Assembly (NCBI GenBank): GCA_016874755.1 | Contig: VGTH01000006.1 | Coordinates: 62,001 to 126,000 of the forward strand | DNA: 64,000 nucleotides | Direction: 5' to 3' | From: Deltaproteobacteria bacterium | GTDB lineage: Bacteria > Desulfobacterota > Binatia > UBA9968 | Shown here: positions 1 through 64,000 of the stretch, one piece after another | Numbering within the stretch: position 1 is the stretch's first letter | How the letters are laid out: each line of letters begins with the position of its first letter | Position numbers and translations under genes: made by a program | Notes under the pieces: model-generated | What the model was told of the DNA's origin: nothing | Seen by the model: only the letters and a program-made list of their open reading frames with translations | Database searches by the model: none

Positions 1-850
1 CCCGATTAAGATTCTGGCTCGCCATGTTGGCGGCCTTCAACACCTCATACTTAATGCCCGTCGGCGGCTTGCCGTAGATCGACGTGTAGACCTCAGTAAA
101 ACCCATCAGCTCCGGATAGTCCGGGCTTTTGCGCATGGTGCCGTCGGGGGCGATCACGTCGTGGTAATAAAGCGGCGTGACCATGCCGGTTTTGACCAAT
201 TGCGGCTCGACCACGCCGCGATAGCCGGGAATATTTTCGTCATGATACTGAATCTCGTTGCGCTGCACGGCTAGGCGCGCGTCGTTGCTGCTGTTGTAGC
301 CGGTGACGTAGTCGTATTTCACGCCGAGCACATCGAAGGCCAGGCGAAAGCGCAGGTCCTTGTTGCTGTCAAAGCTCAAGCCGCCGGCTTTGAAGCGCTC
401 GGCTTTGACGATGTCCTGGGGCCGCTTGATCCCGGGCGGCACGTCGGAGCGGATGTAGCAGACCGTCACACCCTGCACCGAGGCGATGAACGGCACTTTC
501 ATGAGATCGACGCGCAGCGTCGAGCTTTTCATCATCTGGTGATTATAAGGTCCTGTAAAATAGCCGAGGGTCAACCCGTCCGGTTTGGAGCGCTCGCCGA
601 GGAAATTGATGCCGGTGACACCGCCGCCGCCCGACATGTTTTGCACGACGATGGTCGGATTGCCCGGCACATGGCGCGCCAGATGGCGCGCGACGATGCG
701 GCCTTCGATATCGGTCGGGCCGCCGGCCGAGAAGTTGATAAAGAAAGTGACCGTCTTACCTTGGTAATAGGGGCGCTCCGCCGCTGGCAGGTTCGTTGTG
801 ATCACGCTCAGGCCGGCGGCGAACAAGAAAATCCGTAGAACGGTCGACAT
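1..850 (-). CDS. TctC/Bug-type solute-binding protein, C-terminus off the left edge
   Basis: Secreted periplasmic binding protein of the tripartite tricarboxylate transporter (TctC/Bug) family. The ATG at 850 follows a GGAGG site, and the frame stays open to base 1, giving about 283 residues of an expected 360. The first ~25 residues are a signal peptide ending near NLPAAERPYYQGK. The mature start has the family's first beta strand and ligand loop (NFSAGGPTDIEGR), then NPTIVVQNMSGGGG. It closely parallels the gene at 1419-2504, including GYNSSNDARLAVQRNEIQYHDE. With the pseudogene at 895 it forms a tandem triplet. No TctA or TctB lies next to it, and the ligand is unknown. Confidence 0.85.
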   Translation of the reverse strand, partial: MSTVLRIFLFAAGLSVITTNLPAAERPYYQGKTVTFFINFSAGGPTDIEGRIVARHLARHVPGNPTIVVQNMSGGGGVTGINFLGERSKPDGLTLGYFTGPYNHQMMKSSTLRVDLMKVPFIASVQGVTVCYIRSDVPPGIKRPQDIVKAERFKAGGLSFDSNKDLRFRLAFDVLGVKYDYVTGYNSSNDARLAVQRNEIQYHDENIPGYRGVVEPQLVKTGMVTPLYYHDVIAPDGTMRKSPDYPELMGFTEVYTSIYGKPPTGIKYEVLKAANMASQNLNR

Positions 851-894
851 CGTGGACACCTCCAAAATCTTCGGTTGGAATCTGAGAGCTCTCA

Positions 895-1375
895 TTATTT
901 CCTTACTTCCTCGACGTATTTGCGGACAAAGTCAACCACCTCTGACGGCGCCCGCAAAACTTTGTCGCGCAGCCGCTCGCCGTCCTCGCCGACGTCGAAG
1001 CGCGGGTGAAAGTGCATGGCTTTCTTTGCCTCGGCGATGAACTCCTCATCATTGGACAGCGCAGTAAAGGCCTGGCGCAGAGCCAGTACAGTCTCTTTGG
1101 GCACATTCGGCGCCAAGATCGCCACACGGCTTAAATTCTGGCTCGCCATGTTGGCCGCTTTAAGCACGTCGTACTTGATCCCGCTTGGCGCCTTGCCGTT
1201 GATCTGAGTAAAAACTTCGGTGAACGAGTCATCCGTGGGGCCGCCCGCCGCGTAGTTGATCAGAAAAGTAATGGTCTTGCCCTGGTTAAATCGGCCGCTC
1301 CGCGGCTGGCAAGTTTGCGGCGGCGGCGCTCATCGTTGCGGCGAACAAGAAGATACGGCGTAAGGTCGTCAACAT
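895..1375 (-). pseudogene. TctC-type binding protein with internal deletion and frameshift
   Basis: Remnant of a third tandem TctC gene. The start (ATG at 1375 after GGAGG) and signal peptide (MLTTLRRIFLFAATMSAAAA) match the neighbours. One extra base near 1290 (GCGGCCGATTTAACCAGG instead of the frame giving ERPFNQG) then introduces a stop. Reading past it, GGPTD is joined directly near 1230 to DSFTEVFTQI, which in the intact paralogues lies about 200 residues later. The C-terminal 90 residues (895-1167) are intact and in frame with the junction. It therefore carries both an internal deletion of roughly 600 bp and a +1 frameshift, and should make no functional binding protein. Confidence 0.88.
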
Positions 1376-1418
1376 CGTGAAACCTCCATAACCGTTAGAT
1401 GGCCAATGAAAGTTGTCA

Positions 1419-2504
1419 CTATTTTCTGACTTGCTCAATATACTGCCGCATGAAATCGATGATCTCGTTGGGCACTTGCGTAACCTTTTGCTTGAGCCGC
1501 TCGCCGTCCTCGCCGATCTCAAAGCGCGGGTGATAGCGCATCACGCGCTGCGCCTCGGCGAGAAATTCTTCATCTTTGGCCAGCGCAACAAAGGCCTGGC
1601 GTAGGGCGAGCACCGCTGCGGTGGGAGTACCGGGCGGCATGAGCGCGACGCGATTCATATTCACGCTGGCGATGTTCGCGGCTTTGAGCGCTTCGTACTT
1701 GATGCCCGACGGCGGTTTGCCAAAGATCTGCGTATAGACCTGCGTAAACGAGCTGAACTCGGGAAAGTCCGGGCTCGGCTTGAGCACACCGTCGGGGCTA
1801 AAGACATCGTGGTAATAGATCGGCGTCACCATGCCGGTTTTGACCATCTGCGGCTCGACCACACCGCGGTAGCCCGGAATGTTTTCGTCGTGGTACTGGA
1901 TCTCGTTGCGCTGCACTGCCAGGCGCGCCTCGCTGCTGCTGTTGTAACCGGTCACGTAATCATACTTGAGTCCGAGGATGTCGAAAGCCAGGCGAAAGCG
2001 CAGATCTTTGTTGCTGTCGTAGGACAGACCGCCGGCGCGAAACCTCTCGGCCTTGACGATGTCGGTGGGCTTCTTGATCCCCGGCGCCACGTCGGAACGA
2101 ATGTAACAGGTGGTGACGCCTTGCACCGAGGCGACAAAAGCAAACTTGCCGACGTCGGTGCGCAACCCCGGCGTGCGCATCATCTGCTGGCTGTAGGGGC
2201 CGGTGAAATATCCCAAGATGGAGCCGTCGCGCTTGGCCACTTCACCCATGAAATTGACTCCCGTCAGCCCGGCCGCGCCGGGCATGTTCTGCACGATCAC
2301 CGTGGGAGTGCCGGAAATATGCCTGGCGAGATGCCGGGCGATGATCCGCCCTTCGATGTCGGTGGGTCCGCTGTTAGCGAAGTTGATCAGGAAGGTGATG
2401 TTCTTTCCTTGATAAAAGGGCCGCTCCGCCGCAGAGCTTGCGGCAGCGGAAAACCAGCAGCCCAAAAACACGCCAAACCATCGCAACGAAGCAATGTGTT
2501 TCAT
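1419..2504 (-). CDS. TctC/Bug-type solute-binding protein
   Basis: Intact 361-residue secreted binding protein of the TctC/Bug family. Residues 1-26 form a signal peptide (MKHIASLRWFGVFLGCWFSA) followed by ERPFYQGKNITFLINF. The ligand loop is NSGPTDIEGR, and VQNMPGAAG follows. It is the first gene and best-preserved member of the minus-strand triplet covering 2504 to below 1, and probably the source of the two following copies. A GGACC/AGGA-rich site precedes the ATG at 2504. The substrate is not predictable; family members bind carboxylates. Membrane subunits are absent nearby, so it may feed the TctAB encoded at 16890-30662 or act in sensing. Confidence 0.87.
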   Translation of the reverse strand: MKHIASLRWFGVFLGCWFSAAASSAAERPFYQGKNITFLINFANSGPTDIEGRIIARHLARHISGTPTVIVQNMPGAAGLTGVNFMGEVAKRDGSILGYFTGPYSQQMMRTPGLRTDVGKFAFVASVQGVTTCYIRSDVAPGIKKPTDIVKAERFRAGGLSYDSNKDLRFRLAFDILGLKYDYVTGYNSSSEARLAVQRNEIQYHDENIPGYRGVVEPQMVKTGMVTPIYYHDVFSPDGVLKPSPDFPEFSSFTQVYTQIFGKPPSGIKYEALKAANIASVNMNRVALMPPGTPTAAVLALRQAFVALAKDEEFLAEAQRVMRYHPRFEIGEDGERLKQKVTQVPNEIIDFMRQYIEQVRK

Positions 2505-2546
2505 CGGTCCTCCTACGGTTTTTTTTCGTAAAGTGGAACCCTAAAC

Positions 2547-3523
2547 TTAGCGCACACCCAACTCCGCCTTGGCATCGCGCAGATAACTCGAATCGACGTA
2601 CTTGTTGCCATTGGGCACCGGCCCCTTCGACTGCGATGCTTCCCAATAGATCTGCGTCGCCACGTTCATCCCTTCCAGGTTAATGCTGGCGTCGTTGGGC
2701 CAAATCTTATGCTCGATGTAATATTCCCAGCCGCGCCTGACCTGATCGGCAGGCAGCTCCAGCTCTTTTGAAACAAACGCCACCGCCGCTTCTTTATTGG
2801 CGTAGAACCAGCGATGCACGTTGATCATCGCTCGCATGAAGCGAACGAACAAAGGACGATTTTTTCTGCCACGCTGCGTGCAACGGTAAACGCGCCGAAC
2901 TGATAGCTGGGGATCGCATCGACGAGCCGCCCGACGCCGTGATAGCCCTGATCGGCGGCGACAAAATTGAGCGGCACACCCAAAGCCGCCGCATGGACCT
3001 GACCAGCAGCGAGCGCCGCCAAAGTCGGCCCGGCGCTGCCGGTGGCAAGGATCTGATAGTCGCGGCCGTACTCGAAGCCTTTCGCTTTGAAATAACGGCG
3101 CAGGGCAAAACCCAAGCCCGAAGTCGCGCTGGTGGCGCCAATGATCTTGCCGCGCAGTTCATTCAGCGTCGCAATGTTCTTGCTGGTCATGATCACCTGC
3201 GACAACCCGTTGATCGTCCCGCCGATCATCGTCACATCGATGCCGCGCTCCACCGCGGCGATATGGGCGTCCGAACCAGAGGCTGACACATAGACTGATC
3301 CGCTGATCACCGCGGCCAGTGATTTATCCGCGCCGCGCACATAGATGAGCTGCGGCTCCAAGTCTTCCTTATCCATGAAGCCAAGCTTGGCCGACGCCAG
3401 CATGGGGCCGTAGCCAAGGCTTTTGCTGGTGATGCTGTAGGGAAATTTGGTTTTGCTTTGGGCGAAGCTTGTTAGCGGTGCCAAGACCGTCAGAAGCAGC
3501 GATACGACACTAGCAATCTTCAT
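2547..3523 (-). pseudogene. NMT1/SsuA-type ABC substrate-binding protein, frameshifted
   Basis: Periplasmic binding protein of the NMT1/SsuA (PF09084/PF13379-like) class, homologous to the intact gene at 4793-5770. The N-terminal ~228 residues (signal peptide ending TSFAQ, then KFPYSITSKSLGYGPM) and the C-terminal ~95 residues (VRFMRAMINVHRWFYANKEAA) lie in different frames. They join at an A run near 2858-2863, where VAEKIVLC should read VAEKNRP as in the paralogue, so one A appears to be missing. Start choice: ATG 3523, or TTG 3532 closer to a GAGG site. This is either a real lesion or a homopolymer assembly error; read coverage would decide. Confidence 0.75.
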
Positions 3524-3702
3524 GGAGGACAAGTACCTCGGTGACTATTTGCGCGTCAAGAAGAGCGGGCACGATAAATCGCACCTCCACATTCTGAAAC
3601 ATTTTTGCGATTTTTGCGTCTTTTGCGGCCATTCTTCTTCTGATCCACTCGCAAAGCGCGCCTTTGTGCCCCCTGCGCTCTTTGTGGTTAAATCCTCTTC
3701 CC

Positions 3703-4689
3703 ATGCCACCCATCAAATTTGGCGTCGGTCTCTACGGCACCGACAGCGCGCAAGAAGCGGTCAAACTCGGCCAGCTCGCCGACGAACTCGGCTACGACCG
3801 TTTTTGGATCGGCGACTCGAACATGATCTGGCGCGAGCTCTACGTCCTTGCCGGCGCCATCGCAGCGACGACCAAACGCATCGCCATCGGCCCCGGTGTG
3901 ACCCATCTTGCCGGGCGCCACATTACCGTCACCGCCAGCGCTATGGTGACACTGCACGAACTATCCGGCGGCAGGGTTTTCCTCGGCTTCGGCGTCGGCG
4001 CCAGCGGGCCAGCCAATATCGGCATGAAGCCCATCGGCGTCGATGAGATTGAAGCGAATATCGAGACGCTGCAGAAGCTCTTTGGCGGCGAGTCCGTTGA
4101 GATCAACGGTAAGCAAGCAAAATGCCTGTTCCCCTGCGGCTCCCTGCCAATCTACATCGGCACGCGCGCGCCGCGGGTGATGAAAATGGCGTGCCGTGTT
4201 GCCGACGGATTCATCCACTCCGGTGAATCTCCGGTACTCCAAGAACTTGTGAATCAAATTCGCGGCTATACACGCGAAGCCGGCAGAGAAAGCCACTCGG
4301 TTGAATTCGTCTATAGACTCCCGTGCGCCATCGACAACGATCCCGCCACGGCTCGTGAAGCGGTGAAAAGCGTCGTCGCCCGTACCGCGATGACGCAACT
4401 CGGGCGGCTCTACGATCGCGACAAATTAGACAATGAAGATGACCGCCGCGCCATCGAGCGCATGCGCCGCGAGTACGATACCTACCATCACATGGATGCC
4501 GTCCATAGTTATCTGGTGCGGGATGAATGGGTGGAGCGGTTCGCACTGGCAGGAGCGACGGATCGGATCAAAAACAAGGTTCAGGAGTTCGCCGACGCCG
4601 GCATCGACGAGTTGACAATCATTCCATGCGGGAAGTCACGGCGAGCGGTGATTGAGAATTTTGCAAAGGCTGCCATCGCCCGGTCGTAG
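3703..4689 (+). CDS. LLM-class flavin/F420-dependent oxidoreductase
   Basis: A 328-residue cytoplasmic TIM-barrel protein of the luciferase-like monooxygenase family, closest in style to F420-dependent methylene-H4MPT-reductase-like proteins. Visible elements are an N-terminal strand KFGVGLYGT, an early barrel helix ELGYDRFWIGDSN, the strand IAIGPGVTHLAGRH, LSGGRVFLGFGVGASG (the glycine-rich cofactor and phosphate region) and the C-terminal GATDRIKNKVQEFADAGIDEL typical of the family. I chose ATG 3703 because upstream in-frame codons read through repeat-like DNA. It is transcribed away from the frameshifted binding-protein gene. The stop codon lies inside a GTAGGGTGCGCC palindrome. Substrate and cofactor (FMN or F420) cannot be settled from sequence. 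Confidence 0.85.
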   Translation: MPPIKFGVGLYGTDSAQEAVKLGQLADELGYDRFWIGDSNMIWRELYVLAGAIAATTKRIAIGPGVTHLAGRHITVTASAMVTLHELSGGRVFLGFGVGASGPANIGMKPIGVDEIEANIETLQKLFGGESVEINGKQAKCLFPCGSLPIYIGTRAPRVMKMACRVADGFIHSGESPVLQELVNQIRGYTREAGRESHSVEFVYRLPCAIDNDPATAREAVKSVVARTAMTQLGRLYDRDKLDNEDDRRAIERMRREYDTYHHMDAVHSYLVRDEWVERFALAGATDRIKNKVQEFADAGIDELTIIPCGKSRRAVIENFAKAAIARS

Positions 4690-4739
4690 GGTGCGCCGCG
4701 CGCACCGAATTCGGAGATGGCGCGCACCCCGCACCCTAC
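4686..4739. repeat. GTAGGGTGCGCC palindromic intergenic repeat
   Basis: Inverted repeat whose outer arms are gtagggtgcgcc and gcaccctac, with inner copies of gcgcgcac. Related pairs occur at 5803-5855 and 54937-54991, with a single arm near 38221. It supplies the stop codon of the preceding gene and may form a hairpin between the convergent genes, although no T-run follows. A gcgccttttgcgttttttgcgg tract, also seen near 3605, 5905, 14834 and 56096, lies at about 4750. Confidence 0.8.
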
Positions 4740-4792
4740 AAATTCATTTTGCGCCTTTTGCGTTTTTTGCGGCCAACCTCCGACTGGAACGG

Positions 4793-5770
4793 CTATTTGG
4801 AGAGTTCCTTCGTCGCCTCCCGCAGAAAACTCTGATCGACATATTTTTGCGGCGGCGGCAGCGGTGATTTGTTCTGGGTTTGCTCCCAATAGACTTGGGT
4901 GGCGAACTTGACGCCTTCGACGGACAGATCACCATCGCGCGGCCAGATTTTCTGTTCGGTGTAGTATTCCCAACCGCGCCGCGCATATTCCGGTTTCATA
5001 TCCATCTCTTTGGCAAGAAACGCGATGGCGGCTTCCTTGTTCTCATAGAGCCAGCGGTGCGCAAGGATAATCGCTTTCATGAAGCGCACGATTACCGGGC
5101 GATTCTTCTCCGCGAGTGAGCGATAAACCGCGAGCCCGGCCACCTGATAATGTGGCACCAAATCGGCAACGCGGCCGATGGTGTTAAAACCCATGTCAGC
5201 GGCGGCGTAGTTGAGCGGCACGGCAATCAACGCTGCGGTGACCTGACCGGAAGACAGCGCGGCGAAAGCCGGTCCCGACCCGCCGGTGCCGATGACGGTG
5301 TATTCTCGCGGCTCGATGCCTTTTTGCTTCAGCGCTTCGCGCATGCCGATGGTGGTGCCCGAGTTGACACCGGTGGCACCGATAGTGGCACCGCGCAGAT
5401 TCTCGTACGTCTTGATGTTCTTGGAGCCCATGATGAAGTGCGTCAATCCATTGATCGTGCCGCCGATCATGACCAGATCGATGCCATTTTCCTTCGCCGC
5501 GATCGGACCGTCGGCTCCCGATGACAAGACTTGCACAGAACCGCCGACCAGCGCCTGCACCGATTTGTCCGAACCGCGCACGACGACGAGCTGGACGTCT
5601 AGTCCCTGTCGATCGAAGAAACCTTGCTTGGAAGCGATCCAGAGAGGGCCGTAGCCTAGCGTCTTACTGGAGACGGCCATGGGGAATTTGATTTTTTCTT
5701 GGGCGTGCAGCGGCGTACAAAAAACGACGAAGAGTGTGAGGAGAAGAGCAAACAAAGAGAAACTGGCCAT
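4793..5770 (-). CDS. NMT1/SsuA-type ABC substrate-binding protein
   Basis: Secreted 325-residue binding protein of the NMT1/SsuA class, whose family members bind sulfonates, thiamine precursors or aromatic acids. The ATG at 5770 has a GGAGG eight bases upstream; in-frame sequence further upstream runs through a repeat and was excluded. The signal peptide is about 25 residues ending PLHAQ. The mature N-terminus KIKFPMAVSSKTLGYGPLW is followed by KQGFFDRQGLDVQLVVVRG, the usual second strand. It is the intact paralogue of the broken gene at 2547-3523. No ABC permease or ATPase gene is adjacent, so it is an orphan binding protein. Confidence 0.87.
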   Translation of the reverse strand: MASFSLFALLLTLFVVFCTPLHAQEKIKFPMAVSSKTLGYGPLWIASKQGFFDRQGLDVQLVVVRGSDKSVQALVGGSVQVLSSGADGPIAAKENGIDLVMIGGTINGLTHFIMGSKNIKTYENLRGATIGATGVNSGTTIGMREALKQKGIEPREYTVIGTGGSGPAFAALSSGQVTAALIAVPLNYAAADMGFNTIGRVADLVPHYQVAGLAVYRSLAEKNRPVIVRFMKAIILAHRWLYENKEAAIAFLAKEMDMKPEYARRGWEYYTEQKIWPRDGDLSVEGVKFATQVYWEQTQNKSPLPPPQKYVDQSFLREATKELSK

Positions 5771-5802
5771 TACGTTTTCCTCCGTTCTCTGCACGTCCAA
5801 AC

Positions 5803-5896
5803 GTAGGGTGCGCCGTGCGCACCACTTCCGGAAACGGTGCACATGGCGCACCTACTGCCTCCGTCAGCCCTCGGGCGTGATGAATCACGCCCCTAC
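5803..5896. repeat. Two adjacent palindromic intergenic repeats
   Basis: Positions 5803-5855 are a GTAGGGTGCGCC palindrome (gtagggtgcgccgtgcgcac ... gcgcacctac). Positions 5872-5896 are a second hairpin, cgggcgtgatgaatcacgcccctac, of the NNGCCCCTAC class seen elsewhere in the window. They fill the gap between two minus-strand genes. Confidence 0.75.
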
Positions 5897-5935
5897 ACCG
5901 AATGCCCTTTGCGCTTTTTGCGGTTAACTCTTAGC

Positions 5936-7456
5936 TCAGTGAGCCGCTACGAACATCTCACGCACTTTGACCTTGTTCACCTTGCCGACCTCGGTGTGCG
6001 GCAGCGACTCGACGAAATCCACTGTCTTTGGAACTTTGTAGGCGGACAATTTGTCTTTACAGTAGCTCAACAGCTCAGCGCTTTGCATTTTAGCGCCGGG
6101 CTTGAGCACGATGATCGCCTTTAACGCTTCGCCCCACTGCGGATCGGGCACACCTATCACAGCGGCTTCAAGCACGTCGGGGTGGCTATAGATCACGCTC
6201 TCGATTTCCAAGGGGTAGATGCTGATGCCGCCGCTCTTGACCATGTCTTTTTTTCGGCCGGAGACAAACAAGTAGCCTTCTTCGTCAAAGTAGCCCAGAT
6301 CGCCGGTGTAGAACCAGCCGTCGCGAAAGGAGGCGTTGGTGGCATCGGGATTCTTGTAGTAGCCGTGGGTCGCCAACGGGCTCTGGCAGATGATCTCGCC
6401 CACCTCGCCCACTCTCACTGGCATGCCGGCGTCGTCAACGACGCGCAAATCGACGCACCAGACAGGGCGGCCGGCGGAGTTGGCTTTCTCGGCGGCATCG
6501 CCAGGCTTGGAGATCGCCATCTGACCGGAATCCGTCGAAGCATAAGTACGATAGACATTGGGCGTCAAATTTTTCTTGAGCGATTCCAAGATTGCCGGAT
6601 GGACTTTGCCGCCGGTGATCGCTAGACAGCGCAACGAGCTGGTGTCGTATTTCTTCGATTCCAGCACATGCAGCATGCGCTCGCACATGACCGGCACGGC
6701 GCCGACGTAGGTGACTTTTTCCCGCTCTATGGTCTTCAGCACTTCTTCGGCGTCGAAGCGCTCGTGCAAGATCATCGTACCGCCGTAGTAGATGATGCCC
6801 AGAGTAAATGAACGACCCGCATTGAAATAAATCGGCGAAGATAGAATCGCCTTATCGTGGGCGCCGAGCCCTTTTTCGATGGCGTTATTAATGCAATGAA
6901 ATACAAACGTCCGCTGCGTCGCCAGACAGCCTTTGGGAAAGCCGGTGGTGCCGGAGGTTAACAGAATCGCGAAGGGATCGTCTTCGCTTACGTGAATATC
7001 TGGCTCCTCCGAACTTTGCCCATTCAGCAAGCCGCCGTAGCTCAAGTCCCCTGAGAGCGAAACTGATTTGACGTCGGCAAGATTCTTAAGCTTCTTGGCG
7101 TTCTCGAACTCCTGAACACAGTCTTCTTGAAGAATGATAAACTTGGGCTCCAGCGCGGCAATCGTCGAGCCCATCTCCAGCGCTTTCCATTTCACATCGA
7201 GCGGGATGGCCAACGCGCCGATTTTTGCCGTCGCGAAAACGATCTCCAGATGCTCGATCCGATTGCCCACCGACAACGCCACGCCATCACCGCGTTTGAC
7301 GCCGATCGATAATAAACCGCGCGCAAGCTGATTCACCCGCGCGTTCAAATCAGCATAGCTGATCTCGCGAAAGCGATCCTTCGCCGCGATCTTAACCGGA
7401 AATTTCCAGGCGTTACGGCGCAAGCCGTCGCCCATTAGCATTGGTACGAAATTCAT
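5936..7456 (-). CDS. Acyl-CoA synthetase (class I adenylate-forming, FadD-like)
   Basis: A 506-residue ligase that activates a carboxylic acid through an acyl-adenylate and transfers it to CoA. It carries the P-loop LTSGTTGFPKG at residues 166-176, a motif A5-like stretch YRTYASTDSGQ, the A7/A8 block GWFYTGDLGYFDEEGY with RKKDMVKSGG, and a C-terminal lysine region HTEVGKVNKVKVRE. Length and domain order fit long-chain or aromatic acyl-CoA synthetases. It heads a minus-strand CoA cluster with two enoyl-CoA hydratases, a thiolase-fold/DUF35 pair and two acyl-CoA dehydrogenases. The acid substrate is not predictable; context suggests a branched, side-chain-like or aromatic acid. Confidence 0.92.
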   Translation of the reverse strand: MNFVPMLMGDGLRRNAWKFPVKIAAKDRFREISYADLNARVNQLARGLLSIGVKRGDGVALSVGNRIEHLEIVFATAKIGALAIPLDVKWKALEMGSTIAALEPKFIILQEDCVQEFENAKKLKNLADVKSVSLSGDLSYGGLLNGQSSEEPDIHVSEDDPFAILLTSGTTGFPKGCLATQRTFVFHCINNAIEKGLGAHDKAILSSPIYFNAGRSFTLGIIYYGGTMILHERFDAEEVLKTIEREKVTYVGAVPVMCERMLHVLESKKYDTSSLRCLAITGGKVHPAILESLKKNLTPNVYRTYASTDSGQMAISKPGDAAEKANSAGRPVWCVDLRVVDDAGMPVRVGEVGEIICQSPLATHGYYKNPDATNASFRDGWFYTGDLGYFDEEGYLFVSGRKKDMVKSGGISIYPLEIESVIYSHPDVLEAAVIGVPDPQWGEALKAIIVLKPGAKMQSAELLSYCKDKLSAYKVPKTVDFVESLPHTEVGKVNKVKVREMFVAAH

Positions 7457-7528
7457 AGCGTCTCGGGTCCAGCGTCTGGTGTCTAGCGTTTTCCGGATTC
7501 AACCCCAGACACTAAACGCTAGACGTTT
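7457..7528. repeat. GTCTAGCGTTTAG-type inverted repeat
   Basis: Short arms agcgtctggtgtctagcgtt and aaccccagacactaaacgct surround ttccggattc. The same family occurs at 30690-30811 and 61153-61218. It occupies the whole gap between the synthetase and hydratase genes. Confidence 0.75.
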
Positions 7529-7529
7529 C

Positions 7530-8345
7530 TTATCTCCCTTTCCAATTCGCCGGCCGCTTTTCGACAAACGCCTTGGGCCCTTCTTTGGCGTCTTCGGTCT
7601 GCATCACCATGCTTTGTAAGTCCGACTCGTAGCGCAGCCCCTGTTCAAAGGTCATATCCATGCCTTTGTAGATCGCGTCTTTGATATAACGTAGCGCGAG
7701 CGGTGCGCCCTTGAGAAACGACTGGGCCAGCTTCTCGCCCGCTGGAATGAGTTGATCGTAGGGCACGACTTGATTGACCAGACCGATGCGATGGCACTCG
7801 GCGGCATCGTACAATTCGCCGGAGAGACAAATCTCCAGCGCTTTTGGCAAGCCGACGATGCGCGGCAGACGCTGCGTGCCGCCGGAGCCCGCCATGAAGC
7901 CCAACCGCACTTCGCTAACGCCGAGACGCGCACCCTCAGCGGCAATGCGAATATCGCAGGCCAGGCTCATGAGTAGACCGGTGCCAACGGTATACCCATG
8001 ACAGAGCGCCATAGTGACCTTATTCATCGCCGCGATCGCCGGCGCCGGCGTACCGGGGATGGCATTGAACTTATCCTGGCGCGCAATCAGCGGCGAGGCC
8101 GGCTCCGCCGTCCCGGCTTCGTTCGATTTCACCCGGTCTTTGATATCGCCGCCGACGGAAAATGCCCGCTCGCCGTTGGCCTTGAAGATGACGACTTGAA
8201 CGTTGGGGTCCTCTTCCGCGTCTCGGCAGTAGCCAACGATGGCTTTCACCATGTCGCGGTTGACCGCGTTCAATGATTCGGGACGGTTTAACGTGATCCA
8301 CGCGATTTTGTTTTTAACCTCGTAGAGAATTTTTTCGTCTGGCAT
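7530..8345 (-). CDS. Enoyl-CoA hydratase/isomerase-family protein lacking one catalytic Glu
   Basis: A 271-residue crotonase-fold protein. The CoA/oxyanion-hole segment AFSVGGDIKD (61-70) and the second oxyanion segment HGYTVGTG (116-123) are present. The glutamate matching rat hydratase Glu164 is kept (E145 in SEVRLG), but the Glu144 position is leucine (GTGLLMSLACD, L125). Hydration normally needs both glutamates, whereas isomerase and other crotonase reactions need one, so its chemistry may not be hydration. It lies downstream of the synthetase in the same direction. The paralogue at 9559-10356 keeps both residues. Confidence 0.88.
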   Translation of the reverse strand: MPDEKILYEVKNKIAWITLNRPESLNAVNRDMVKAIVGYCRDAEEDPNVQVVIFKANGERAFSVGGDIKDRVKSNEAGTAEPASPLIARQDKFNAIPGTPAPAIAAMNKVTMALCHGYTVGTGLLMSLACDIRIAAEGARLGVSEVRLGFMAGSGGTQRLPRIVGLPKALEICLSGELYDAAECHRIGLVNQVVPYDQLIPAGEKLAQSFLKGAPLALRYIKDAIYKGMDMTFEQGLRYESDLQSMVMQTEDAKEGPKAFVEKRPANWKGR

Positions 8346-8381
8346 TTGGATTCCTCTGTTGGATTTATTTCATCGAACCAT

Positions 8382-8438
8382 GCAGGGGCCGACATGCGTG
8401 TCGGCAATCTGGACGGGCGACCGCCGGTCGCCCCTACA
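8382..8438. repeat. Palindromic repeat ending CGCCCCTAC
   Basis: Contains gccgacatgcgtgtcggc and gggcgaccgccggtcgcccc hairpins in tandem. It belongs to the same loose family as hairpins near 14788, 33685, 34020, 38181 and 56057. It fills the gap between the hydratase and binding-protein genes. Confidence 0.65.
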
Positions 8439-8451
8439 TCGCTTTTATACC

Positions 8452-9519
8452 CTATTTAATAATCTTACTCGCCCGCGCCAGCACATCTGGCGGGATCGTC
8501 ACGCCGATCTGCTTGGCGGTTTTCAGATTGACGATGAAATCAAATTTCGTCGGCTGCTCCACCGGCAGCTCCGCCGGCTTGCGCCCCTTGAGAATTTTAT
8601 CCACAAATGTGGGTGCGCGACGGAAGAATTGAATGGGATCGGGCCCGTAGAACAGCAAGCCACCCGCTTCGGCGAATTGAAATCCATCCGAGATTGTCGG
8701 CAGACGATTTTTGACGGCGAGTTCGGCGATGCGCTGACCCTGCCCGAGTACGGCGGGAAAAAGCGTCTGAATGATCACAGCGCCGACACCGTCTTTCTTC
8801 ATCGTCGCAAAGGCGCTCTCGATTTCCTCGACTCCATTCAATACCCGCGGCTTAAACCCGATCTTAAAACTCTGGGCTGCCTCCTGCGCTTCCTTAACGA
8901 ACTGCCGATGAGCTGGATCCGGTCCATAGGCAAGAAACGATATTTGAGAAAGCTTTGGGAGAACTTCCCGCAGCAGCTCCAGACGCTTGCCGGCAAGCTC
9001 GGGCAGTATGTTGGTATTTCCTGTGATGTTGCCGCCTGGCTGGGCAAGGCTAGCGACAAAGCCGCTCCCTACGGCGTCCGCCGTGGTGACCATGACAATG
9101 GGAATCGTTTTGGTTGCGTTCTTTGCCGCGCTAACCGCGGGCGTGGCTGTCGCCGCTATGATATCGACTTTCATGGCGACCAGTTCGTCTGCAAGCGCCG
9201 CCAAAGTTTCAATCTTATTTGCCGCCCAACGATACTCTATGGAGATCGTCTGGCCATCAATGTAGCCAAGCTCGCGCAGTCCTTGCACAAAGGCTTCATC
9301 CCTCACGCTGAGCTTGGCAGATAGCGAAAGGTAGCCGATGCGAGGGACTTTTCCCGTCTGCTGCGCAAGAACCGCTCCGTCGATGACGACGGTGATAGCG
9401 ATAGCGAAAATTCCAACCCATTTTTGATTTTGGATTCTGGATTTTCGATTGCCAGACCGGAACCTTGAAATTAGCACCCGTCTTCTCAGCCGTTTATATG
9501 TTTCTCTCAACCTAAACAT
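8452..9519 (-). CDS. PF04392-type (TrpX-like) ABC substrate-binding protein
   Basis: Secreted binding protein of the ABC_sub_bind family. Visible family signatures are VPRIGYLSLSAK, QGLRELGYIDGQTISIEYRWA, LVAMKVDIIAATATPAVSAAK, PIVMVTTADAVGSGFVASLAQPGGNITG and the C-terminal NLKTAKQIGVTIPP. The start is uncertain. ATG 9519 and an internal GTG give a basic N-terminus before the hydrophobic stretch WVGIFAIAITVVI, and the codons between lie in an aatccaaaatc repeat that seems to have invaded the 5' end. No permease or ATPase partner is adjacent, and the ligand is unknown. Confidence 0.82.
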   Translation of the reverse strand: MFRLRETYKRLRRRVLISRFRSGNRKSRIQNQKWVGIFAIAITVVIDGAVLAQQTGKVPRIGYLSLSAKLSVRDEAFVQGLRELGYIDGQTISIEYRWAANKIETLAALADELVAMKVDIIAATATPAVSAAKNATKTIPIVMVTTADAVGSGFVASLAQPGGNITGNTNILPELAGKRLELLREVLPKLSQISFLAYGPDPAHRQFVKEAQEAAQSFKIGFKPRVLNGVEEIESAFATMKKDGVGAVIIQTLFPAVLGQGQRIAELAVKNRLPTISDGFQFAEAGGLLFYGPDPIQFFRRAPTFVDKILKGRKPAELPVEQPTKFDFIVNLKTAKQIGVTIPPDVLARASKIIK

Positions 9520-9558
9520 CCGATTATCCAAAATCCAAAATCGCAAATCCAAAATTCT

Positions 9559-10356
9559 TCATCTCCCTTTCCACACCGGCGCGCGCTTCTCGGCGAACGC
9601 GCGCGGGCCTTCTTTGCTGTCTTCCGTCGTTCCCACCAAGGCCGAAAGATCGGACTCCAGGCGAAATCCCTCATCGATCGACAGCTGGATGCCCTTGGTG
9701 ATCGCTTCCTTGATGAACATCACCGACATCGGTGCGCCTTTGAGGATGCGGCCGGCCAGCTCTTCCGCCGCCTTCATGACGTCGGCGGCGGGCACGGCGT
9801 GGTTAACCAGTCCGAGCTTTTCCGCTTCCGCTCCGCTTACATTGTCACCGGTCATGCAGATCTCCAGCGCCTTGGCGACGCCGACCGTGCGGGCAAGCCG
9901 CTGCGTGCCGCCGGCGCCGGGGATGATGCCGCGCTTTACTTCGGCGAGGCCGAGTTTGGCGTCTTCGGCGGCGATGCGCATATCGCAGGCGAGGGCAAAT
10001 TCCAAACCGCCGCCGACGCAATAACCGCGGATCGCCGCGATCGTCGGTTTGGTCAACGCCGCCACGGCGCGGGTCTGCGTGTGGATACTCAGGCCCGACA
10101 GTTTTGCCGCGCGCCGCTCGATCGGCGAGATGCCGCCTTCGGCGCGTTCTTTCAAATCCATTCCCGCCGAGAAAGCTTTCTCGCCGGCGCCGGTAAAGAT
10201 CGCGACACGAATGCCAGCATCCTCTTCGACCATTCTGCAAGCATCGCACAGCTCGCCCGCCATCTTGCGGTTCACCGCGTTCATCGACTCGGGCCGGTTA
10301 AACGTCACGTAGGCAATCTGGTTGCGCACTTCGAATAACACATGTTCAAAAGCCAT
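9559..10356 (-). CDS. Enoyl-CoA hydratase/isomerase-family protein
   Basis: A 265-residue crotonase-fold enzyme with both catalytic glutamates: E119 in GYCVGGGLEFALACD and E139 in LAEVKRG. Also present are the oxyanion segment AFSAGMDLKE (61-70) and GAGGTQRLARTVG. A GGAAACA site precedes the ATG at 10356. It probably hydrates an enoyl-CoA made by the acyl-CoA dehydrogenase pair encoded upstream at 13574-16084. It is similar to, but clearly divergent from, the protein of 7530-8345. Confidence 0.92.
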   Translation of the reverse strand: MAFEHVLFEVRNQIAYVTFNRPESMNAVNRKMAGELCDACRMVEEDAGIRVAIFTGAGEKAFSAGMDLKERAEGGISPIERRAAKLSGLSIHTQTRAVAALTKPTIAAIRGYCVGGGLEFALACDMRIAAEDAKLGLAEVKRGIIPGAGGTQRLARTVGVAKALEICMTGDNVSGAEAEKLGLVNHAVPAADVMKAAEELAGRILKGAPMSVMFIKEAITKGIQLSIDEGFRLESDLSALVGTTEDSKEGPRAFAEKRAPVWKGR

Positions 10357-10369
10357 GGCTGTTTCCTTT

Positions 10370-11365
10370 CTACATGCCTCTGCTTTTTCGCTCTTCTCTG
10401 ACGCGATCGAGAAATGACAAATCCAAAAACTCGGCGGGCTTCAGGCCCAGCGGCGCCAGTTCTTTGTCGTTGACGATCAAATTCTCAATCGACTTTGCCG
10501 AGATCATCGGCAGCCCCGGCGTCATTTGACTGTAGGCGCGGCGCGTCTCTTCCAATTCCTCACGGCTCCTCGACCGGTAATACTCGCCGAGATATTGATA
10601 GACTTTTTCCTTATTCGCTTCGTCACGGTAAAAGTCCATACCGTCAGCCAGGCCGCGCACGAAGTTTAACACCGTGTCGTAGTCCGATTTGATGAACGAG
10701 CGAGTCGTCAACGTCGCCGAGATCGGATACTCGAACTCCTGCTTGGACAAATCGATGTGCATCGTCATTCCCGCCTTGCGCGCCATCAGCGTAAAGGGCG
10801 GCTGCACGACCGTGGCTTCGAGATTACCTCCCGTAATCGCTGCCCAGCGGTTGCCCATATTGCCCGCCGCGATGATCGAGACATCCTTGTCGGGATTGAG
10901 TCCCAACTGCCGCGCCGCGTGGCGCGCGATGAAGTCGGAACTGGCCCCCAGCGCGCTGACGCCTATGCGCTTACCCTTGAGATCTTCGGTCCGCTTGATG
11001 GACGGAATCGAGACCAATTGATAATCGAGCTTGTTGCCCACCGCCGCGATGGCGACGAGGTCCTTGGCACCGCGCGCCCAGGCGCGCATCCCCGCCGGCC
11101 CGCCTTCCATACCGATGAACAACTCGCGCGCCAACATCGCCTGAATCGCCGCCACACTGCCGGCGATATGCACCGCGCGCAGACGCAGCCCATGCTTCTC
11201 GAACGAACCGGACTTATGCGAGACCCAGAAAAAGCTCGTTGAGCCGCCGATGGGATAGGAGACCGTGATCTCGCGGAGGGGTTTGGGTTGGGCGGACGTG
11301 TCGCCAACGAAAGCCACCGCAATGAAGAAAAACGAGAAGACTAGAGACCGACAAATCTTCGTCAT
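10370..11365 (-). CDS. NMT1/SsuA-type ABC substrate-binding protein
   Basis: A 331-residue secreted binding protein with a ~25-residue signal peptide ending GDTSAQ. The mature start REITVSYPIGGSTSFFWVSHKSG (residues 32-54) shows the NMT1/SsuA pattern, followed by LRLRAVHIAGSVAAIQAML and IPSIKRTEDLKGKRIGVSALG. GGGAG precedes the ATG at 11365. Its 5' end overlaps four bases of the DUF559 reading frame, but only because that frame runs through a repeat. It is placed inside a catabolic cluster without transporter subunits, so it could deliver or sense the substrate of that cluster. Confidence 0.86.
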   Translation of the reverse strand: MTKICRSLVFSFFFIAVAFVGDTSAQPKPLREITVSYPIGGSTSFFWVSHKSGSFEKHGLRLRAVHIAGSVAAIQAMLARELFIGMEGGPAGMRAWARGAKDLVAIAAVGNKLDYQLVSIPSIKRTEDLKGKRIGVSALGASSDFIARHAARQLGLNPDKDVSIIAAGNMGNRWAAITGGNLEATVVQPPFTLMARKAGMTMHIDLSKQEFEYPISATLTTRSFIKSDYDTVLNFVRGLADGMDFYRDEANKEKVYQYLGEYYRSRSREELEETRRAYSQMTPGLPMISAKSIENLIVNDKELAPLGLKPAEFLDLSFLDRVREERKSRGM

Positions 11366-11793
11366 CGCTGCTCCCTCGCATGCCCTCGTGAATCAACACT
11401 TGAAGCGGCAATTCTTACCCTCGCCCTCTGGGAGAGGGTAGGGTGAGGGCGCTTCAAAGCGTCACTTATACGCTCGAGTACACCGGTCGTGTTCGTCAGC
11501 ACTTCATCATTCCAGAAACGCAAAACGCGAAACCCTTGGCGCTCAAGAAACTGCGTCCGATCACGGTCTTCGGCTAATCTGCCGGCGTGCTGGCCGCCAT
11601 CCAACTCGACGACGAGAGCTCTCTCCACGCAGCAAAAATCGGCGATGAACGGACCGATCGGATGTTGTCGCCGAAATTTTGCTCCGAACAATTGATTCGC
11701 TCGCAAGCAGGCCCAAAGCTTCTTTTCCGCGTCGGTTGTTGCAGATCTGAGCTTACGTGCGCGGAGTTTTTGATTTTGTGAATATGGCAGCAC
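11362..11793 (-). CDS. DUF559 (Vsr-like endonuclease fold) protein in a repeat-bounded cassette
   Basis: A 143-residue small nuclease-like protein. The DUF559 core is visible: RKLRSATTDAEKKLWACLR, FGAKFRRQHPIGPFIADFCC, VVELDGGQH and RTQFLERQGFRVLRFWNDEV, with the acidic Asp/Glu-x-Asp residues of the PD-(D/E)XK-type site intact. The start is probably GTG 11793. The last ~25 residues (KRPHPTLSQRARVR and beyond) are translated from a repeat and are unlikely to matter. The gene sits between inverted copies of a ~32-bp repeat (11418-11449 and 11801-11833), unlike a normal operon member. Family members are related to very-short-patch-repair endonucleases; the biological role is unknown. Confidence 0.85.
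   Translation of the reverse strand: MLPYSQNQKLRARKLRSATTDAEKKLWACLRANQLFGAKFRRQHPIGPFIADFCCVERALVVELDGGQHAGRLAEDRDRTQFLERQGFRVLRFWNDEVLTNTTGVLERISDALKRPHPTLSQRARVRIAASSVDSRGHAREQR
11418..11449. repeat. Left inverted boundary repeat of the DUF559 cassette
   Basis: Core ccctctgggagagggtaggg with flanking ccctcg and tgaggg. Its reverse complement matches 11801-11833 except for one missing A. Each copy is also internally palindromic (ccctct ... agaggg). Confidence 0.85.
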
Positions 11794-11800
11794 GAGCGTG

Positions 11801-11833
11801 CCCTCACCCTAACCCTCTCCCAGAGGGCGAGGG
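11801..11833. repeat. Right inverted boundary repeat of the DUF559 cassette
   Basis: Core ccctaaccctctcccagagg. It mirrors 11418-11449. Related elements occur at 18685-18719, 18753-18786, 23266-23304 and 32592-32616 without a nuclease gene between them. An aatccaaaatc repeat continues to about 11925. Confidence 0.85.
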
Positions 11834-11921
11834 AACTTCGGAATCATGCGTCTTTGATTCCGATCGATGGTCTTCAATCCAAAATCCAAAAGCGGCCCTG
11901 CGGACGGAAATCCAAAATCGT

Positions 11922-12338
11922 TCAGGCCAGCTCAAAACACGGCAGCTTAATTTCCGGATTGTGCGTCTGCTCGAATCTCACTTTCACCCGGTCGCCCATC
12001 TTCACTTTTTCTTTGTTGTCACCGAGCAGTCTACTCTCAATGATCACACCTTCGTCGAGAATCACATTGATGTAATAAATCGGCGCGTCTTCTTTGAACG
12101 CCGGGTTGCGCGGCACACGCACCAGCGTGAAGCTATGGATTTTGCCGGTGCCTTTGGCTTCGAACCAATCGACTTCGCCAAAGCAATCGACGCAGGCGAT
12201 GCGCGGGAAGAACTGCACTTTGCTGCAGCTTTTGCATTTCTGCAGTAGAAACTTATTGTTTTTCGCGCCCTCCCAAAACGGCCGGTCGACCGGGTTGATC
12301 TTGGGCAAACTTTTTTGCGGTGCTCTTGCTTCAGCCAT
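11922..12338 (-). CDS. Zn-ribbon/OB-fold DUF35 protein, partner of thiolase-fold protein
   Basis: A 138-residue cytoplasmic protein. The N-terminal helix DRPFWEGAKNNKFLLQKCKSC is followed by a zinc-ribbon-like CKSC...CVDC set and an OB fold (GTGKIHSFTLVRVPRNPAFKE, ..GDRVKVRFEQ). Such DUF35 proteins bind and stabilise thiolase-fold enzymes, including Ltp2-type retro-aldolases of steroid side-chain breakdown. Its ATG shares one base with the stop of the thiolase gene (TAATG), and GGAAAGGAGAAAG lies inside that gene's end, so the two are translationally coupled. This supports a stoichiometric complex. Confidence 0.9.
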   Translation of the reverse strand: MAEARAPQKSLPKINPVDRPFWEGAKNNKFLLQKCKSCSKVQFFPRIACVDCFGEVDWFEAKGTGKIHSFTLVRVPRNPAFKEDAPIYYINVILDEGVIIESRLLGDNKEKVKMGDRVKVRFEQTHNPEIKLPCFELA

Positions 12339-13489
12339 TACTTTCTCCTTTCCAGGACCATGGCGCTGGTCGTCCCGAGGTTGCGCCCGTAGTTGAGCCA
12401 GCCGATGCCGGTGACCAGTGCGCGCTCGGCTTTTTTCACCTGATGACCTTCGGCTTCGCCGCGCAACTGCCGCAGCGCTTCGACGACATGCAAAAATCCA
12501 CCGGCGAGCCCTGCCTGTCCCACAGACAACTCACCGCCGCCGGTGTTGACCGGAAAATCACCGTTGTAGGTCAGGTCGTGGGCATCGACGAACTTGCCGA
12601 TCTCGCCTTTTTTGCAGTAGCCGAAGTCTTCGATCTGAATCATCACGGCAATCGGGTAGTCGTCGTAAATTTCGAAAATATCGATGTCCTCGCGCTTCAC
12701 CTCGGAAAAAATCTTTTCACCGACCACTTTCATGCCGAAGGTGGTCTTTTCCGGCAGCATGTTAGCCACTTGATAGTGTACGCGCTCGGCGTCAGTTACC
12801 AAGTACACCAACTTATCGGTGATCTGCTTGGCCTTTTCCTCTGATGCAATGATCAGGCACTCTGCCCCCGAGCACGGCATGACGCAATCGAATAATCTGA
12901 TTGGGTCGGAGATCATGCGCGAATTCAAATAATCCTCCATGCTCATTGGCACACGGAACAGCGCTTGCGGATTATTGAGCGCGTTGAAGCGCTGCGCGGT
13001 GGCGACCCTGCCGGTCTGCTGCAGCGTCGTGCCGAAGTTCTCCATGTGCAAGCGCTGGATCAGCGCCATCAAGGAATTCGGCCCGCCGTAGCCGTAAACG
13101 TCGACGAAATTGCCGCGCTGATATTCCAATGGCCGCTGGTGCGCGACGCTCCGGTCAAACGAATTGCCGGCAAGCAGCAGGGCGATATCGAGATGGCCGC
13201 ATTCGATGGCATCCGCCGCCCGGCTCACCGCGCCGACGCCGCTGGCGCCGCCGTAGTCGGCGTTCAACACCCAGCCGAGCTCAAAGCCCAACTGCTCCGC
13301 CACGTGCGGCGCGGTGTCGGGACTTGCTTGGGTCGTCACCGACAGGCCATCGATATCTTTCTTCTTCAACCCGGTTTGATTCAACGCCGAGCGGATCGCC
13401 TTGGCATATTGCCCCAGCAGCGACTCCTCCGAGTTGCGCGAATACTCCGTCGAGCCGTAGCCGACTAGACAAGTTTTCCTTCGTTTCAT
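12338..13489 (-). CDS. Thiolase-fold (SCP-x/Ltp2-like) protein without the nucleophilic Cys
   Basis: A 383-residue thiolase-superfamily protein; ATG 13489 has AAGGAG upstream. N-terminal fold signatures are VGYGSTEYSRN and VAEQLGFELGW. Where thiolases carry the CASG nucleophile, this protein has DYGGASG (residues 78-84), so the cysteine is glycine. The C-terminal His motif region reads GGGELSVGQAGLAGGF rather than GHP. These substitutions, with a coupled DUF35 protein, fit the Ltp2/ChsH2-type retro-aldolases better than a true thiolase. The neighbouring paired acyl-CoA dehydrogenases and hydratases support C-C cleavage of a 3-hydroxyacyl-CoA. The aldolase reading is inference; the family placement is firm. 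Confidence 0.86.
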   Translation of the reverse strand: MKRRKTCLVGYGSTEYSRNSEESLLGQYAKAIRSALNQTGLKKKDIDGLSVTTQASPDTAPHVAEQLGFELGWVLNADYGGASGVGAVSRAADAIECGHLDIALLLAGNSFDRSVAHQRPLEYQRGNFVDVYGYGGPNSLMALIQRLHMENFGTTLQQTGRVATAQRFNALNNPQALFRVPMSMEDYLNSRMISDPIRLFDCVMPCSGAECLIIASEEKAKQITDKLVYLVTDAERVHYQVANMLPEKTTFGMKVVGEKIFSEVKREDIDIFEIYDDYPIAVMIQIEDFGYCKKGEIGKFVDAHDLTYNGDFPVNTGGGELSVGQAGLAGGFLHVVEALRQLRGEAEGHQVKKAERALVTGIGWLNYGRNLGTTSAMVLERRK

Positions 13490-13512
13490 GCTTGCTCCTT
13501 CCTTCGTCACTG

Positions 13513-13566
13513 TTTCGAGTTTCGGGTTTTGGGTTCAACTCGAAACTCGGAACACGAAACCCAAAA
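13513..13566. repeat. TTTCGAGTTTCGGGTTTTGGG inverted repeat
   Basis: Arms tttcgagtttcgggttttgg and cgaaactcggaacacgaaac face each other across a few bases. A related single arm lies near 36848-36880. It fills the gap between the thiolase-fold and dehydrogenase genes. Confidence 0.7.
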
Positions 13567-13573
13567 CGAGCGA

Positions 13574-14698
13574 TTACTGGCCTTGTAGGAATCGCTCTCC
13601 CTTCGTTCGGTTCATTTCAGACTCCTGCCCATACAACAACCGCATCATCCTGGTTTCTCGATAGAACGTTTCAAACGGAAATTCTTTGGTTACGCCGTAA
13701 CCGCCGTGGAATTGGATCGCCGTGTCGGCGGCATCGAAGGCCATTTTTGCCGCGCGCTTTTTTGCCAACGCGGCGGCGTAAAAATAGGGCAAATCGTTGT
13801 CGGCATGCCATGCTGCGTCAAGTGTCTGCCAGGTGGCGGTCTGTAGATCGATGGACAAATCTGCGAGCTTGAATTGGATCCCCTGGCGCTCGGCCAAGCG
13901 CCGGCCAAACGTGACGCGATTCTTGGTATGTTCTAAGGTAGTGGCAAGACACCTCGTGGCAATGCCGAGACAGCGCGCCGCGATGCGCAGCTGCTCAGCG
14001 GCGACGAGTTCCGCAATTTCCGACTCGAAGCCCAGCAAACGATCTTTGGGCAGCTTGCACTCGCGCAAGATCAACCGGCCCACCTGCGCGTCGATCGTCA
14101 GATCGGTTTCGCTGTCGACGGCCACGCCGGTGGTGGCACGATCCAAAACAAACAACCCCGCGCGCTGTGAGCCTTCCTCGCGCGCCGGCAGGAGAAATAT
14201 CTCCGCCAGCGGATCAAACACGTCGAGCTCGCTGTTGCTCAGAACATAGCCGTCTTTGGTTTCACGAAAGCGCGTCGTCAGTCCCTCGAGTGCGCCGCTC
14301 TGATGGAGCTGAGCGAAGGCGAGCGACAGCGCCATCTCACCGGCAACCAACTTTCCGCTATGCTCGCTGCGCGCCATCAGCGCCGGCACGCAAGCCGGCG
14401 CGATCGGCAGCACCGTGCGACCAAACTCACGGTGGATCAAAACCCGCGCCACCATCGACAGCGCTTGACCATCCGACGCCTCGGGTATCTCTAATGAAAA
14501 GAGACCGATGCGCCGCGCCATTTTGGTGAGCTGCTGCGCCAACTGCGCATCGAGCTCGCGCAGCGGCGGATCGCCCGGCGGCAGAAATAGTTCGTTCTGT
14601 TTGAGAAAAGCCCCCTCGCGCGTGATCAGCTCGCGATTGACGAACTGCCGCGCGGTTTCTTGAATCAGCTTTTCTTCTTCTGAGAGGCGAAATTCCAT
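13574..14698 (-). CDS. Acyl-CoA dehydrogenase-family subunit, catalytic Glu absent
   Basis: A 374-residue acyl-CoA-dehydrogenase-fold protein. The C-terminal domain is recognisable (TKNRVTFGRRLAERQGIQFK; AIQFHGGYGVTKEFPFETFYRE). The catalytic base position, normally YEG near the end, reads LLYGQESEMNR, so the Glu is Gly. The middle FAD/substrate motif (usually SEPxAGSD) is degraded to LAFAQLHQSGALEG. It is encoded directly downstream of an intact dehydrogenase. In actinobacterial steroid side-chain catabolism two such unlike subunits form an alpha2beta2 enzyme with one active-site set. I infer a heteromeric partner; a dead duplicate is the alternative. Confidence 0.86.
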   Translation of the reverse strand: MEFRLSEEEKLIQETARQFVNRELITREGAFLKQNELFLPPGDPPLRELDAQLAQQLTKMARRIGLFSLEIPEASDGQALSMVARVLIHREFGRTVLPIAPACVPALMARSEHSGKLVAGEMALSLAFAQLHQSGALEGLTTRFRETKDGYVLSNSELDVFDPLAEIFLLPAREEGSQRAGLFVLDRATTGVAVDSETDLTIDAQVGRLILRECKLPKDRLLGFESEIAELVAAEQLRIAARCLGIATRCLATTLEHTKNRVTFGRRLAERQGIQFKLADLSIDLQTATWQTLDAAWHADNDLPYFYAAALAKKRAAKMAFDAADTAIQFHGGYGVTKEFPFETFYRETRMMRLLYGQESEMNRTKGERFLQGQ

Positions 14699-14887
14699 AA
14701 AACTTTTTCACCACGGAGGCACGAAGATCACGAAGTTCAGAAAGCGATTTTTCTTTTTGTCTTCGCGATTTGTTTACCCTGAGCGGCAGGGGCGGCGCGA
14801 TAAATCGCGCCCCTACATCCTAATTCTTTTTTTTGCGCCTTTTGCGCATTTTGCGGTTAAATCATCCGTTTCCGAAATTCTCTCACC
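14699..14887. repeat. Intergenic mosaic of repeat fragments
   Basis: Holds a caccacggaggcacgaagatcacgaag tract, a hairpin at 14788-14814 (ggggcggcgcgataaatcgcgcccc) and a gcgccttttgcgcattttgcgg tract. No gene is visible. It separates the two dehydrogenase genes, so they may still be co-transcribed. Confidence 0.65.
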
Positions 14888-16084
14888 CTACTGCGGTTCC
14901 AGCGGTCCCACGCCGGCCCGATACAATGCCCGTTGAATGATATGCCGCTGGATCTCCGACGGGCCCTCGATAATCCGCCGCGCTCGGGCGTGGCGGAAGG
15001 CGCGCGCGACCACGTATTCTTTGCGCAGCGCTGCGGGCCCGAGCGCTTCCAACGCGAAGTCGATGATCTTGTGGAGCAACTCCGTTCCAAACAGCTTCAC
15101 ATTGGCGGCTTCGACGCGCACGTCCATTTTTTGATCGGCCTTCCAGGAGCCCAAATAGGTCAGCGTGCGCAGCGCTTCGAGCTCGCCGAGATAGTGCCCG
15201 AAGATTTCCGTGTACTTCGCCGCTTCTTTTGGGTCGCGGCGCACCTGGTTGGCGACCACGCGTAGAATCCGCTGCGCCTGGCCGTGGGCGCGCATGCCGA
15301 CTTGAAAGCGGCGCGCGCCGAGCCAAGCCTGATTCAGCGCCCAGCCGTTGCCGACTTCGCCCAACACTTGCGATTTGTGCACGCGGCAATCTTCGAACAG
15401 CAATTCGCAGGGCTCGGTGCCGGCGATGGTGGCGATGCTGCGCACGACGCGATAGCCCGGCGTGCCGGTTTCGATTAAGAAACATGTCACGCCTTCGCGG
15501 CCTTTGGTGCCCGGCAAGCGGGCGAACAACTGCACAAAATCGGCCACGTCAGCAAAGGTCGGAAAGACTTTGCTCCCATTGATGACGAAGTAATCGCCAT
15601 CGGGCGTCGCCGTCGTCTCTAGCATCGAAGGATCAGCGCCCGAAGCCGGCTCGCTTAAGCCAAAAGCCGAAGTTTTTTCACCGCGAATGCAGGGCCACAA
15701 GAAACGATCAATCTGCTCGCCCTTACAATTGAATAAGATGTTCGAGACGTGGTTGCCGAGCTCGAACGGGATCGAGCTCTTCTCCAGCTCCTCGGTCGCC
15801 GCGATCATCGCCAAGTTGCTGACTTCCAAGCCGCCGTAGGCTTTGGGAACATCGAGATACCAGAGCCCTTTGGCTTCGGCCTTCTTCTCCAGCCCTTCCA
15901 TCAACGCTATGTAGCGCTTCACTTCCGGATCGCGGCTCAGTTTCGCCCGGCTTTTCCAGCGCGTGCCTTCGAAAATGTCGGGTGCGTCAGTAAATTCCGC
16001 TTCCAGCGGAACCAATTCATCGCGGACGAACGCCGCCACGGTCTGGCGCAGGCTTTCTTCTTCGGCGGTGAGATGAAAATCCAT
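14888..16084 (-). CDS. Acyl-CoA dehydrogenase
   Basis: A 398-residue flavoenzyme that desaturates an acyl-CoA at C2-C3. It has the N-terminal helical domain (MDFHLTAEEESLRQTVAAF), the FAD/substrate motif FGLSEPASGADPSM, the beta-domain exit YFVINGSKVFPT, and the catalytic Glu in RRIIEGPSEIQR near residue 376. ATG 16084 is preferred because homologues start at MDF and a GGGAG lies upstream; a start at 16117 is possible. It is probably the catalytic half of a pair with the subunit of 13574-14698. Confidence 0.92.
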   Translation of the reverse strand: MDFHLTAEEESLRQTVAAFVRDELVPLEAEFTDAPDIFEGTRWKSRAKLSRDPEVKRYIALMEGLEKKAEAKGLWYLDVPKAYGGLEVSNLAMIAATEELEKSSIPFELGNHVSNILFNCKGEQIDRFLWPCIRGEKTSAFGLSEPASGADPSMLETTATPDGDYFVINGSKVFPTFADVADFVQLFARLPGTKGREGVTCFLIETGTPGYRVVRSIATIAGTEPCELLFEDCRVHKSQVLGEVGNGWALNQAWLGARRFQVGMRAHGQAQRILRVVANQVRRDPKEAAKYTEIFGHYLGELEALRTLTYLGSWKADQKMDVRVEAANVKLFGTELLHKIIDFALEALGPAALRKEYVVARAFRHARARRIIEGPSEIQRHIIQRALYRAGVGPLEPQ

Positions 16085-16219
16085 CGATGGCGGTACTCCC
16101 ACTGTTTGCCTTAACACAGATTAATTTTTGACAGCAACCCGTTTTTCACAAAACCCGCCTTTCCGATTGACCCACGATTCCGCGCTATGTTAATTCGTTC
16201 GCTGCGGCTGATATCCGCC

Positions 16220-16330
16220 GAGTCCTTCGACAGGCTCAGGACGAACGGAAAAAACCATAGACCGGCGAATAAATCCGTTCATGCCGAGCCCTTCGGCTTG
16301 GTTCGCCACCTGCCTGTCGAAGCACGCTCC
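16220..16330. repeat. ~110-bp inverted repeat, TCCTTCGACAGGCTCAGGACGAACGG family
   Basis: Outer arms cttcgacaggctcaggacga and ttcatgccgagcccttcggc/cctgtcgaag face each other. Copies of the same architecture lie at 19891-19985 and 36031-36118. These are MITE-like or REPIN-like units with no coding capacity. Confidence 0.8.
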
Positions 16331-16349
16331 GCTTGTTTAGGAGCACTAT

Positions 16350-16875
16350 ATGTCGAGCCCTGATTTTGCCAACGCAAAAATCATCGACGCCGACGGCCAT
16401 GTGCTGGATCGCGAGGCCGAACTGCACAAATTTCTTTTCCGCCATACCGTTGGACGGCGCTTTGAAACTTTGCTAGATTGCGTTGCGCTGATCTACGGCG
16501 GTATTCCGGAACAGTTTCCGCGCCTGCGCGTTGTCTTCCTCGAATGCGGCTGCGGCTGGGTGCCCTACTGGATGGACCGCATGGACGAAGAATGGGAGAA
16601 GCGCCGGAGCGAAGCGCCGCTGTTAAAAATGCGACCCAGCGACTATATGAAAAAGGGCAATTGGTTTTACGCGGCGGAGCCCGAGGAAAGCACTTTGCCG
16701 TTTTGCTTGGACAAAGTTGGCGAGGATACGATTTTATTCGCCTCCGACTATCCGCACTGGGACGGCAGCTTTCCTTCATATGACGTCGACGGTAGAGGGG
16801 CGCAGCGATATCACGGCGGCGCAAAAAGCAAAGAGCATGCGAGATAACGCCATCAAGCTTTATGGTTGGCATTAG
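16350..16875 (+). pseudogene. Amidohydrolase-2 family remnant (internal deletion plus frameshift)
   Basis: The N-terminus (AKIIDADGHVLDRE) and C-terminus (ECGCGWVPYWMDRMDEEWE, FASDYPHWDGSFP) match the intact amidohydrolase at 57960-59042. The middle of the barrel, roughly 200 residues including the metal-binding His region, is missing. Near 16796 (a GGGG run) the frame shifts: the other frame continues DITAAQKAKSMRDNAIKLYG to a TAG at 16873-16875, the expected family end. The gene is therefore doubly broken. It sits 14 bases upstream of tctB and may have been the original first gene of that operon. Confidence 0.85.
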
Positions 16876-16889
16876 CAAGGAGTAGATAG

Positions 16890-17384
16890 GTGAAACTTAG
16901 ACCCGCAGCGCTGTTTAGCCTTGTCGCACTGATTTTCTTTTGCGTGTTCGTTTACAACGCTCAGGAGTGGCGCTTGCAAGCGAGACTGTATCCCTGGGCG
17001 ATCGGTATCCCGATGCTGATCCTCGCCGTCATCCAATTCGTCATGGATTTGAAAGGTGTCAAAGCCAAAGAGGCCGCCGACGCGCCGATGGACTTTCAGT
17101 TCTCCGGGCAGAAAGAGCTGCCGCCTGACGTTGTGCGTAAACGAACCATCACGATGTTTGCATGGATGTTTGGCTTTTTTGCCATGATTTATTTTCTCGG
17201 CTACGTGATCGCTATTCCGTTAATGATTTTCACTTATCTAAAGTTTCAGTCCAACGAGAACTGGGTGTTATCGACCACTTTGACCGTTGTCGCTTTCATC
17301 TTCTTTTACAGCCTCTTCGTCAAGCTGCTTAATCTGCCCTTCCCCGACGGCATGATCCAGACCTGGCTTGGCATCGGCGCGTAG
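16890..17384 (+). CDS. tctB: Tripartite tricarboxylate transporter small membrane subunit TctB
   Basis: A 164-residue integral membrane protein with hydrophobic segments at about 6-22, 34-52, 88-118 and 127-147, matching the TctB family layout. The loop at about 55-85 is charged and probably cytoplasmic. The GTG start at 16890 follows AAGGAG. TctB pairs with the large subunit TctA to form the secondary transporter fed by TctC binding proteins. Here ten tctC-type genes separate tctB from tctA (29163), which is far from the usual compact three-gene order. Co-transcription through the array is inferred from common strand and short spacings. Confidence 0.9.
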   Translation: MKLRPAALFSLVALIFFCVFVYNAQEWRLQARLYPWAIGIPMLILAVIQFVMDLKGVKAKEAADAPMDFQFSGQKELPPDVVRKRTITMFAWMFGFFAMIYFLGYVIAIPLMIFTYLKFQSNENWVLSTTLTVVAFIFFYSLFVKLLNLPFPDGMIQTWLGIGA

Positions 17385-17488
17385 TAAGCGCCGATGGCCA
17401 AGCAGCTGCTTGATCGATTTCCATCATTCCCGCTTGTCTAAAGAGTTTGAAAGTTTAAAGTGACCCTACCGAGGGGGAGGTGTCTTCG

Positions 17489-18553
17489 ATGCATCGGTCT
17501 CGAAATTTCATATATCGCGCCGGCTGGCTCGCCGTTGCGTGTTTGACGCTTGCTCTCGGCATCGCACCCTCGCTGCATGCCCAGACCGACGCCTATTACG
17601 CCGGCAAAACCGTACGCATCGTCACCGGCTTCACACCGGGCGGCTTTTACGACCGCTGGGCGCGGCTGCTGTCGCGCTACATGCCCAAGTATATCCCCGG
17701 CAATCCTAACTTCGTCGTGCAAAACATGCCGGGCGCTAGCTCGGTGATCGCCGCCAATTACGTCTACAACATCGCCAAACCGGATGGGTTGACACTCCTG
17801 GTACCCATTAACAGCCTCTATTTGGATCAGTTAACCGGCAGGCCTGAGGTAAAATTCGACGTGCGCAAGTTCGAGTTCATTGGCACCCAGGAAAAAGCGC
17901 CGGTCATGCTCTATTTCCGCGCTGATACGCCCTTCAGAAGCGTCGACGATATCATCAAAGCCAAGGAGCCGCCCAAGTGTGGATCCACCGGCACGGCCAG
18001 CACCGGCTACCTGCTGGCGCAAATTATGGACGAGGCATTCAAAGCGCGGATGCACACGGTTACCGGTTACCAGGGCGGCACCGAGGTCGATATCGCCGTG
18101 GAGCGCGGCGAGATCGTCTGCCGTGGCATGGACATAGCCCCCCACTTTGGCCGGGAGCCCTTCGACACCTGGCACAAGAAAGGCTTTGACCGGCACATCA
18201 TTCAAAGCGGCACCAAGCGCGACCCGCGCATGAGCGATGTCCCGACCCTAACCGAAGTGATGGACCAGTATAAGACGCCCGAAGTCGTGCGCCGTACGGC
18301 GCGCATCATCTTGGCTAGTGGCGAATTCGGCCGGCCCATGGTCATGGGACCGGGCAACAAGCCCGAGCATCTAAAGCTCATGCGCGATGCTTATGCGCGT
18401 GCCATGCGCGACCCAGGGCTCATCGAGGAAGCTAGAAAAGGCCAAATGGATATGGAGTACACTTCTGGCGAAGAGCTCAATAGTCTGCTGAGGGAACTAA
18501 TGGGCCAGCCGCGCGATGTTAATGAACGGGTGAAAAAGATTTTGACGCAGTGA
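17489..18553 (+). CDS. TctC-type binding protein, array member 1 (FYDRW subgroup)
   Basis: A 354-residue secreted binding protein. ATG 17489 is nine bases after GGGGGAGG. The signal peptide ends near SLHAQ. The ligand loop reads FTPGGFYDRWARLL, followed by NFVVQNMPGAS. The array-specific cysteines are in PPKCGSTGT and EIVCRGM, and I see no other Cys in the mature protein. The second domain has REPFDTWHKKGFDRH and KRDPRMSDVPT. It is the first of ten consecutive tctC genes after tctB. The closest array relatives are members 2 and 3. Confidence 0.9.
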   Translation: MHRSRNFIYRAGWLAVACLTLALGIAPSLHAQTDAYYAGKTVRIVTGFTPGGFYDRWARLLSRYMPKYIPGNPNFVVQNMPGASSVIAANYVYNIAKPDGLTLLVPINSLYLDQLTGRPEVKFDVRKFEFIGTQEKAPVMLYFRADTPFRSVDDIIKAKEPPKCGSTGTASTGYLLAQIMDEAFKARMHTVTGYQGGTEVDIAVERGEIVCRGMDIAPHFGREPFDTWHKKGFDRHIIQSGTKRDPRMSDVPTLTEVMDQYKTPEVVRRTARIILASGEFGRPMVMGPGNKPEHLKLMRDAYARAMRDPGLIEEARKGQMDMEYTSGEELNSLLRELMGQPRDVNERVKKILTQ

Positions 18554-18565
18554 GGAGATCTGGGA

Positions 18566-19846
18566 ATGAAATTTCCGTTCAACCGTTCAACTGTTCAACC
18601 GTTCAACGTCTTCACACTCGCTCCACTGTTAGCCCTGAACCGACAAAAGTTTGCATCCATAGTGAACGCAGCGATTTCCGACTTCCTCGCCCTCTGGGAG
18701 AGGATAGAGGTGAGGGCACGCTGTGGCACGATCCTGTCGCGCTTCGAAACAGCCCTCACCCTAACCCTCTCCCAAGGGGCGAGGGAACTCGGCCGTTGCG
18801 CCTTAAGCCAAATTATCGTCGGATTGGGGTTAGCTCTCGCGCTTTTGAATCCTTGGCACCTTGAATCGGCGTCGGCCCAGCAGACGCCATTCTACCAAGG
18901 GAAAACCGTCCGCATCGTCGTCGGCTTGACGCCCGGCGGTTTCTACGACCGTTGGGCGCGGCTGCTCGCGCGGTTCATGCCGCTTTACATTCCCGGCCAC
19001 CCGAACTTCATCGTGCAAAACATGCCGGGCGCCGGCTCGATGATCGCCATGAACCATGTCTACGGCGTCGCCAAACACGACGGCCTCACCTTGGTCATGC
19101 CTAACTACGGCGTCTACCTCGATCAGCTCGCTGGCCGCACAGAAGTCCAGTTCGACGTGACGAAAATGCACTTCATCGGCTCGCCGGAGAAAAGCGACAT
19201 CGTGCTTTACGCCCGCGCCGACGCGCCGTTCAAGACGATTCAAGACATGCGTAAGCTCGCCGAGCCGCCCAAGTGCGGCGCCTCCGGCACCGCCAGCGCC
19301 GACTACCTGATTGCCAAAGTTCTGGAAGACACCCTCGGCGTTAAGATCAACTCCATCCTGGGCTACGCCGGTGGCAACGAGATCGATATCGCCGTCGAAA
19401 AGGGCGAAGTCCAATGCCGCGGCATGACCATCGCACCCCATTTTGGCCGTGAACCGTTCGATAGCTGGCACAAGAAAGGTTTCGACCGCCATATCTTGCA
19501 GACCGCCGAAAAGCGCGACCCGCGCCTGGCTGACGTGCCGACCATCTATGAGATCTTCGACGCCGAGAAAACACCGGAGGAGAGCCGCCGCGTCGCCGAT
19601 GTCATCCTGCGCGGCGGCGACTTTGGCCGGCCGATGCTGGTCGCGCCGGGCGTTCCGGCCGATCGAGTGAAGATGCTCCGCGAGGCCTACGTCAAAGCTA
19701 TCAGCAACCATGAGCTTTTGGCGGAGGCTAAAAAGTCGCGCATGGATGTCGAGCCGGTGAGAGGTGAGGATTTGGATGCGCTGGCGAAACGAGTGCTCAA
19801 CCAGCCGCCGGCGGTGATTAAGCGGGTGAGAAAGATTCTTGAATGA
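18566..19846 (+). CDS. TctC-type binding protein, array member 2, with repeat insertion in its 5' end
   Basis: A TctC-type protein of the FYDRW subgroup (LTPGGFYDRWARLLARFM; Cys in PPKCGASGT and EVQCRGM). The frame is 426 residues, about 75 longer than its relatives, all at the N-terminus. A good GAGGAG site precedes ATG 18566. The first codons contain ttcaaccgttcaactgttcaac repeats, and an inverted pair of CCCTCACCC repeats (18685-18786) is read in frame before the hydrophobic signal segment IIVGLGLALALLNPWHL. The insertion pushes the signal sequence about 85 residues inwards, so either initiation is internal or secretion is impaired. Confidence 0.82.
   Translation: MKFPFNRSTVQPFNVFTLAPLLALNRQKFASIVNAAISDFLALWERIEVRARCGTILSRFETALTLTLSQGARELGRCALSQIIVGLGLALALLNPWHLESASAQQTPFYQGKTVRIVVGLTPGGFYDRWARLLARFMPLYIPGHPNFIVQNMPGAGSMIAMNHVYGVAKHDGLTLVMPNYGVYLDQLAGRTEVQFDVTKMHFIGSPEKSDIVLYARADAPFKTIQDMRKLAEPPKCGASGTASADYLIAKVLEDTLGVKINSILGYAGGNEIDIAVEKGEVQCRGMTIAPHFGREPFDSWHKKGFDRHILQTAEKRDPRLADVPTIYEIFDAEKTPEESRRVADVILRGGDFGRPMLVAPGVPADRVKMLREAYVKAISNHELLAEAKKSRMDVEPVRGEDLDALAKRVLNQPPAVIKRVRKILE
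18685..18786. repeat. Inverted pair of CCCTCACCC/AGAGGG repeats inside a coding region
   Basis: Left copy 18685-18719 (core cctctgggagaggatagagg) and right copy 18753-18786 (core ccctaaccctctcccaaggg) face each other across 33 bases. They are the same family as the repeats bounding the DUF559 cassette at 11418-11833, but with no gene between. The whole unit is translated in frame at the 5' end of the tctC gene. Confidence 0.8.
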
Positions 19847-19890
19847 AGGTTTTCGGGTTCTAAAATGGACGATGTACCGAAGAGCCATCC

Positions 19891-19985
19891 GGAGTCCTTC
19901 GACGAAGCTCAGGACGAACGGAATCGGAGTTGAACTCGTTTGTGAAAAAATCCGTTCATGCTGAGCCTGTCGAAGCATTCTTCGG
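19891..19985. repeat. ~95-bp inverted repeat, CTTCGACxxGCTCAGGACGAACGG family
   Basis: Arms ccttcgacgaagctcaggac and gctgagcctgtcgaagcatt flank an internal ttgaactcgtttgtg segment. Other copies lie at 16220-16330 and 36031-36118. It occupies the gap between array members 2 and 3 and would form a long hairpin in the transcript. Confidence 0.8.
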
Positions 19986-20015
19986 TTTTTCCGTAGAATC
20001 TGCCAAGGAGTTCCG

Positions 20016-21047
20016 ATGAGAGTTGCGATTCTAGCCATCACCCTGTTGCTCTTAGGTGCAGCAAAGCTTCCCGCCCAGACCCCCTACTACCAAGGCAAAC
20101 AAGTTAGGATCGTCGTCGGCTTTACCAGCGGCGGTTTTTACGACCGTTGGGCGCGGCTGCTCGCGCGCTACATGCCCAAGTATATCCCAGGCAACCCTGC
20201 GTTCATTGTTCAGAACATGCCCGGTGCAGGTTCGGTGGTGGCAACCAACTACGTCTACAGCGTCGCCAAATCTGACGGGCTGACCATCGCTTTTCCCAGT
20301 AACGCCATCTACCTCGACCAACTGATCGGCCGCGCCGAGGTCAAATACGACGTCAAGAAATTCGCCTGGATCGGCTCGCCGGTCACCGAACCGATGATCT
20401 TTTACGTGCGCAGCGACTCACCGTTCAAGACCATTCAGGATGTAAAGGCCGCCAAGGAGCCCGCCAAATGCGGCGCCACCGGCACGGTGAGCAGCGACTA
20501 TATACTCGGTCGGCTTTTGGAAGAGACGCTGCCGCCGACCAAGATCAACACCATTCTGGGCTATCCGGGCGGCGCAGAGATCGACATCGCGGTGGAAAAA
20601 GGCGAAGTCCAGTGCCGCGGCATGACCGCTTCGCCGTTCTTCGGCCGCGAGCCGTTTCTCTCCTGGCAGAAAAAGAATTTCGTTCGGGTGCTGTTTTTCA
20701 CCGGCAACAAGCGCGACAAGCGGCTGCCCGACGTGCCGACGCTGTATGAAATCTTCGACAAAGAAAAAGTCTCCGAAGACCGGCGCCGGGTCGCCGAAGT
20801 GATTCTTGCCGCCGAAGAGTTTGGCCGGCCCATCGTCGCCGGCCCTGGCACCAACCCCGCCCATGTCCAAGCGCTGCGCCAGGCCTTCGAACAGTCGATG
20901 AAGGACCCCGAGCTGCTGGACGAAGCGAAGAAGCAGAGAATGGATGTCGATCCCGAGAGCGGCGAGAATCTGGAGAAGCTGGTCACCAAGACGATGAATC
21001 AGCCGGCGGATGTCGTCGCCCGGGTCAAGAAGCTTTTGGGAAATTAG
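20016..21047 (+). CDS. TctC-type binding protein, array member 3 (FYDRW subgroup)
   Basis: 343 residues with a short signal peptide (MRVAILAITLLLLGAAKLPAQ). AAGGAG precedes ATG 20016. The ligand loop is FTSGGFYDRWARLLARYM, then FIVQNMPGAGS; the array cysteines are in PAKCGATGT and EVQCRGM. The second domain has REPFLSWQKKNFVRV. The relative with the closest loop pattern is member 2. A palindromic repeat precedes it, and member 4 starts 65 bases after its stop. Confidence 0.9.
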   Translation: MRVAILAITLLLLGAAKLPAQTPYYQGKQVRIVVGFTSGGFYDRWARLLARYMPKYIPGNPAFIVQNMPGAGSVVATNYVYSVAKSDGLTIAFPSNAIYLDQLIGRAEVKYDVKKFAWIGSPVTEPMIFYVRSDSPFKTIQDVKAAKEPAKCGATGTVSSDYILGRLLEETLPPTKINTILGYPGGAEIDIAVEKGEVQCRGMTASPFFGREPFLSWQKKNFVRVLFFTGNKRDKRLPDVPTLYEIFDKEKVSEDRRRVAEVILAAEEFGRPIVAGPGTNPAHVQALRQAFEQSMKDPELLDEAKKQRMDVDPESGENLEKLVTKTMNQPADVVARVKKLLGN

Positions 21048-21112
21048 TTGACTAGGACTTTGGTTGTGGCAGAGTTGTCGCGTCGAACCGACCTTTTACT
21101 GGAGGTTATGTA

Positions 21113-22150
21113 ATGAAACGAATGGCACGGTTGATCGCTTTGGCGGTCTTGTTCGTTGCGGCGTCTCGGGTTCATGCACAGGAACCTTTTTACAAGGGCA
21201 AAACCATAACGATCATTGTCGGCACCAAGGCCGGCGATGTCTACGATCTCTATCCGCGCCTGGTCGCCGAGTACTGGCCCAAGTACATCCCCGGCAATCC
21301 CAACTTCATCATCCAGAACGTCGCCGGCGCGGCGTCGCTGATTGCCGCCAACCAGGTCTACAACAACACCAAAAACGATGGCCTGACCCTCGGCGCCATC
21401 TATCCAGCGCTCTATTTCGACCAGCTCATGAAAAAGCCGGAAGTGAAATACGATGTGTCCAAACAGCCCTGGATCGGCAGCACGGTGACCTCGAACCATC
21501 TCATGTACATGCGCGCCGATACACCCTACAAAACCACCGACGATGTGCGCGCCGCCAAGACCGCGCCCAAGTGCGGCGCCAGCGGTGTGGCTTCCACCGG
21601 CTACTACATGCCCAAGCTGATGGAGGAAGTGCTCGGCACCAAGTTCGATATCGTCTCGGGTTACCAGGCCGGACAGGATATAGATCTCGCCGTGGAGCGC
21701 GGCGAAATCCAATGCCGGGCATTTACGATTACCGCCTTCCATGCCCGCGAACCATTCATCTCGTGGCGCAAGCGCAACTTCGTCAACGTGATCATTCAAA
21801 CCGGCACCAAGCGCGATCCGCGCCTCAAAGATACGCCGACGATCTATGAGCTCATGGACAAATACAAAACCACGGACGCCGGCAGAAGGCTCGCCAAGGT
21901 GATCTTGGCCTCCGGCGATTTCGGCCGTCCCATCGTCGCCGCGCCGGGCATCCCCGCCGACCGCTTGAAAATTCTGCGCGACTCCTTCAAGCAAGTATTG
22001 ACGGACCCTGCGTTCTTGGCGGAAGCGGAGAAGCGCAAGCTGGAGATCGACCCGACCTGGTATGATGAAATGGAGCAGTTGGCAAAAGACGTGATGGCCA
22101 CGCCGGCGGACGTGGTGGGGCGGATGAAGAAGCTATTGGGAGACGGTTAA
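21113..22150 (+). CDS. TctC-type binding protein, array member 4 (VYDLY subgroup)
   Basis: 345 residues. GGAGG precedes ATG 21113 and the signal peptide ends near SRVHAQ. The ligand loop differs from members 1-3: GTKAGDVYDLYPRLVAEYW. VQN-type loop: FIIQNVAGAAS (Val replaces Met-Pro). Cysteines are in APKCGASGV and EIQCRAF; REPFISWRKRNFVNV follows. It pairs with member 5, which has the same AGDVYDLYPRL loop, suggesting a local duplication. Confidence 0.9.
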   Translation: MKRMARLIALAVLFVAASRVHAQEPFYKGKTITIIVGTKAGDVYDLYPRLVAEYWPKYIPGNPNFIIQNVAGAASLIAANQVYNNTKNDGLTLGAIYPALYFDQLMKKPEVKYDVSKQPWIGSTVTSNHLMYMRADTPYKTTDDVRAAKTAPKCGASGVASTGYYMPKLMEEVLGTKFDIVSGYQAGQDIDLAVERGEIQCRAFTITAFHAREPFISWRKRNFVNVIIQTGTKRDPRLKDTPTIYELMDKYKTTDAGRRLAKVILASGDFGRPIVAAPGIPADRLKILRDSFKQVLTDPAFLAEAEKRKLEIDPTWYDEMEQLAKDVMATPADVVGRMKKLLGDG

Positions 22151-22178
22151 ATTGACCACAGTAAGGAGAATCGTTGCC

Positions 22179-23210
22179 GTGAAAAAATTATTTTTTTTGT
22201 CAATGCTTTCGATCCTGTGCGTCGGCTCGCTGGCCCAAGCCCAGACGCCTTTTTACCAAGGCAAGAACGTCACCATCATTGTCGCTGCTAAAGCTGGCGA
22301 TGTGTATGACTTATATCCGCGACTCCTCGCCGAGTATCTGCCCAAACACATGCCGGGCGCGCCGAACATCATCGTTCAGAACGTCGCGGGGGCGGCGGGC
22401 TTGATCGGCACCAATCAGTTTTACAACACTGCGAAGCCGGACGGTCTGACTTTCGCGGCAACCTATCCGGCGCTTTTTTTCGAGCAGCTGGTGGGGCGGC
22501 CGGAAGTCAAGTTCGACTGGAGCAAGTTCATCTGGATCGGCAGCCCCGTGAGCTCGGCGAGCCTCATGTATATGCGCGCCGACACGCCCTACAAGTCGGT
22601 AGAAGACATTCGCACTGCGTCCTCGCCGCCTAAATGCGGCGCCACGGGCGTTACATCGTCGGCCTACTACATGCCCAAGCTCATGGAAGAGGCGTTCGGC
22701 ACCAAGTTCGACATTGTCTCGGGATATGTCTCGGGCTCCGACATTGATCTCGCCGTCGAGCGCGGCGAGGTGCAGTGCCGGGCGTTTACGATCAACGCGT
22801 TTTTCGCCCGCGAGCCCTTCATTACCTGGCGTAAGAAAAACTTCGTCAACGTCTTGTATCAGACCGGCAGCAAGCGCGATGAACGGTTGAAGAACGTACC
22901 GCTTTTCAACGAGCTGATGGATCGCTACAAGACGCCGGAAGCGACGCGCCGATTCGCGAGAACGGTTCTAGCCTCCGATGAGTTTGGCCGGCCGCTGGTC
23001 TTTCCACCAGGCGTGCCGGCCGACCGGGTAAAGATCATGCGTGATGCCTTCAACAAGACCGTCGCCGATCCTGAGTTCCTCGCCGAAGCAAAACGGCGCC
23101 GGCTCGACATCGACGCAGAAGCCGGCGCGGAGCTGGACAAGCTAGCCAAAGAAGTCATGGCCACACCGCCGGATATCGTCGAGCGGGTGAAAAAATTGAT
23201 CGGCATGTAG
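22179..23210 (+). CDS. TctC-type binding protein, array member 5 (VYDLY subgroup)
   Basis: 343 residues from GTG 22179, which has AAGGAG ten bases upstream and opens a clean signal peptide (MKKLFFLSMLSILCVGSLAQ). In-frame TTG 22152 is less likely. Ligand loop AAKAGDVYDLYPRLLAEYL; IVQNVAGAAG; cysteines in PPKCGATGV and EVQCRAF; REPFITWRKKNFVNV. It starts 28 bases after the member 4 stop, so coupling or co-transcription is likely. Confidence 0.89.
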   Translation: MKKLFFLSMLSILCVGSLAQAQTPFYQGKNVTIIVAAKAGDVYDLYPRLLAEYLPKHMPGAPNIIVQNVAGAAGLIGTNQFYNTAKPDGLTFAATYPALFFEQLVGRPEVKFDWSKFIWIGSPVSSASLMYMRADTPYKSVEDIRTASSPPKCGATGVTSSAYYMPKLMEEAFGTKFDIVSGYVSGSDIDLAVERGEVQCRAFTINAFFAREPFITWRKKNFVNVLYQTGSKRDERLKNVPLFNELMDRYKTPEATRRFARTVLASDEFGRPLVFPPGVPADRVKIMRDAFNKTVADPEFLAEAKRRRLDIDAEAGAELDKLAKEVMATPPDIVERVKKLIGM

Positions 23211-23265
23211 TTGCATCGTCGACGGATCGTGCTAATGACGCAGACCCCCCTCACGAATTTTCTTA

Positions 23266-23304
23266 TCCCCTCTCCCCTCGCGGGAGAGGGTTAGGGTGAG
23301 GGGA
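23266..23304. repeat. CCCTCTCCC...GGGAGAGGG hairpin repeat
   Basis: Perfect arms cccctctccc / gggagagggt around ctcgc, followed by tagggtgagggg. It is the same family as the DUF559-cassette boundaries. It lies in the 119-bp gap between array members 5 and 6, the longest gap so far in the array, and could act as a partial transcription attenuator. Confidence 0.75.
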
Positions 23305-23329
23305 ACTAACAGCACAGGACCAATTTCCC

Positions 23330-24394
23330 ATGCCGACAAACCACCCAAGAGCGAAGCTAACCGCTTCGCTCTTTTTTTTCGCGGCCCTCTTTCCGATCCG
23401 GTCGGACCTTCAACAGGCGTCGGCCCAGACGCCCTTCTATCAGGGTAAGACCATCACCATCGTTGTCGGCTCCTCCACCGGCGGCGGCTACGATCTCTGG
23501 GCACGGGTGCTGGCGCGCCATCTCGGCAAGCATATTGCCGGCAACCCGACCATTCTGGTGCAGAACATGCCGGGCGCGGCCTCCATCGTCGCGGCGAATT
23601 ACATCTACGGCGTCGCCAAGCCTGACGGCCTCACCCTCGGCGCACTTTTGCCGGCGCTCTACTTCGACCAACTGGTCGGGCGCAAGGAAGTCAAATTCGA
23701 CTTCGCCAAGTTCGGCTGGGTCGGCTCGCCGGAACAAAATGCGATCATGCACTACATGCGCGCCGACTCTCCCTACAAATCCATCGACGACATCCGCAAG
23801 GCCAAGGAGCCGCCGCGCTGCGGCAGCTCCGGCACCGGCACCACAGGATTTTACATTCCGCGTTTGCTTGACGCGGTGCTGGGAACCAAACACGTGGTCG
23901 TCAGCGGCTACCAGGGCGGTTCGGAAATCGATCTTGCGGTGGAGCGCGGCGAAGTCCACTGTTGGTCGCCGCTGATTGCGACCTACTTCGGCCGCGAGCC
24001 CTACGTCTCGTGGCACAAAAAAGGTTTCGTTCGCGTGATCATGCAGAGCGGCACCAAACGCGATCCCCGCCTCGGCGATGTGCCGACCATTTGGGAGTTG
24101 ATGGATCAGTTCAAAACCCCCGACGAAGGCAGGAGGCTCACCAAAGTTATCTTCGTCGCTGCCACCCTAGGCCGGCCGATCGCCGTGCCGCCAGGAACGC
24201 CTCCCGATCGTTTGAAGCTCTTGCGCGAGGCCTATCAGAAAACCCTCAAAGACCCCGAGCTGATCGCCGAAACCAAACGGCAGCGCTGGGAGATCGATGC
24301 CGTCACCGGCGAGGAGATGGAAAAGCTCGCCAAGGAAGTGACGTCGCAGCCAAAGGAAGTGATCGAAAAAATGAAGGCGGTGTTGGGAAACTGA
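23330..24394 (+). CDS. TctC-type binding protein, array member 6 (GGYDLW subgroup)
   Basis: 354 residues. The signal segment SLFFFAALFPI ends near QASAQ. Ligand loop GSSTGGGYDLWARVLARHL, then ILVQNMPGAAS. Cysteines are in PPRCGSSGT and EVHCWSP. The CW-SPLIATYF segment differs from the CR-type of the other subgroups and is shared only with member 7. REPYVSWHKKGFVRV and KRDPRLGDVPTIWELMDQ follow. Member 7 starts one base after its stop. Confidence 0.9.
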   Translation: MPTNHPRAKLTASLFFFAALFPIRSDLQQASAQTPFYQGKTITIVVGSSTGGGYDLWARVLARHLGKHIAGNPTILVQNMPGAASIVAANYIYGVAKPDGLTLGALLPALYFDQLVGRKEVKFDFAKFGWVGSPEQNAIMHYMRADSPYKSIDDIRKAKEPPRCGSSGTGTTGFYIPRLLDAVLGTKHVVVSGYQGGSEIDLAVERGEVHCWSPLIATYFGREPYVSWHKKGFVRVIMQSGTKRDPRLGDVPTIWELMDQFKTPDEGRRLTKVIFVAATLGRPIAVPPGTPPDRLKLLREAYQKTLKDPELIAETKRQRWEIDAVTGEEMEKLAKEVTSQPKEVIEKMKAVLGN

Positions 24395-24395
24395 G

Positions 24396-25493
24396 ATGAA
24401 TTTTGGATTATCTGCCAAGGTCCCTGCAATCCGATACCGCGTTGGTAAATTCGTACTTTTGCTCGTGGTGCTTGGCTTTGAACTGTTGAACCCGTTAGAC
24501 CTTGAACGGGCGGCGGCGCAGGCGCCGCCCTTCTATCAAGGCAAAACCATCACCATGGTCGTCGCCTCCACGACCGGCGGCGGCTACGATCTTTGGGCCA
24601 GGCTCGCGGGACGCTACATGGTCAAGTACATCCCCGGCAATCCGACCATTGTTACGCAAAATATGCCGGGCGCCGGGAATATCATCGGCGCCAATTATGT
24701 CTACGGCGTCGCCAAGCCTGACGGTCTGACGTTGGCTGCAGTGAATCCGGCGCTTTACTTCGATCAATTGGTCGGGCGTTCGGAAGTCAAATTCGACTGG
24801 GCCAAGTTCAACTGGATCGGTTCGCCGGAGAAAAACGACGTGGTCTCCTACATGCGCGCCGATCAGCCAATCAAATCGATGGACGACTGGCGCGCCGCAA
24901 AAGCGGCGCCCAAATGCGGCAGCACCGGCACTGGCAGCACCGGTCATTACATTCCGCGTTTGCTCGAAGAAACTTTGGGCATCAAAACCCAGATCGTCGC
25001 CGGCTACCCCGGTGCGGGAGATATCGAGCTCGCCATCGAGCGCGGCGAAGTCTTTTGCTGGTCGCCGCTGTTGGCCACGTACTTCGGCCGCGAGCCCTAC
25101 CGGCGCTGGCACAAATCGGGTTACGTCCGCGTCCTGGTGCAGACTGGCGCCAAGCGCGATGCGCGTTTAAAAGACTCACCGACGCTAAATGAGCTGATGC
25201 AGCAGCACAAGACTACTGAATCCGGCCGCCGCATCGCCAAAGTGATTTTAACTGCGGCAACGTTGGGCCGCCCCATCGGGGTAGCCCCCGGCGTGCCGGC
25301 GGATCGCGTAAAGATCCTGCGCGATGCCTATGCCAAAGCGCTTGCGGACCCCGAGCTCATCGCCGAAGCGACCAAACAAAATTGGGAGATCGACGCAACC
25401 AAAGGCGATGAGCTGCAAACGTTGTCGAAAGAAGTGATGAACCAACCCAAGGAAGTCATCGAGCGTATGAAGTGGGTGCTGGGACGGGAGTAG
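24396..25493 (+). CDS. TctC-type binding protein, array member 7 (GGYDLW subgroup)
   Basis: 365 residues starting one base after the preceding stop (TGAGATG), so translation is probably coupled. The signal segment VGKFVLLLVVLGFELLNPLD is shared in style with members 2, 9 and 10. Ligand loop ASTTGGGYDLWARLAGRYM; IVTQNMPGAGN; cysteines in APKCGSTGT and EVFCWSP. It is the sister of member 6 by the CWSPL segment. The tail ends KWVLGRE, and a repeat begins right after the stop. Confidence 0.9.
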   Translation: MNFGLSAKVPAIRYRVGKFVLLLVVLGFELLNPLDLERAAAQAPPFYQGKTITMVVASTTGGGYDLWARLAGRYMVKYIPGNPTIVTQNMPGAGNIIGANYVYGVAKPDGLTLAAVNPALYFDQLVGRSEVKFDWAKFNWIGSPEKNDVVSYMRADQPIKSMDDWRAAKAAPKCGSTGTGSTGHYIPRLLEETLGIKTQIVAGYPGAGDIELAIERGEVFCWSPLLATYFGREPYRRWHKSGYVRVLVQTGAKRDARLKDSPTLNELMQQHKTTESGRRIAKVILTAATLGRPIGVAPGVPADRVKILRDAYAKALADPELIAEATKQNWEIDATKGDELQTLSKEVMNQPKEVIERMKWVLGRE

Positions 25494-25537
25494 CTCAATT
25501 TTGGATTTTCGATTTTGGATTGTCGGAGGGCTTGCGC

Positions 25538-26590
25538 ATGAGATATGGCGTCGTCGCAGTATGCAACCTGCTCTTCCTCTTGGTCTTTGGGTTTTGCGGT
25601 CCCGGAGCAGCCCTGGCGCAAGCAAACTTTTATCAAGGCAAAACCATCCGCATCATCGTCGGCAATCTTCCGGGCGATACCCATGATCTTTTCGCGCGCG
25701 CGTACTCGCGCCACATGGGCAAGCATATTCCCGGCAATCCCAACATCCTGGTGCAAAACATGCCGGGCGCGGGCGGTATGATTGCGGCCAATCATGTCTA
25801 CAACGTCGCTAAGCCCGATGGCCTAACGCTCGGCTCGCCGTCGCCGGCGCTTTACTACGCGCAGTTGATCGGCAGCAAAGAAGTCCGGTTCAACTGGCCG
25901 CGCTTTAACTTCATCGGCTCACCCGAGCGCAACGGCCACTTATTGTTCATGCGTGCCGATTCGCCGTACAAGACTCTCGACGACATTCGCAATGCCAAGG
26001 AGCCGCCCAAATGCGCCGCCACCGGCGTCGGCACCAGCGGCCACGACGTGCCCAAGCTGCTCGATGAGATGATCGGCTTGAAGTTCAATCTAATCACCGG
26101 CTACCCGGGCGGCGCCGAGATGGACCTGGCCATCGAGCGCGGCGAAGCGATCTGCCGCGCCATCACCATCGCCGCGTTCTTCGCCCGCGAGCCGTTTCAA
26201 ACCTGGTACAAAACCGGCGTGGTGCGCATCATGCTCCAGACTTCGCGCCAGAGAAATCCGCGTATTCCCGACGTGCCGACGATCTTCGAGTTGATGGAGC
26301 AGCACAAGACGCCGGAGGTCAAGCGCCGGCAAATGCTCGTCTACCTCGGCGTCGGCGGCTTTGGCGCCTGGCCGATCCTCGCCACACCGGATATTCCGGC
26401 CGAGCGCGTGGCGACACTGCGCGAAGGTTTCAGCAAGACGATGAAAGATCCGGAATTTCTGGCCGAAGCGAAAAAAGCCCGCTGGGAAATCCGCCCCACC
26501 GCCGGCGAGGATTTACAAGCGCTGGCAAAAGAAGTAATAGATCAACCGCCGGAAGTGGTGGAGTGGTTGAAAAAATTGTTGGCGAAATAA
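25538..26590 (+). CDS. TctC-type binding protein, array member 8 (HD-loop subgroup)
   Basis: 350 residues from ATG 25538, which follows CGGAGGG and opens the signal peptide MRYGVVAVCNLLFLLVFGFC. Earlier in-frame codons run through an attttggattttcgattttg repeat and were excluded. Ligand loop GNLPGDTHDLFARAYSRHM: a histidine replaces the tyrosine of members 1-7. Cysteines are in PPKCAATGV and EAICRAI. It is related in the loop to members 9 and 10. Confidence 0.89.
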   Translation: MRYGVVAVCNLLFLLVFGFCGPGAALAQANFYQGKTIRIIVGNLPGDTHDLFARAYSRHMGKHIPGNPNILVQNMPGAGGMIAANHVYNVAKPDGLTLGSPSPALYYAQLIGSKEVRFNWPRFNFIGSPERNGHLLFMRADSPYKTLDDIRNAKEPPKCAATGVGTSGHDVPKLLDEMIGLKFNLITGYPGGAEMDLAIERGEAICRAITIAAFFAREPFQTWYKTGVVRIMLQTSRQRNPRIPDVPTIFELMEQHKTPEVKRRQMLVYLGVGGFGAWPILATPDIPAERVATLREGFSKTMKDPEFLAEAKKARWEIRPTAGEDLQALAKEVIDQPPEVVEWLKKLLAK

Positions 26591-26612
26591 CTTTAAGCGA
26601 AAAGATCGGACA

Positions 26613-27692
26613 ATGACACAAGGTGTAAATTTCTTGTCTAACCGGTTAATCAATATTCTCAGTGTTTTGGTTATCGCCTTCGGAGTTCTAAACCCTTGGA
26701 CGCCTCAATCACTATTCGCCCAGGCCGATTTCTACCAAGGCAAAACCATCCGCTTCATCGTCGGCTACCAGCCTGGCGACTCGCACGACCTGTGGGCGCG
26801 CACCTACGCGCGCTTTCTCGGCAAATACATTCCCGGCAACCCGACCTTCGTCGTGCAGAACATGCCCGGCGCGGGCTCGATGATCGCGGCCAATCACGTC
26901 TACAAGCTCGCCAAGCCCGACGGCTTGACGCTGGGCTCCTTCGGCGGCGCGCTCTTCATGGCACAACTCACGGGCGGCAAGGAAGTGCAGTTCGACTGGC
27001 CGAAATTTTCCTGGCTGATGACGCCGGAGCGCGGCGGCCACTTGCTCTACATGCGCACCGACAATCCGCACAAGACGTTCGAAGACCTGCGCAACAGCAA
27101 CGATCCGCCGAAGTGCTCGGCCACCGGCGTCGGCAGCACGGGCTACGACGTTCCGCGTCTGCTCGAAGAGGCACTCGGGTTCAAGTTCAAAGTCATCAGC
27201 GGCTACCCCGGCGGCGCCGATCAAGACCTGGCGATGGAACGGGGTGAGATTCACTGCCGCGCTTTCACCATCGACGCGTTCTTCGGTCGCGAACCGTTTT
27301 CCACCTGGATAAAGAAGGGCTTCATCCGCGTTTGGCTACAAACCGAAGAGAAGCGCAATCCTAAGCTGCCCGAAGTGCCGACGATCTATGAATTGATGGA
27401 TCAATATAAAGTTCCCGCCGCCAAGCGCCGGCTCGTCACAACCTATCTGGGCATCTGGGGCTTCGGCTCCCGCCCCATCGTGTCGTCGCCCGGCATCCCG
27501 GCCGATCGTCTAAAAATCCTGCGCGAAGCCTTTGAAAAAATGTTCAAAGACGCCGAGTTCGAAGAAGAGCTCAAGAAACGCAAATGGGAAGTAAAGCCGG
27601 TGCGCGGCGAAGAGCTTCAAGCGTTGGCCAAAGAAGTAGTGAACCAGCCGCCCGACGTCGCCGCGGCGCTAAAACGAATTTTGAGCCATTAG
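26613..27692 (+). CDS. TctC-type binding protein, array member 9 (HD-loop subgroup)
   Basis: 359 residues. The signal segment LINILSVLVIAFGVLNPWT ends near SLFAQ. Ligand loop GYQPGDSHDLWARTYARFL, then FVVQNMPGAGS; cysteines in PPKCSATGV and EIHCRAF; REPFSTWIKKGFIRV. It shares YQPGD and the GGADQDLAMERGE segment with member 10, its apparent sister. The ribosome site before ATG 26613 is weak. A 250-bp nested repeat block follows the gene. Confidence 0.9.
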   Translation: MTQGVNFLSNRLINILSVLVIAFGVLNPWTPQSLFAQADFYQGKTIRFIVGYQPGDSHDLWARTYARFLGKYIPGNPTFVVQNMPGAGSMIAANHVYKLAKPDGLTLGSFGGALFMAQLTGGKEVQFDWPKFSWLMTPERGGHLLYMRTDNPHKTFEDLRNSNDPPKCSATGVGSTGYDVPRLLEEALGFKFKVISGYPGGADQDLAMERGEIHCRAFTIDAFFGREPFSTWIKKGFIRVWLQTEEKRNPKLPEVPTIYELMDQYKVPAAKRRLVTTYLGIWGFGSRPIVSSPGIPADRLKILREAFEKMFKDAEFEEELKKRKWEVKPVRGEELQALAKEVVNQPPDVAAALKRILSH

Positions 27693-27701
27693 CGCAGCAA
27701 C

Positions 27702-27910
27702 CGTAGGATGGGTCGAGCGCAGCGATACCCATCTCCTTGGAGACTGTGTCGCAATGTGAAAATTCTCCGCTTTGTCATCCTGAGCGCCAGCCAAGGATCT
27801 GCTTTTCCGCGCAGTTGCTTGATGCAGATTCTTCGCCTTCGGCTCAAAATGACAATTGCGACACAGTCTCCTAACCCGGTGGGTATCGGTGGACCTCAAC
27901 CCACCCTAGG
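27702..27910. repeat. Three nested palindromic repeats
   Basis: Outer arms lie at 27702-27731 (gtaggatgggtcgagc, gatacccat) and 27880-27910 (gtgggtatc, aacccaccctagg). Middle arms lie at 27739-27754 (ggagactgtgtcgcaa) and 27856-27871 (ttgcgacacagtctcc), a perfect 16-base match. Inner arms are gtcatcctgagc (from 27774) and gctcaaaatgac (to 27853). The nesting suggests successive insertion of repeat units into one another. Confidence 0.85.
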
Positions 27911-27942
27911 TCTTGGCGAAATAAACTTATGCGGAGGCACGC

Positions 27943-29046
27943 ATGAGACTTTTTTCGTTCAACCGTTCCCGTCGAACCGCTCAGAAACCCACAGTTCGAC
28001 CGCTCAAGTTTTTCGGATTTGTCTTTCTGACGGTTGAACTGTTGAGCGGCTTGAACCTTGAACCGGTGGCGGCGCAGACGCCATTCTATCAAGGCAAAAC
28101 CATCCGCGTCATCGTCGGCTACCAACCCGGCGACAATCACGATCAATGGGCGCGCACCTACACGCGCTACATGGGCAAGTACATTCCTGGCAACCCGACC
28201 TTTCTCGTGCAAAACATGCCGGGCGCCGGCTCGATGATCACGGCCAATCATATGTTCAACATTGCCAAGCCCGACGGATTGACGCTCGGCTCCTTCGGCG
28301 GCGCGCTGATCATGGCGCAGATCACCGGGCGCAAAGAGGTGCAATTCGATTATCCTAAGTACGGCTGGATCGGCACGCCCTACCGCGCCGGCCACGTGCT
28401 GTTCATGCGCAGCGACTCGCCGATCAAAACCATCGAGCAGTTTCGTCAAACCAACGATCCGCCCAAATGCTCGGCCACCGGCGTCGGCAGCACCGGCTAC
28501 GACATCCCGCGTTTGCTCGAAGAAGCGCTGGGCATGAAGTCTAAAGTGATCAGCGGCTACCCCGGCGGCGCCGATCAGGACCTGGCGATGGAACGTAACG
28601 AAGTGCAATGCCGCGCCATCACTATTGACGGTTTCTTCGCGCGCGAGCCATTCATCAGTTGGCACAAGAAGGGCTTCGTGCGCCTGTGGCTGCATACGGA
28701 AAAGCAGCGCCACGCCAAAGCCCCAGATGTGCCGACGATTTTCGAGCTGATGGATCAGTACAAGATCGCCGATAACAAGCGCCGGCTGGTCAACACTTAC
28801 TTAGGCCTGTGGGGCTTCGGCTCCATGCCGATCGTTACGACACCCGGCGTGCCGGCGGAGCGGCTCCAGATATTGCGCGAGGCGTGGAAAAAAGTTTTTG
28901 CCGATGCCGAATTTCAAGACGAGAGCGCCAAGCGCGGCTGGGAAGCGCGGCCCGTGTTTGGACCGGAGCTTGAAACCCTGGCCAAAGAACTCGTCAACCA
29001 ACCGGCCGATGTTGCGGCCGCAATCAAACGGCTGCTCAGTCAATGA
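27943..29046 (+). CDS. TctC-type binding protein, array member 10 (HD-loop subgroup)
   Basis: 367 residues; CGGAGG precedes ATG 27943. The basic N-terminus FNRSRRTAQKPTVRPLK comes before the hydrophobic FFGFVFLTVELLSGL and the end PVAAQ. Its codons resemble the ttcaaccg repeat of member 2. Ligand loop GYQPGDNHDQWARTYTRYM; FLVQNMPGAGS; cysteines in PPKCSATGV and EVQCRAI; REPFISWHKKGFVRL. It is the last binding-protein gene before tctA, with a 116-bp gap. Confidence 0.9.
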   Translation: MRLFSFNRSRRTAQKPTVRPLKFFGFVFLTVELLSGLNLEPVAAQTPFYQGKTIRVIVGYQPGDNHDQWARTYTRYMGKYIPGNPTFLVQNMPGAGSMITANHMFNIAKPDGLTLGSFGGALIMAQITGRKEVQFDYPKYGWIGTPYRAGHVLFMRSDSPIKTIEQFRQTNDPPKCSATGVGSTGYDIPRLLEEALGMKSKVISGYPGGADQDLAMERNEVQCRAITIDGFFAREPFISWHKKGFVRLWLHTEKQRHAKAPDVPTIFELMDQYKIADNKRRLVNTYLGLWGFGSMPIVTTPGVPAERLQILREAWKKVFADAEFQDESAKRGWEARPVFGPELETLAKELVNQPADVAAAIKRLLSQ

Positions 29047-29162
29047 GTGACGGGTGCGAATTCTTGTCTAAACCTGCGGTAATTTTGCAAATTTCGGTTG
29101 ACGCCTCCGTCCAGATGCGGTAATGAGCATGAGCCGCACCCACTGCGGCGAGGAGCGATTTC

Positions 29163-30662
29163 ATGCTTGAAGCGTTTGTCATAGGATTCTGGAAAACGGT
29201 GGCATGGCCGGCCTTCGGCTACATGCTGATCGGCATTGCCATCGGGTTCTTTGTCGGTCTACTTCCCGGCATCGGCGGGCTATCGACGTTGGCGCTGATG
29301 CTGCCCTTCTCCTACTCGATCAAAGATCCGATCTCTGCGTTCGCTTTTCTGCTCGGCATGCTCGCCGTCACCGGCACCACCGGCGATTTAACCTCGATTT
29401 TGTTTGGGATCCCCGGGGAGGGGTCCTCAGCCGCCTTAATACTCGACGGCTATCCCATGTCGAAGAACGGCGAAGCCGGCCGCGCGCTCGGCGCGGCGAT
29501 CATGAGCTCGGTGCTCGGTTCCGTGATCGGTGCTTTGTCGTTGGCATTATCGATTCCAATCATGCGCCCACTGGTTTTGCTATTCGGCTCTCCTGAGCTG
29601 TTTATCATCGCCATCATGGGCATCACGTTCATCGGCACGCTGGCTGGTCCGTCGTTGATCAAAGGCCTCTTGGCCGGCGGCATAGGTCTGATGCTCGCCG
29701 CCATCGGCGTAGATCCACAAACCGGCTCGCTGCGCTACACCTTCGGCACCCTCTATCTGTGGGACCGTCTCGACTTGATTCCGGTGGTCGTCGGCATGTT
29801 CGCCATTCCTGAGATCGTCGACTTGGCGGTGCGCGGCACCAGCATCGCCAGCGGCAAACAAGAAAAATTGACCGGCGTCATGGAAGGCGTCAAAGATACC
29901 TTCCGCCATTTCTGGCTGGTGGTGCGCTGCAGCTTGATCGGCGTCTACTTTGGCGTTTTGCCCGTGCTCGGCGCCAACGTCGCTCAATGGATCTCCTACG
30001 CCCACGCGGTGTCGGGACTGAAAGACAAGTCACGCGCCGGCAAAGGCGCGGTCGAAGGTCTCCTCGGCCCCGGCGCGGCAAACAACTCGACCCGCGGCGG
30101 CGATTTGATTCCGACGATTGCATTTGGCATCCCCGGCAGCGGCTCCATGGCGCTGCTCTTGGGCGCGATGTTGATCGTTGGCTTGAACCCTGGCCCGGAA
30201 ATGCTCAAGTCGCGCCTCGATGTCACGTTCTCCATGGTTTGGGTGCTCATCCTCTCCAACCTGATCGTCGCCGCCCTTTGCTTCCTGATCCTCAATCACC
30301 TAGCGGCGCTAACTTTCATTCGCGGCTCGGTGCTTATCCCATTCCTAATGTTCCTGGTTTTCATCGGTTCGTTTACCGCCAACAACGATCTCGCCGACAT
30401 CATCGTTACGCTGATCTTCGGCGTCATCGGCTACTGCATGGTGAAGTTTGGCTGGCCGCGGCCGCCGCTGATCCTTGGCCTGACGCTTGGCAAGATCGCC
30501 GAGAACTATCTGTGGATTTCGACTGCGGCCTACGGCGCCAAGTGGCTGCTCTTCCCGACGGTCATGGGCTTAATCGCCTTGACGATATTCACCGTTGCCT
30601 ACCCCACGATCAAAGAGCGCATGGGCAAAGCCAAGTACGAACGGCCGGAAGACGCGGTGTGA
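29163..30662 (+). CDS. tctA: Tripartite tricarboxylate transporter large membrane subunit TctA
   Basis: A 499-residue polytopic inner-membrane protein, the transport channel of the TTT family. TctA signatures are the N-terminal GLLPGIGGLSTLALMLPFSY, GIPGEGSSAALILDGYPM, and the repeated half GLLGPGAANNSTRGGDLIPT with FGIPGSGSMALLLGAM. Many hydrophobic segments run to the end, and the C-terminus is charged. AGGAG precedes ATG 29163. It closes a locus that begins with tctB at 16890 and is probably the shared channel for several of the ten binding proteins between. Confidence 0.94.
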   Translation: MLEAFVIGFWKTVAWPAFGYMLIGIAIGFFVGLLPGIGGLSTLALMLPFSYSIKDPISAFAFLLGMLAVTGTTGDLTSILFGIPGEGSSAALILDGYPMSKNGEAGRALGAAIMSSVLGSVIGALSLALSIPIMRPLVLLFGSPELFIIAIMGITFIGTLAGPSLIKGLLAGGIGLMLAAIGVDPQTGSLRYTFGTLYLWDRLDLIPVVVGMFAIPEIVDLAVRGTSIASGKQEKLTGVMEGVKDTFRHFWLVVRCSLIGVYFGVLPVLGANVAQWISYAHAVSGLKDKSRAGKGAVEGLLGPGAANNSTRGGDLIPTIAFGIPGSGSMALLLGAMLIVGLNPGPEMLKSRLDVTFSMVWVLILSNLIVAALCFLILNHLAALTFIRGSVLIPFLMFLVFIGSFTANNDLADIIVTLIFGVIGYCMVKFGWPRPPLILGLTLGKIAENYLWISTAAYGAKWLLFPTVMGLIALTIFTVAYPTIKERMGKAKYERPEDAV

Positions 30663-30689
30663 AGGCCCCGGCACCTTGCCGCTCCATCT

Positions 30690-30811
30690 CGTCTAGCGTT
30701 TAGCGTCTGGCGTCTAGGGTTCTTCGGAACTCGGACGCCAGATTCATTTTAGGGATTATCTGCGAGTTCCGGCCGCAACAAACGCCAGACGCTTGACCCC
30801 AGACTCTAAAC
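30690..30811. repeat. GTCTAGCGTTTAGCGTCTGGCG inverted repeat
   Basis: Left arm cgtctagcgtttagcgtctg and right arm ccagactctaaacgcg/aacgccagacgc, about 120 bp overall. It is the same family as 7457-7528 and 61153-61218. It fills most of the 233-bp gap between tctA and the deacylase gene. Confidence 0.75.
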
Positions 30812-30895
30812 GCGTTCTTAGCCATTGACAGCCACTCATCATCGGTGGGATAACCATGCAAATATCGGTCGGTTCTGAAGGGAGGACACCCAATT

Positions 30896-32560
30896 ATGGC
30901 TCATGACTTAGTCATCAAAAACGGCACGGTGATTGACGGCAGCGGCAGCCCGGGATTCGCGGCGGATGTGGCGGTCGATGGCGACAAAATTACCGCAATT
31001 GGCAAGAACCTCGGTGGCGGCAAAAAAGAGATCGACGCCAAGGGCCACATCGTGGCGCCGGGCTTCGTCGACTCCCACACTCACATGGATGCGTTCGTCG
31101 TGCAGTATCCGAACGGCAACCCGGTGGTGAACTACGGCGTCACCAGCATCGTCATCGGCGACTGTGGCGCCTCCTGCGCGCCGGTGCCGCCCAAGCCAGA
31201 GCCGCGCAAAGTGCTGGTCGAATACCTGCGCCGAGTGCTCGACAAATATGTCGACGACAAAGACTGGCGCTGGAACACCTTCGGCGATTACTTGAACTAT
31301 CTTGAAGGCAAAATCGCGATTAACTGTTTGCCGCTTATGCCCCACTCGCCGGTGCGCTTGACCGTCATGGGTGAAGCCGCCTACCAGCGCGCCGCCAACC
31401 GCGAAGAGTTGGACGCCATGAAGGCCATGGTGCGCGAAGGCATGGAGCTGGGTGCCATCGGCTTTTCCACCAGCCCGCGCGGCGGCCCAGCGATTCACGC
31501 CGGCACGCCGAGCACCTTTGCTGAGCACGACGAAATCATCGAGCTCGCCAACATCGCAGCGGAATACAACGGCTGCTTCCAGTTCAACGGCTTCCAGATG
31601 GTCTTGCAGCCGGAATCCGGCGTGCCCGAGATGCTCACCAAGATCAAAGCGCTGCAGATCGGCAACGAGTTCCGCGTCCGCCCCGGCGCCAAAGCAGCGG
31701 GCATGGCATCGATCAAGTACATGGAAGAAGCGCAGAAGCGCGGCCAAGATATCTACGGCGTCGTGATTCCGTACCAGCACATCCGCCGGTTTAACTTGGA
31801 CGATTGCTTCCTGTTCAACGGCCTGCCGACCTGGGAAGCGATCAAAAACTCTTCCGACTTAAAAGCCAAGCTGCAGGACCAAGCAACGCGTCGCAAGATC
31901 GAGCAAGAGCGCATCGCCTGCCAGGGCAAGTTGGAATTCCCCGAATGGCACGGTTGGGACCGTGTGGTGTTCGAGCACTTGGAAAAACCCGAGTTGAAGA
32001 AACTCGAACAGAAGAATTTGGTCGACGTCGCCCGTCTCACCGAAAAAGAACCGGTCGACGCCTTCTTCGACCTCTGGATCGAAGACAACTTCAACTCGCA
32101 GATTCTCTATCACGGCTTGGCCAATGCCCATCCCGAGCTGCTCGCCGAAATGATCAAGTCCGACACCAGCCTGATCGGCACCGACGTAGGCGCCCACTTG
32201 GATCGCTTCTTCTGGCATGGCGCGCCGACGAAAATACTCGGCTACTGGCGCCGTGAGAAAAATCTCATGAGCCTGGAAGCCGCGGTGCACAAACTGACCG
32301 GCTACCCGGCGAAGAAGCTGCGCCTAAACCGCGGCCTCGTGCGCGAAGGCCTGCCGGCCGACTTGACCGTCTTCGATGCCGACAAGATCGGCGATCTAGT
32401 CAGCGAAAAACTGCCGGACATGGTCGACGCCAACGAAGTCCGGCGCCATCCGCCAGGAATGAAGGCGGTTGTCGTCAATGGCACGACGGTCGTAGAAGAC
32501 GGCCAGAACCACGACGTCTTCCCCGGCAAAGTGCGCCGCCAGCAGCTCTGCATTAACTAG
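30896..32560 (+). CDS. N-acyl-D-amino-acid deacylase-family amidohydrolase
   Basis: A 554-residue cytoplasmic metal-dependent hydrolase of the D-aminoacylase/amidohydrolase-3 type. The small beta domain comes first (DLVIKNGTVIDGSGSPGFAA), then the metal motif GFVDSHTHMDAF and GVTSIVIGDCGASCAP, where the Cys matches the D-aminoacylase metal-bridging region. Near the C-terminus, GTDVGAHLDRFFW and LTGYPAKKLRLNRGLVREG are typical, as is the closing beta domain. GGGAGGA precedes ATG 30896. Being next to tctA, it may process an imported N-acyl compound. The actual substrate is unknown. Confidence 0.9.
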   Translation: MAHDLVIKNGTVIDGSGSPGFAADVAVDGDKITAIGKNLGGGKKEIDAKGHIVAPGFVDSHTHMDAFVVQYPNGNPVVNYGVTSIVIGDCGASCAPVPPKPEPRKVLVEYLRRVLDKYVDDKDWRWNTFGDYLNYLEGKIAINCLPLMPHSPVRLTVMGEAAYQRAANREELDAMKAMVREGMELGAIGFSTSPRGGPAIHAGTPSTFAEHDEIIELANIAAEYNGCFQFNGFQMVLQPESGVPEMLTKIKALQIGNEFRVRPGAKAAGMASIKYMEEAQKRGQDIYGVVIPYQHIRRFNLDDCFLFNGLPTWEAIKNSSDLKAKLQDQATRRKIEQERIACQGKLEFPEWHGWDRVVFEHLEKPELKKLEQKNLVDVARLTEKEPVDAFFDLWIEDNFNSQILYHGLANAHPELLAEMIKSDTSLIGTDVGAHLDRFFWHGAPTKILGYWRREKNLMSLEAAVHKLTGYPAKKLRLNRGLVREGLPADLTVFDADKIGDLVSEKLPDMVDANEVRRHPPGMKAVVVNGTTVVEDGQNHDVFPGKVRRQQLCIN

Positions 32561-32591
32561 TTCACGCTATCGATCCTCTTCCCTCTTACTC

Positions 32592-32616
32592 CGCCCTCTC
32601 CCGCTGGGAGAGGGCG
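32592..32616. repeat. CGCCCTCTCCC...GGGAGAGGGCG hairpin
   Basis: An 11-base perfect stem with a three-base loop (gct). It belongs to the family bounding the DUF559 cassette. There is no T-run, and it lies between two same-strand amidohydrolase genes. Confidence 0.7.
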
Positions 32617-32666
32617 GGAGGACGGCGAATCTTTCGAATCGTTCACAGCCTTACGAGAGAATCACT

Positions 32667-33668
32667 ATGGTAATCAAAACCTGCGCCATCGACATTCATC
32701 ATCACTACATCCCTGAAATGCTGCTCGAAGAAGCCAAGAAACGCGGCCAGCACTTGGGTGTCACACTCACGGAAAAAGACGGCAACCGCTCGCTCTCCTT
32801 CGCCGGCGGCCCGCCGTTCGTCCTCCATCCCGAGCTGCCCGCCATCGATGAGCGCTTGAAGATGATGGCCGACTCCAAGCTCGCCATGGCCGCGCTCGAA
32901 GCGCACACCGCGACGCTGGGCTATCGCCTGAGTGGCGAACAGGGCGAGAACTGGTGCAACGTCTACAACGACGGCATTGCGGAACTAGTAAAAAAATATC
33001 CCGACCGCTTCGTCGGCATGGCCTCCGTGCCGCTGCAAGATCCGGTGCGCGCCGCCAGAGTGTTGGAGCGCGCCGTGCGCGACTCGAAATTCAAAGGCGG
33101 CTACATCGGCACCAACGTCAACGGCGACTATTATGGCACGGATAAATATGACCCCTTCTGGGCCAAAGCCCAGGAACTCGACGTGATGATCGTCATGCAC
33201 CCCGAAGACGTCGCCGGCGCCGACAAGATGAACCCGTATGGGCTAAAGCTCATCTGCGGCAACCCCGCCGACAGCGCGTTGTGTTTCGGCTACATGACCT
33301 ACAGCGGCATGTTCGATCGCTTTCCCAATCTAAAACTGTGCATCCTCCACGGCGGCGGCTTCTTCCCCTACCACCTCGGCCGCTTCGACCAGGGCTGGAA
33401 AGTCCGCGCCGGCTCCCGCGCCGCGCAGGCCAAGATGCAACCCAGTGCCTATCTGAAAAATATCTACTACGACGACATGATCTACCGCTTGGACACGATC
33501 AAATATTTGATCGGCCTGGGCGGCATCTATCACATCATGGTGGGGACCGACTATCCGTATGACTTGGGTGATTGGGACGCCGCGAAAAAAGTCGAGCAGC
33601 TCGACATTCCGGATGCCGATAAGATGCTGCTGCTGGAAGGCAACGCCAAACGTTTGCTAAAGCTGTAG
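32667..33668 (+). CDS. Amidohydrolase-2 (ACMSD-like) family protein
   Basis: A 333-residue TIM-barrel metalloenzyme of the amidohydrolase-2 family, which includes aminocarboxymuconate-semialdehyde decarboxylase and gamma-resorcylate decarboxylase. Metal and catalytic motifs are visible: CAIDIHHHYIP at the start, MIVMHPED, CILHGGGFFPYHLGRFD and GTDYPYDLGDWD. The gene follows the deacylase and ends 17 bases before a strong terminator, so the operon probably stops here. Non-oxidative decarboxylation or hydrolysis of a ring acid is the likely reaction type; the substrate is open. Confidence 0.9.
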   Translation: MVIKTCAIDIHHHYIPEMLLEEAKKRGQHLGVTLTEKDGNRSLSFAGGPPFVLHPELPAIDERLKMMADSKLAMAALEAHTATLGYRLSGEQGENWCNVYNDGIAELVKKYPDRFVGMASVPLQDPVRAARVLERAVRDSKFKGGYIGTNVNGDYYGTDKYDPFWAKAQELDVMIVMHPEDVAGADKMNPYGLKLICGNPADSALCFGYMTYSGMFDRFPNLKLCILHGGGFFPYHLGRFDQGWKVRAGSRAAQAKMQPSAYLKNIYYDDMIYRLDTIKYLIGLGGIYHIMVGTDYPYDLGDWDAAKKVEQLDIPDADKMLLLEGNAKRLLKL

Positions 33669-33684
33669 ACTCTGTGCCGTACGC

Positions 33685-33711
33685 GGGGCGACCGAGCGGT
33701 CGCCCCTTTTT
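33685..33711 (+). terminator. Rho-independent terminator
   Basis: A nine-base perfect stem (ggggcgacc / ggtcgcccc) with loop gagc is followed directly by TTTTT, 17 bases after the amidohydrolase stop. It is probably a member of the CGACCG...CGCCCC hairpin family recruited as a terminator. Confidence 0.8.
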
Positions 33712-34349
33712 CGCCGAACCGTCTGTGCTGCGAGCCATTCGATTCCGACTATCGCCAAGCCCTGGATTGGCTGGCACAAAAGCGCTTGCCCTCTATCTCT
33801 TCAGTCAGTCCGACGACACCCTCAACGCCAAAGAACAGGGGCTGCCGGTGCGAATCCTCGACACTAGCCCGAATTATTCATGCGACGAGGAAAACCCATG
33901 ACACTGTGTCGATCGAAGTGGAACTCTGGAGGAGCGAAGCCATCAGCGCAAATCGTTCGGTTTAATTCGCCGATGCTTGGCATCTCTTCGACCTTTTCAC
34001 TGCGATTCGCAGAGCAGCGACCGCCGGTCGCCCCTACAAGGCGGCGTCGAAGCGGATATCTGTTGCCTTCGCTCCGGAAGAGTTTCACTTCGATCGCGCC
34101 GCAGCGATGAATAGTCCGGGCTAGCACATTGAAAGAAGGCGCCGGTCTCGACGCCATCGGCGGCACTTACAGCTTGATGGACAAACCGGCCGACCCCATC
34201 TTGGTCGTAACAGCGCTATGGGTCTGTAGCCTTGTTTCACTTGTCGTTAACCATGCGCGCCTGACGGGTCGCGCCCATAACACAATCACGCTTGTATCCC
34301 TGCACGGCTGCGCTAGTCTGGCAGCTAACCCATTACTCAGGAGAGCTTA
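33712..34349. other. 638-bp non-coding region with repeat and gene debris
   Basis: No reading frame here shows a recognisable domain or a good ribosome site. A gcgaccgccggtcgcccctac hairpin lies near 34020. Short frames such as the one reading GAGLDAIGGTYSLMD near 34140 look like debris rather than genes. The promoter of the DUF2130 gene should lie at its right end. Confidence 0.5.
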
Positions 34350-35660
34350 ATGGCCGACCCTACCCTTGTCTGCCCGCAATGCAGAAATGAAATCAAGCTA
34401 ACCGAGTCGCTCGCCGCGCCGCTGCTCGCCGACGTGCGCCGGCAGTTCGAGCAGCGCCTGGCCATGAAAGACGCCGATGTCGCCAAGCGCGAAAAGGCGA
34501 TCCAGGAGCGCGTTGTCGCCCTGCAAAAAGAAAAGGAATTACTCGACCAACAAGTGGCGCAACGGATGCAGCAAGAACGCACCCGCATCGCCGCCGAAGA
34601 GCAGAACAAAGCCAAGCTCGCCCTCGGCAACGATCTCGCACAGAGAACCAAAGAAATCACCGAGCTCCAAGAAATACTGAAACAACGAGATGCAAAATTG
34701 GCGGAAGCCCAACAGGCGCAAGCCGAGGTTTTGCGCAAACAACGTGAGCTGGAAGACGCTAAACGCGAGATGGAACTAACCATTGAAAAGCGGGTGCAAG
34801 CCGATCTGGCAATCGCCCGCGAGAAAGCCAAGAAAGACGCCGAAGAAGAACTGAAACTCAAGGTTCTGGAAAAAGACCAGACCATTACCGCTATGCAGAA
34901 GCAGATCGAAGAGCTCAAGCGGCGCGCCGAGCAAGGCTCGCAGCAATTGCAAGGAGAGGTTCAAGAGTTGGAGCTAGAAGCGCTGCTCACGTCAAAGTTT
35001 CCTCGCGACACCATCCAACCCGTGCCCAAGGGCGAGTTCGGCGGCGACGTGCTGCAGCGGGTCGTCGGCCCGGCCAATCAGGTGTGCGGCACCATATTAT
35101 GGGAATCGAAGCGAACCAAAAACTGGAGCGAGGGCTGGCTGCCCAAGCTGCGCGAGGACCAGCGCGCGGCCAAGGCGGAGATCGCGATCATCATTAGCCA
35201 AGCGCTGCCCAAGGACATCGAAAGCTTTGGCTTCATGGACGGGATCTGGGTCGCCGATCCGAAAGTCGCATTGCCGGTGGCCTTATCACTGCGCCAAACC
35301 CTGATCGAAGTCGCCGGCGCGCGGCAAGCATCACAGGGTCAACAAACGAAAATGGAAATGGTCTATCAGTATCTAACCGGCCCGCGCTTTCGCCAACGCA
35401 TCGAAGCCATCGTCGAGGCTTTCTCGTCCATGAAGGACGATCTTGATAAGGAGCGCAAAGCGATCAACCGCCAGTGGGCCAAGCGCGAGGAACAAATTGA
35501 GCGCGTCATGCAGGCCACCGTCGGCATGTACGGAGACTTCCAAGGCATCGCGGGACGCAACCTCGGCACGATCGACAGCTTGGAGTTTCAAGGGTTATTG
35601 GAAGGTCAAGTGGACAACACTGAGCCCGAGCCACAGCAGGGGTTGTTCAAGTTAAAATAA
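34350..35660 (+). CDS. DUF2130-domain coiled-coil protein
   Basis: 436 residues. A zinc-ribbon-like CPQCRNEI lies at residues 8-15, then a long charged coiled coil (about 30-210, rich in E/K/Q/R heptads). The DUF2130 domain begins at about residue 220 (GEFGGDVLQRVVGPANQVCGTILWESKRTKNW). The WE-x-K element and following DQRAAKAEIAIII strand resemble a PD-(D/E)XK nuclease core, which I infer rather than know. AGGAGAGCTTA precedes ATG 34350. The family's biological role is unsettled; the neighbours give no clue. Confidence 0.88.
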   Translation: MADPTLVCPQCRNEIKLTESLAAPLLADVRRQFEQRLAMKDADVAKREKAIQERVVALQKEKELLDQQVAQRMQQERTRIAAEEQNKAKLALGNDLAQRTKEITELQEILKQRDAKLAEAQQAQAEVLRKQRELEDAKREMELTIEKRVQADLAIAREKAKKDAEEELKLKVLEKDQTITAMQKQIEELKRRAEQGSQQLQGEVQELELEALLTSKFPRDTIQPVPKGEFGGDVLQRVVGPANQVCGTILWESKRTKNWSEGWLPKLREDQRAAKAEIAIIISQALPKDIESFGFMDGIWVADPKVALPVALSLRQTLIEVAGARQASQGQQTKMEMVYQYLTGPRFRQRIEAIVEAFSSMKDDLDKERKAINRQWAKREEQIERVMQATVGMYGDFQGIAGRNLGTIDSLEFQGLLEGQVDNTEPEPQQGLFKLK

Positions 35661-35688
35661 ATTCACTCTGATGGGATGTACACTTACG

Positions 35689-35940
35689 ATGCTTGACAAA
35701 AAAGTGCTCACACAAACACTGGCCGCGTTCACAATTTTCACCGCAACGGCACCTGCGTGGACGCAGGGGCGCCTCGACGCCGACTCCCTGAGACTATGGG
35801 GCGGCGCCTATTCAACCAACTGTGCGAACTGCACAATCAAGTTTTACGAAAAGCTCGGCTTTGCCATGACCGGCCAGATCACACCTTATCGAAACGACGC
35901 CACGCTCTCGAACTACGAAATGGCGCGCGCCCTCCGCTAG
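35689..35940 (+). CDS. Small predicted secreted protein, possibly truncated
   Basis: An 83-residue product from ATG 35689. The signal-peptide-like start (VLTQTLAAFTIFTATAPAW) is followed by LRLWGGAYSTNCANCTIKFYEK, with two close cysteines. The family is not recognised. It stops at a TAG right after MARALR, without an obvious domain end, so it may be the front part of a longer former gene. Nothing downstream clearly continues it. Confidence 0.45.
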   Translation: MLDKKVLTQTLAAFTIFTATAPAWTQGRLDADSLRLWGGAYSTNCANCTIKFYEKLGFAMTGQITPYRNDATLSNYEMARALR

Positions 35941-36030
35941 CGCACGCTCTCCGTTGGCACGACAAGGTTTGACAGCCGTTTCGACGCGGACGTATAGTCC
36001 AACTAGCCTCAATCCACTGAAAAACCGCAA

Positions 36031-36118
36031 GAATGCTTCGACCGGCTCAGCATGAACGGATTCTCGTTGGACGATTTCAACTCCGATTCCGTTCGTCCTG
36101 AGCTGGTCGAAGGACTCC
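36031..36118. repeat. ~90-bp inverted repeat, CTTCGACxGGCTCAG family
   Basis: Arms gaatgcttcgaccggctcag and ctgagctggtcgaaggactc flank gatttcaactccgattccg, which also occurs in reverse in the copy at 19891-19985. It lies upstream of the heme-oxygenase-fold gene. Confidence 0.8.
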
Positions 36119-36158
36119 GAGTGGATTTCAGCCGCATAACTTTCAATCTGGAGGAAAA

Positions 36159-36839
36159 ATGAGCCGCTGGGCTGAAGTCGAAAAGCAGTTAAACGTGATG
36201 TGTAACGAGTGGTACCAGACACCGGAGATTCAGCGCATGCTGAAGGTGCCTCTCACCCCGGAGCGTCTCGCCTTTCGCCATTTGCACATGAGTTTTTTCA
36301 GTAATAACCGGCGCGACTGCTGGGCGGCGGTGGCGTCAAAGGCGCCGCTCGATGTCAAACGGGCGATTTGGGAGCACGAGAAGGAAGAGCTGATTTTCGA
36401 TCCGCGCCTGGGCAAAGCCCATGTCACCGAAGAAGACCTAGGGACAAAGAAAGAGTCGGACATGATCCCCGGCGCCCGCGCGGCGTTCTACGCCTGGTTT
36501 CACTGCGCGCGGGAAACACCCTGGCTTGAAGGCCTCGCCTGCTCGCACATCCTCGAACGGCGCAACAACGACCAGATCGTCACCGGCGGCACGCTTACCC
36601 AGCGATTAGTGGAACGCCAAGAAAAAGAATTGGGCATCAAGAAAAAACAGCAAGACATGAACGTGCAAGTGCATCTGATCGCCGACGTCGACCATACCGA
36701 TTTGCTGCAGGAAGTTTTTCACCGCCACGTCGTCGATCATCAAACCGTGCAGCAAGTGCTGCGCGGCGCTGAAGAGTCGCTTGCCATCGAGCGCTGTTTT
36801 CACGGCGCGGTAGCGAGCGCCATGGCGGAGATGGACTGA
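36159..36839 (+). CDS. Heme-oxygenase-fold iron-containing redox protein (PqqC/TenA-like)
   Basis: 226 residues, predicted all-helical. The helix segments WAAVASKAPLDVKRAIWEHEKEEL, ARAAFYAWFHCARETPWLEGLACSHILE and HLIADVDHTDLLQEVFHRHVVD carry spaced His/Glu/Asp residues as in the heme-oxygenase-like diiron oxidase and TenA/PqqC superfamily. GGAGG precedes ATG 36159. Family members act on very diverse substrates (fatty acids, amino acids, thiamine fragments). The neighbouring amidohydrolases and ring-cleavage dioxygenase suggest a catabolic role, but this is weak. Confidence 0.72.
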   Translation: MSRWAEVEKQLNVMCNEWYQTPEIQRMLKVPLTPERLAFRHLHMSFFSNNRRDCWAAVASKAPLDVKRAIWEHEKEELIFDPRLGKAHVTEEDLGTKKESDMIPGARAAFYAWFHCARETPWLEGLACSHILERRNNDQIVTGGTLTQRLVERQEKELGIKKKQQDMNVQVHLIADVDHTDLLQEVFHRHVVDHQTVQQVLRGAEESLAIERCFHGAVASAMAEMD

Positions 36840-36981
36840 TCGGAATCGGTTTCGGGTTTCGCGTTGCGAGTTTCGGGTGTTTCGGATGGCAGATTTGACT
36901 TATGTTCAGAGCAAGAATTTGTTCCTTGTCACCCTTCCGTAGTTCATTTCGTGAACAGGCGATAAATCACCGAGATCTCAA

Positions 36982-38124
36982 ATGCAAATTCGTCACGGCC
37001 TGATCAGCGCCGACTCCCACATCGTCACCGATAAGAATGCCTTCCTCGATCGCATGTCGAAGGCGAAGTTTGGCGACCGCATTCCGCAAATCAAAGAGGC
37101 AGAAAACAAAGGCCAGCAAGTCGATCGCTGGTTTGTCAACGGCAAGCCGCTGCGCACGCGCGGGGTGGTCAACTGCCCCGCGGTGATGGGCGATCCCGAT
37201 CGCAATCTCTATCCGCAGCGCTGGGATGAGGTCCCATCGAAAGCTTGGATACCTGCGGAGCGACTCAAGGCGCTCGATGCTGACGGCATCGACGCTGAGG
37301 TTCTCTTTCCCAATGACCCCAGCTCGTTTCATCAATATAACGATCGCGAATTCGAGCTCGCCTGCATTCGCGCCTACAACGACTCGACGGCCGAATGGGC
37401 CAAGACCAGCGACCGGTTTATCGCGTTGGCGATGATTCCCCTGCTCTGCGGCATGGAGACCAGCGTCGCAGAAGTGAACCACGCGGCGCAGAGCGGCCAC
37501 CGCGGCATTGTCATGTTCGCGCTGCCGAGCCTCATGGTCGAATCGCTACCGCACATCAGCGATCCCTATTGGTACCCCCTTTGGGAAGCATGCCAGGAGA
37601 CGGAATTGCCGGTGCACTACCACGCGTCCGCCGGCCTGGCGCGCAAACTGACTTTTCCCGAATGGGACGGCTACACGCCCTATCAACAGCACGCGGCGTT
37701 CACCGTGCCGACGTCCGCATGGCCGGCGCAGATTATTCCGAACATGATTTTCTCCGGCATCGCTTATAAGTTTCCCAAACTAAAATCGGTCTTCGCCGAA
37801 ACCGGCATCGGCGCGGTCAGCAGCGCGCAAGCCGCCTGCGATCACGAATGGGAACGGCGCCAGCTCTGGCGCCACGGCTTGGATCGCAAACCGAGCGAAG
37901 TGATTCGCGAGCAAGTTTATGTGAACTTCTGGTACGAAGAGGCCGGCATGGAGCTGCGCCACGCCATCGGCATCGACAACATCATGTGGGAGTCCGACTA
38001 CCCGCACATCGCGTCGACGTACCCGGAGTCTTGGAAGTTTGTCGAGCGGTCGCTGCAGGGAGTCGTCGAAGACGAACGAAAGCAGTTACTCTACGGCAAC
38101 GCCCAGAGGCTGTACCGGCGCTAG
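36982..38124 (+). CDS. Amidohydrolase-2 family protein
   Basis: 380 residues. The metal ligands of the family are recognisable: ADSH (residues 10-13) replaces the usual HxH, as in many of these proteins, followed by LPVHYHASAGLARKL, FAETGIGAVSSAQAACDHEWE and the C-terminal ESDYPHIASTYP aspartate motif. It is the first of a run with a second amidohydrolase-like protein, a bicupin dioxygenase and a UbiD-type decarboxylase, all on one strand. This suggests aromatic or hydroxy-acid breakdown. The metal is probably zinc or manganese. Confidence 0.9.
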   Translation: MQIRHGLISADSHIVTDKNAFLDRMSKAKFGDRIPQIKEAENKGQQVDRWFVNGKPLRTRGVVNCPAVMGDPDRNLYPQRWDEVPSKAWIPAERLKALDADGIDAEVLFPNDPSSFHQYNDREFELACIRAYNDSTAEWAKTSDRFIALAMIPLLCGMETSVAEVNHAAQSGHRGIVMFALPSLMVESLPHISDPYWYPLWEACQETELPVHYHASAGLARKLTFPEWDGYTPYQQHAAFTVPTSAWPAQIIPNMIFSGIAYKFPKLKSVFAETGIGAVSSAQAACDHEWERRQLWRHGLDRKPSEVIREQVYVNFWYEEAGMELRHAIGIDNIMWESDYPHIASTYPESWKFVERSLQGVVEDERKQLLYGNAQRLYRR

Positions 38125-38180
38125 AAATTTCTTCGGAATGGCTCGCGCAGAGACGCTGAGGGCGCAAAGTTAAAGGACTT

Positions 38181-38240
38181 TGTAGGGGCGGGTCTGAGAC
38201 CCGCCCTCCGAATCTCTTCGTAAGGTGCGCCGTGCGCACC
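38181..38240. repeat. Hairpin repeat followed by a GTGCGCC arm
   Basis: ggggcgggtctgagacccgcc is an eight-base-stem hairpin, followed by aaggtgcgccgtgcgcacc, a single arm of the GTAGGGTGCGCC family. It lies between the two amidohydrolase genes. Confidence 0.65.
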
Positions 38241-38270
38241 AAGGCCCAAACCAAATTCTTGGCTCTTAAC

Positions 38271-39398
38271 ATGACACTACGAGAGTCTCTGATCAGCGCC
38301 GTCGATCACGTCATTGAACCACCGGACTTGTGGACCCGGCGATTGTCGAAAGTAAAATTCGCCGAGCGCATGCCACACGTTGAGAAACTTCCCGACGGCT
38401 CAGACTGTTGGGTCATCGATTGTCGCAAGTATCCCCTTTCGGAAACGCTCAACGTCGGCGCGCTGCTCAACGATCGCGCCATAGCGGCTACGCAATGGAG
38501 CGATGTTCCCAAAACTGCCTACGAGCCAGCAGCCCGCAGCGAAGCGATGGACCAAGATGGCATCGCCTATTCCGTTCTCTACCCGACCCTCGCCGGATTT
38601 TCCGGCGAGCGCTTCGGCGCTATTGCCGATCCAGAATTGGCGCTCGCCTGCGCGCAAGCATACAACGACTGGCTGATCGAGGAGTGGCACGCGAAAAATT
38701 CACGATTCATTCCGCAGAGCATCGTCCCTATTCATCCCATAGACGCAGCGGTCGGGGAAATCCGCCGCGCGGTTGGCCGGGGGCATCGCGGACTGATTTT
38801 TCCCACGGCACCCATGCAGCTTGGCACTCTGCCGCACATCAACGCTTCTGACTACGATCCCATCTGGGCAACTTGCCAAGACCTTGATGTACCCGTCTGC
38901 TTTCGCGCCGGCTCGACTCCGGACTTGTTTCAGTTCCCGCTGCCGCCCCATATCGCACCGGAGCTGGCTGCGGCCATGCGCGCGGCGATCCGCCCGGCGA
39001 GTGCGGTCTTCGACCTGACGAATATTCTGTTCTCGCGTATCCTATTGCGCTTCCCCAAGCTCAAAGTCATCTTTGCCGAAAGCAGCATCGGCTGGGGCAC
39101 GTATTTACTCGAATACGCGGATCACCAATATGAACAAGACCACTGCAACTACGAGCTCAAGCCATCGGAGATGTTTCACCGCCAGTGCTATCTGACCGCC
39201 TGGTATGATGAAGTTGACATCAACTCACGCCACGTCGGCGTCGACAACATTCTCTGGGCGACCAATTTCCCCGCGGCGAACTCTACTTGGCCCGACACAC
39301 GGCAATTCACCGATCGCCGTTTTGCGGGGATGGAAGACCACGCACGCCGGCGCATCCAACGCGACAATGCGGCCAAGCTCTACAAAATTGCGGCTTGA
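38271..39398 (+). CDS. Amidohydrolase-2-like protein with lost metal ligands
   Basis: 375 residues from ATG 38271, after a repeat. It aligns with the protein of 36982-38124 over its whole length (AVDHVIEPPDLW; FPKLKVIFAESSIGWGTYLLE). Metal positions are changed: ADSH is AVDH, HYHAS is CFRAG, and the terminal SDYPH aspartate motif is TNFPA. A metal-dependent hydrolase or decarboxylase should not work with these. It is either a catalytically silent partner of the neighbour or a degenerate copy. Length and frame are intact, which argues for a kept function. The cupin gene starts 13 bases downstream. Confidence 0.85.
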   Translation: MTLRESLISAVDHVIEPPDLWTRRLSKVKFAERMPHVEKLPDGSDCWVIDCRKYPLSETLNVGALLNDRAIAATQWSDVPKTAYEPAARSEAMDQDGIAYSVLYPTLAGFSGERFGAIADPELALACAQAYNDWLIEEWHAKNSRFIPQSIVPIHPIDAAVGEIRRAVGRGHRGLIFPTAPMQLGTLPHINASDYDPIWATCQDLDVPVCFRAGSTPDLFQFPLPPHIAPELAAAMRAAIRPASAVFDLTNILFSRILLRFPKLKVIFAESSIGWGTYLLEYADHQYEQDHCNYELKPSEMFHRQCYLTAWYDEVDINSRHVGVDNILWATNFPAANSTWPDTRQFTDRRFAGMEDHARRRIQRDNAAKLYKIAA

Positions 39399-39411
39399 AG
39401 GAGAATCGCAG

Positions 39412-40422
39412 ATGAGCGCTCTAGATGATTTCAACCGCGAACTGGCGGACAAACACCTGCTCGGCTTTTGGAACGCCGGCAATATTTCGGAGACCTACGA
39501 ACCGAAAGCTTCCTACGAGCCCTGCATTTGGCGCTGGCAGGATGTCCATGGCGGCCTCATGAAAGCAGGCGAACTCTTGACCCTCGAACAAACGGCGCGC
39601 CGGTTCATCGGCTTTCACACACCCAATAAATTTCGCACCACCCACACCCTCGCGATGGGCGTGCAGCTCGTCAAACCCGGCGAAGTTGCCGAGGCGCATC
39701 GCCATACGATGGGTGCCATCCGTTTTGTCATCCTAGGCGGCGGCGCACAGACGACGGTCAACGGTGAAGCGTTTCCGATGGCAAAAGGCGATCTGATCAC
39801 CACGCCGAACCGCACCTGGCATGATCACTTCAACGGTTCGAAGCAGCCCATCGTCTGGATCGACGGCACAGATTTACCGATGGTAAAATTTTTCGAGATC
39901 GGTTTCGGCGACATGTATCCAACACTGCAGCAAGAAGTCTCTAAGCCGCGTGACTACGCCATTCATGAGCTCGGTCCGGCGCGGCCCGCGTGGGTCAGCG
40001 CGGATTCGGTGCAACCCCCACCCTACCGCTACCGCTGGAAAGACACCGAGAAAGCGCTGATGGCGCTGGGCGAGCGCCCGGGCGATCCATGCGATGGCAT
40101 TGTGCTGCGCTACATCAACCCGGTAACCGGCGGGCCTACCCTGCCAACGCTGTCTTGCGAAATTCACATGCTCCGCTCCGGCGAGCAGACCAAGTCTCAC
40201 CATCATACGAGCAGCATGATCTACCACGTTTTCCGTGGCAGCGGTGTCACCACGATCGGCGACACAAAGTTCGAATGGAGCGAGGGAGACTCGTTCACAA
40301 TTCCACAGTGGCTATGGCACAATCACGCCAATCGATCGAAGGACGCAGCGCTCCTATTTGTCATGAGCGATAAACCCGTGTTAGATGCCCTGGGGTTTTA
40401 TCGGGAAGAGACTCGAGAATAG
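39412..40422 (+). CDS. Bicupin gentisate/1-hydroxy-2-naphthoate dioxygenase-family protein
   Basis: 336 residues from ATG 39412, close after AAGGAG. The first cupin (about residues 80-160) has the iron-ligand motif EAHRHTMGAIRFVI and WHDHFN. The second (about 245-325) has SHHHTSSMIYHVFRGSG and WLWHNHANRS. The bicupin layout is that of ring-cleaving gentisate 1,2-dioxygenases, which open 2,5-dihydroxybenzoate with Fe(II) and O2. Placement between amidohydrolases and a UbiD-type decarboxylase fits an aromatic acid pathway. The exact ring substrate is unproven. Confidence 0.88.
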   Translation: MSALDDFNRELADKHLLGFWNAGNISETYEPKASYEPCIWRWQDVHGGLMKAGELLTLEQTARRFIGFHTPNKFRTTHTLAMGVQLVKPGEVAEAHRHTMGAIRFVILGGGAQTTVNGEAFPMAKGDLITTPNRTWHDHFNGSKQPIVWIDGTDLPMVKFFEIGFGDMYPTLQQEVSKPRDYAIHELGPARPAWVSADSVQPPPYRYRWKDTEKALMALGERPGDPCDGIVLRYINPVTGGPTLPTLSCEIHMLRSGEQTKSHHHTSSMIYHVFRGSGVTTIGDTKFEWSEGDSFTIPQWLWHNHANRSKDAALLFVMSDKPVLDALGFYREETRE

Positions 40423-40458
40423 CAGTTTCAGGAACTCCCATCGAAGAAAGGTGGCGAA

Positions 40459-41868
40459 GTGCTATACAACGACGTGCGCGAGTGGATGGCCAAAGTCGAC
40501 GAATTCGGTGAGCTCAGAACCGTCGAGGGCTGTGACTGGAAATATGAAATGGGCGCGGTGGCTGAAGTCTACGCGCGCAACCCGCCCTACTCGGCGATTC
40601 TCTTCGACAAGATCAAAGATTATCCCGCCGGTCATCGCGTGCTCGTCGGCGTGCATCATCAATCGCTCAAGCGCCAATGCCTGACGACGCATTTGCCGCT
40701 GGATTACAGCCGCGACCAATTTATTCAAGCCTGGCGCCAACGCTTGAACAATCCGACTTATATTCCGCCGCGCGTGGTCAACAGCGGACCAGTCCTGGAA
40801 AACGTCTGCGAAGGCAAGGATATCGACCTGCTGTCGCTGCCAGTGCCGCACTGGCATGAGGGCGACGGCGGGCGCTACATGGGCACAGCCCATCTAGTCA
40901 TCACGCGCGACGTGGACGAAGGCTGGGTCAACATCGGCTGCTACCGCGTCATGGTGCACGACAAAGACACGCTGGCGCTTTACATCTCGCCCGGCAAGCA
41001 AGGCCGCATCATCCGGCAAAAATATTTCGATCAGGGCCGGCCCTGCCCCGTGGCGATCAGCTTCGGCGACGATCCGCTCATGCTAACCGCTGCGGCGAAC
41101 AGCCTGCCCTGGGGCAAATCCGAGTATGATTACGCCGGCGGCATTCGCGGCCAAGCGATCGACGTGGTGCTTGGCAAGCACACCGGCCTGCCGATTCCCG
41201 CCTTCTCAGAGATATCCATCGAAGGTGAATGTCTGCCCGACCATCAGCGCCCCGAAGGCCCCTACGGCGAATGGACCGGCTACTACGCCAGCGGCGAGCG
41301 CACCGAACCGATCATCAAAGTGAAGCGGCTCATGCACCGCAACAACCCGATCCTCACCGGCGCGCCCTCGTCGCGCCCGCCTGCGGGCTCGGACGACACG
41401 CTGATCCGCTCGGCGTTTATCTGGGACCATCTGGAAAAAGCCGGCGTCCCCGACGTGCGCGGGGTTGCCTGCTTTCAGGGAAGATTTTTTACCGCCGTGT
41501 CGATCAAGCAGCGCTACCCGGGTCACGCAAAGCAGGCCGGCTTTATCGCCGCACAATGCGGCGCCGGCGCTTACCTTGGCCGCTACATAGTCGTCGTCGA
41601 CGACGACATCGACCCGTACGATCTGAACGACGTGACCTGGGCCATGTGCACCCGCTCCGATCCGCAAGTCGACACCGATTTCATTCGCCGCGCCTGGAGC
41701 GGCCCGCTCGATCCAGTCATCCCCAGAGATCGCAAAGGCTTCAGCACCCGCGCCGTGATCGATGCGACGCGGCCTTATGAATGGATGAAGGATTATCCGG
41801 TGGTGTCGGGATCGACGCCGGAGATGAAAGAACAGGTTAAAAAGAAATATGGAAAATACTTTGCATAG
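40459..41868 (+). CDS. UbiD-family (prenyl-FMN) decarboxylase
   Basis: 469 residues; start GTG 40459 after GAAAGGTGG. UbiD-fold signatures are CYRVMVHDKDTLALYISPGKQG, PVAISFGDDPLMLTAAANSLPWGKSEYD and the E-x-E part of the catalytic E-R-E network in RPEGPYGEWTGYYA. Such enzymes use prenylated FMN to decarboxylate (or carboxylate) aromatic or alpha,beta-unsaturated acids. No UbiX-type prenyltransferase lies in the window, so prFMN must come from elsewhere. It follows the cupin dioxygenase by 36 bases and is probably co-transcribed. Confidence 0.92.
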   Translation: MLYNDVREWMAKVDEFGELRTVEGCDWKYEMGAVAEVYARNPPYSAILFDKIKDYPAGHRVLVGVHHQSLKRQCLTTHLPLDYSRDQFIQAWRQRLNNPTYIPPRVVNSGPVLENVCEGKDIDLLSLPVPHWHEGDGGRYMGTAHLVITRDVDEGWVNIGCYRVMVHDKDTLALYISPGKQGRIIRQKYFDQGRPCPVAISFGDDPLMLTAAANSLPWGKSEYDYAGGIRGQAIDVVLGKHTGLPIPAFSEISIEGECLPDHQRPEGPYGEWTGYYASGERTEPIIKVKRLMHRNNPILTGAPSSRPPAGSDDTLIRSAFIWDHLEKAGVPDVRGVACFQGRFFTAVSIKQRYPGHAKQAGFIAAQCGAGAYLGRYIVVVDDDIDPYDLNDVTWAMCTRSDPQVDTDFIRRAWSGPLDPVIPRDRKGFSTRAVIDATRPYEWMKDYPVVSGSTPEMKEQVKKKYGKYFA

Positions 41869-41882
41869 GAAAAGACCGTAAA

Positions 41883-41928
41883 GGGTAAAGGGTGAGGGGT
41901 AAGGGGTAAGGGGTAAGGGGTAAGGGGT
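41883..41928. repeat. Tandem heptamer GGGGTAA
   Basis: About six copies of ggggtaa/agggtga in a row between the UbiD gene and the next binding-protein gene. A shorter relative lies at 52680-52697. Confidence 0.8.
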
Positions 41929-41983
41929 TTCGGATTCCGGTCGCCTGACCGCTTACGCTTCACCCCTAACGAGAAATGTAATC

Positions 41984-42952
41984 ATGCGAAAATTTAGCTT
42001 TGTTGCATTCACTTTGTTGGGGGCGATCGCTTTCGCCACCTCCTCCCCTGCCCAACTCGTCCGCGTTGGCTACAGCGGCACGGGAGTCGCGAAGAATCTG
42101 CACAAGACCATCGAGCGCGCGGGATTGTGGAAAAAGCGCGGGCTCGATGTGCGGCTGATTTATTTCACCAGCGGCGCGACCATGGCGCAGGCGATGGTGG
42201 GCGGCGATTTGGACTTAGCCGACTCCGATGTGCCGGCGATGTTGAATGCCGTTTCCGCGGGTGCTTTGGACGGCAAGCTGATCAGCGTCTACGTCAACCG
42301 ATTTCCGTTCGCCTTCGTGGTGCGCAACGACATTAAGACTTGGGAAGATCTGAAAGGCAAGCAAGTTGCCATCAGCCGCTTTGGCTCGTCTTCCGACGTA
42401 ACGACTCGCATGCTGTTACGCCAACAGAATATCGATCCAGAAAAAGACCTTCGCATCATCCAGGCCACCGGCACCACCCGCGTGCCGGCGATGGTCGCTG
42501 GCCAAATCCATGGCACACTGCTCGGCACCTATGATGTCCCGGTGGTAACCGAGTCCGGTTGCTGTCGCGTCATGGTCGATATGCTGGAGCTGCCCATCGA
42601 CTACGCCCGCTTTGGCCAAGCCACACCGACGGCGCTCTTGCGCACCAAACGAGAAATGCTCACGCGATTCGCCGAAGGCTTGATCGAAGGCATTTACGTT
42701 TTCAAAACCAACAAAGACCTGGCTCTGTCGGTGCTGCGCGCCGAAGGCATCAAAAGCCCGGAATTCAGTTATCCCCGCGTTGCCGCGGCGATGCGCGAGC
42801 GGCCGATGCCCGAAGTAAAAGGCGTGCAGGCCGTGATGGATTCGGTGAAAACAGCCAATTCGAAGATCACCCAAGCTAGAGACGTGATGGACGGCAGTAT
42901 CGTCGAAGAGCTCGACAAGAGCGGGTATATTAAGAAATTGTACGGGAGATAA
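41984..42952 (+). CDS. NMT1/SsuA-type ABC substrate-binding protein
   Basis: 322-residue secreted binding protein. The signal peptide MRKFSFVAFTLLGAIAFATS ends SSPAQ. The mature start LVRVGYSGTGVAKNLHKTIE, LDVRLIYFTSGATMAQAMVGG and TWEDLKGKQVAISRFGSSSD follow the NMT1/SsuA pattern. It is encoded just after the aromatic-acid enzymes and may bind their substrate. No ABC permease or ATPase is present. A small gene starts three bases after its stop. Confidence 0.86.
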   Translation: MRKFSFVAFTLLGAIAFATSSPAQLVRVGYSGTGVAKNLHKTIERAGLWKKRGLDVRLIYFTSGATMAQAMVGGDLDLADSDVPAMLNAVSAGALDGKLISVYVNRFPFAFVVRNDIKTWEDLKGKQVAISRFGSSSDVTTRMLLRQQNIDPEKDLRIIQATGTTRVPAMVAGQIHGTLLGTYDVPVVTESGCCRVMVDMLELPIDYARFGQATPTALLRTKREMLTRFAEGLIEGIYVFKTNKDLALSVLRAEGIKSPEFSYPRVAAAMRERPMPEVKGVQAVMDSVKTANSKITQARDVMDGSIVEELDKSGYIKKLYGR

Positions 42953-42955
42953 GCC

Positions 42956-43192
42956 ATGGGTGAATCCCAAAACCTGCTCATGACCGAGTTTCTCTCCTGG
43001 GTTGCCACGCGGCGGCGAACATACGACGAAGCAATGGCCGCTTGGCAGAGCCATTGTCCGCGCGCGACGATCTGGGAAGATGCGATCACCGATGGATTGA
43101 TCGAGCTACAGTCTGGCGGTCATGGTCACGACGCGGATGTGGTACTGACGGCCCGCGGCAAATCGTTCCTTGCTCGCCTTGACGGCCGTTGA
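42956..43192 (+). CDS. Small hypothetical protein
   Basis: A 78-residue soluble protein, MGESQNLLMTEFLSWVATRR at its start. No recognised domain; the C-terminal half (HDADVVLTARGKSFLARL) resembles a small winged-helix end, which is only an impression. It lies in a tight operon: it starts three bases after the binding-protein stop, and its TGA shares an A with the next ATG. The coupling supports that it is real. Confidence 0.6.
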   Translation: MGESQNLLMTEFLSWVATRRRTYDEAMAAWQSHCPRATIWEDAITDGLIELQSGGHGHDADVVLTARGKSFLARLDGR

Positions 43193-44067
43193 TGTTTCCT
43201 TCCACCCTGCTCTTCGGTGCCACGTCGATCCTCGGCTTCAGCATCGCCAACTTGTTTCCCCAGACCATTCTGCCGTTTGTCACGAGGGCCAATCGTTCGA
43301 AAGCAATCCGCACGTGGCCGGTCTTGAACCTTGAAGATCCTAACTGGCCGGCAACGGTCTTCGCCAAACATCAGCCCGACGTTTTGCTGCAGTGCCACGC
43401 CGTCTGCGATGTCCCGCGCTGCGAAGTCGCGCCCGAGTGGGCGCGCGAGGTCAACATCGTTTATCTCAAGCGTGTGATTGACGCGTTGCCGGACAAGACG
43501 AAGCTTGTCTATGTATCTTCGGATCATGTTTTTGGCGGTGACGGCGTCTACGATGAAGCATCGGCCCCCTGTCCCATCAGCGTCTACGGCCGCACCCGCG
43601 TCGAGGCCGAAGAGATGGTTTTGCAACGTGCGGGCTCCCTCGTGATCCGCGGCGGCTTGACAATTGGCCCTTCGCCCAACGGGCGGACGGGTCATTGGGA
43701 CTGGCTGCGCTATCGCATCGGCAAGAACCTGCCGGTTACCATCGTGCACGACGAATATCGGTCAGTCGTTTGGGCGGATGATTTGGCGCTACGCGTGATG
43801 CAATTGGCCGAGAGCGCTGAAACAGGCGTTCGCCATGTCGCAGCCACGCGAGCGATTTCTCGCGTCGAGCTAGCCGACCATTTGCTAAGTGTCTTCGGCA
43901 AATCTGCGCACTACCGGCGCGAAAGCCGCTTCGAGCGTAGCGCCCCCCATCTTGGCAGAGTCGAGTTGGCGAGCAGATATCGCGGTGAGCTTTACAATCC
44001 TCTCTCCTGCGTGCTTGATAGTCCGCGCCCAGTTACACTGTCCGATCCGATCGCTGACGCACTATGA
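43192..44067 (+). CDS. RmlD/NAD-dependent epimerase-family reductase
   Basis: 291 residues from ATG 43192. A Rossmann-type start (TLLFGATSILGFSIANLF), the strand KLVYVSSDHVFGGDGVYDE and ISVYGRTRVEAEEMV give the RmlD-like short-chain dehydrogenase pattern. The active-site YxxxK is present as Y-G-R-T-R, with Arg for Lys; most relatives have K. The nucleotide-binding glycine motif is reduced to GATSILG. The reaction on a sugar nucleotide is inferred from the family only. It is coupled with its neighbours on both sides (TGATG and a four-base overlap). Confidence 0.8.
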   Translation: MFPSTLLFGATSILGFSIANLFPQTILPFVTRANRSKAIRTWPVLNLEDPNWPATVFAKHQPDVLLQCHAVCDVPRCEVAPEWAREVNIVYLKRVIDALPDKTKLVYVSSDHVFGGDGVYDEASAPCPISVYGRTRVEAEEMVLQRAGSLVIRGGLTIGPSPNGRTGHWDWLRYRIGKNLPVTIVHDEYRSVVWADDLALRVMQLAESAETGVRHVAATRAISRVELADHLLSVFGKSAHYRRESRFERSAPHLGRVELASRYRGELYNPLSCVLDSPRPVTLSDPIADAL

Positions 44068-44426
44068 ACCGGGCTTGGCAAACGTTTGTCCTAGCAGCGC
44101 TCGCCAGTGCGGCTATCTGGGCTCTGACGCCATGGCTGTCCGACCAGCGCGAGCCGTGGGACGTTGCCGGCATTTTCTATTACGCGGCCCTATTTATTGC
44201 CGGATTGATCGCGGGACTGCTCCAGCCCAGACCGCTCTGGGCTCACTACTTTGGCTCAATCGCCGGCCAAATCGGCTATGAGCTTATTTTCCTGCGCGTT
44301 GGGCCATTGCTTGTTATCGGTGCGATCCTGCTGTTCTTCTACTGCGTTTTCTACCTAGTCGGAGCCTACATCGGAGGCTACGTTCGCAAACGATTAAAGC
44401 GCCAAACCGGCAACGACGGCACGTAA
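44064..44426 (+). CDS. Small integral membrane protein of unknown function
   Basis: 120 residues with about four hydrophobic segments (ALASAAIWALTPWL; FYYAALFIAGLIAGLL; GPLLVIGAILLFFYCVFYLV) and a basic tail RKRLKRQ. No family recognised. It overlaps the preceding gene by four bases, so it is co-translated with the RmlD-like gene. Confidence 0.7.
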   Translation: MNRAWQTFVLAALASAAIWALTPWLSDQREPWDVAGIFYYAALFIAGLIAGLLQPRPLWAHYFGSIAGQIGYELIFLRVGPLLVIGAILLFFYCVFYLVGAYIGGYVRKRLKRQTGNDGT

Positions 44427-44489
44427 TCCCCAATCCAAAATCCAAAACCTGTGGAGAGCGAAGTCGAACCATCGAAAATCCAAAATTGC

Positions 44490-45380
44490 TTACTCTAGTC
44501 CTAACACTCGCGCCGGCACCTTCTGCGCCATGGTTTTCACTTCGTCGACAGTCATGCCGTGAAACAGCAGTTGCCCGACGAAGGCACGAAACGTATCGGC
44601 GGGCAAAGTGCCAAACGCCTGGCCGCCGTCGACGGTCATAGCACAGCGGTCGACGCCGACGCCGCGCGCTGACTCGATCAGCGGTTTGGGATTTAGTCCT
44701 GGACGCCATACCAACTCGATCGCCGCGCCTTGGTCCGCCATCCGTCGGCGCAGCTCGAGCGGCGTGTCGTCGCGCACGTGGCTGACGACGATACGCTTGA
44801 TGCCGTGGCGCTCGGCTTCGGCGACCAGCTCCAGATGCTCCTCGACCGAAACATGGCCCGTCGCCACGACCATGTCGTTGGCTTTGGCGATGTCGAGGAT
44901 CTCGTGCATCTCCGGCAAGAGCTTGCCTTTGTCATCGACGATGACGAGACCTGGCCGGCCGCGCAAGCCCACCGGCGGCCGCGCTTCCGAGCCGCCACTG
45001 CGCCGCCCCGACGCGTGGTACTCGGCGTTCCAGGTCGGTGCGAACAAAACTTTACAGCCAATTTTTGCGCCGACTTCAACCGCAAAGGGATTCAAACCGC
45101 CGAGGGAATAGTTCAGCACCACGGTGCCAAACAGACTGACCTCGGGAAACATCGGCTGAATGGTTTTCACCAGCGCCCCCGTGGGCCAGTGATGGCTCTT
45201 CATCACGACCGCGCGCATGCCCGCTTCTTTGGCTTGGCGCGCTGTGCCGATGCCGTCCAACCGGCGCGCCACGGCGAGGTCGTTGGTCGGCGGCATGTCG
45301 GGACCGAAATGGACATGCATGTCGATGGCACCGTGCATGACTTGGTCGATGACGGCAGCAAAGTTTTCCTGGGTGAGCAT
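44490..45380 (-). CDS. DUF6282-type amidohydrolase-like protein
   Basis: A 296-residue TIM-barrel-like protein. The N-terminus has a metal-binding HVHFG motif (AIDMHVHFGPDMPPTND). Further candidate ligands are in AVVMKSHHWPTGA, VATGHVSVEEH and IVVSHVRDDTP. This pattern resembles PHP/amidohydrolase superfamily proteins of the DUF6282 type. Start MLTQENFAAV at 45380. It is transcribed divergently from the ATE-like gene at 45493. Substrate unknown. Confidence 0.8.
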   Translation of the reverse strand: MLTQENFAAVIDQVMHGAIDMHVHFGPDMPPTNDLAVARRLDGIGTARQAKEAGMRAVVMKSHHWPTGALVKTIQPMFPEVSLFGTVVLNYSLGGLNPFAVEVGAKIGCKVLFAPTWNAEYHASGRRSGGSEARPPVGLRGRPGLVIVDDKGKLLPEMHEILDIAKANDMVVATGHVSVEEHLELVAEAERHGIKRIVVSHVRDDTPLELRRRMADQGAAIELVWRPGLNPKPLIESARGVGVDRCAMTVDGGQAFGTLPADTFRAFVGQLLFHGMTVDEVKTMAQKVPARVLGLE

Positions 45381-45492
45381 TCTGAGTTCCTTTCCTTTAG
45401 TGCTAGCTTACGCGCTCCATAGCAGATTCCCACCGCCCCGAAAAGCGACATCTTGTTGCCCCGTCGACGCAGTGGTAAAAACAAACCAGAAA

Positions 45493-46155
45493 ATGACCGC
45501 GCCAAATAATGACGAACATTTTCTTTGCCTGCGCGCCTCGCCCGGCAAAATGGACGCCCTCTGGGCCGGCGGCTGGCGCCACTTCGGCATCATCTTTGTC
45601 CGCTACCGCACCGCGCTGCACGGCGATAAGTTATACACGGTATTGCCATTGCGCGTCGACGTGCAGCGCTTTCGCTTAAGCCGCAGCCAGAAGCGAGTGC
45701 TGGCAAAGAACCGCGACATAGAAGTGGTCCTGCGCCCCTCCTTCGTCGACCGGGCAAAGGAACGGCTATTCGCCAACCATCGAGTGCGCTTCAACGACAA
45801 TGTTCCCGACTCGTTGTTTAATTTCCTCTCGCCCAACCCCGCAGAAGTTCCCTGTCCAAACTTAGAGCTTTGCCTCTACCGCGCCGGCCAATTGCTCGGG
45901 GTCACCTTTCTCGACATTGGCGAGCAGGCGACCTCGGCGGTCTACGCCATCTTTGACCCCAAGGAAACCCAGCGCAGCCTCGGCATTTTCATGATGCTCC
46001 GCTCCATTGAGCTGTCGCGGGAGCGCGGCTGCCGCTACTACTATCCCGGTTACGCCTACCGCGAGCCCTTCACTTACGACTACAAGAAGAACTTTTCCGG
46101 TCTGGAGCACCTCGATTGGGAGCGCGGCTGGCTGCCCTATCGCCCAAGCGAATAG
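45493..46155 (+). CDS. Arginyl/leucyl-tRNA-protein transferase-like protein (ATE/Bpt C-terminal domain)
   Basis: 220 residues from ATG 45493. It matches the C-terminal, GNAT-like domain of arginyl-tRNA-protein and Asp/Glu leucyl-transferases: VQRFRLSRSQKRVLAKN, LLGVTFLDIGEQATSAVYAIFDP, RSLGIFMMLRSIELSRERGCRYYYPGYAY. The N-terminal cysteine-rich part of that family (CxxC..., thought to bind a metal or Fe-S cluster) is absent. Only a short YRTALHGDKLYTV stretch without Cys stands where PRCPxCxxC is usual. It may work on another acceptor. The N-end-rule role is therefore uncertain. Confidence 0.78.
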   Translation: MTAPNNDEHFLCLRASPGKMDALWAGGWRHFGIIFVRYRTALHGDKLYTVLPLRVDVQRFRLSRSQKRVLAKNRDIEVVLRPSFVDRAKERLFANHRVRFNDNVPDSLFNFLSPNPAEVPCPNLELCLYRAGQLLGVTFLDIGEQATSAVYAIFDPKETQRSLGIFMMLRSIELSRERGCRYYYPGYAYREPFTYDYKKNFSGLEHLDWERGWLPYRPSE

Positions 46156-46156
46156 C

Positions 46157-47194
46157 CTAGCGCGCCGGCAGCGGCCCGCCCTCGGCGTATTGCTTGTACA
46201 GGGCGATCACTTCAGCATCGCGCGGCAGGTCTTTGACGACCTGTTGCACCGCTTCGCCGGTTAACGGCGACGGTTCGCGCCCCATGAGTTTTTTGAACTC
46301 TTGAATGAAGGCGGCATCTTTGAAGCTTTGCGCCATGGCGTCGCGGAGGATCTTCACCAACTCCGGCGCCGTTCCCGGCGAGACATGGTGCGGCCAGCGT
46401 GGCACCTGAAAGGCGCGAAACAACTCTACGGCTTTGCGCTCGCGCTCGTTCTTGGCGAAGCTGTCGAGATCGGGCAAGCCTGGTAAGCGCGAGTCGAAGC
46501 GCCCTTTGGGATTGGAGATCGTCGCGTGAAACGCCACCTGATCGCGCAGGTCCTTGAAGACGCTGTCGATGTTGCCGCTGGTGCGCAGGTCGAGCTCGCC
46601 ATTGTTGAGCGCTATGTCCATCTCGGGATCGTTGAAGCCGACGACAAAGCGCGGCTCTTTCAGGTCTAATAAGTGGGCGAACATGCGCCCGGTGATGTAG
46701 ACCGAGTGGCCGACCGAATGGGCCCCGACGCGCAGGCCGCGCGCAGCGCGCAGCTTCTCAAGATTATCGATACTGGCGCTCTTGCGCGAGAAGAACGCGT
46801 AGGGATTGCCGGTCTCGGTCGAGCCGAGATAGATGAACTTGTCGATATCGTAGTTGCTGCCCGACAGACCGAGAATCGGCCCGGGAATCATGTTGCCTGC
46901 CGAGGCGATCTTCAATCCGTCCGGCTTCACCGTGTAGAAATAATTGGCCGCCTTGCGCCCCGACGCGCCGTCCATGAACTCCATGACGATATTGGGGTTC
47001 CCCGGAATATATTTTTTCAGAAACGGCATCAGCGCGCGGGATTGAAACTCCCCCGACCCGCCGGCGCCGCCGCCGCGAATAATCGTGATCGTCTTGCCAG
47101 CGTAGTACGGCGTCTGGGCTAAACATTGACTCGTTAACACGCCCCACAGGCCGCAAAGAACCGCCATGGAACGAATGACAATTGCCACCTGCAT
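46157..47194 (-). CDS. TctC-type binding protein, divergent
   Basis: 345 residues. CAGGAG precedes ATG 47194. The signal peptide ends near SQCLAQ, then TPYYAGKTITIIRGGGAGGS. The ligand loop GGGAGGSGEFQSRALMPFL and NIVMEFMDGASGRKAANYF depart from the array pattern, and the array's cysteine pair is absent. Its 3' end is one base from the stop of the convergent ATE-like gene. It lies directly downstream of an NMT1-type binding-protein gene, with no membrane subunits. Confidence 0.85.
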   Translation of the reverse strand: MQVAIVIRSMAVLCGLWGVLTSQCLAQTPYYAGKTITIIRGGGAGGSGEFQSRALMPFLKKYIPGNPNIVMEFMDGASGRKAANYFYTVKPDGLKIASAGNMIPGPILGLSGSNYDIDKFIYLGSTETGNPYAFFSRKSASIDNLEKLRAARGLRVGAHSVGHSVYITGRMFAHLLDLKEPRFVVGFNDPEMDIALNNGELDLRTSGNIDSVFKDLRDQVAFHATISNPKGRFDSRLPGLPDLDSFAKNERERKAVELFRAFQVPRWPHHVSPGTAPELVKILRDAMAQSFKDAAFIQEFKKLMGREPSPLTGEAVQQVVKDLPRDAEVIALYKQYAEGGPLPAR

Positions 47195-47220
47195 TTTGAT
47201 CTCCTGTTCAATTGTTGCAG

Positions 47221-48222
47221 TTAACTCTTGACGCCCAACTGCGCTAGAAAACCACTCTTTTTCAAATCGTCGACAAAACGCAGGTCGAGAATATCCTCCG
47301 GTTTGGCCTTGGCGGCTTTCGGTTCGATCTCCGCCTGGATGTCGAGAATATTGCGCAGCCCTTCCACGGTCGGATAGGTGTCGTCGACGAGTAGGTCGCG
47401 ATACGCTGCGTAGGATTTCTCCAGCACGGTCCGGTCTTGTCCCCTGGTATATTTTTGCAAGACCTTGATCACTTCCTCTTTATGGTTTTTGTAATAATGC
47501 ACCGTCTCCGCCATCGCTCGCACCAGGCGCTGCACCATATCAGGATTCTCCCGAATGAGTTTGCGCGAGGTCACGGTGCAGGTCAATTGAAAAGGAATCT
47601 TCAACTTGGCCATGTCCAGGATCACCTTGAGGCCGCCCTTCTCGCCCATCAATCTTTCTGCTTCCTGACCGACGGTCCACTCCAGTTGACCTGAGGTAAC
47701 GGCGGTAACCCGCGCCGAACCGGCGCCGACGGTCACTGCTTTGATATCGCTCAGCGACAACCTTTGCTGTCTCAAAGCGAGGCGCAAAGCAAAGTCGGCC
47801 GCCGTCCCAGGAATGTGGATAGCCGCTGAGCGGCCGCGCAAGTCCTCCACCGATTTGATCTCAGGCTTACCGATAATGTAATAGGGCAGCGTATTGGTGA
47901 GGCTGTTGACAATCGCGATATCGCCGCCCGCTAGCTTGCCGTAGAGCGCCGAGGTGCCCACTGCTCCGACGAAGGCGACATCGCCAGCGATCAAACTCTG
48001 CACGCCGCGGGTGCTGCCGCTAATATAAATCAGCTCGATGTCGAGGCCATGTTTTTTGAACAGGCCGCGCTCCTTGGCCACCCAGTAGGCCGGCGACGCA
48101 TTGGCCGAGTCGGAGATGTAGGCCAGCAGTGACGGCTTTCGTTCGGCAGCGAGCGAGAGCCCGGTCCAGGCGGTAATCCCAACGCCAACCCAAGCGAAGA
48201 TTCGTAAAAATCTGGTCTTCAC
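47221..48222 (-). CDS. NMT1/SsuA-type ABC substrate-binding protein
   Basis: 333 residues from GTG 48222, five bases after GGAGG; upstream in-frame codons lack a site. The signal peptide is VKTRFLRIFAWVGVGITAWT and so on, then SLLAYISDSANASPAYWVAK and LDIELIYISGSTRGVQSL. The binding-protein fold and the closing VQRLVRAMAETVHYYKNHKE helix fit the NMT1/SsuA class. The two binding-protein genes 46157-48222 form one short minus-strand unit. Confidence 0.87.
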   Translation of the reverse strand: MKTRFLRIFAWVGVGITAWTGLSLAAERKPSLLAYISDSANASPAYWVAKERGLFKKHGLDIELIYISGSTRGVQSLIAGDVAFVGAVGTSALYGKLAGGDIAIVNSLTNTLPYYIIGKPEIKSVEDLRGRSAAIHIPGTAADFALRLALRQQRLSLSDIKAVTVGAGSARVTAVTSGQLEWTVGQEAERLMGEKGGLKVILDMAKLKIPFQLTCTVTSRKLIRENPDMVQRLVRAMAETVHYYKNHKEEVIKVLQKYTRGQDRTVLEKSYAAYRDLLVDDTYPTVEGLRNILDIQAEIEPKAAKAKPEDILDLRFVDDLKKSGFLAQLGVKS

Positions 48223-48369
48223 AGCTACCTCCGTTTTAACGGTCGCCTTTGACTCGTAGGGCAGCGGATACACCGGGTCAACACGAACAATTTATCGCTC
48301 CCCGCATCCGGTTCATGATATGACTGGTCTTGCAGCGCACATCAATAACCCTGGTTACAGGAGGTTACA

Positions 48370-48822
48370 ATGAGCGACCCTACCGGCAAGGCTCGCGCCC
48401 TGGGCATCAATCACGTGGTTCTCGAAGTCGATGACTTGAACAAAGCGCTGGAGTTCTACGGCAACCTCTTCGAATTCACGCTGCGCGGCAAGAGCGAACA
48501 CAACGCGTTCATCGACCTCGGTGATCAGTTCATTCAATTGACCTTGGGCCGCACGCAGATCGCCGACACCAAGCGCCACTTCGGCTTGGTCGTCGACGAC
48601 CGCGACGCGGTGCGCCGGAGAATGGAACAGCTCGGCATTAAAAGCATCAACGACCGCTTGAACATCCTCGACCCCTGGGGCAACCGCATCGAGATCGTCC
48701 CCTACGACGACTGCCAATTCACTAAAGCCGATCACATCTTGAACGGCATGGGCGTCGCAAAGATCGAGAAGACAGCCAGCGCCACCGAAGAGCTGAAGAA
48801 AAAAGGCATGGCGCCCGAATAA
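48370..48822 (+). CDS. VOC-family (glyoxalase/dioxygenase-like) metalloprotein
   Basis: 150 residues with one beta-alpha-beta-beta-beta VOC module and a C-terminal tail. The start region GINHVVLEVDDLNKALEFY carries the first His ligand, and ILDPWGNRIEIVPYD the closing strand with its Glu. The extra HFGLVVDDRDAVRRRM strand-helix follows the usual order. AGGAGG precedes ATG 48370. Such proteins are glyoxalases, extradiol dioxygenases or resistance proteins; sequence alone does not say which. Confidence 0.85.
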   Translation: MSDPTGKARALGINHVVLEVDDLNKALEFYGNLFEFTLRGKSEHNAFIDLGDQFIQLTLGRTQIADTKRHFGLVVDDRDAVRRRMEQLGIKSINDRLNILDPWGNRIEIVPYDDCQFTKADHILNGMGVAKIEKTASATEELKKKGMAPE

Positions 48823-48900
48823 CTCCATTTGTTGAGCAACTTACTCACAGTTTTGAGTAATTTGTCAGGCAGTCCGAATTATGATTCCCCACCCGCGAAA

Positions 48901-49464
48901 ATGAAGACAGCACGAGCCGCACGATCCCAAATCCCGGTACTCCACCGCCGACCCGAGCCGCTCCCGCTCCTTCGCTGGAGCCACATGCGCTCGCCACTGG
49001 GCCGGCTTTTCATCGCCGTCAGCGAAAAGGGTTTATGCGCCATCGTATACAGACAGCGCGAAGACAATTTCGTTGCTGATTTAGATTCGCGCTCGACGTT
49101 GAAGCGAGACAGCACCGCCACTGCCCAAGTGGCGGCGCAGATCGAAGAATATTTCGCCGGCCGACGTAAGAAGTTCGCTCTACCCCTCAAACTCTCCGAA
49201 CTCACGTCCTTTCAACGCCAGGTCTTGGCCGCAACGTCGCGCATCCGCTTTGGCCAAGTATGGACTTATCAGCGCGTCGCCCAAGAAATGCACCGTGCTA
49301 AATCGAGCCGCCCGGTGGGCCAAGCTCTGGGCCGCAATCCGATTCCCATCGTTATTCCCTGTCACCGGGTCATCGCCAGCAACGGCGGTCTCGGCGGCTA
49401 TTGCGGCATCTCGGGACGCGAGCTCAAGCGCTGGCTGTTGCGCCATGAGGGCGTGCGCTTGTGA
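48901..49464 (+). CDS. ogt: Methylated-DNA--protein-cysteine methyltransferase (Ogt/AdaB-like)
   Basis: 187 residues from ATG 48901 (internal ATG 48985 is possible). It repairs O6-alkylguanine by transferring the alkyl group to its own cysteine. The active-site motif PIVIPCHRVIASNGGLGGY is complete, with the Cys acceptor in PCHRV. The helix-turn-helix segment TYQRVAQEMHRAKSSRPVGQALGRNP precedes it. The DMT transporter gene overlaps its end by four bases, suggesting one operon. Confidence 0.93.
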   Translation: MKTARAARSQIPVLHRRPEPLPLLRWSHMRSPLGRLFIAVSEKGLCAIVYRQREDNFVADLDSRSTLKRDSTATAQVAAQIEEYFAGRRKKFALPLKLSELTSFQRQVLAATSRIRFGQVWTYQRVAQEMHRAKSSRPVGQALGRNPIPIVIPCHRVIASNGGLGGYCGISGRELKRWLLRHEGVRL

Positions 49465-50378
49465 GTCAAACCGCGCCGGCCTCGTCCTACCAAACGGCAT
49501 CGCCGCTCTTGATCTGGACGGCGCTGAGCGCAGTCTATGTCATCTGGGGCTCGACCTATCTCGCCATTCGTTTCACTGTGGAAACCACACCGCCCTTTTT
49601 ATCCGCGGGAGCTCGTTTTGTCGCCTCGGGCATCGTTCTTTACCTGTGGCGGCGATGTGCCGGCGATCCGACTCCTTGCAAGCTCGAATGGCGCAATGCG
49701 ACCATGATCGGCATTCTACTCTTGGTCGGCGGCAACGGCGCGGTAGTCTGGGCCGCGCGCTATATACCGTCGAGTCTCGCCGCACTTTTGGTTGCCACTT
49801 GTCCGTTGTGGATGTTGCTGTTTGATTTTCTCCGGCCTGGCGGAGAAAAACCTGGTGCCCGAGCATTGACAGGTATTCTGGTCGGTTTTCTCGGCGCTTT
49901 GCTATTGATCGGCTGGAGCGCGGACGGCACCAGCGAGAAAAGTTTTATCGGCGCCGTGGTCGTCGTCCTCGGCTCGATTTTCTGGGCGAGCGGTTCGATC
50001 TACGGCAAGACCGCCAAGCTCCCTCCTTCGCCGCTACTAATAACGGCCATGGAGATGCTAACCGGCGGTGCCGCCCTGCTCCTCATCGCTTTTGTCATTG
50101 GCGAGGTGACCACGTTCCAACTCGCCGCGGTCTCCTCACGTTCTGCCTGGGGCTGGCTCTATCTCACCGTCATTGGTCCCATCGCGTTTGTCTCCTACGC
50201 CTGGCTGCTGCGCAACGCGCCGATCCCCCTCGTCTCGACCTATTCTTACGTAAATCCGCTAGTGGCGATCTTGCTCGGCTACTTTCTCGGCAAAGAAATT
50301 TTCGCGTTGCGAGTCTTGCTTGCCGCAGCCTTGGTCATTGGTTCGGTGGCGCTGGTGAGCGCGCGCAGGGCGCACTAG
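49461..50378 (+). CDS. EamA/DMT-family transporter
   Basis: 305 residues with ten predicted membrane helices in two repeats, the EamA layout. SAVYVIWGSTYLAIRF opens the first repeat and VLGSIFWASGSIYGKTAK the second. The GTG start at 49461 overlaps the alkyltransferase stop. DMT proteins export amino acids, nucleosides or other metabolites; no substrate hint is visible. Confidence 0.9.
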   Translation: MSQTAPASSYQTASPLLIWTALSAVYVIWGSTYLAIRFTVETTPPFLSAGARFVASGIVLYLWRRCAGDPTPCKLEWRNATMIGILLLVGGNGAVVWAARYIPSSLAALLVATCPLWMLLFDFLRPGGEKPGARALTGILVGFLGALLLIGWSADGTSEKSFIGAVVVVLGSIFWASGSIYGKTAKLPPSPLLITAMEMLTGGAALLLIAFVIGEVTTFQLAAVSSRSAWGWLYLTVIGPIAFVSYAWLLRNAPIPLVSTYSYVNPLVAILLGYFLGKEIFALRVLLAAALVIGSVALVSARRAH

Positions 50379-50380
50379 GT

Positions 50381-50415
50381 GATTCCAGATTACACATTAC
50401 AGATTCCAAATTATC
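50381..50415. repeat. Left flank repeat of the four-helix-bundle cassette
   Basis: gattccagattacacattac followed by agattccaaattat. The elements attccagatt and agattccaaatt recur in inverted orientation at 50924-50953. Confidence 0.75.
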
Positions 50416-50456
50416 TGATATTACCTCGCAGACTATAGTTACCAAAACTCGACAAG

Positions 50457-50915
50457 ATGACTTACAAGCATTTCGAAGATTTGCCGGTTTGGAAAGACAG
50501 CGCTGAACTCGCACGCTTAGTCTCTGAACTGACCGAGCACGCATTGTTTCAGCGACACTATGGGCTCCGCGATCAATTGGAGCGAGCGGCCTTATCTATC
50601 TCCAATAATATCGCTGAAGGATTTGAACGAGGGACCAACAACGAGCTCCTTGCTTTTTTGTACGTCGCCCGCGGCTCCGCCGGCGAAGTTCGCTCGATGC
50701 TTCGGATTCTAGAATTATGGGACAAGTTTACGGAACTCAGACCCAAAGTCGCAGAGCTTCGGACGCGAACCGAATCGATCTCTCGTCAGCTCCACGGCTG
50801 GATTGAGCAGCTTAAGCGCTCGGGTTTCACTGGCCAAAGACATCTCAACGTCGTAAAACCAAACAAATCAACGCGTTCGTCTGGCATGCCTGCCAAACCC
50901 CACAAGGAGCGCTGA
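50457..50915 (+). CDS. S23-type four-helix bundle protein
   Basis: 152 residues; the core matches the family first found in 23S rRNA intervening sequences: FEDLPVWKDSAELARLVSEL, LRDQLERAALSISNNIAEGFERG and ARGSAGEVRSMLRILEL. Residues past about 125 (GQRHLNVVKPNKSTRSSGM) form an unusual basic tail. Function is unknown family-wide. The gene sits between inverted copies of an attccagatt repeat and interrupts the spacing between unrelated genes, which looks like an inserted cassette. Confidence 0.88.
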   Translation: MTYKHFEDLPVWKDSAELARLVSELTEHALFQRHYGLRDQLERAALSISNNIAEGFERGTNNELLAFLYVARGSAGEVRSMLRILELWDKFTELRPKVAELRTRTESISRQLHGWIEQLKRSGFTGQRHLNVVKPNKSTRSSGMPAKPHKER

Positions 50916-50923
50916 TCCGAAGC

Positions 50924-50953
50924 ATTTCAATCTGGAATTTGGAATCTGGAATA
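50924..50953. repeat. Right flank repeat of the four-helix-bundle cassette
   Basis: tcaatctggaatttggaatc followed by tggaata. It is the inverted counterpart of 50381-50415, and the GST ribosome site begins immediately after it. Confidence 0.75.
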
Positions 50954-50962
50954 GGAGGCTTT

Positions 50963-51568
50963 ATGCCCATTATCCTGTATCACGACGTGCCTTCTACCAA
51001 CTGCGACCGAGTCAAAATCGCTCTTGCCGAAAAGGGACTCAAATGGGAAGGCGTTTGGGTCAAGCTAAGCAAGAGAGACCAAAAGAGTCCTGAGCATCTT
51101 AAGCGCAACCCGTACGGGAAAATCCCTGTTATCGACATCGATGGCAAGATGCTGTTCGAATCGTGCATCATCAACGAGTATCTCGACGAAATCTATCCCA
51201 ATCCGCCGCTGCAGCCGAAAGACCCCTACCTGCGCGCCCGTGGACGAATCCTCAACGATTATTTCCTGAATTACATGCACGAGCCCTACTGGGCATTGCG
51301 CGGCGAGATGATGAAGAACGAAGCGGAGCGCGATCAGAAACTTGTCGCGGAAACGCGCAAAGAAGTCATCAACCGGCTGCGATACCTGGAGCAGGCCCTC
51401 GGGGACCAGCCGTTTTTTCTTGGCGACTATAGCCTCACGGACATCGCTCTACTGCCCCGCTTTCCAAAAATCGCACAGTATGGTGCGCTGCCGGGCGACA
51501 CGCTGCCGAAGCTTACGGCGTGGTTCGAGCGCATGAAACAACGGCCGGCGGTGCAAACCGTCCTTTGA
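50963..51568 (+). CDS. Glutathione S-transferase-family protein
   Basis: 201 residues from ATG 50963, after ATAGGAGG. The thioredoxin-like N-terminal domain is visible: ILYHDVPSTNCDRVKIALAE, with a Ser/Cys pair at the usual catalytic site. GKIPVIDIDGKMLFESCIINEYLDE carries the cis-Pro and the glutathione-binding ESxxI motif. The all-helical C-terminal domain runs to TAWFERMKQRPAVQT. Detoxification or a dehalogenation/isomerisation step in catabolism are both possible. Confidence 0.9.
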   Translation: MPIILYHDVPSTNCDRVKIALAEKGLKWEGVWVKLSKRDQKSPEHLKRNPYGKIPVIDIDGKMLFESCIINEYLDEIYPNPPLQPKDPYLRARGRILNDYFLNYMHEPYWALRGEMMKNEAERDQKLVAETRKEVINRLRYLEQALGDQPFFLGDYSLTDIALLPRFPKIAQYGALPGDTLPKLTAWFERMKQRPAVQTVL

Positions 51569-51641
51569 AACGGACTGCTTAAACTAGTGATTGACTCGGC
51601 TCGACCGAACCGATAATCACGCAGTTCGGAGGTATTCGCCC

Positions 51642-52664
51642 ATGAGAAAAGGTTTGCGGCTCTCCCTCTTAATCGCCGGACTGCTGCAGGGCTCGCATCT
51701 GCTGGCCGACGACTTCTACAAGGGAAAGACCGTCCGCGTCATCGTCGGCGGTACCGCCGGCGGCGGATTCGATGTCTATACCCGAGCGATGACGCGCCAC
51801 ATGGGTAAGCACATCCCCGGCAACCCCAGCTTCATCGTCGAGAACATGACTGGCGCGGCAACGCGGATCGCAGCGAAATATATTCACAGCGCGGCGCGGC
51901 CAGACGGGCTCACCTTCGGGATCATCAACGGCTATCTGATTTTGAACCAGGTGCTCGATCCCAAGCGCTTCGATTTCGACACGCGCCAATACGAATACCT
52001 TGGCGTGCCGGTGCAGGACAACGTCGCGTGCGTTTTGCGCAAGGAGACCGGCATCACCAACGTCGAGCAATGGATGGGGGCAAAAACTCCCGTTAAAATG
52101 GGCGGCCTCGGGCCGGGCAACAGCACCAGCGACGCCGTGCGCATCGTCAAGGAGACGTTGAATCTGCCTATTCAATTGGTCGAAGGCTACAAAGGCACGG
52201 CGGATGTGCGCCTGGCCGCCGACGCCGGCGAGCTGGGCGGCGCCTGTTGGGCGTGGGAGTCGATCCGCGCCACTTGGACCAAGGCACTCCAGTTAGGTGA
52301 AGTGACACCGATCTTGCAGATCCCGCCGAAGAAACAGCCAGACTTGCAGCATGTGCCGCTCGCCCTCGACTTGGCTAAAACCGAAGACGCCAAACAGATC
52401 ATCCGCGCCGGCGGCATCGTGCCGAGCGCCATCACCCGCGTCTACGTCATTCCGCCTAAAACACCCAAAGCCCGCGTCGAGATTTTGCGCAACGCCTTCG
52501 CCGCCACATTGAAAGATTCCGCCTTCCTCGTCGAAGCAAAAAAAGGCGGCCTGGAAGTCAATCCTCTGGGCGGTGAGGAAGTGAAAAAGACCGTCGACAG
52601 CCTGTTTGCGCTCAATCCACAGACCATCGCCAAGCTGGCGAATATTCTGGCGCCCAAACAATAG
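51642..52664 (+). CDS. TctC-type binding protein (GGFDxY type)
   Basis: 340 residues from ATG 51642 after CGGAGG. Signal peptide MRKGLRLSLLIAGLLQGSHL. Ligand loop GGTAGGGFDVYTRAMTRHM and SFIVENMTGAATRIAAKYI. The second domain has MGGLGPGNSTSDAVRIVKET in place of the array's KCGxTGT, so the Cys pair is missing. Very similar to the gene at 53910-54920, with an inverted third copy (52748-53785) between them. No membrane subunits nearby. Confidence 0.88.
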   Translation: MRKGLRLSLLIAGLLQGSHLLADDFYKGKTVRVIVGGTAGGGFDVYTRAMTRHMGKHIPGNPSFIVENMTGAATRIAAKYIHSAARPDGLTFGIINGYLILNQVLDPKRFDFDTRQYEYLGVPVQDNVACVLRKETGITNVEQWMGAKTPVKMGGLGPGNSTSDAVRIVKETLNLPIQLVEGYKGTADVRLAADAGELGGACWAWESIRATWTKALQLGEVTPILQIPPKKQPDLQHVPLALDLAKTEDAKQIIRAGGIVPSAITRVYVIPPKTPKARVEILRNAFAATLKDSAFLVEAKKGGLEVNPLGGEEVKKTVDSLFALNPQTIAKLANILAPKQ

Positions 52665-52675
52665 AAGATCGTAAG

Positions 52676-52742
52676 GGATGGAGGGTAAGGGGTAAGGCGT
52701 TTCGAATCTGAAACCTTCACCCTTTACACCTCACCCCTGACG
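52676..52742. repeat. GGGTAAGGGG inverted repeat
   Basis: gggtaaggggtaaggcgttt faces ttcaccctttacacctcacc, giving a hairpin of about 60 bases between the converging tctC-type genes. Related to the heptamer tract at 41883-41928. Confidence 0.7.
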
Positions 52743-52747
52743 TCTCT

Positions 52748-53785
52748 TTATCTTAATGTTTCCTTCAACTTCGCCACTACCGGCGCCGGCGTGGAGAACA
52801 TTCTTTCGATGGCGCTGGCGATCTCTTCGCCGGATGCCGAGGCGATTTCCAGGTTGGCTTTGTTGGCGTCATTCAACAGGTCGGGATCTTTGACCGCCTG
52901 CGCCAGCGCGCGGCGCAGCACTTGCACGCGCTCTTTCGGTGTGTTCGGCGGCAGCGAGTAACCATACGTGATCGCGCCGGGTTGATGCACGCCGGCTTCG
53001 ATCAGTTGCTTGGCTTCGGAGCTTCTGGCAAAGTTAATCGTCAGCGGCACCTTAGGCAGATCGGCGTGGGCTTTCGGCGCGCTCTGAAGCATGATCACGG
53101 CTTGGCCTGACTCCACGGCGCGGCGCCAGGTCGACTTCACCGAAACCCAAGAAAATCCGCACAGCCCGTCCATCTCACCCGACTCGACGGCCACGCGCAT
53201 GTCGGCGGTGCCCTTGTAGCCGGTGACCAGACGCATCGGCAAACCGATCGCTTCTTTCAACACCTTCGCTACATCGTCGGTGGTGGAACCCGGCGCGCTG
53301 CCGGCGAGCTTGAGCGGCGTCTTCGACGCGAGCCACTGCTCGGCGTTGGCGATGCCGGTGCGCTGGTGCAGCACGCACAGATCATGGTTGTAACCGGGCG
53401 CGCCGATCCACTCCATCTTGCGCGCGTCGAAGTTGATCCCCTGGGCGCCGACCAGCTGACCGAGGATCTGGTTGCCATTGAACGCGCCGATGGTGAGCCC
53501 GTCCGGTTTAGCAACGCGATAAATATGATTGGCGCTGATCAAACTCCCCGCGCCCGGCATGTTGTCGACGACGATTGACGGATTGCCTGGTATGTACTTG
53601 CCCATGTAGCGCGCGACTGTGCGCGCGAAGGTGTCGAAGCCGCCGCCGGCTGAGAAGCCGACAACGATGCGAATCACCTTGCCACGGTAGAAATCCTCGC
53701 CGCTCGATGCCGCAAAGATTGCTTTTGGAATACCCAAGACCAAAACCAGAAACACAGCGCTTGCGATAGTTAGTCTCTGTTCCAT
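52748..53785 (-). CDS. TctC-type binding protein (GGFDTF type)
   Basis: 345 residues; GGGAGGCGGC precedes ATG 53785. Signal segment MEQRLTIASAVFLVLVLGIP. Ligand loop GFSAGGGFDTFARTVARYM; IVVDNMPGAGSLISANHIY. Second domain LKLAGSAPGSTTDDVAKVLK. It belongs with the two plus-strand neighbours in the loop pattern, but reads on the opposite strand, so the trio has been rearranged by an inversion or inserted separately. Confidence 0.88.
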   Translation of the reverse strand: MEQRLTIASAVFLVLVLGIPKAIFAASSGEDFYRGKVIRIVVGFSAGGGFDTFARTVARYMGKYIPGNPSIVVDNMPGAGSLISANHIYRVAKPDGLTIGAFNGNQILGQLVGAQGINFDARKMEWIGAPGYNHDLCVLHQRTGIANAEQWLASKTPLKLAGSAPGSTTDDVAKVLKEAIGLPMRLVTGYKGTADMRVAVESGEMDGLCGFSWVSVKSTWRRAVESGQAVIMLQSAPKAHADLPKVPLTINFARSSEAKQLIEAGVHQPGAITYGYSLPPNTPKERVQVLRRALAQAVKDPDLLNDANKANLEIASASGEEIASAIERMFSTPAPVVAKLKETLR

Positions 53786-53859
53786 GCCGCCTCCCTTTGG
53801 CTACCCCACTTAACCAAGAGCCGATGTCTCGTCAACCGCTGATTTCAAGCGATTGGACG

Positions 53860-53886
53860 TTGACAAGTAAGCCATTACCACATAAT
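53860..53886 (+). promoter_or_regulatory. Possible sigma-70-type promoter
   Basis: TTGACA at 53860-53865 and CATAAT at 53881-53886, with a 15-base spacer, shorter than the 17 usual. It lies just upstream of the ATG 53910 gene, in the divergent 124-bp gap. Pattern only; no start-site data. Confidence 0.3.
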
Positions 53887-53909
53887 CACCAAAACTCGGA
53901 GGAGCTGCG

Positions 53910-54920
53910 ATGAAGTTTCTCGTGCTAGGCTTAGTTATCCTTCTATCCGCTGCTGCTGCGTCTGCTCAGGACTTTTACCGCGGCAAAGTCATCCGCGTCA
54001 TCGTCGGCGGTAGCCCGGGCGGGGGCTTCGATATCTACACCCGCGCCATGGCGCGCCACATGGGCAAGCACATTCCCGGCAATCCATCGCTGATCGTCGA
54101 GAACATGACCGGCGCGGGCACATTCATCGCGGCGAAATATGTCCATAGCAGCGCCAAACCCGACGGCTTGTCGATCGGCATGTTTAACGGCGGGCTGATT
54201 TTAGGGCGCGTGCTCGGCATGAAGGGAATCGACATCGACATGCGCGAGCTGGAATACCTCGGCGTGCCGGTGCAGGACAACCCGGTCTGCGCCGTGAGCA
54301 AGGCGAGCGGCGTCACCCACTTCGAACAATGGGCGGCATCGAAGGCACCGATCAAGCTCGGTGGCCTAAGCCCCGGCAACAGCACGAGCGACGTAGCGCG
54401 CATTATTCAAAGCGCGCTGAATCTGCCGGTGCAGCTTGTCGAGGGATACAAGGGCACTAACGAGATCCGCCTCGCCACCGACGCGGGCGAGTTGCACGGC
54501 GCTTGTTGGGCTTGGGAAACATTAAAAACCGCTTGGAGCAAAGCCCTCGGATCCGGCGACATGAATGTGGTCCTGCAGGTTACGGCGAAAAAACTTCCCG
54601 AGCTGCCCAACGCGCCCTTGGCACTCGATCTGGCAAAGAGCGAAGAAGCTAAACTCTTACTGCGCGCTGGCGCCATCGATCCGGCGGCGATCGTGCGCGT
54701 CTACGTGACCACGCCAAAGATTCCGCGTGATCGACTGCAGATCCTGCGCACAGCGTTCGCCAAGACGTTGACGGATGCGGACTTTGTCGGCGAGGCAAAG
54801 AAAGCCAATCTCGACATCAATCCACTGACCGGCGAAGAAGTGAAAAAGCTGGTCGACGATCTTTTCAAACTTCCAACGCCTTCAAAAAATAAGTTGATCC
54901 AAACGCTAATCCCCAAATAA
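53910..54920 (+). CDS. TctC-type binding protein (GGFDxY type)
   Basis: 336 residues; CGGAGGAGCTGCG precedes ATG 53910. Signal peptide MKFLVLGLVILLSAAAASAQ. Ligand loop GGSPGGGFDIYTRAMARHM and LIVENMTGAGTFIAAKYV. LGGLSPGNSTSDVARIIQSA and ELHGACWAWETLKTAW match the paralogue at 51642-52664 closely. The pair are probably recent duplicates. Substrate unknown. Confidence 0.89.
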   Translation: MKFLVLGLVILLSAAAASAQDFYRGKVIRVIVGGSPGGGFDIYTRAMARHMGKHIPGNPSLIVENMTGAGTFIAAKYVHSSAKPDGLSIGMFNGGLILGRVLGMKGIDIDMRELEYLGVPVQDNPVCAVSKASGVTHFEQWAASKAPIKLGGLSPGNSTSDVARIIQSALNLPVQLVEGYKGTNEIRLATDAGELHGACWAWETLKTAWSKALGSGDMNVVLQVTAKKLPELPNAPLALDLAKSEEAKLLLRAGAIDPAAIVRVYVTTPKIPRDRLQILRTAFAKTLTDADFVGEAKKANLDINPLTGEEVKKLVDDLFKLPTPSKNKLIQTLIPK

Positions 54921-54936
54921 TTGAAACAATCTTTTT

Positions 54937-54991
54937 AGGGTGCGCCGTGCGCATCATCGAACCCGGGGCCGGTGCGCCCGGCGCACCCTAC
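54937..54991. repeat. GTAGGGTGCGCC-family palindrome
   Basis: agggtgcgccgtgcgcatca on the left and ggtgcgcccggcgcacccta on the right. Same family as 4686-4739 and 5803-5855. Confidence 0.8.
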
Positions 54992-55022
54992 GGGCAATGA
55001 ACAAGGACATGGAGAATGACTC

Positions 55023-56033
55023 ATGAATCTTAAACTGCGCGTGCTTGCATTGAGCACTTTATTGGGTCTCGGCCTGACGACAACGCGGCACAACGCCGAA
55101 GCTGCCGAATTGAAGCCGGAGCGCAGCAAACTCGAAGTCGCCATCGCCGCCACCGGGCCGCTCTACCTGCCGCTTTTGCTCGCCGCTGACGCCGGTTACT
55201 TTGACAAGCGGGGTCTAAAGGTAAATTTGACCACGCTCAGCGCTACTGCGTCGGCGCAAGCGCTGCTTTCCGGCACGGTGGACATTTACCAGGGCGGCAC
55301 GGCGACGATACACGCCAACGTCGCCGGCTCCGACTTGATCTACATCGGCGCCGCAGTCGACAAGAGCACACTCGTGCTCTTTGGCCAAAAAGGCATCACC
55401 AAGTTCGAAGACTTGCGAGGCAAAGCAGTGGCGACCACGTCAGTCGGCGCCTTCGGCGAGATCGCCATGCGCAAGTTTGCCAAGGAACGCGGCATGGAGG
55501 TTGGCAAAGACATCAAGCTGCTCTACCACAAGGGACCGCCCGATGCGCTGCAAACGTTCATGCTCAACAACGCCGATGCTTTAATCGTCACGCCGCCGCA
55601 GACCGAGATGGCCAAACAAAAAGGCTACCCAGTGATCATCGATTTTTTTCAACAAGGCCTGAAAATCATCGGCCCCGGCACTGGTGTTGCACGATCCTTC
55701 GTGCAGAAAAATCCCAACACGCTAAAAATCTTTTTGATGGGCTATCTCGACGGCATCAAGCGCGCCATTGACGATCCCCAAGCGGCAAAGCAGGTCGAAT
55801 CGCACTACACCAAAGTCACCGATCCGAAACTTTTGGAGGACAGCTACCAGGAAGGCAAGAAAGTTTGGAACAAGGACATGACCATCGACGCCGACGCGAT
55901 CAAGCTCGTCCTCGAACAATCGACCGTGGCCGGCGCTGCGAATCTCGACCCCAAACGTTTCTTCGACAACACGCTGATCCGAGAAGTGAACCGCGACTAC
56001 GCGTCGAAACTATTTCCGGGGCAGGTGAAGTAA
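55023..56033 (+). CDS. NMT1/SsuA-type ABC substrate-binding protein
   Basis: 336 residues. Signal segment MNLKLRVLALSTLLGLGLTT. Mature SKLEVAIAATGPLYLPLLLA, AGYFDKRGLKVNLTTLSATA and KFEDLRGKAVATTSVGAFGE are of the NMT1/SsuA class. A GGAG precedes ATG 55023. As with the other six of this type here, no ABC permease or ATPase gene is close. Confidence 0.87.
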   Translation: MNLKLRVLALSTLLGLGLTTTRHNAEAAELKPERSKLEVAIAATGPLYLPLLLAADAGYFDKRGLKVNLTTLSATASAQALLSGTVDIYQGGTATIHANVAGSDLIYIGAAVDKSTLVLFGQKGITKFEDLRGKAVATTSVGAFGEIAMRKFAKERGMEVGKDIKLLYHKGPPDALQTFMLNNADALIVTPPQTEMAKQKGYPVIIDFFQQGLKIIGPGTGVARSFVQKNPNTLKIFLMGYLDGIKRAIDDPQAAKQVESHYTKVTDPKLLEDSYQEGKKVWNKDMTIDADAIKLVLEQSTVAGAANLDPKRFFDNTLIREVNRDYASKLFPGQVK

Positions 56034-56056
56034 CTAGGCAACAGGCGTGAGAAAGA

Positions 56057-56078
56057 GGGGCGCGACAAATCGCGCCCC
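56057..56078. repeat. GGGGCGCGA hairpin between convergent genes
   Basis: Nine-base stem ggggcgcga / tcgcgcccc with loop caaa. Same family as 14788-14814. No T-run, so it could be a weak bidirectional terminator or only a repeat. Confidence 0.65.
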
Positions 56079-56174
56079 TACATTCGGTTTCTATTTTGCG
56101 CCTTTTGCTCTTCGATCCAATTCAGGGTGGTGAGTCTATCGAACCACGCTTTTGCGGTTAATTCTTCCCGAGCG

Positions 56175-57827
56175 TTAGTTCGTCGCCCCACCATTCGTAA
56201 AGCGCAGCTTGGCGGCCTGCTCGACGTAATATTCGCCGACCTTTTTCGGCAGCAGTCCTTCATGGACGAGCTTGAATGCTGCATTCTTCACACAATTGAC
56301 GTAAGCCACCTGGGTCATTCTTTGCCCCGCTTTTAACAAACCCAGCCGCTGCCACGCCTGCGCTACTGTCTCGCGCTTGTCGCGCACGCCGTTGCCGTTC
56401 ATGTCGACCAATTGCCCGCGGGCATCGAGCGGTTCGAGATTGACGCCGTCGAAGCGCGCAAACTCGGTCTCTTGCCCGCCTCTTCTCGCGGGGTCAACGT
56501 CGCGTGGAAAAATGTGATAAACGCCCAGCGGACAGGCTACTTCCGGCAAAGCGATACCTGGGTTTTCGTTGACCCCGTCTTTGTTGAGATCACCCAACTC
56601 CATCATGTCCACTTTGCTGGGCGGAGGTGCGATATCGCGCTCCACCCAAGCATCGAGCCGATCGATCAATGCGTCATAGAGCCCGGTGAGGTCGAGGGTT
56701 TGATTGACCAGGTCGGGGCGCGACACCTGGCCCGCGTCGAAGTGGCTCACGCCGCGAAATTCGTAGACGCGATGCTTCGCGCCAAGACCTTTTTCCCGCA
56801 ACAATCGGGCGTTTTCCCGCTTATTGGTCAGAAAATCGTTGGTGTCGCCGAGGTACAGCCCATGGGTGGTATCGATCTGTTTGACGAAGCGCTTGCGCTC
56901 TTCGTCCGTCGTGAAAAGAACATCCTTGCCGTCGACGGTGAGCTTTGGCAGCCACAGACCGCCGCCGGCGTCGTCGAGCAAGAAGGCGTCGAAGAGCGCC
57001 CGCCCATCGCTATCGACGTTGGCCCCGGCCTGGTAGTTGACCTGCCGGCCCCAAAAGCCGCCCGCGGAATGGCCGTAGAAATAGATCCGTCTGGGGCGCG
57101 ATCCCGCGCGCTGAGCGATCATGTTGCGCGCGAGCTGGGTCCAGGAAGTCAAAAGCCCGGCATGGGAACTCAGGTTAAACCCCTTGAGCGCCGTGCCATC
57201 TTCCAGCGTCACCGTGGCGTCGCCGCGCAAACGGTCCGAAGTTCGCATCGTGTGAGCGACGGCGTAGCCCTTGTCGATCATCAGCGTCACATAGCGATTG
57301 ACGTTTTGCCGCTGGTTGTACTTTGCGTCGGGGTCGCGCGGCAAAAGGTGTCCCACCGCGCCGTAGGAGCCCGCGCCATGGGCGGTGATGTAAAGCTTGC
57401 CGTTCCAGTGACGCGCATCCTCGGGGTAAAATATCGTTAGACCATGATTGGTCGCTGCCTCGTAGCGCGCCACGCCGCGGGCGCGCGGTCCGCTGAGCCC
57501 CGATTGTACGAAAACAAACTCCGGGCCATCGGTGAAATATGCCGCCCGCGATCCCTTCTCGCGCGACGCCCAGCCTTCCACGGTACCGCTCAGGCGAACC
57601 TCGACACGGCGAAATCTCTGGCCTTTGATGTTGAAAACCGTTTCTTCGGAGACGATGTGGCAGAGTTCGATGCCGACGGTGTGGCCCAGGGCCTGCCTCG
57701 CCGCAGGAGCAAATTCATTGCAGGGCGCGGCGTCCTTGAATTTATCCCCGGTCTTTTCCTGCGCGCCGGCGACACCAAGAACGGCCCAAAGGACACTCAA
57801 TACGGCCAAGCATGCGACTTTATTCAT
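56175..57827 (-). CDS. Secreted alpha/beta hydrolase
   Basis: 550 residues with a signal peptide (MNKVACLAVLSVLWAVLGVA ending GAQ). AGGAGGC precedes ATG 57827. The nucleophile elbow RIYFYGHSAGGFWGRQVN gives Ser in GHSAGG. ITAHGAGSYGAVGHLL is a candidate oxyanion-hole strand; the catalytic His is probably in FRGVSHFDAGQV. A calcium-type ELGDLNKDGVNENPGI and DMNGNGVRDKRE segment lies near the C-terminus. Likely an extracytoplasmic esterase; substrate not predictable. Confidence 0.8.
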   Translation of the reverse strand: MNKVACLAVLSVLWAVLGVAGAQEKTGDKFKDAAPCNEFAPAARQALGHTVGIELCHIVSEETVFNIKGQRFRRVEVRLSGTVEGWASREKGSRAAYFTDGPEFVFVQSGLSGPRARGVARYEAATNHGLTIFYPEDARHWNGKLYITAHGAGSYGAVGHLLPRDPDAKYNQRQNVNRYVTLMIDKGYAVAHTMRTSDRLRGDATVTLEDGTALKGFNLSSHAGLLTSWTQLARNMIAQRAGSRPRRIYFYGHSAGGFWGRQVNYQAGANVDSDGRALFDAFLLDDAGGGLWLPKLTVDGKDVLFTTDEERKRFVKQIDTTHGLYLGDTNDFLTNKRENARLLREKGLGAKHRVYEFRGVSHFDAGQVSRPDLVNQTLDLTGLYDALIDRLDAWVERDIAPPPSKVDMMELGDLNKDGVNENPGIALPEVACPLGVYHIFPRDVDPARRGGQETEFARFDGVNLEPLDARGQLVDMNGNGVRDKRETVAQAWQRLGLLKAGQRMTQVAYVNCVKNAAFKLVHEGLLPKKVGEYYVEQAAKLRFTNGGATN

Positions 57828-57959
57828 AGGGAATGCCTCCTAGAACGAACCTATTCTGCTAGCTTAAAAATTGTCAAGGCGAGCTGAGTTCCTCCGCTTC
57901 GCAAAATCGACTGCTTCTGCTATGGATTGAAACCTAATTATTTTCACAGGAGCAGACTC

Positions 57960-59042
57960 ATGCGTATCATCGACGCCGACGGCCACGTATTAGAAAGAGA
58001 CATTCCCTGGGCGGATTTGCTCGAAGCCCCCTACCGCGATCGCGCGCCCAAAGCCGTCAAAGACAACCGCGGTTTCACTTTCGTCATGATGGAAGGAAAA
58101 CTCACGCCCAAGCCGGTTGGCAAAGCGTGCAGCTTCGTCGGCGCGCCGCGCAGCCACCATCCGCAGGCCACCACGGGCATGACCGATCCCGTCGTGCGTT
58201 TGAAAGATATGGACTTGGAAGGCATCGACACCGCCGTGCTCTTCGGCACCTCGCCGTTCTTGAGCCTGCCCTTCGTCGAAGACAAAGATTTGGCCAGCGC
58301 GGTCGCCCGCGTCTACAACAACTGGCTGGCTAAATATTGCAGCGCCGATCCGCGCCGCTTGAAAGGCGTCGCCGCCGTGGCGATCCAAGACCCGGTCGAA
58401 GCGACCAAAGAATTGCGCCGTGCGGTGACCGAATTAAAATTCGTCGCCGTCGCCGCACCGCCGGTCTCCGCGTCGAAGAAAAACCTCGACGACCCCGACC
58501 TCTACCCATTCTTTGCCGAAGCCGAAAAGTTAAACGTGCCGGTGTGCATCCACGTCGGCGCCGGCGACGGCGTGCCAGCAGCGACTGAACGCTTCGACCA
58601 CCCGCTCTACACCCACGCCATGGCCCATCCGTTCGAGCAAATGATCGCGACCTTGTGCGTCGTCTGTGGCGGTCTATTAGAACGTTTCCCCAAACTAAAA
58701 TTCGCCTTCATGGAAGCTGGCTGCGGCTGGGTGCCCTACTGGATGGAGCGCTTGGACGAGCATTACGAAATCTTGCAGCCCACCGTCCCCTGGCTAAAAA
58801 AAGCTCCGAGCGAATACATGAAGAGCGGCCAGATGTTCTACGCCTTCGAGATGGAAGAAAAGATGCTCCCCTATGTCGCCGAGTTCGTCGGCTCCGAGCG
58901 CCTCGTCTTCGCCACCGACTACAATCATAGCGACTCCAAATTCCCCCACACCGTAAGTGAAGTGATGGAGCGCAAAGATTTGACCGACGGCTTGAAGGCC
59001 AAGATCATGGGCGAGAACGCGGCAAAGTTGTACAGCTTGTAA
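57960..59042 (+). CDS. Amidohydrolase-2 family protein
   Basis: 360 residues from ATG 57960, after CAGGAG. Motifs: IIDADGHVLERD at the N-terminus, VPVCIHVGAGDG, FMEAGCGWVPYWMERLDEH and the aspartate motif FATDYNHSDSKFP. All family metal-ligand regions look kept. It is the intact relative of the broken gene at 16350-16875. Hydrolysis or non-oxidative decarboxylation of an acid is likely. The selenoprotein gene converges on its 3' end. Confidence 0.9.
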   Translation: MRIIDADGHVLERDIPWADLLEAPYRDRAPKAVKDNRGFTFVMMEGKLTPKPVGKACSFVGAPRSHHPQATTGMTDPVVRLKDMDLEGIDTAVLFGTSPFLSLPFVEDKDLASAVARVYNNWLAKYCSADPRRLKGVAAVAIQDPVEATKELRRAVTELKFVAVAAPPVSASKKNLDDPDLYPFFAEAEKLNVPVCIHVGAGDGVPAATERFDHPLYTHAMAHPFEQMIATLCVVCGGLLERFPKLKFAFMEAGCGWVPYWMERLDEHYEILQPTVPWLKKAPSEYMKSGQMFYAFEMEEKMLPYVAEFVGSERLVFATDYNHSDSKFPHTVSEVMERKDLTDGLKAKIMGENAAKLYSL

Positions 59043-59082
59043 TCGCGCGCCACTGCACGCTTCGACTTGAATCGCAGCCGCC

Positions 59083-59811
59083 CTACTTCGACTTGGCGGC
59101 AAAGACGTTTTTGTAGTCCGCCCAGGCCTGCGGCCCGGCGCGATCGAAGACTTTGTCGCGCAGCCCGCCGGCGTATTCGGCTGGAATGTAGTTGATCTTT
59201 TCCGTGTAGGAAGGCTTCAAGCGCATCCCCTTGGCCTCGAACTCGTCGGCCAATTTGAGATTGGCGAGCACCGAGGCGAGCTCCGCATGATCTGTCCACA
59301 TGGCTTTGTAGGCGATCTTGCCGTGCTTATCGACGATATAAATCATATTGGGCAAAGAGCCGTAGGCCCGATGCACCGGGCCGTCGAGATCGTCAACCAA
59401 CAGGACAGATTCAATACCGTCTTGCTGTCGGCAATCGCGGGCAAATTTTAGCTTTTGCTCCCAGCTCCTGTGCGCGCCATAGTTTTCTCCTGGATGCGGC
59501 TCGCGCACGTAGATCGTGAAAAATTCAAATCCCCTCTCGCGGTATTGCGCATATAGCTTGTTCAAGGGCGAGACCTCGCCCACAAACGGCGGTCAGGTAA
59601 TACTGCCAAATTCCAGCAGCAGATGTTTTCGGCCCCGGAATGCAGACAGACGAACCTTCTCGCCGTCAACCGTAGGCAGCTCAAAATCTGGCGCATCCTC
59701 ACCGGCGCGCAAAGCGGCCTTAAACTCGCCCGACATACCGGCGCTCTCAGAACGGGAAAACGCTTCGTAGTTGTAGCTATCGGAAATGTTTCTGCTCTCC
59801 GGTTTAGCCAT
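59083..59811 (-). CDS. Deiodinase-like redoxin, predicted selenoprotein (Sec73, TGA)
   Basis: A 242-residue protein if the TGA at 59595-59593 is read as selenocysteine. Two open frames separated by only that codon join perfectly: HLLLEFGSIT-U-PPFVGEVSPLNKLY. The FGSxTUPPF motif is that of iodothyronine deiodinase-like redoxins, where Sec is the redox centre. Downstream FFTIYVREPHPGENYG keeps the Glu/His region of the deiodinases, and the thioredoxin fold ends PNMIYIVDKHGKIAYK. ATG 59811 has GGAGG upstream. A SECIS-like hairpin follows at 59566-59581. A simple nonsense mutation is the alternative, but the residues on both sides are fully conserved. No selA, selB, selC or selD lies in the window. 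Confidence 0.86.
59566..59581 (-). promoter_or_regulatory. Bacterial SECIS-like hairpin
   Basis: In mRNA sense, GGGCGAGGUCUCGCCC is a perfect hairpin: stem GGGCGA/UCGCCC, with apex AGGUCU when the closing A-U pair is counted. It begins 12 bases after the UGA codon. E. coli fdhF carries the same AGGUCU apex. Position, size and the loop G-U pair fit a bacterial selenocysteine insertion element. No SelB binding data. Confidence 0.8.
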
Positions 59812-59905
59812 CGTCGGTGGTCCTCCTATACGGCTAGTAACACATCTCGCCAAGGCGGATTTACCCCGGCTATACCTCAATTTGTTTTCTATAGAATCTC
59901 AATTC

Positions 59906-60123
59906 TCACCGAACCTCGGCGCGGATCGCTGATTTAGCGGTCTCCCAATCGGTGAAATGACCTTTCCCTCTGCGATCTTATGCCGGCGCTCTTCGAGGGC
60001 GTCTCTGTGCCACTCCGGTGACTCGAAGGAATCCGGAGAGCGAGTAAGCTCTTCCCAGAATAATTCCATCGCAGCAAGCTTTTCCTGCTGGGTCATGTCA
60101 TTAAGAGGAAAGTTAACTGACAT
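59906..60123 (-). pseudogene. Addiction-module antitoxin-like gene (PF09720 type), frameshifted
   Basis: From ATG 60123, FPLNDMTQQEKLAAMELFWE and ESPEWHRDALEERRHKIAEG match the small RelB-like addiction-module protein family. After EG the frame changes: the other frame reads KGHFTDWETAKSAIRAEVR and stops at 59906, the expected family end. One A seems lost from an AAA run near 59960. In the present frame it reads to 59899 with an unrelated tail. No RelE/ParE-type toxin gene is adjacent, so it is an orphan. Confidence 0.7.
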
Positions 60124-60188
60124 AGCCGAATTATATACCTCAACGCACTCACGACAATTTTGCACCATAACCCATTCGCTTCAACCGT

Positions 60189-61139
60189 CTACCGCCCCAG
60201 CTCCGCCCCCACCTGCCGCGTCAGTGTGAAATCGACCAGCTCGGAGGGCTTCATGGCCATCTTTGCTTTGGTTTGCTCGGCGATGCGGTTGAGCTCGATG
60301 TGAACTTCTGGATCAGTCAGCCAGAGCGTGGGATTGAGCGTTTCCATAATCGCATCATATACCGATTCGGAAACGTCTTTGTCCATCTTGTACTGGCGCA
60401 TAATGAACTGGACCATGTCCGCACGCCTTGTCCGGGCGTAATCCACGGCGCGGAATACCGCACGAATTGCGCGGCGTACTTTGGGTGCTTCTTTCTCGAG
60501 CTTTTCTTTAGTCGTCACAAGTCCGGTCGTGGGGGATACCGGGATCACATCGCTGGTTTTGACCAGGTCGCGATAGCCCATCCGTTTGGCGAGGATGCTG
60601 TAAGGCGGCGTCAGCGCCACGGCGGCCATGCCGCCTTGCTGGAGGGTGAGAAACCCATTGGCGACGTCGCCGGTCGACACGAGCTGGACGTCCTTATCGA
60701 CACCGGATGGCTTGAGCGCTTCGAGCACCTGGTAGAACTGCGTGCCCCAGTTGCCGCCGACGCCGATGGTCTTGCCGCGCAGATCTTCGACACGCTGAAT
60801 ATTTTTCTGCGCGACGATCCACAAATCGGCTTTCTTGGTGATGTTGAGGATCATCTTCAGCGGCGCGCCATTGACCGCCGCGCGCAGCGCCGAGCCGCCG
60901 GCAGTGGTGAAGTCGATACTGCCGGTCACCAGCGCCGCGATGCCGGTGTTGGTGCGCATGACGATGATTTCCGCGGTTAGGCCTTCCTTGGCGAAGAAGC
61001 CCTCTTTGGCCGCTAGCTGAACGGGCCAGGACGCCAGTCCCGGCGACGATGGAGCGATGCGGAGTTTTTCCTGAGCGCACACATGCCCGGCGCTATGCGC
61101 CAGTGCGATAAAAAAGCACAAAGCAGAGATGGGTCGCAT
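60189..61139 (-). CDS. NMT1/SsuA-type ABC substrate-binding protein
   Basis: 316 residues. Signal peptide MRPISALCFFIALAHSAGHV ending CAQ. Mature EKLRIAPSSPGLASWPVQLA, AKEGFFAKEGLTAEIIVMRT and NIQRVEDLRGKTIGVGGNWG fit the class. The short stretch KEKLEKEAPKVRRAIRAVF (around 60465-60506) recurs at DNA level, 39 of 42 bases, in inverted orientation at 62519-62560. No ABC partners nearby. Confidence 0.88.
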   Translation of the reverse strand: MRPISALCFFIALAHSAGHVCAQEKLRIAPSSPGLASWPVQLAAKEGFFAKEGLTAEIIVMRTNTGIAALVTGSIDFTTAGGSALRAAVNGAPLKMILNITKKADLWIVAQKNIQRVEDLRGKTIGVGGNWGTQFYQVLEALKPSGVDKDVQLVSTGDVANGFLTLQQGGMAAVALTPPYSILAKRMGYRDLVKTSDVIPVSPTTGLVTTKEKLEKEAPKVRRAIRAVFRAVDYARTRRADMVQFIMRQYKMDKDVSESVYDAIMETLNPTLWLTDPEVHIELNRIAEQTKAKMAMKPSELVDFTLTRQVGAELGR

Positions 61140-61152
61140 GAGACAATGATAT

Positions 61153-61218
61153 CGTCTAATGTCTAGGGTCTGGCGTCTAGAGTTCCCTGCCCCGCAACAC
61201 TAGACTCCAGACTCTAGC
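61153..61218. repeat. GTCTAATGTCTAGGGTCTGGCG inverted repeat
   Basis: cgtctaatgtctagggtctg faces tagactccagactctag. Third copy of the family at 7457-7528 and 30690-30811. Confidence 0.7.
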
Positions 61219-61234
61219 CGCGATGGGCGAAACG

Positions 61235-62245
61235 TCACAGTCCATACAATGCCTTGGCATTGTCGTAGAGAATCTTGTCGATAATCCGCGGCTCCACCTC
61301 GCCCTTCTGTTTCAGCGTGCGCAGTGCTTCGATCTCGGACGAGGTGTCGTTGTGGCCATAGTCGGAACCGATGACGATGTTATCTTCGCCGGAATATTTC
61401 AGGACCTGCGGCAAGTCGTCGTCGGTCTGACAGGTGACCCATACATGGTTATCGCGAATCAAATTGCGCGCCACCGAATTGTCGGCGCGCTCGAAGCGGC
61501 GGGCGATCTCCACGGCCATGTACGGGATCCACTGAGCGCGCACTTCGATGAAAGCAAATTTCAGGTTGGGGTATTTTTTCGGAATGCCATCGTGCACAAG
61601 CGAATGAAAACCCGACAGCACCGGCGCCTTGAAGCGCATGAAGCCGCTCTCGCCGTCGAACATTTCCATCCAATCGAAATTGCCGGTGGATGCATGCACG
61701 CAAACGGGCAGCTCGGCTTTCTCCGCCGCGGCATAGATCGGATGAAAGCGCGGATGGCTCAACCGTTTGTCGTCGATCAAGCCGCGCAGAAAAATGCCGC
61801 AGGCGCCGTTGGCGCGGGCGAATTCGATCTCCGCCACGGCGCTGGGAATATCGATCACCGGTATTTGACCGATCCATTCCAGCCGCCCCTCGCCTTTGGC
61901 GCAGATGTCGATCAACCAGCGGTTGTAGCTCCGGCAGATCGCATTTTCGACTTCGGGTTTGGTCGTCAGGGGCCGCAGAAAGAGCGACGGATAGAGCACC
62001 TGAACGTCGATCTCCAGCTCGTCCATGTGCTTTAGCCTGCCCTTGATGTCGCGCATCTCGATGATATCGAGCGGCAGACCTTTGTCGAGATTGACGCCGC
62101 GGTGAAACACCCGGCCGTCAATCAGCCAATTCGACGGCCGACCACCACCAGGCGTTACCATGTAGGGACGGATTTTAGGGTTTTCGACATAGGACCAAGT
62201 CTGATCGCATTCGATCACATGGGCATCGGCATCGATGGTGGGCAT
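61235..62245 (-). CDS. Amidohydrolase-2 family protein
   Basis: 336 residues from ATG 62245, seven bases after GGAGG. Motifs TIDADAHVIECDQTW, LPVCVHASTGNFDW, FAFIEVRAQWIPYMAVEIAR and GSDYGHNDTSSEIEAL show the family's ligand set. Upstream codons lack a site. The gene lies alone between a binding-protein gene and a damaged lipoprotein gene, so substrate clues are few. Confidence 0.9.
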   Translation of the reverse strand: MPTIDADAHVIECDQTWSYVENPKIRPYMVTPGGGRPSNWLIDGRVFHRGVNLDKGLPLDIIEMRDIKGRLKHMDELEIDVQVLYPSLFLRPLTTKPEVENAICRSYNRWLIDICAKGEGRLEWIGQIPVIDIPSAVAEIEFARANGACGIFLRGLIDDKRLSHPRFHPIYAAAEKAELPVCVHASTGNFDWMEMFDGESGFMRFKAPVLSGFHSLVHDGIPKKYPNLKFAFIEVRAQWIPYMAVEIARRFERADNSVARNLIRDNHVWVTCQTDDDLPQVLKYSGEDNIVIGSDYGHNDTSSEIEALRTLKQKGEVEPRIIDKILYDNAKALYGL

Positions 62246-62456
62246 GGGGATTCCTCCAAGGCGTTTTGCCACTGGGCGATGGTAGAAAATACCCTTAGCC
62301 GCAAGCCCAGGTCAAATGAAAGATGCGCTGATACAGGCGCTTGGCTCTGCCGGAAAAGTCAGGGTTGAGTGAAGCAGAGCTGCCACTGGATCGTCAAATA
62401 GTTGGAAGTAGAAGCAAAGACAAGGTACATTTGCATCAAATGACCCAGGAGGACTT
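62246..62456. other. Intergenic region, nothing recognised
   Basis: About 210 bases between divergent genes. No conserved repeat of the families listed and no reading frame of note. Promoters for both genes presumably lie here. Confidence 0.4.
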
Positions 62457-63364
62457 ATGAAGGCTCTGACACGAACCCTATTCTAACAGTTGCGCTGTTG
62501 CCATTGGCGGGCTGCCCTAGAAAAGCTCCAAAAAGAAGCACCCAAAGTACGCCGCGCAATGAAGGCGGTCGCATTGGAGACATAACAACTTTGCCGGGGA
62601 GCAGCGCGCAAACTACGATGGTAGGTGAGGTACGTGACGTCGTCACCTCGGCCCGACAGATCTAATTGCGCACAGATGCCGGACGCACTCATAAAATCGA
62701 CTACGACAATCGCACCCGCGTCATATTCCAAAACAAGGAATATTCGCCCACCAACCTGGAGCCTGGCGATTACATCGACATGCGAGTTTACCAAGAGAGC
62801 TCGGGACGATTGTATAGCGATGAGATTCGCGTGCGCCAGTCTTCTCAAGAGCGGGCAGCCGCGGCCCCAGCCGGAGCCCTTAGTCGATCGCTCATCGGCG
62901 ACGTGGTAAGTCACGACAACCGAACCAATCTTTTCGAGCTCCAGACTAACGGCGGTCGGAAGTGGACGCTCGGCTACCATCAGACCACGGAATGGAGAAC
63001 TCGCGGCAAGGTTACGGGAAGCTTTTTTCTCAACCCAGGTGACTATGTTGCCGTCACACCGCGACGCGATAGCCAAGGAAGAATCTGGGCCGACGTCATC
63101 GACCTCCGGCAGAATAGACAAGAGCGCAACGCGGGAGCCATCGGGGGGCTGGAGCGTTTCGAGGGCATGGTGGAGTACTTGGATCGGGGGCGTGGGCTCT
63201 TTGAAGTGCGAAACGCGCAGAACCGGCTGGTCATCGTCACACTCCCCTTCAATCCCAAACAAGGCGTTAACGATAGATTCACCCGCCTGCGCGTCGGCGA
63301 GCCAATACGAATTGAGGGGCGGTTCCTTAACAATGATAGGCTTGAGCTGGAGAATTTTCTATAG
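62457..63364 (+). pseudogene. Lipoprotein with OB-like repeats, carrying a frameshift and nonsense codon
   Basis: ATG 62457 has a perfect AGGAGG. MKALTRTLF then hits TAA, but one frame over (needing one lost base near 62484) it continues TVALLPLAGC, a lipoprotein signal with lipobox Cys at 62513. That frame runs GDITTLPGSSAQTTMVGEVR and DVVTSARQI into a TAA at 62663, after which the same frame goes on as LRTDAGRTHKIDYDNRTRV to 63364. The remainder holds three similar OB-like beta units (LEPGDYIDMRVYQ; LNPGDYVAVTPRR; FEGMVEYLDRGRGLFEV). It appears doubly broken. The downstream part (from TTG 62666) could still be translated, without a signal. Confidence 0.65.
62519..62560 (+). repeat. 42-base patch homologous to a binding-protein gene
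   Basis: gaagcacccaaagtacgccg lies in the core. It matches the antisense of 60465-60506 at 39 of 42 bases and can encode EKLQKEAPKVRRAM, the same peptide as the NMT1-type protein. It lies inside the lipoprotein pseudogene, in a different frame from that gene. Confidence 0.75.
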
Positions 63365-63374
63365 AACCTGACAC

Positions 63375-63416
63375 GTGGCCTCGCACGCGCGTGTTGCCCA
63401 GTGCGTGCGAGGCCAC
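63375..63416. terminator. Long hairpin between convergent genes
   Basis: Fourteen-base perfect stem gtggcctcgcacgc / gcgtgcgaggccac with a 14-base loop, in the 58-bp gap between convergent genes. No T-run follows on either strand. Probably a bidirectional terminator or mRNA end hairpin. Confidence 0.65.
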
Positions 63417-63422
63417 AGAGTA

Positions 63423-64000
63423 TTAGTGCAAAATCTGCTTAAAGAAATCGTTGCCTTTATCATCCACTAGAATAAACGCGGGGAAGTCCTCCACTTCAAT
63501 CTTGTAAACCGCTTCCATCCCCAGCTCCGGATACTCCAGCAGTTCGACTTTTTTGATATTCTCCTTGGCCAGGATCGCTGCCGGGCCGCCAATTGACCCA
63601 AGATAAAAGCCGCCGTATTTCTTGCAAGCGTCGGTCACTTGTTGGCTCCGGTTACCTTTAGCGAGCGTGATCAGCGCTGCGCCGTGGGACTGGAACAGCT
63701 CAACGTAGGAGTCCATGCGGCCGGCGGTGGTGGGGCCGAAGGAACCAGATGGCAAGCCTTCAGGTGTCTTGGCCGGGCCGGCGTAGTAAATCGGATGGTC
63801 TTTTAGATACTGCGGCAGCCCCTCCCCTTTGTCCAAGCGCTCTTTCAACTTCGCATGGGCGATATCCCGGGCGACGATCATGGTTCCTTCCAGAGACAGC
63901 TGGGTTGTCACAGGATATTTCGTCAGCTGCGCGAGGATCTCCTTCATCGGCCGATTGAGATCGACTTGGATAACGTTCGCAGCAAACTTGCCGCGATACT
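63423..64000 (-). CDS. Class I fumarate hydratase, C-terminal part (N-terminus off the right edge)
   Basis: About 191 residues, open to base 64000: [17 protein letters not shown], then [39 protein letters not shown] and [20 protein letters not shown]. These are the C-terminal swapping domain of Fe-S-dependent class I fumarases (FumA/FumB type), which hydrate fumarate to malate in the TCA cycle. The internal MKEIL at 63947 is not a start, because homology continues upstream of it. A tartrate-dehydratase-type substrate is also possible. The iron-sulfur domain would lie beyond the window. Confidence 0.9.

Follow-up and report, generated by a model that had tools for sequence, protein, structure and literature searches.

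The minus strand of the window (the whole 64,000-nucleotide stretch of DNA analysed here) carries two reading frames separated only by a TGA codon, raising the question as to whether this is a gene broken by a stop codon or an intact gene in which the TGA is read as selenocysteine (Sec), and, if the latter, what kind of enzyme it encodes.

A reading frame that continues through a TGA

A plain list of open reading frames cuts this gene (the study gene) into ORFs of 95 and 166 aa. The original prediction joined the two across a TGA at 59595-59593 as FGSIT-U-PPFVGEV, and both the join and the coordinates proved right (Table 1): the frame opens with an ATG at 59811, its only in-frame TGA is codon 73, its TAG ends at 59083, and the motif around the TGA reads FGSIT-U-PPF. 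Both halves are homologous to relatives, with 66-76% identity to eight of the 12 relatives aligned, and because an AGGAGG precedes the ATG the upstream half has its own start signal. A promoter scan, with two matches found where 0.7 are expected, gave one 10-of-12 match at 60157-60130, within the upstream gene, which we set aside.

Table 1. Features of the study gene and the host Sec genes; positions are those of the window unless a contig is named.
Feature	Position	Strand	Description	Basis
Deiodinase-like selenoprotein gene (predicted)	59083..59811	-	242 codons, TGA read as Sec, plus TAG stop	Translation; homology of both halves
In-frame TGA, putative Sec73 codon	59593..59595	-		Column is TGA in 25/25 TGA-bearing class matches
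AGGAGG ribosome-binding site	59822..59827	-	10 nt 5′ of ATG	Sequence
Putative bacterial SECIS hairpin	59566..59581	-	6-bp stem, GGUC loop at 59575-59572	Covariation, frozen codons, bSECIS criteria
Codons 101-114	59470..59511	-	Tyr101, Glu104, His106, Pro107, His114; deiodinase proton-relay positions, substrate loop absent from 107 to 114	Alignment to mouse DIO3
Cys127 codon	59431..59433	-	Only cysteine	Invariant in 11/11 distinct clade A genes
selA, selB, selD in a row	G000 contig 16, 6375-10684 (L097)	-		Profile matches

The selenocysteine column in relatives

We searched 148 class genomes and, with E 1e-20 as the threshold, found matches at 35 places in 27 of them; 25 of the places (in 22 genomes) contain one TGA and ten contain none. 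In each of the 25 the TGA falls at the Sec column. We refer to the study gene's own clade as A (11 distinct genes), to its nearest UPPF paralogues as B, to UPPF forms with a deiodinase loop as C, and to UPYC forms as D. At the ten places without a TGA the column holds TGG once (L090:2898-3620), AGC or AGT five times, and TGT or TGC twice; in the remaining two the region is disrupted (L095) or the match is a fragment that does not reach the column. The Cys codons belong to two distant but intact relatives, L094 (TGT) and L046 (TGC), with 32% identity to the study protein, and the Trp (TGG) paralogue is nested among TGA genes in the tree.

This distribution bears directly on one alternative, namely a broken gene whose TGA either truly ends translation or was introduced in assembly. 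The group does hold broken or partial paralogues (L095 and L090:771-1088), but the recurrence of TGA at one column in 25 matches from 22 genomes, the homology on either side of it, and the SECIS constraint and host Sec machinery described below make a broken gene exceedingly improbable.

The five genes with Ser (AGC/AGT) at the Sec column (L092:6643-7353, L093:6230-6940, L043, L044 and L045) have a Cys three residues on (TSPMC) and keep the relay motif described below. One region, L090:1-4600 (G012 contig 307, the same contig as L023), holds four deiodinase-like genes or pieces on one strand, in the order UPPF (TGA), C-terminal fragment, TGG form and UPYC (TGA) form; an NMT1-like gene and further ORFs separate them. 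In a sample of the phylum, three of 297 genomes matched at E 1e-30 or better, the host genome included, and the other two matches have a TGA, the same hairpin register and the motif UPAA. Viral contigs gave one weak partial match only, of 36 residues, and plasmids gave five records, none above 63% coverage, the best being a Mycolicibacterium 'deiodinase-like protein'.

A hairpin downstream of the UGA

A perfect hairpin with the apex of E. coli fdhF had been predicted 3′ of the UGA, and it is present, with 11 bases between UGA and stem and 17 nt between UGA and loop; its apex equals that of fdhF, for which we used a 41-nt piece that matched 5368 of 5426 E. coli genomes, the three rows listed being annotated fdhF. 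The criteria for bacterial SECIS elements (bSECIS) given in the available portion of PMC13188914 are a loop of 3-9 nt, a stem of 4-16 bp, a G in the first two loop bases, a spacing of 16-37 nt and an energy of at most -7.5 kcal/mol, and the study hairpin has a loop of 4, a stem of 6, GG, a spacing of 17 nt and -10.9 kcal/mol (nt 10-36). An Rfam scan of the 64-kb window gave no match at the gathering score.

Taken alone, the hairpin of the study gene could be chance. Among 20,000 synonymous resamples of the gene, 6604 (33%) have the same stem length somewhere and 1896 (9.5%) the same energy, about 7% reach it at the fixed register, and the folding z-score is -1.13; we therefore rejected its significance in this one gene as proof. 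The reading of the hairpin as a Sec signal, which the single gene does not carry beyond chance, is nonetheless supported by covariation at a fixed register across relatives. The comparison covered 22 distinct TGA genes, obtained from 30 rows by merging those with identical 34-mers; several of the 22 are still near-identical kin. In every gene except the planctomycete L025, a stem of no fewer than 4 pairs carries a loop that begins with a G exactly at nt 21. At this register 19 of the 22 genes form 5 pairs or more, as against 1, 3, 2 and 5 at registers shifted by -4 to -1 and 0, 0, 0 and 2 at +1 to +4; L048 and L051 have only 4 pairs at the nt-21 register. Hairpin pairs 1-3 are paired in 21/21 genes with two to three pair types each, reflecting compensatory changes. 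The sequences themselves differ, as seen from one member each of clade A (GGGCGA-GGUC-UCGCCC), clade B (GUGGGGGA-GGU-UCCCCCAC), clade C (GUGCCCA-GGC-UGGGCAC), clade D (GCGCUGGC-GGC-GCCGGCGC) and the distant L101/L102 (CGGCUC-GGUC-GAGCCG), in all of which the loop starts at nt 21.

Within clade A, the six codons of the hairpin (VGEVSP) are invariant (6/6) in the 11 genes, whereas overall this holds for just 19 of the 125 codon columns whose amino acid is invariant (hypergeometric 5.8e-6, ignoring relatedness). At the nt-21 register a G-starting stem is absent from all five Ser paralogues and from both intact Cys paralogues, and the Trp paralogue retains a hairpin shifted by one base, as expected from a recent TGA-to-TGG change. 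We find the comparison across relatives convincing, chance being a poor explanation of the hairpin there.

Selenocysteine-decoding genes of the host

The original prediction also supposed that the host has a Sec system. Its genome (G000; 5.56 Mb, 99.55% complete) contains all four components above cut-off: a tRNA-Sec on contig 40 (75.9 bits, the cut-off being 47; ARAGORN agrees and gives the anticodon TCA), selB (411 bits, the match spanning 2-580 of 581 model positions), selA (600 bits by profile search) and selD (382 bits), the last with its own in-frame TGA after VKAAG. Neither selB nor tRNA-Sec, whose absence from the host would have told against a selenoprotein, is missing. In 14 control genomes the cut-off was passed by tRNA-Sec in five, selB in two, selA in one and selD in two, and the tRNA-Sec model gives weak 40-47-bit matches in every genome searched, the controls included.

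The presence of tRNA-Sec follows that of the TGA homologues, being above cut-off in 21 of the 22 class genomes that have one (15/15 in one set, 6/7 in the other). The exception, G102 (96% complete, in 1200 contigs), has a TGA homologue and no tRNA-Sec above cut-off, possibly through an incomplete assembly or a misplaced contig. Among 39 genomes, 15 have both, 13 tRNA-Sec only, 11 neither, and none a TGA homologue only (Fisher 0.0024, ignoring relatedness and completeness); one of the 28 above the tRNA-Sec cut-off is G033, whose match, at 48.7 bits, may not be a genuine tRNA-Sec. Two of the 11 genomes with neither (G002 and G005) carry Ser forms.

Two further frames of the host, on contig 35 (L098, ~5850-6400) and contig 8 (L099, ~150-720), resemble peroxiredoxins and contain an in-frame TGA preceded by TPT (TPT-TGA, TxxU); both are probably Sec peroxiredoxins. 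One has 7 pairs at nt 22 and the other at most 4 pairs, and in selD 5 pairs carry a CCG loop at nt 19; none of the three shares the register of the study gene.

With the TGA column, the fixed-register SECIS, the frozen codons and the Sec machinery all pointing the same way, the proposal that this is a translated selenoprotein is well supported by the genomic comparisons. SelB would bind the hairpin behind the UGA and deliver Sec-tRNA, so that residue 73 would be selenocysteine, and we consider it highly probable that the study gene encodes a selenoenzyme of thioredoxin/peroxiredoxin fold.

A deiodinase-like protein without the substrate loop

The read-through protein passes the Pfam cut-offs for AhpC-TSA (PF00578; 59.3 bits versus 26), T4_deiodinase (PF00837; 56.4 versus 27) and Redoxin (52.8 bits), and lies below the gathering score for glutathione peroxidase (PF00255; 13.2 versus 27 bits). 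Among solved structures its closest sequence match is mouse DIO3 (E 1.3e-13), with FGSITUPPF in the study protein facing FGSCTCPPF in the DIO3 crystal, in which Sec is swapped for Cys. The best NCBIfam match is NF038285 (deiodinase family protein, deiodinase_rel; E 1.6e-28), at 100.2 bits for the study protein and 216.6 for clade C L096, both short of the 250-bit cut-off.

A proton relay of Ser127, Thr129, Tyr157, Glu160, His162 and His182 has been proposed for DIO2 (available portions of PMC11592359 and PMC9141512). Ser70, Thr72, Tyr101, Glu104, His106 and His114 of the study protein align with the relay positions of DIO3, and in an alignment with deiodinase-family proteins and Cys homologues (alignment A2) Thr72, Tyr101, Glu104 and His106 are invariant in 18/18 rows, L094 and L046 having Cys at the Sec column. 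The deiodinase-type E..HP segment predicted to follow the UGA is recovered here as Glu104, His106 and Pro107. The segment from His106 to His114 is nine residues shorter than that of DIO3 and leaves a 12-column gap against clade C, indicating that loop D (the substrate loop, a deiodinase insertion involved in thyronine binding) is missing; clade C and L025 retain a segment of DIO3-like length. The loop Trp of DIO3 is lost too, and its proximal Cys is replaced by Ile71, a position at which DIO2 has Ala (available portion of PMC11592359). The Cys127 column also holds Cys in four clade C rows and L025 (alignment A2) and none in clade B; Cys127 is a possible resolving residue, judging from its conservation. 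Residues 174-242 lie outside the Pfam matches, with about 50 of them having no counterpart in clade C, and by eye the translation has no N-terminal hydrophobic stretch like the membrane anchor of animal deiodinases.

In a tree of rows trimmed to the core (excluding L024, L095, L032, L096 and the fragment L090:771-1088, which were disrupted, duplicated another row or lacked the column), clade C groups with mouse DIO3 (100/97), and the study protein falls opposite them, together with clades B and D, the Ser forms and the Cys forms. The placement of mouse DIO3 rests on long branches, as the tool warned, and on this tree the study protein appears to belong to a loop-less group beside, not inside, the deiodinase clade. 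The description of the protein as deiodinase-like thus holds for the PF00837 match, the TUPPF motif and the relay residues, but is qualified by the missing loop, the position in the tree and the score below the NF038285 cut-off.

The peroxiredoxin catalytic motif is PxxxT/SxxC, and the study protein has SxxU (Ser70-Ile-Thr-Sec73) with Leu66, not Pro, at position -7. A structure model with a pLDDT of 76.9 and low values at residues 2-25 aligns with DsbE (Z 18.1, rmsd 1.5, 137 residues), ResA (Z 17.7, rmsd 1.6, 135 residues), DIO2 (Z 17.3, rmsd 2.6, 157 residues), the 1-Cys peroxiredoxin AhpE (Z 17.3, rmsd 1.7, 141 residues) and DIO3 (Z 16.5, rmsd 4.4, 166 residues). These matches tie across families, so the modelled fold picks none of them.

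An ordinary 1-Sec peroxiredoxin or thioredoxin-like reductase, whose likeness to deiodinases reflects shared ancestry and whose relay is irrelevant to the reaction, would be in keeping with an AhpC-TSA score slightly above that of T4_deiodinase, with DsbE, ResA and AhpE tying with DIO2 in fold, and with the retention of the relay in Ser and Trp paralogues. We regard this explanation as doubtful, since TUPPF and YxxExHP are common to DIO3 and absent from the aligned ResA and 3kcm rows, and since the four relay positions are invariant throughout the alignment.

Genomic neighbourhoods

The flanks of the study gene in clade A say little about function. Pfam identifies four neighbours, namely two amidohydrolases, an NMT1-like binding protein and, upstream, an antitoxin-like gene, and none of them matches a dehalogenation family. 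The gene directly upstream (59899-60168, minus strand, 89 aa) matches Unstab_antitox (PF09720), and by eye several genes at 51591-56033 look like tripartite-type and NMT1-like periplasmic binding proteins.

Clade B paralogues lie in or near pentose-phosphate genes in three of the five genomes that carry one. In G004 transaldolase/PGI comes first, followed by gnd-like, zwf, glk, pgl and lastly the selenoprotein gene (L091), which overlaps pgl (6-phosphogluconolactonase) by ATGA; in G017 the clade B gene follows the pgl ORF by 93 nt, and in G011 it is three ORFs (~3 kb) beyond pgl. The families were assigned by Pfam scan in G004 alone, and in G017 and G011 by BLAST clusters with G004. The contigs of the clade B genes of G142 and G012 (5.2 and 7.5 kb) contain none of these pentose-phosphate genes. 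A clade D (UPYC-type) paralogue in G022 (L095:4199-4915), with its Sec region disrupted or not aligning, is near relatives of zwf, glk and pgl. The clade B neighbourhood suggests an NADPH-dependent thiol supply, a hint that belongs to clade B and not to the study gene's clade A.

Proposed role and alternatives

We propose that the protein is likely a thiol-fed selenoreductase of a small oxidant. Sec73 would be the nucleophile, with Ser70, Thr72, Tyr101, Glu104, His106 and His114 at the deiodinase relay positions, and the pocket, lacking the substrate loop of the deiodinases, should be suited to a smaller molecule. Sec73 would attack a small oxidised substrate to give an Se-OH or Se-X intermediate and would be restored by Cys127 or by cellular thiols. 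The thiol supply hinted at by clade B favours reduction of small oxidants, with dehalogenation second; on balance we take a hydroperoxide or similar electrophile as the most likely substrate, and reductive dehalogenation of a small halogenated compound comes next, at low probability. The relay also persists in the five Ser paralogues and in the Trp paralogue, which have neither Sec nor Cys at the Sec column, so it may not serve Sec chemistry alone.

The protein could instead be a true reductive dehalogenase of small haloaromatics, in which, by the mechanism of deiodinases, Sec73 would take the halogen as Se-X and the relay would pass a proton to the carbon. The protein shares TUPPF and the relay positions with DIO3, and DIO2 and DIO3 are among the structural matches, but the shortened substrate loop with its lost Trp, the failure to reach the NF038285 cut-off, and the lack of a dehalogenation family among the four neighbours scanned render it unlikely. 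A broader and quite improbable reading is that a family without the loop, sister to the thyroid deiodinases, has radiated within the Binatia, giving Sec (UPPF), Sec-Cys (UPYC), Cys, Ser and Trp versions that retain the relay motif and in some cases are tandem paralogues; the family would then be a Sec-based, NADPH-fed reductive dehalogenase or electrophile reductase, and the Ser and Trp versions its non-redox partners. If true, such a radiated family would show deiodinase chemistry without a hormone-binding loop.

A new form of a known group

Bacterial deiodinase-like selenoproteins have been known since 2005, when 4 Sec and 6 Cys forms were described (PMC1088965), followed by 22 Sec and 21 Cys forms in 2008 (PMC2398784); in the available portions of both papers a redox function is only guessed. 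Two reviews give the family motif as UxxC (PMC9312934, PMC13188914), and the available portion of PMC2398784 gives none. The study protein resembles this group (PF00837) in its Sec at the deiodinase position, its bacterial SECIS and its Cys relatives, and differs in being loop-less, in its C-terminal extension of about 50 residues relative to clade C, and in having UPPF with no Cys at +3, as do clades A, B and C, only clade D being UPYC. From the animal deiodinases DIO1-3 (4tr3, 9h48), which take iodine off thyroid hormone and with which it shares the Trx/Prx fold, FGSxTUPPF and the Ser, Thr, Tyr, Glu, His, His relay, it is set apart by the lack of the substrate loop, by Ile71, by a bacterial SECIS inside the coding region, and by an identity of 26% in the structural alignment. 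With AhpE-type 1-Cys peroxiredoxins and ResA/DsbE it shares the core fold (Z 17.3-18.1) and a passed AhpC-TSA cut-off, whereas the deiodinase motif, relay positions and Sec distinguish it from them. Binatia are not named in the available portions of PMC9312934, PMC13188914 and PMC2398784, and among open-licence PMC papers we found no joint mention of 'Binatota' or 'Binatia' with 'selenoprotein'. Because the motif is UPPF and not UxxC, no Binatia selenoprotein is mentioned in these sources, and the NF038285 cut-off is not reached, the loop-less UPPF group is a new form of the known group.

Gene callers that take TGA as a stop split such genes, as the plain ORF list did here, and they are therefore easily lost. 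The clade B paralogues in or near pentose-phosphate genes offer a genomic hint of the electron supply. The group parts the catalytic relay of deiodinases from the hormone-binding loop in nature, and thereby allows the capability of the relay by itself to be tested directly.
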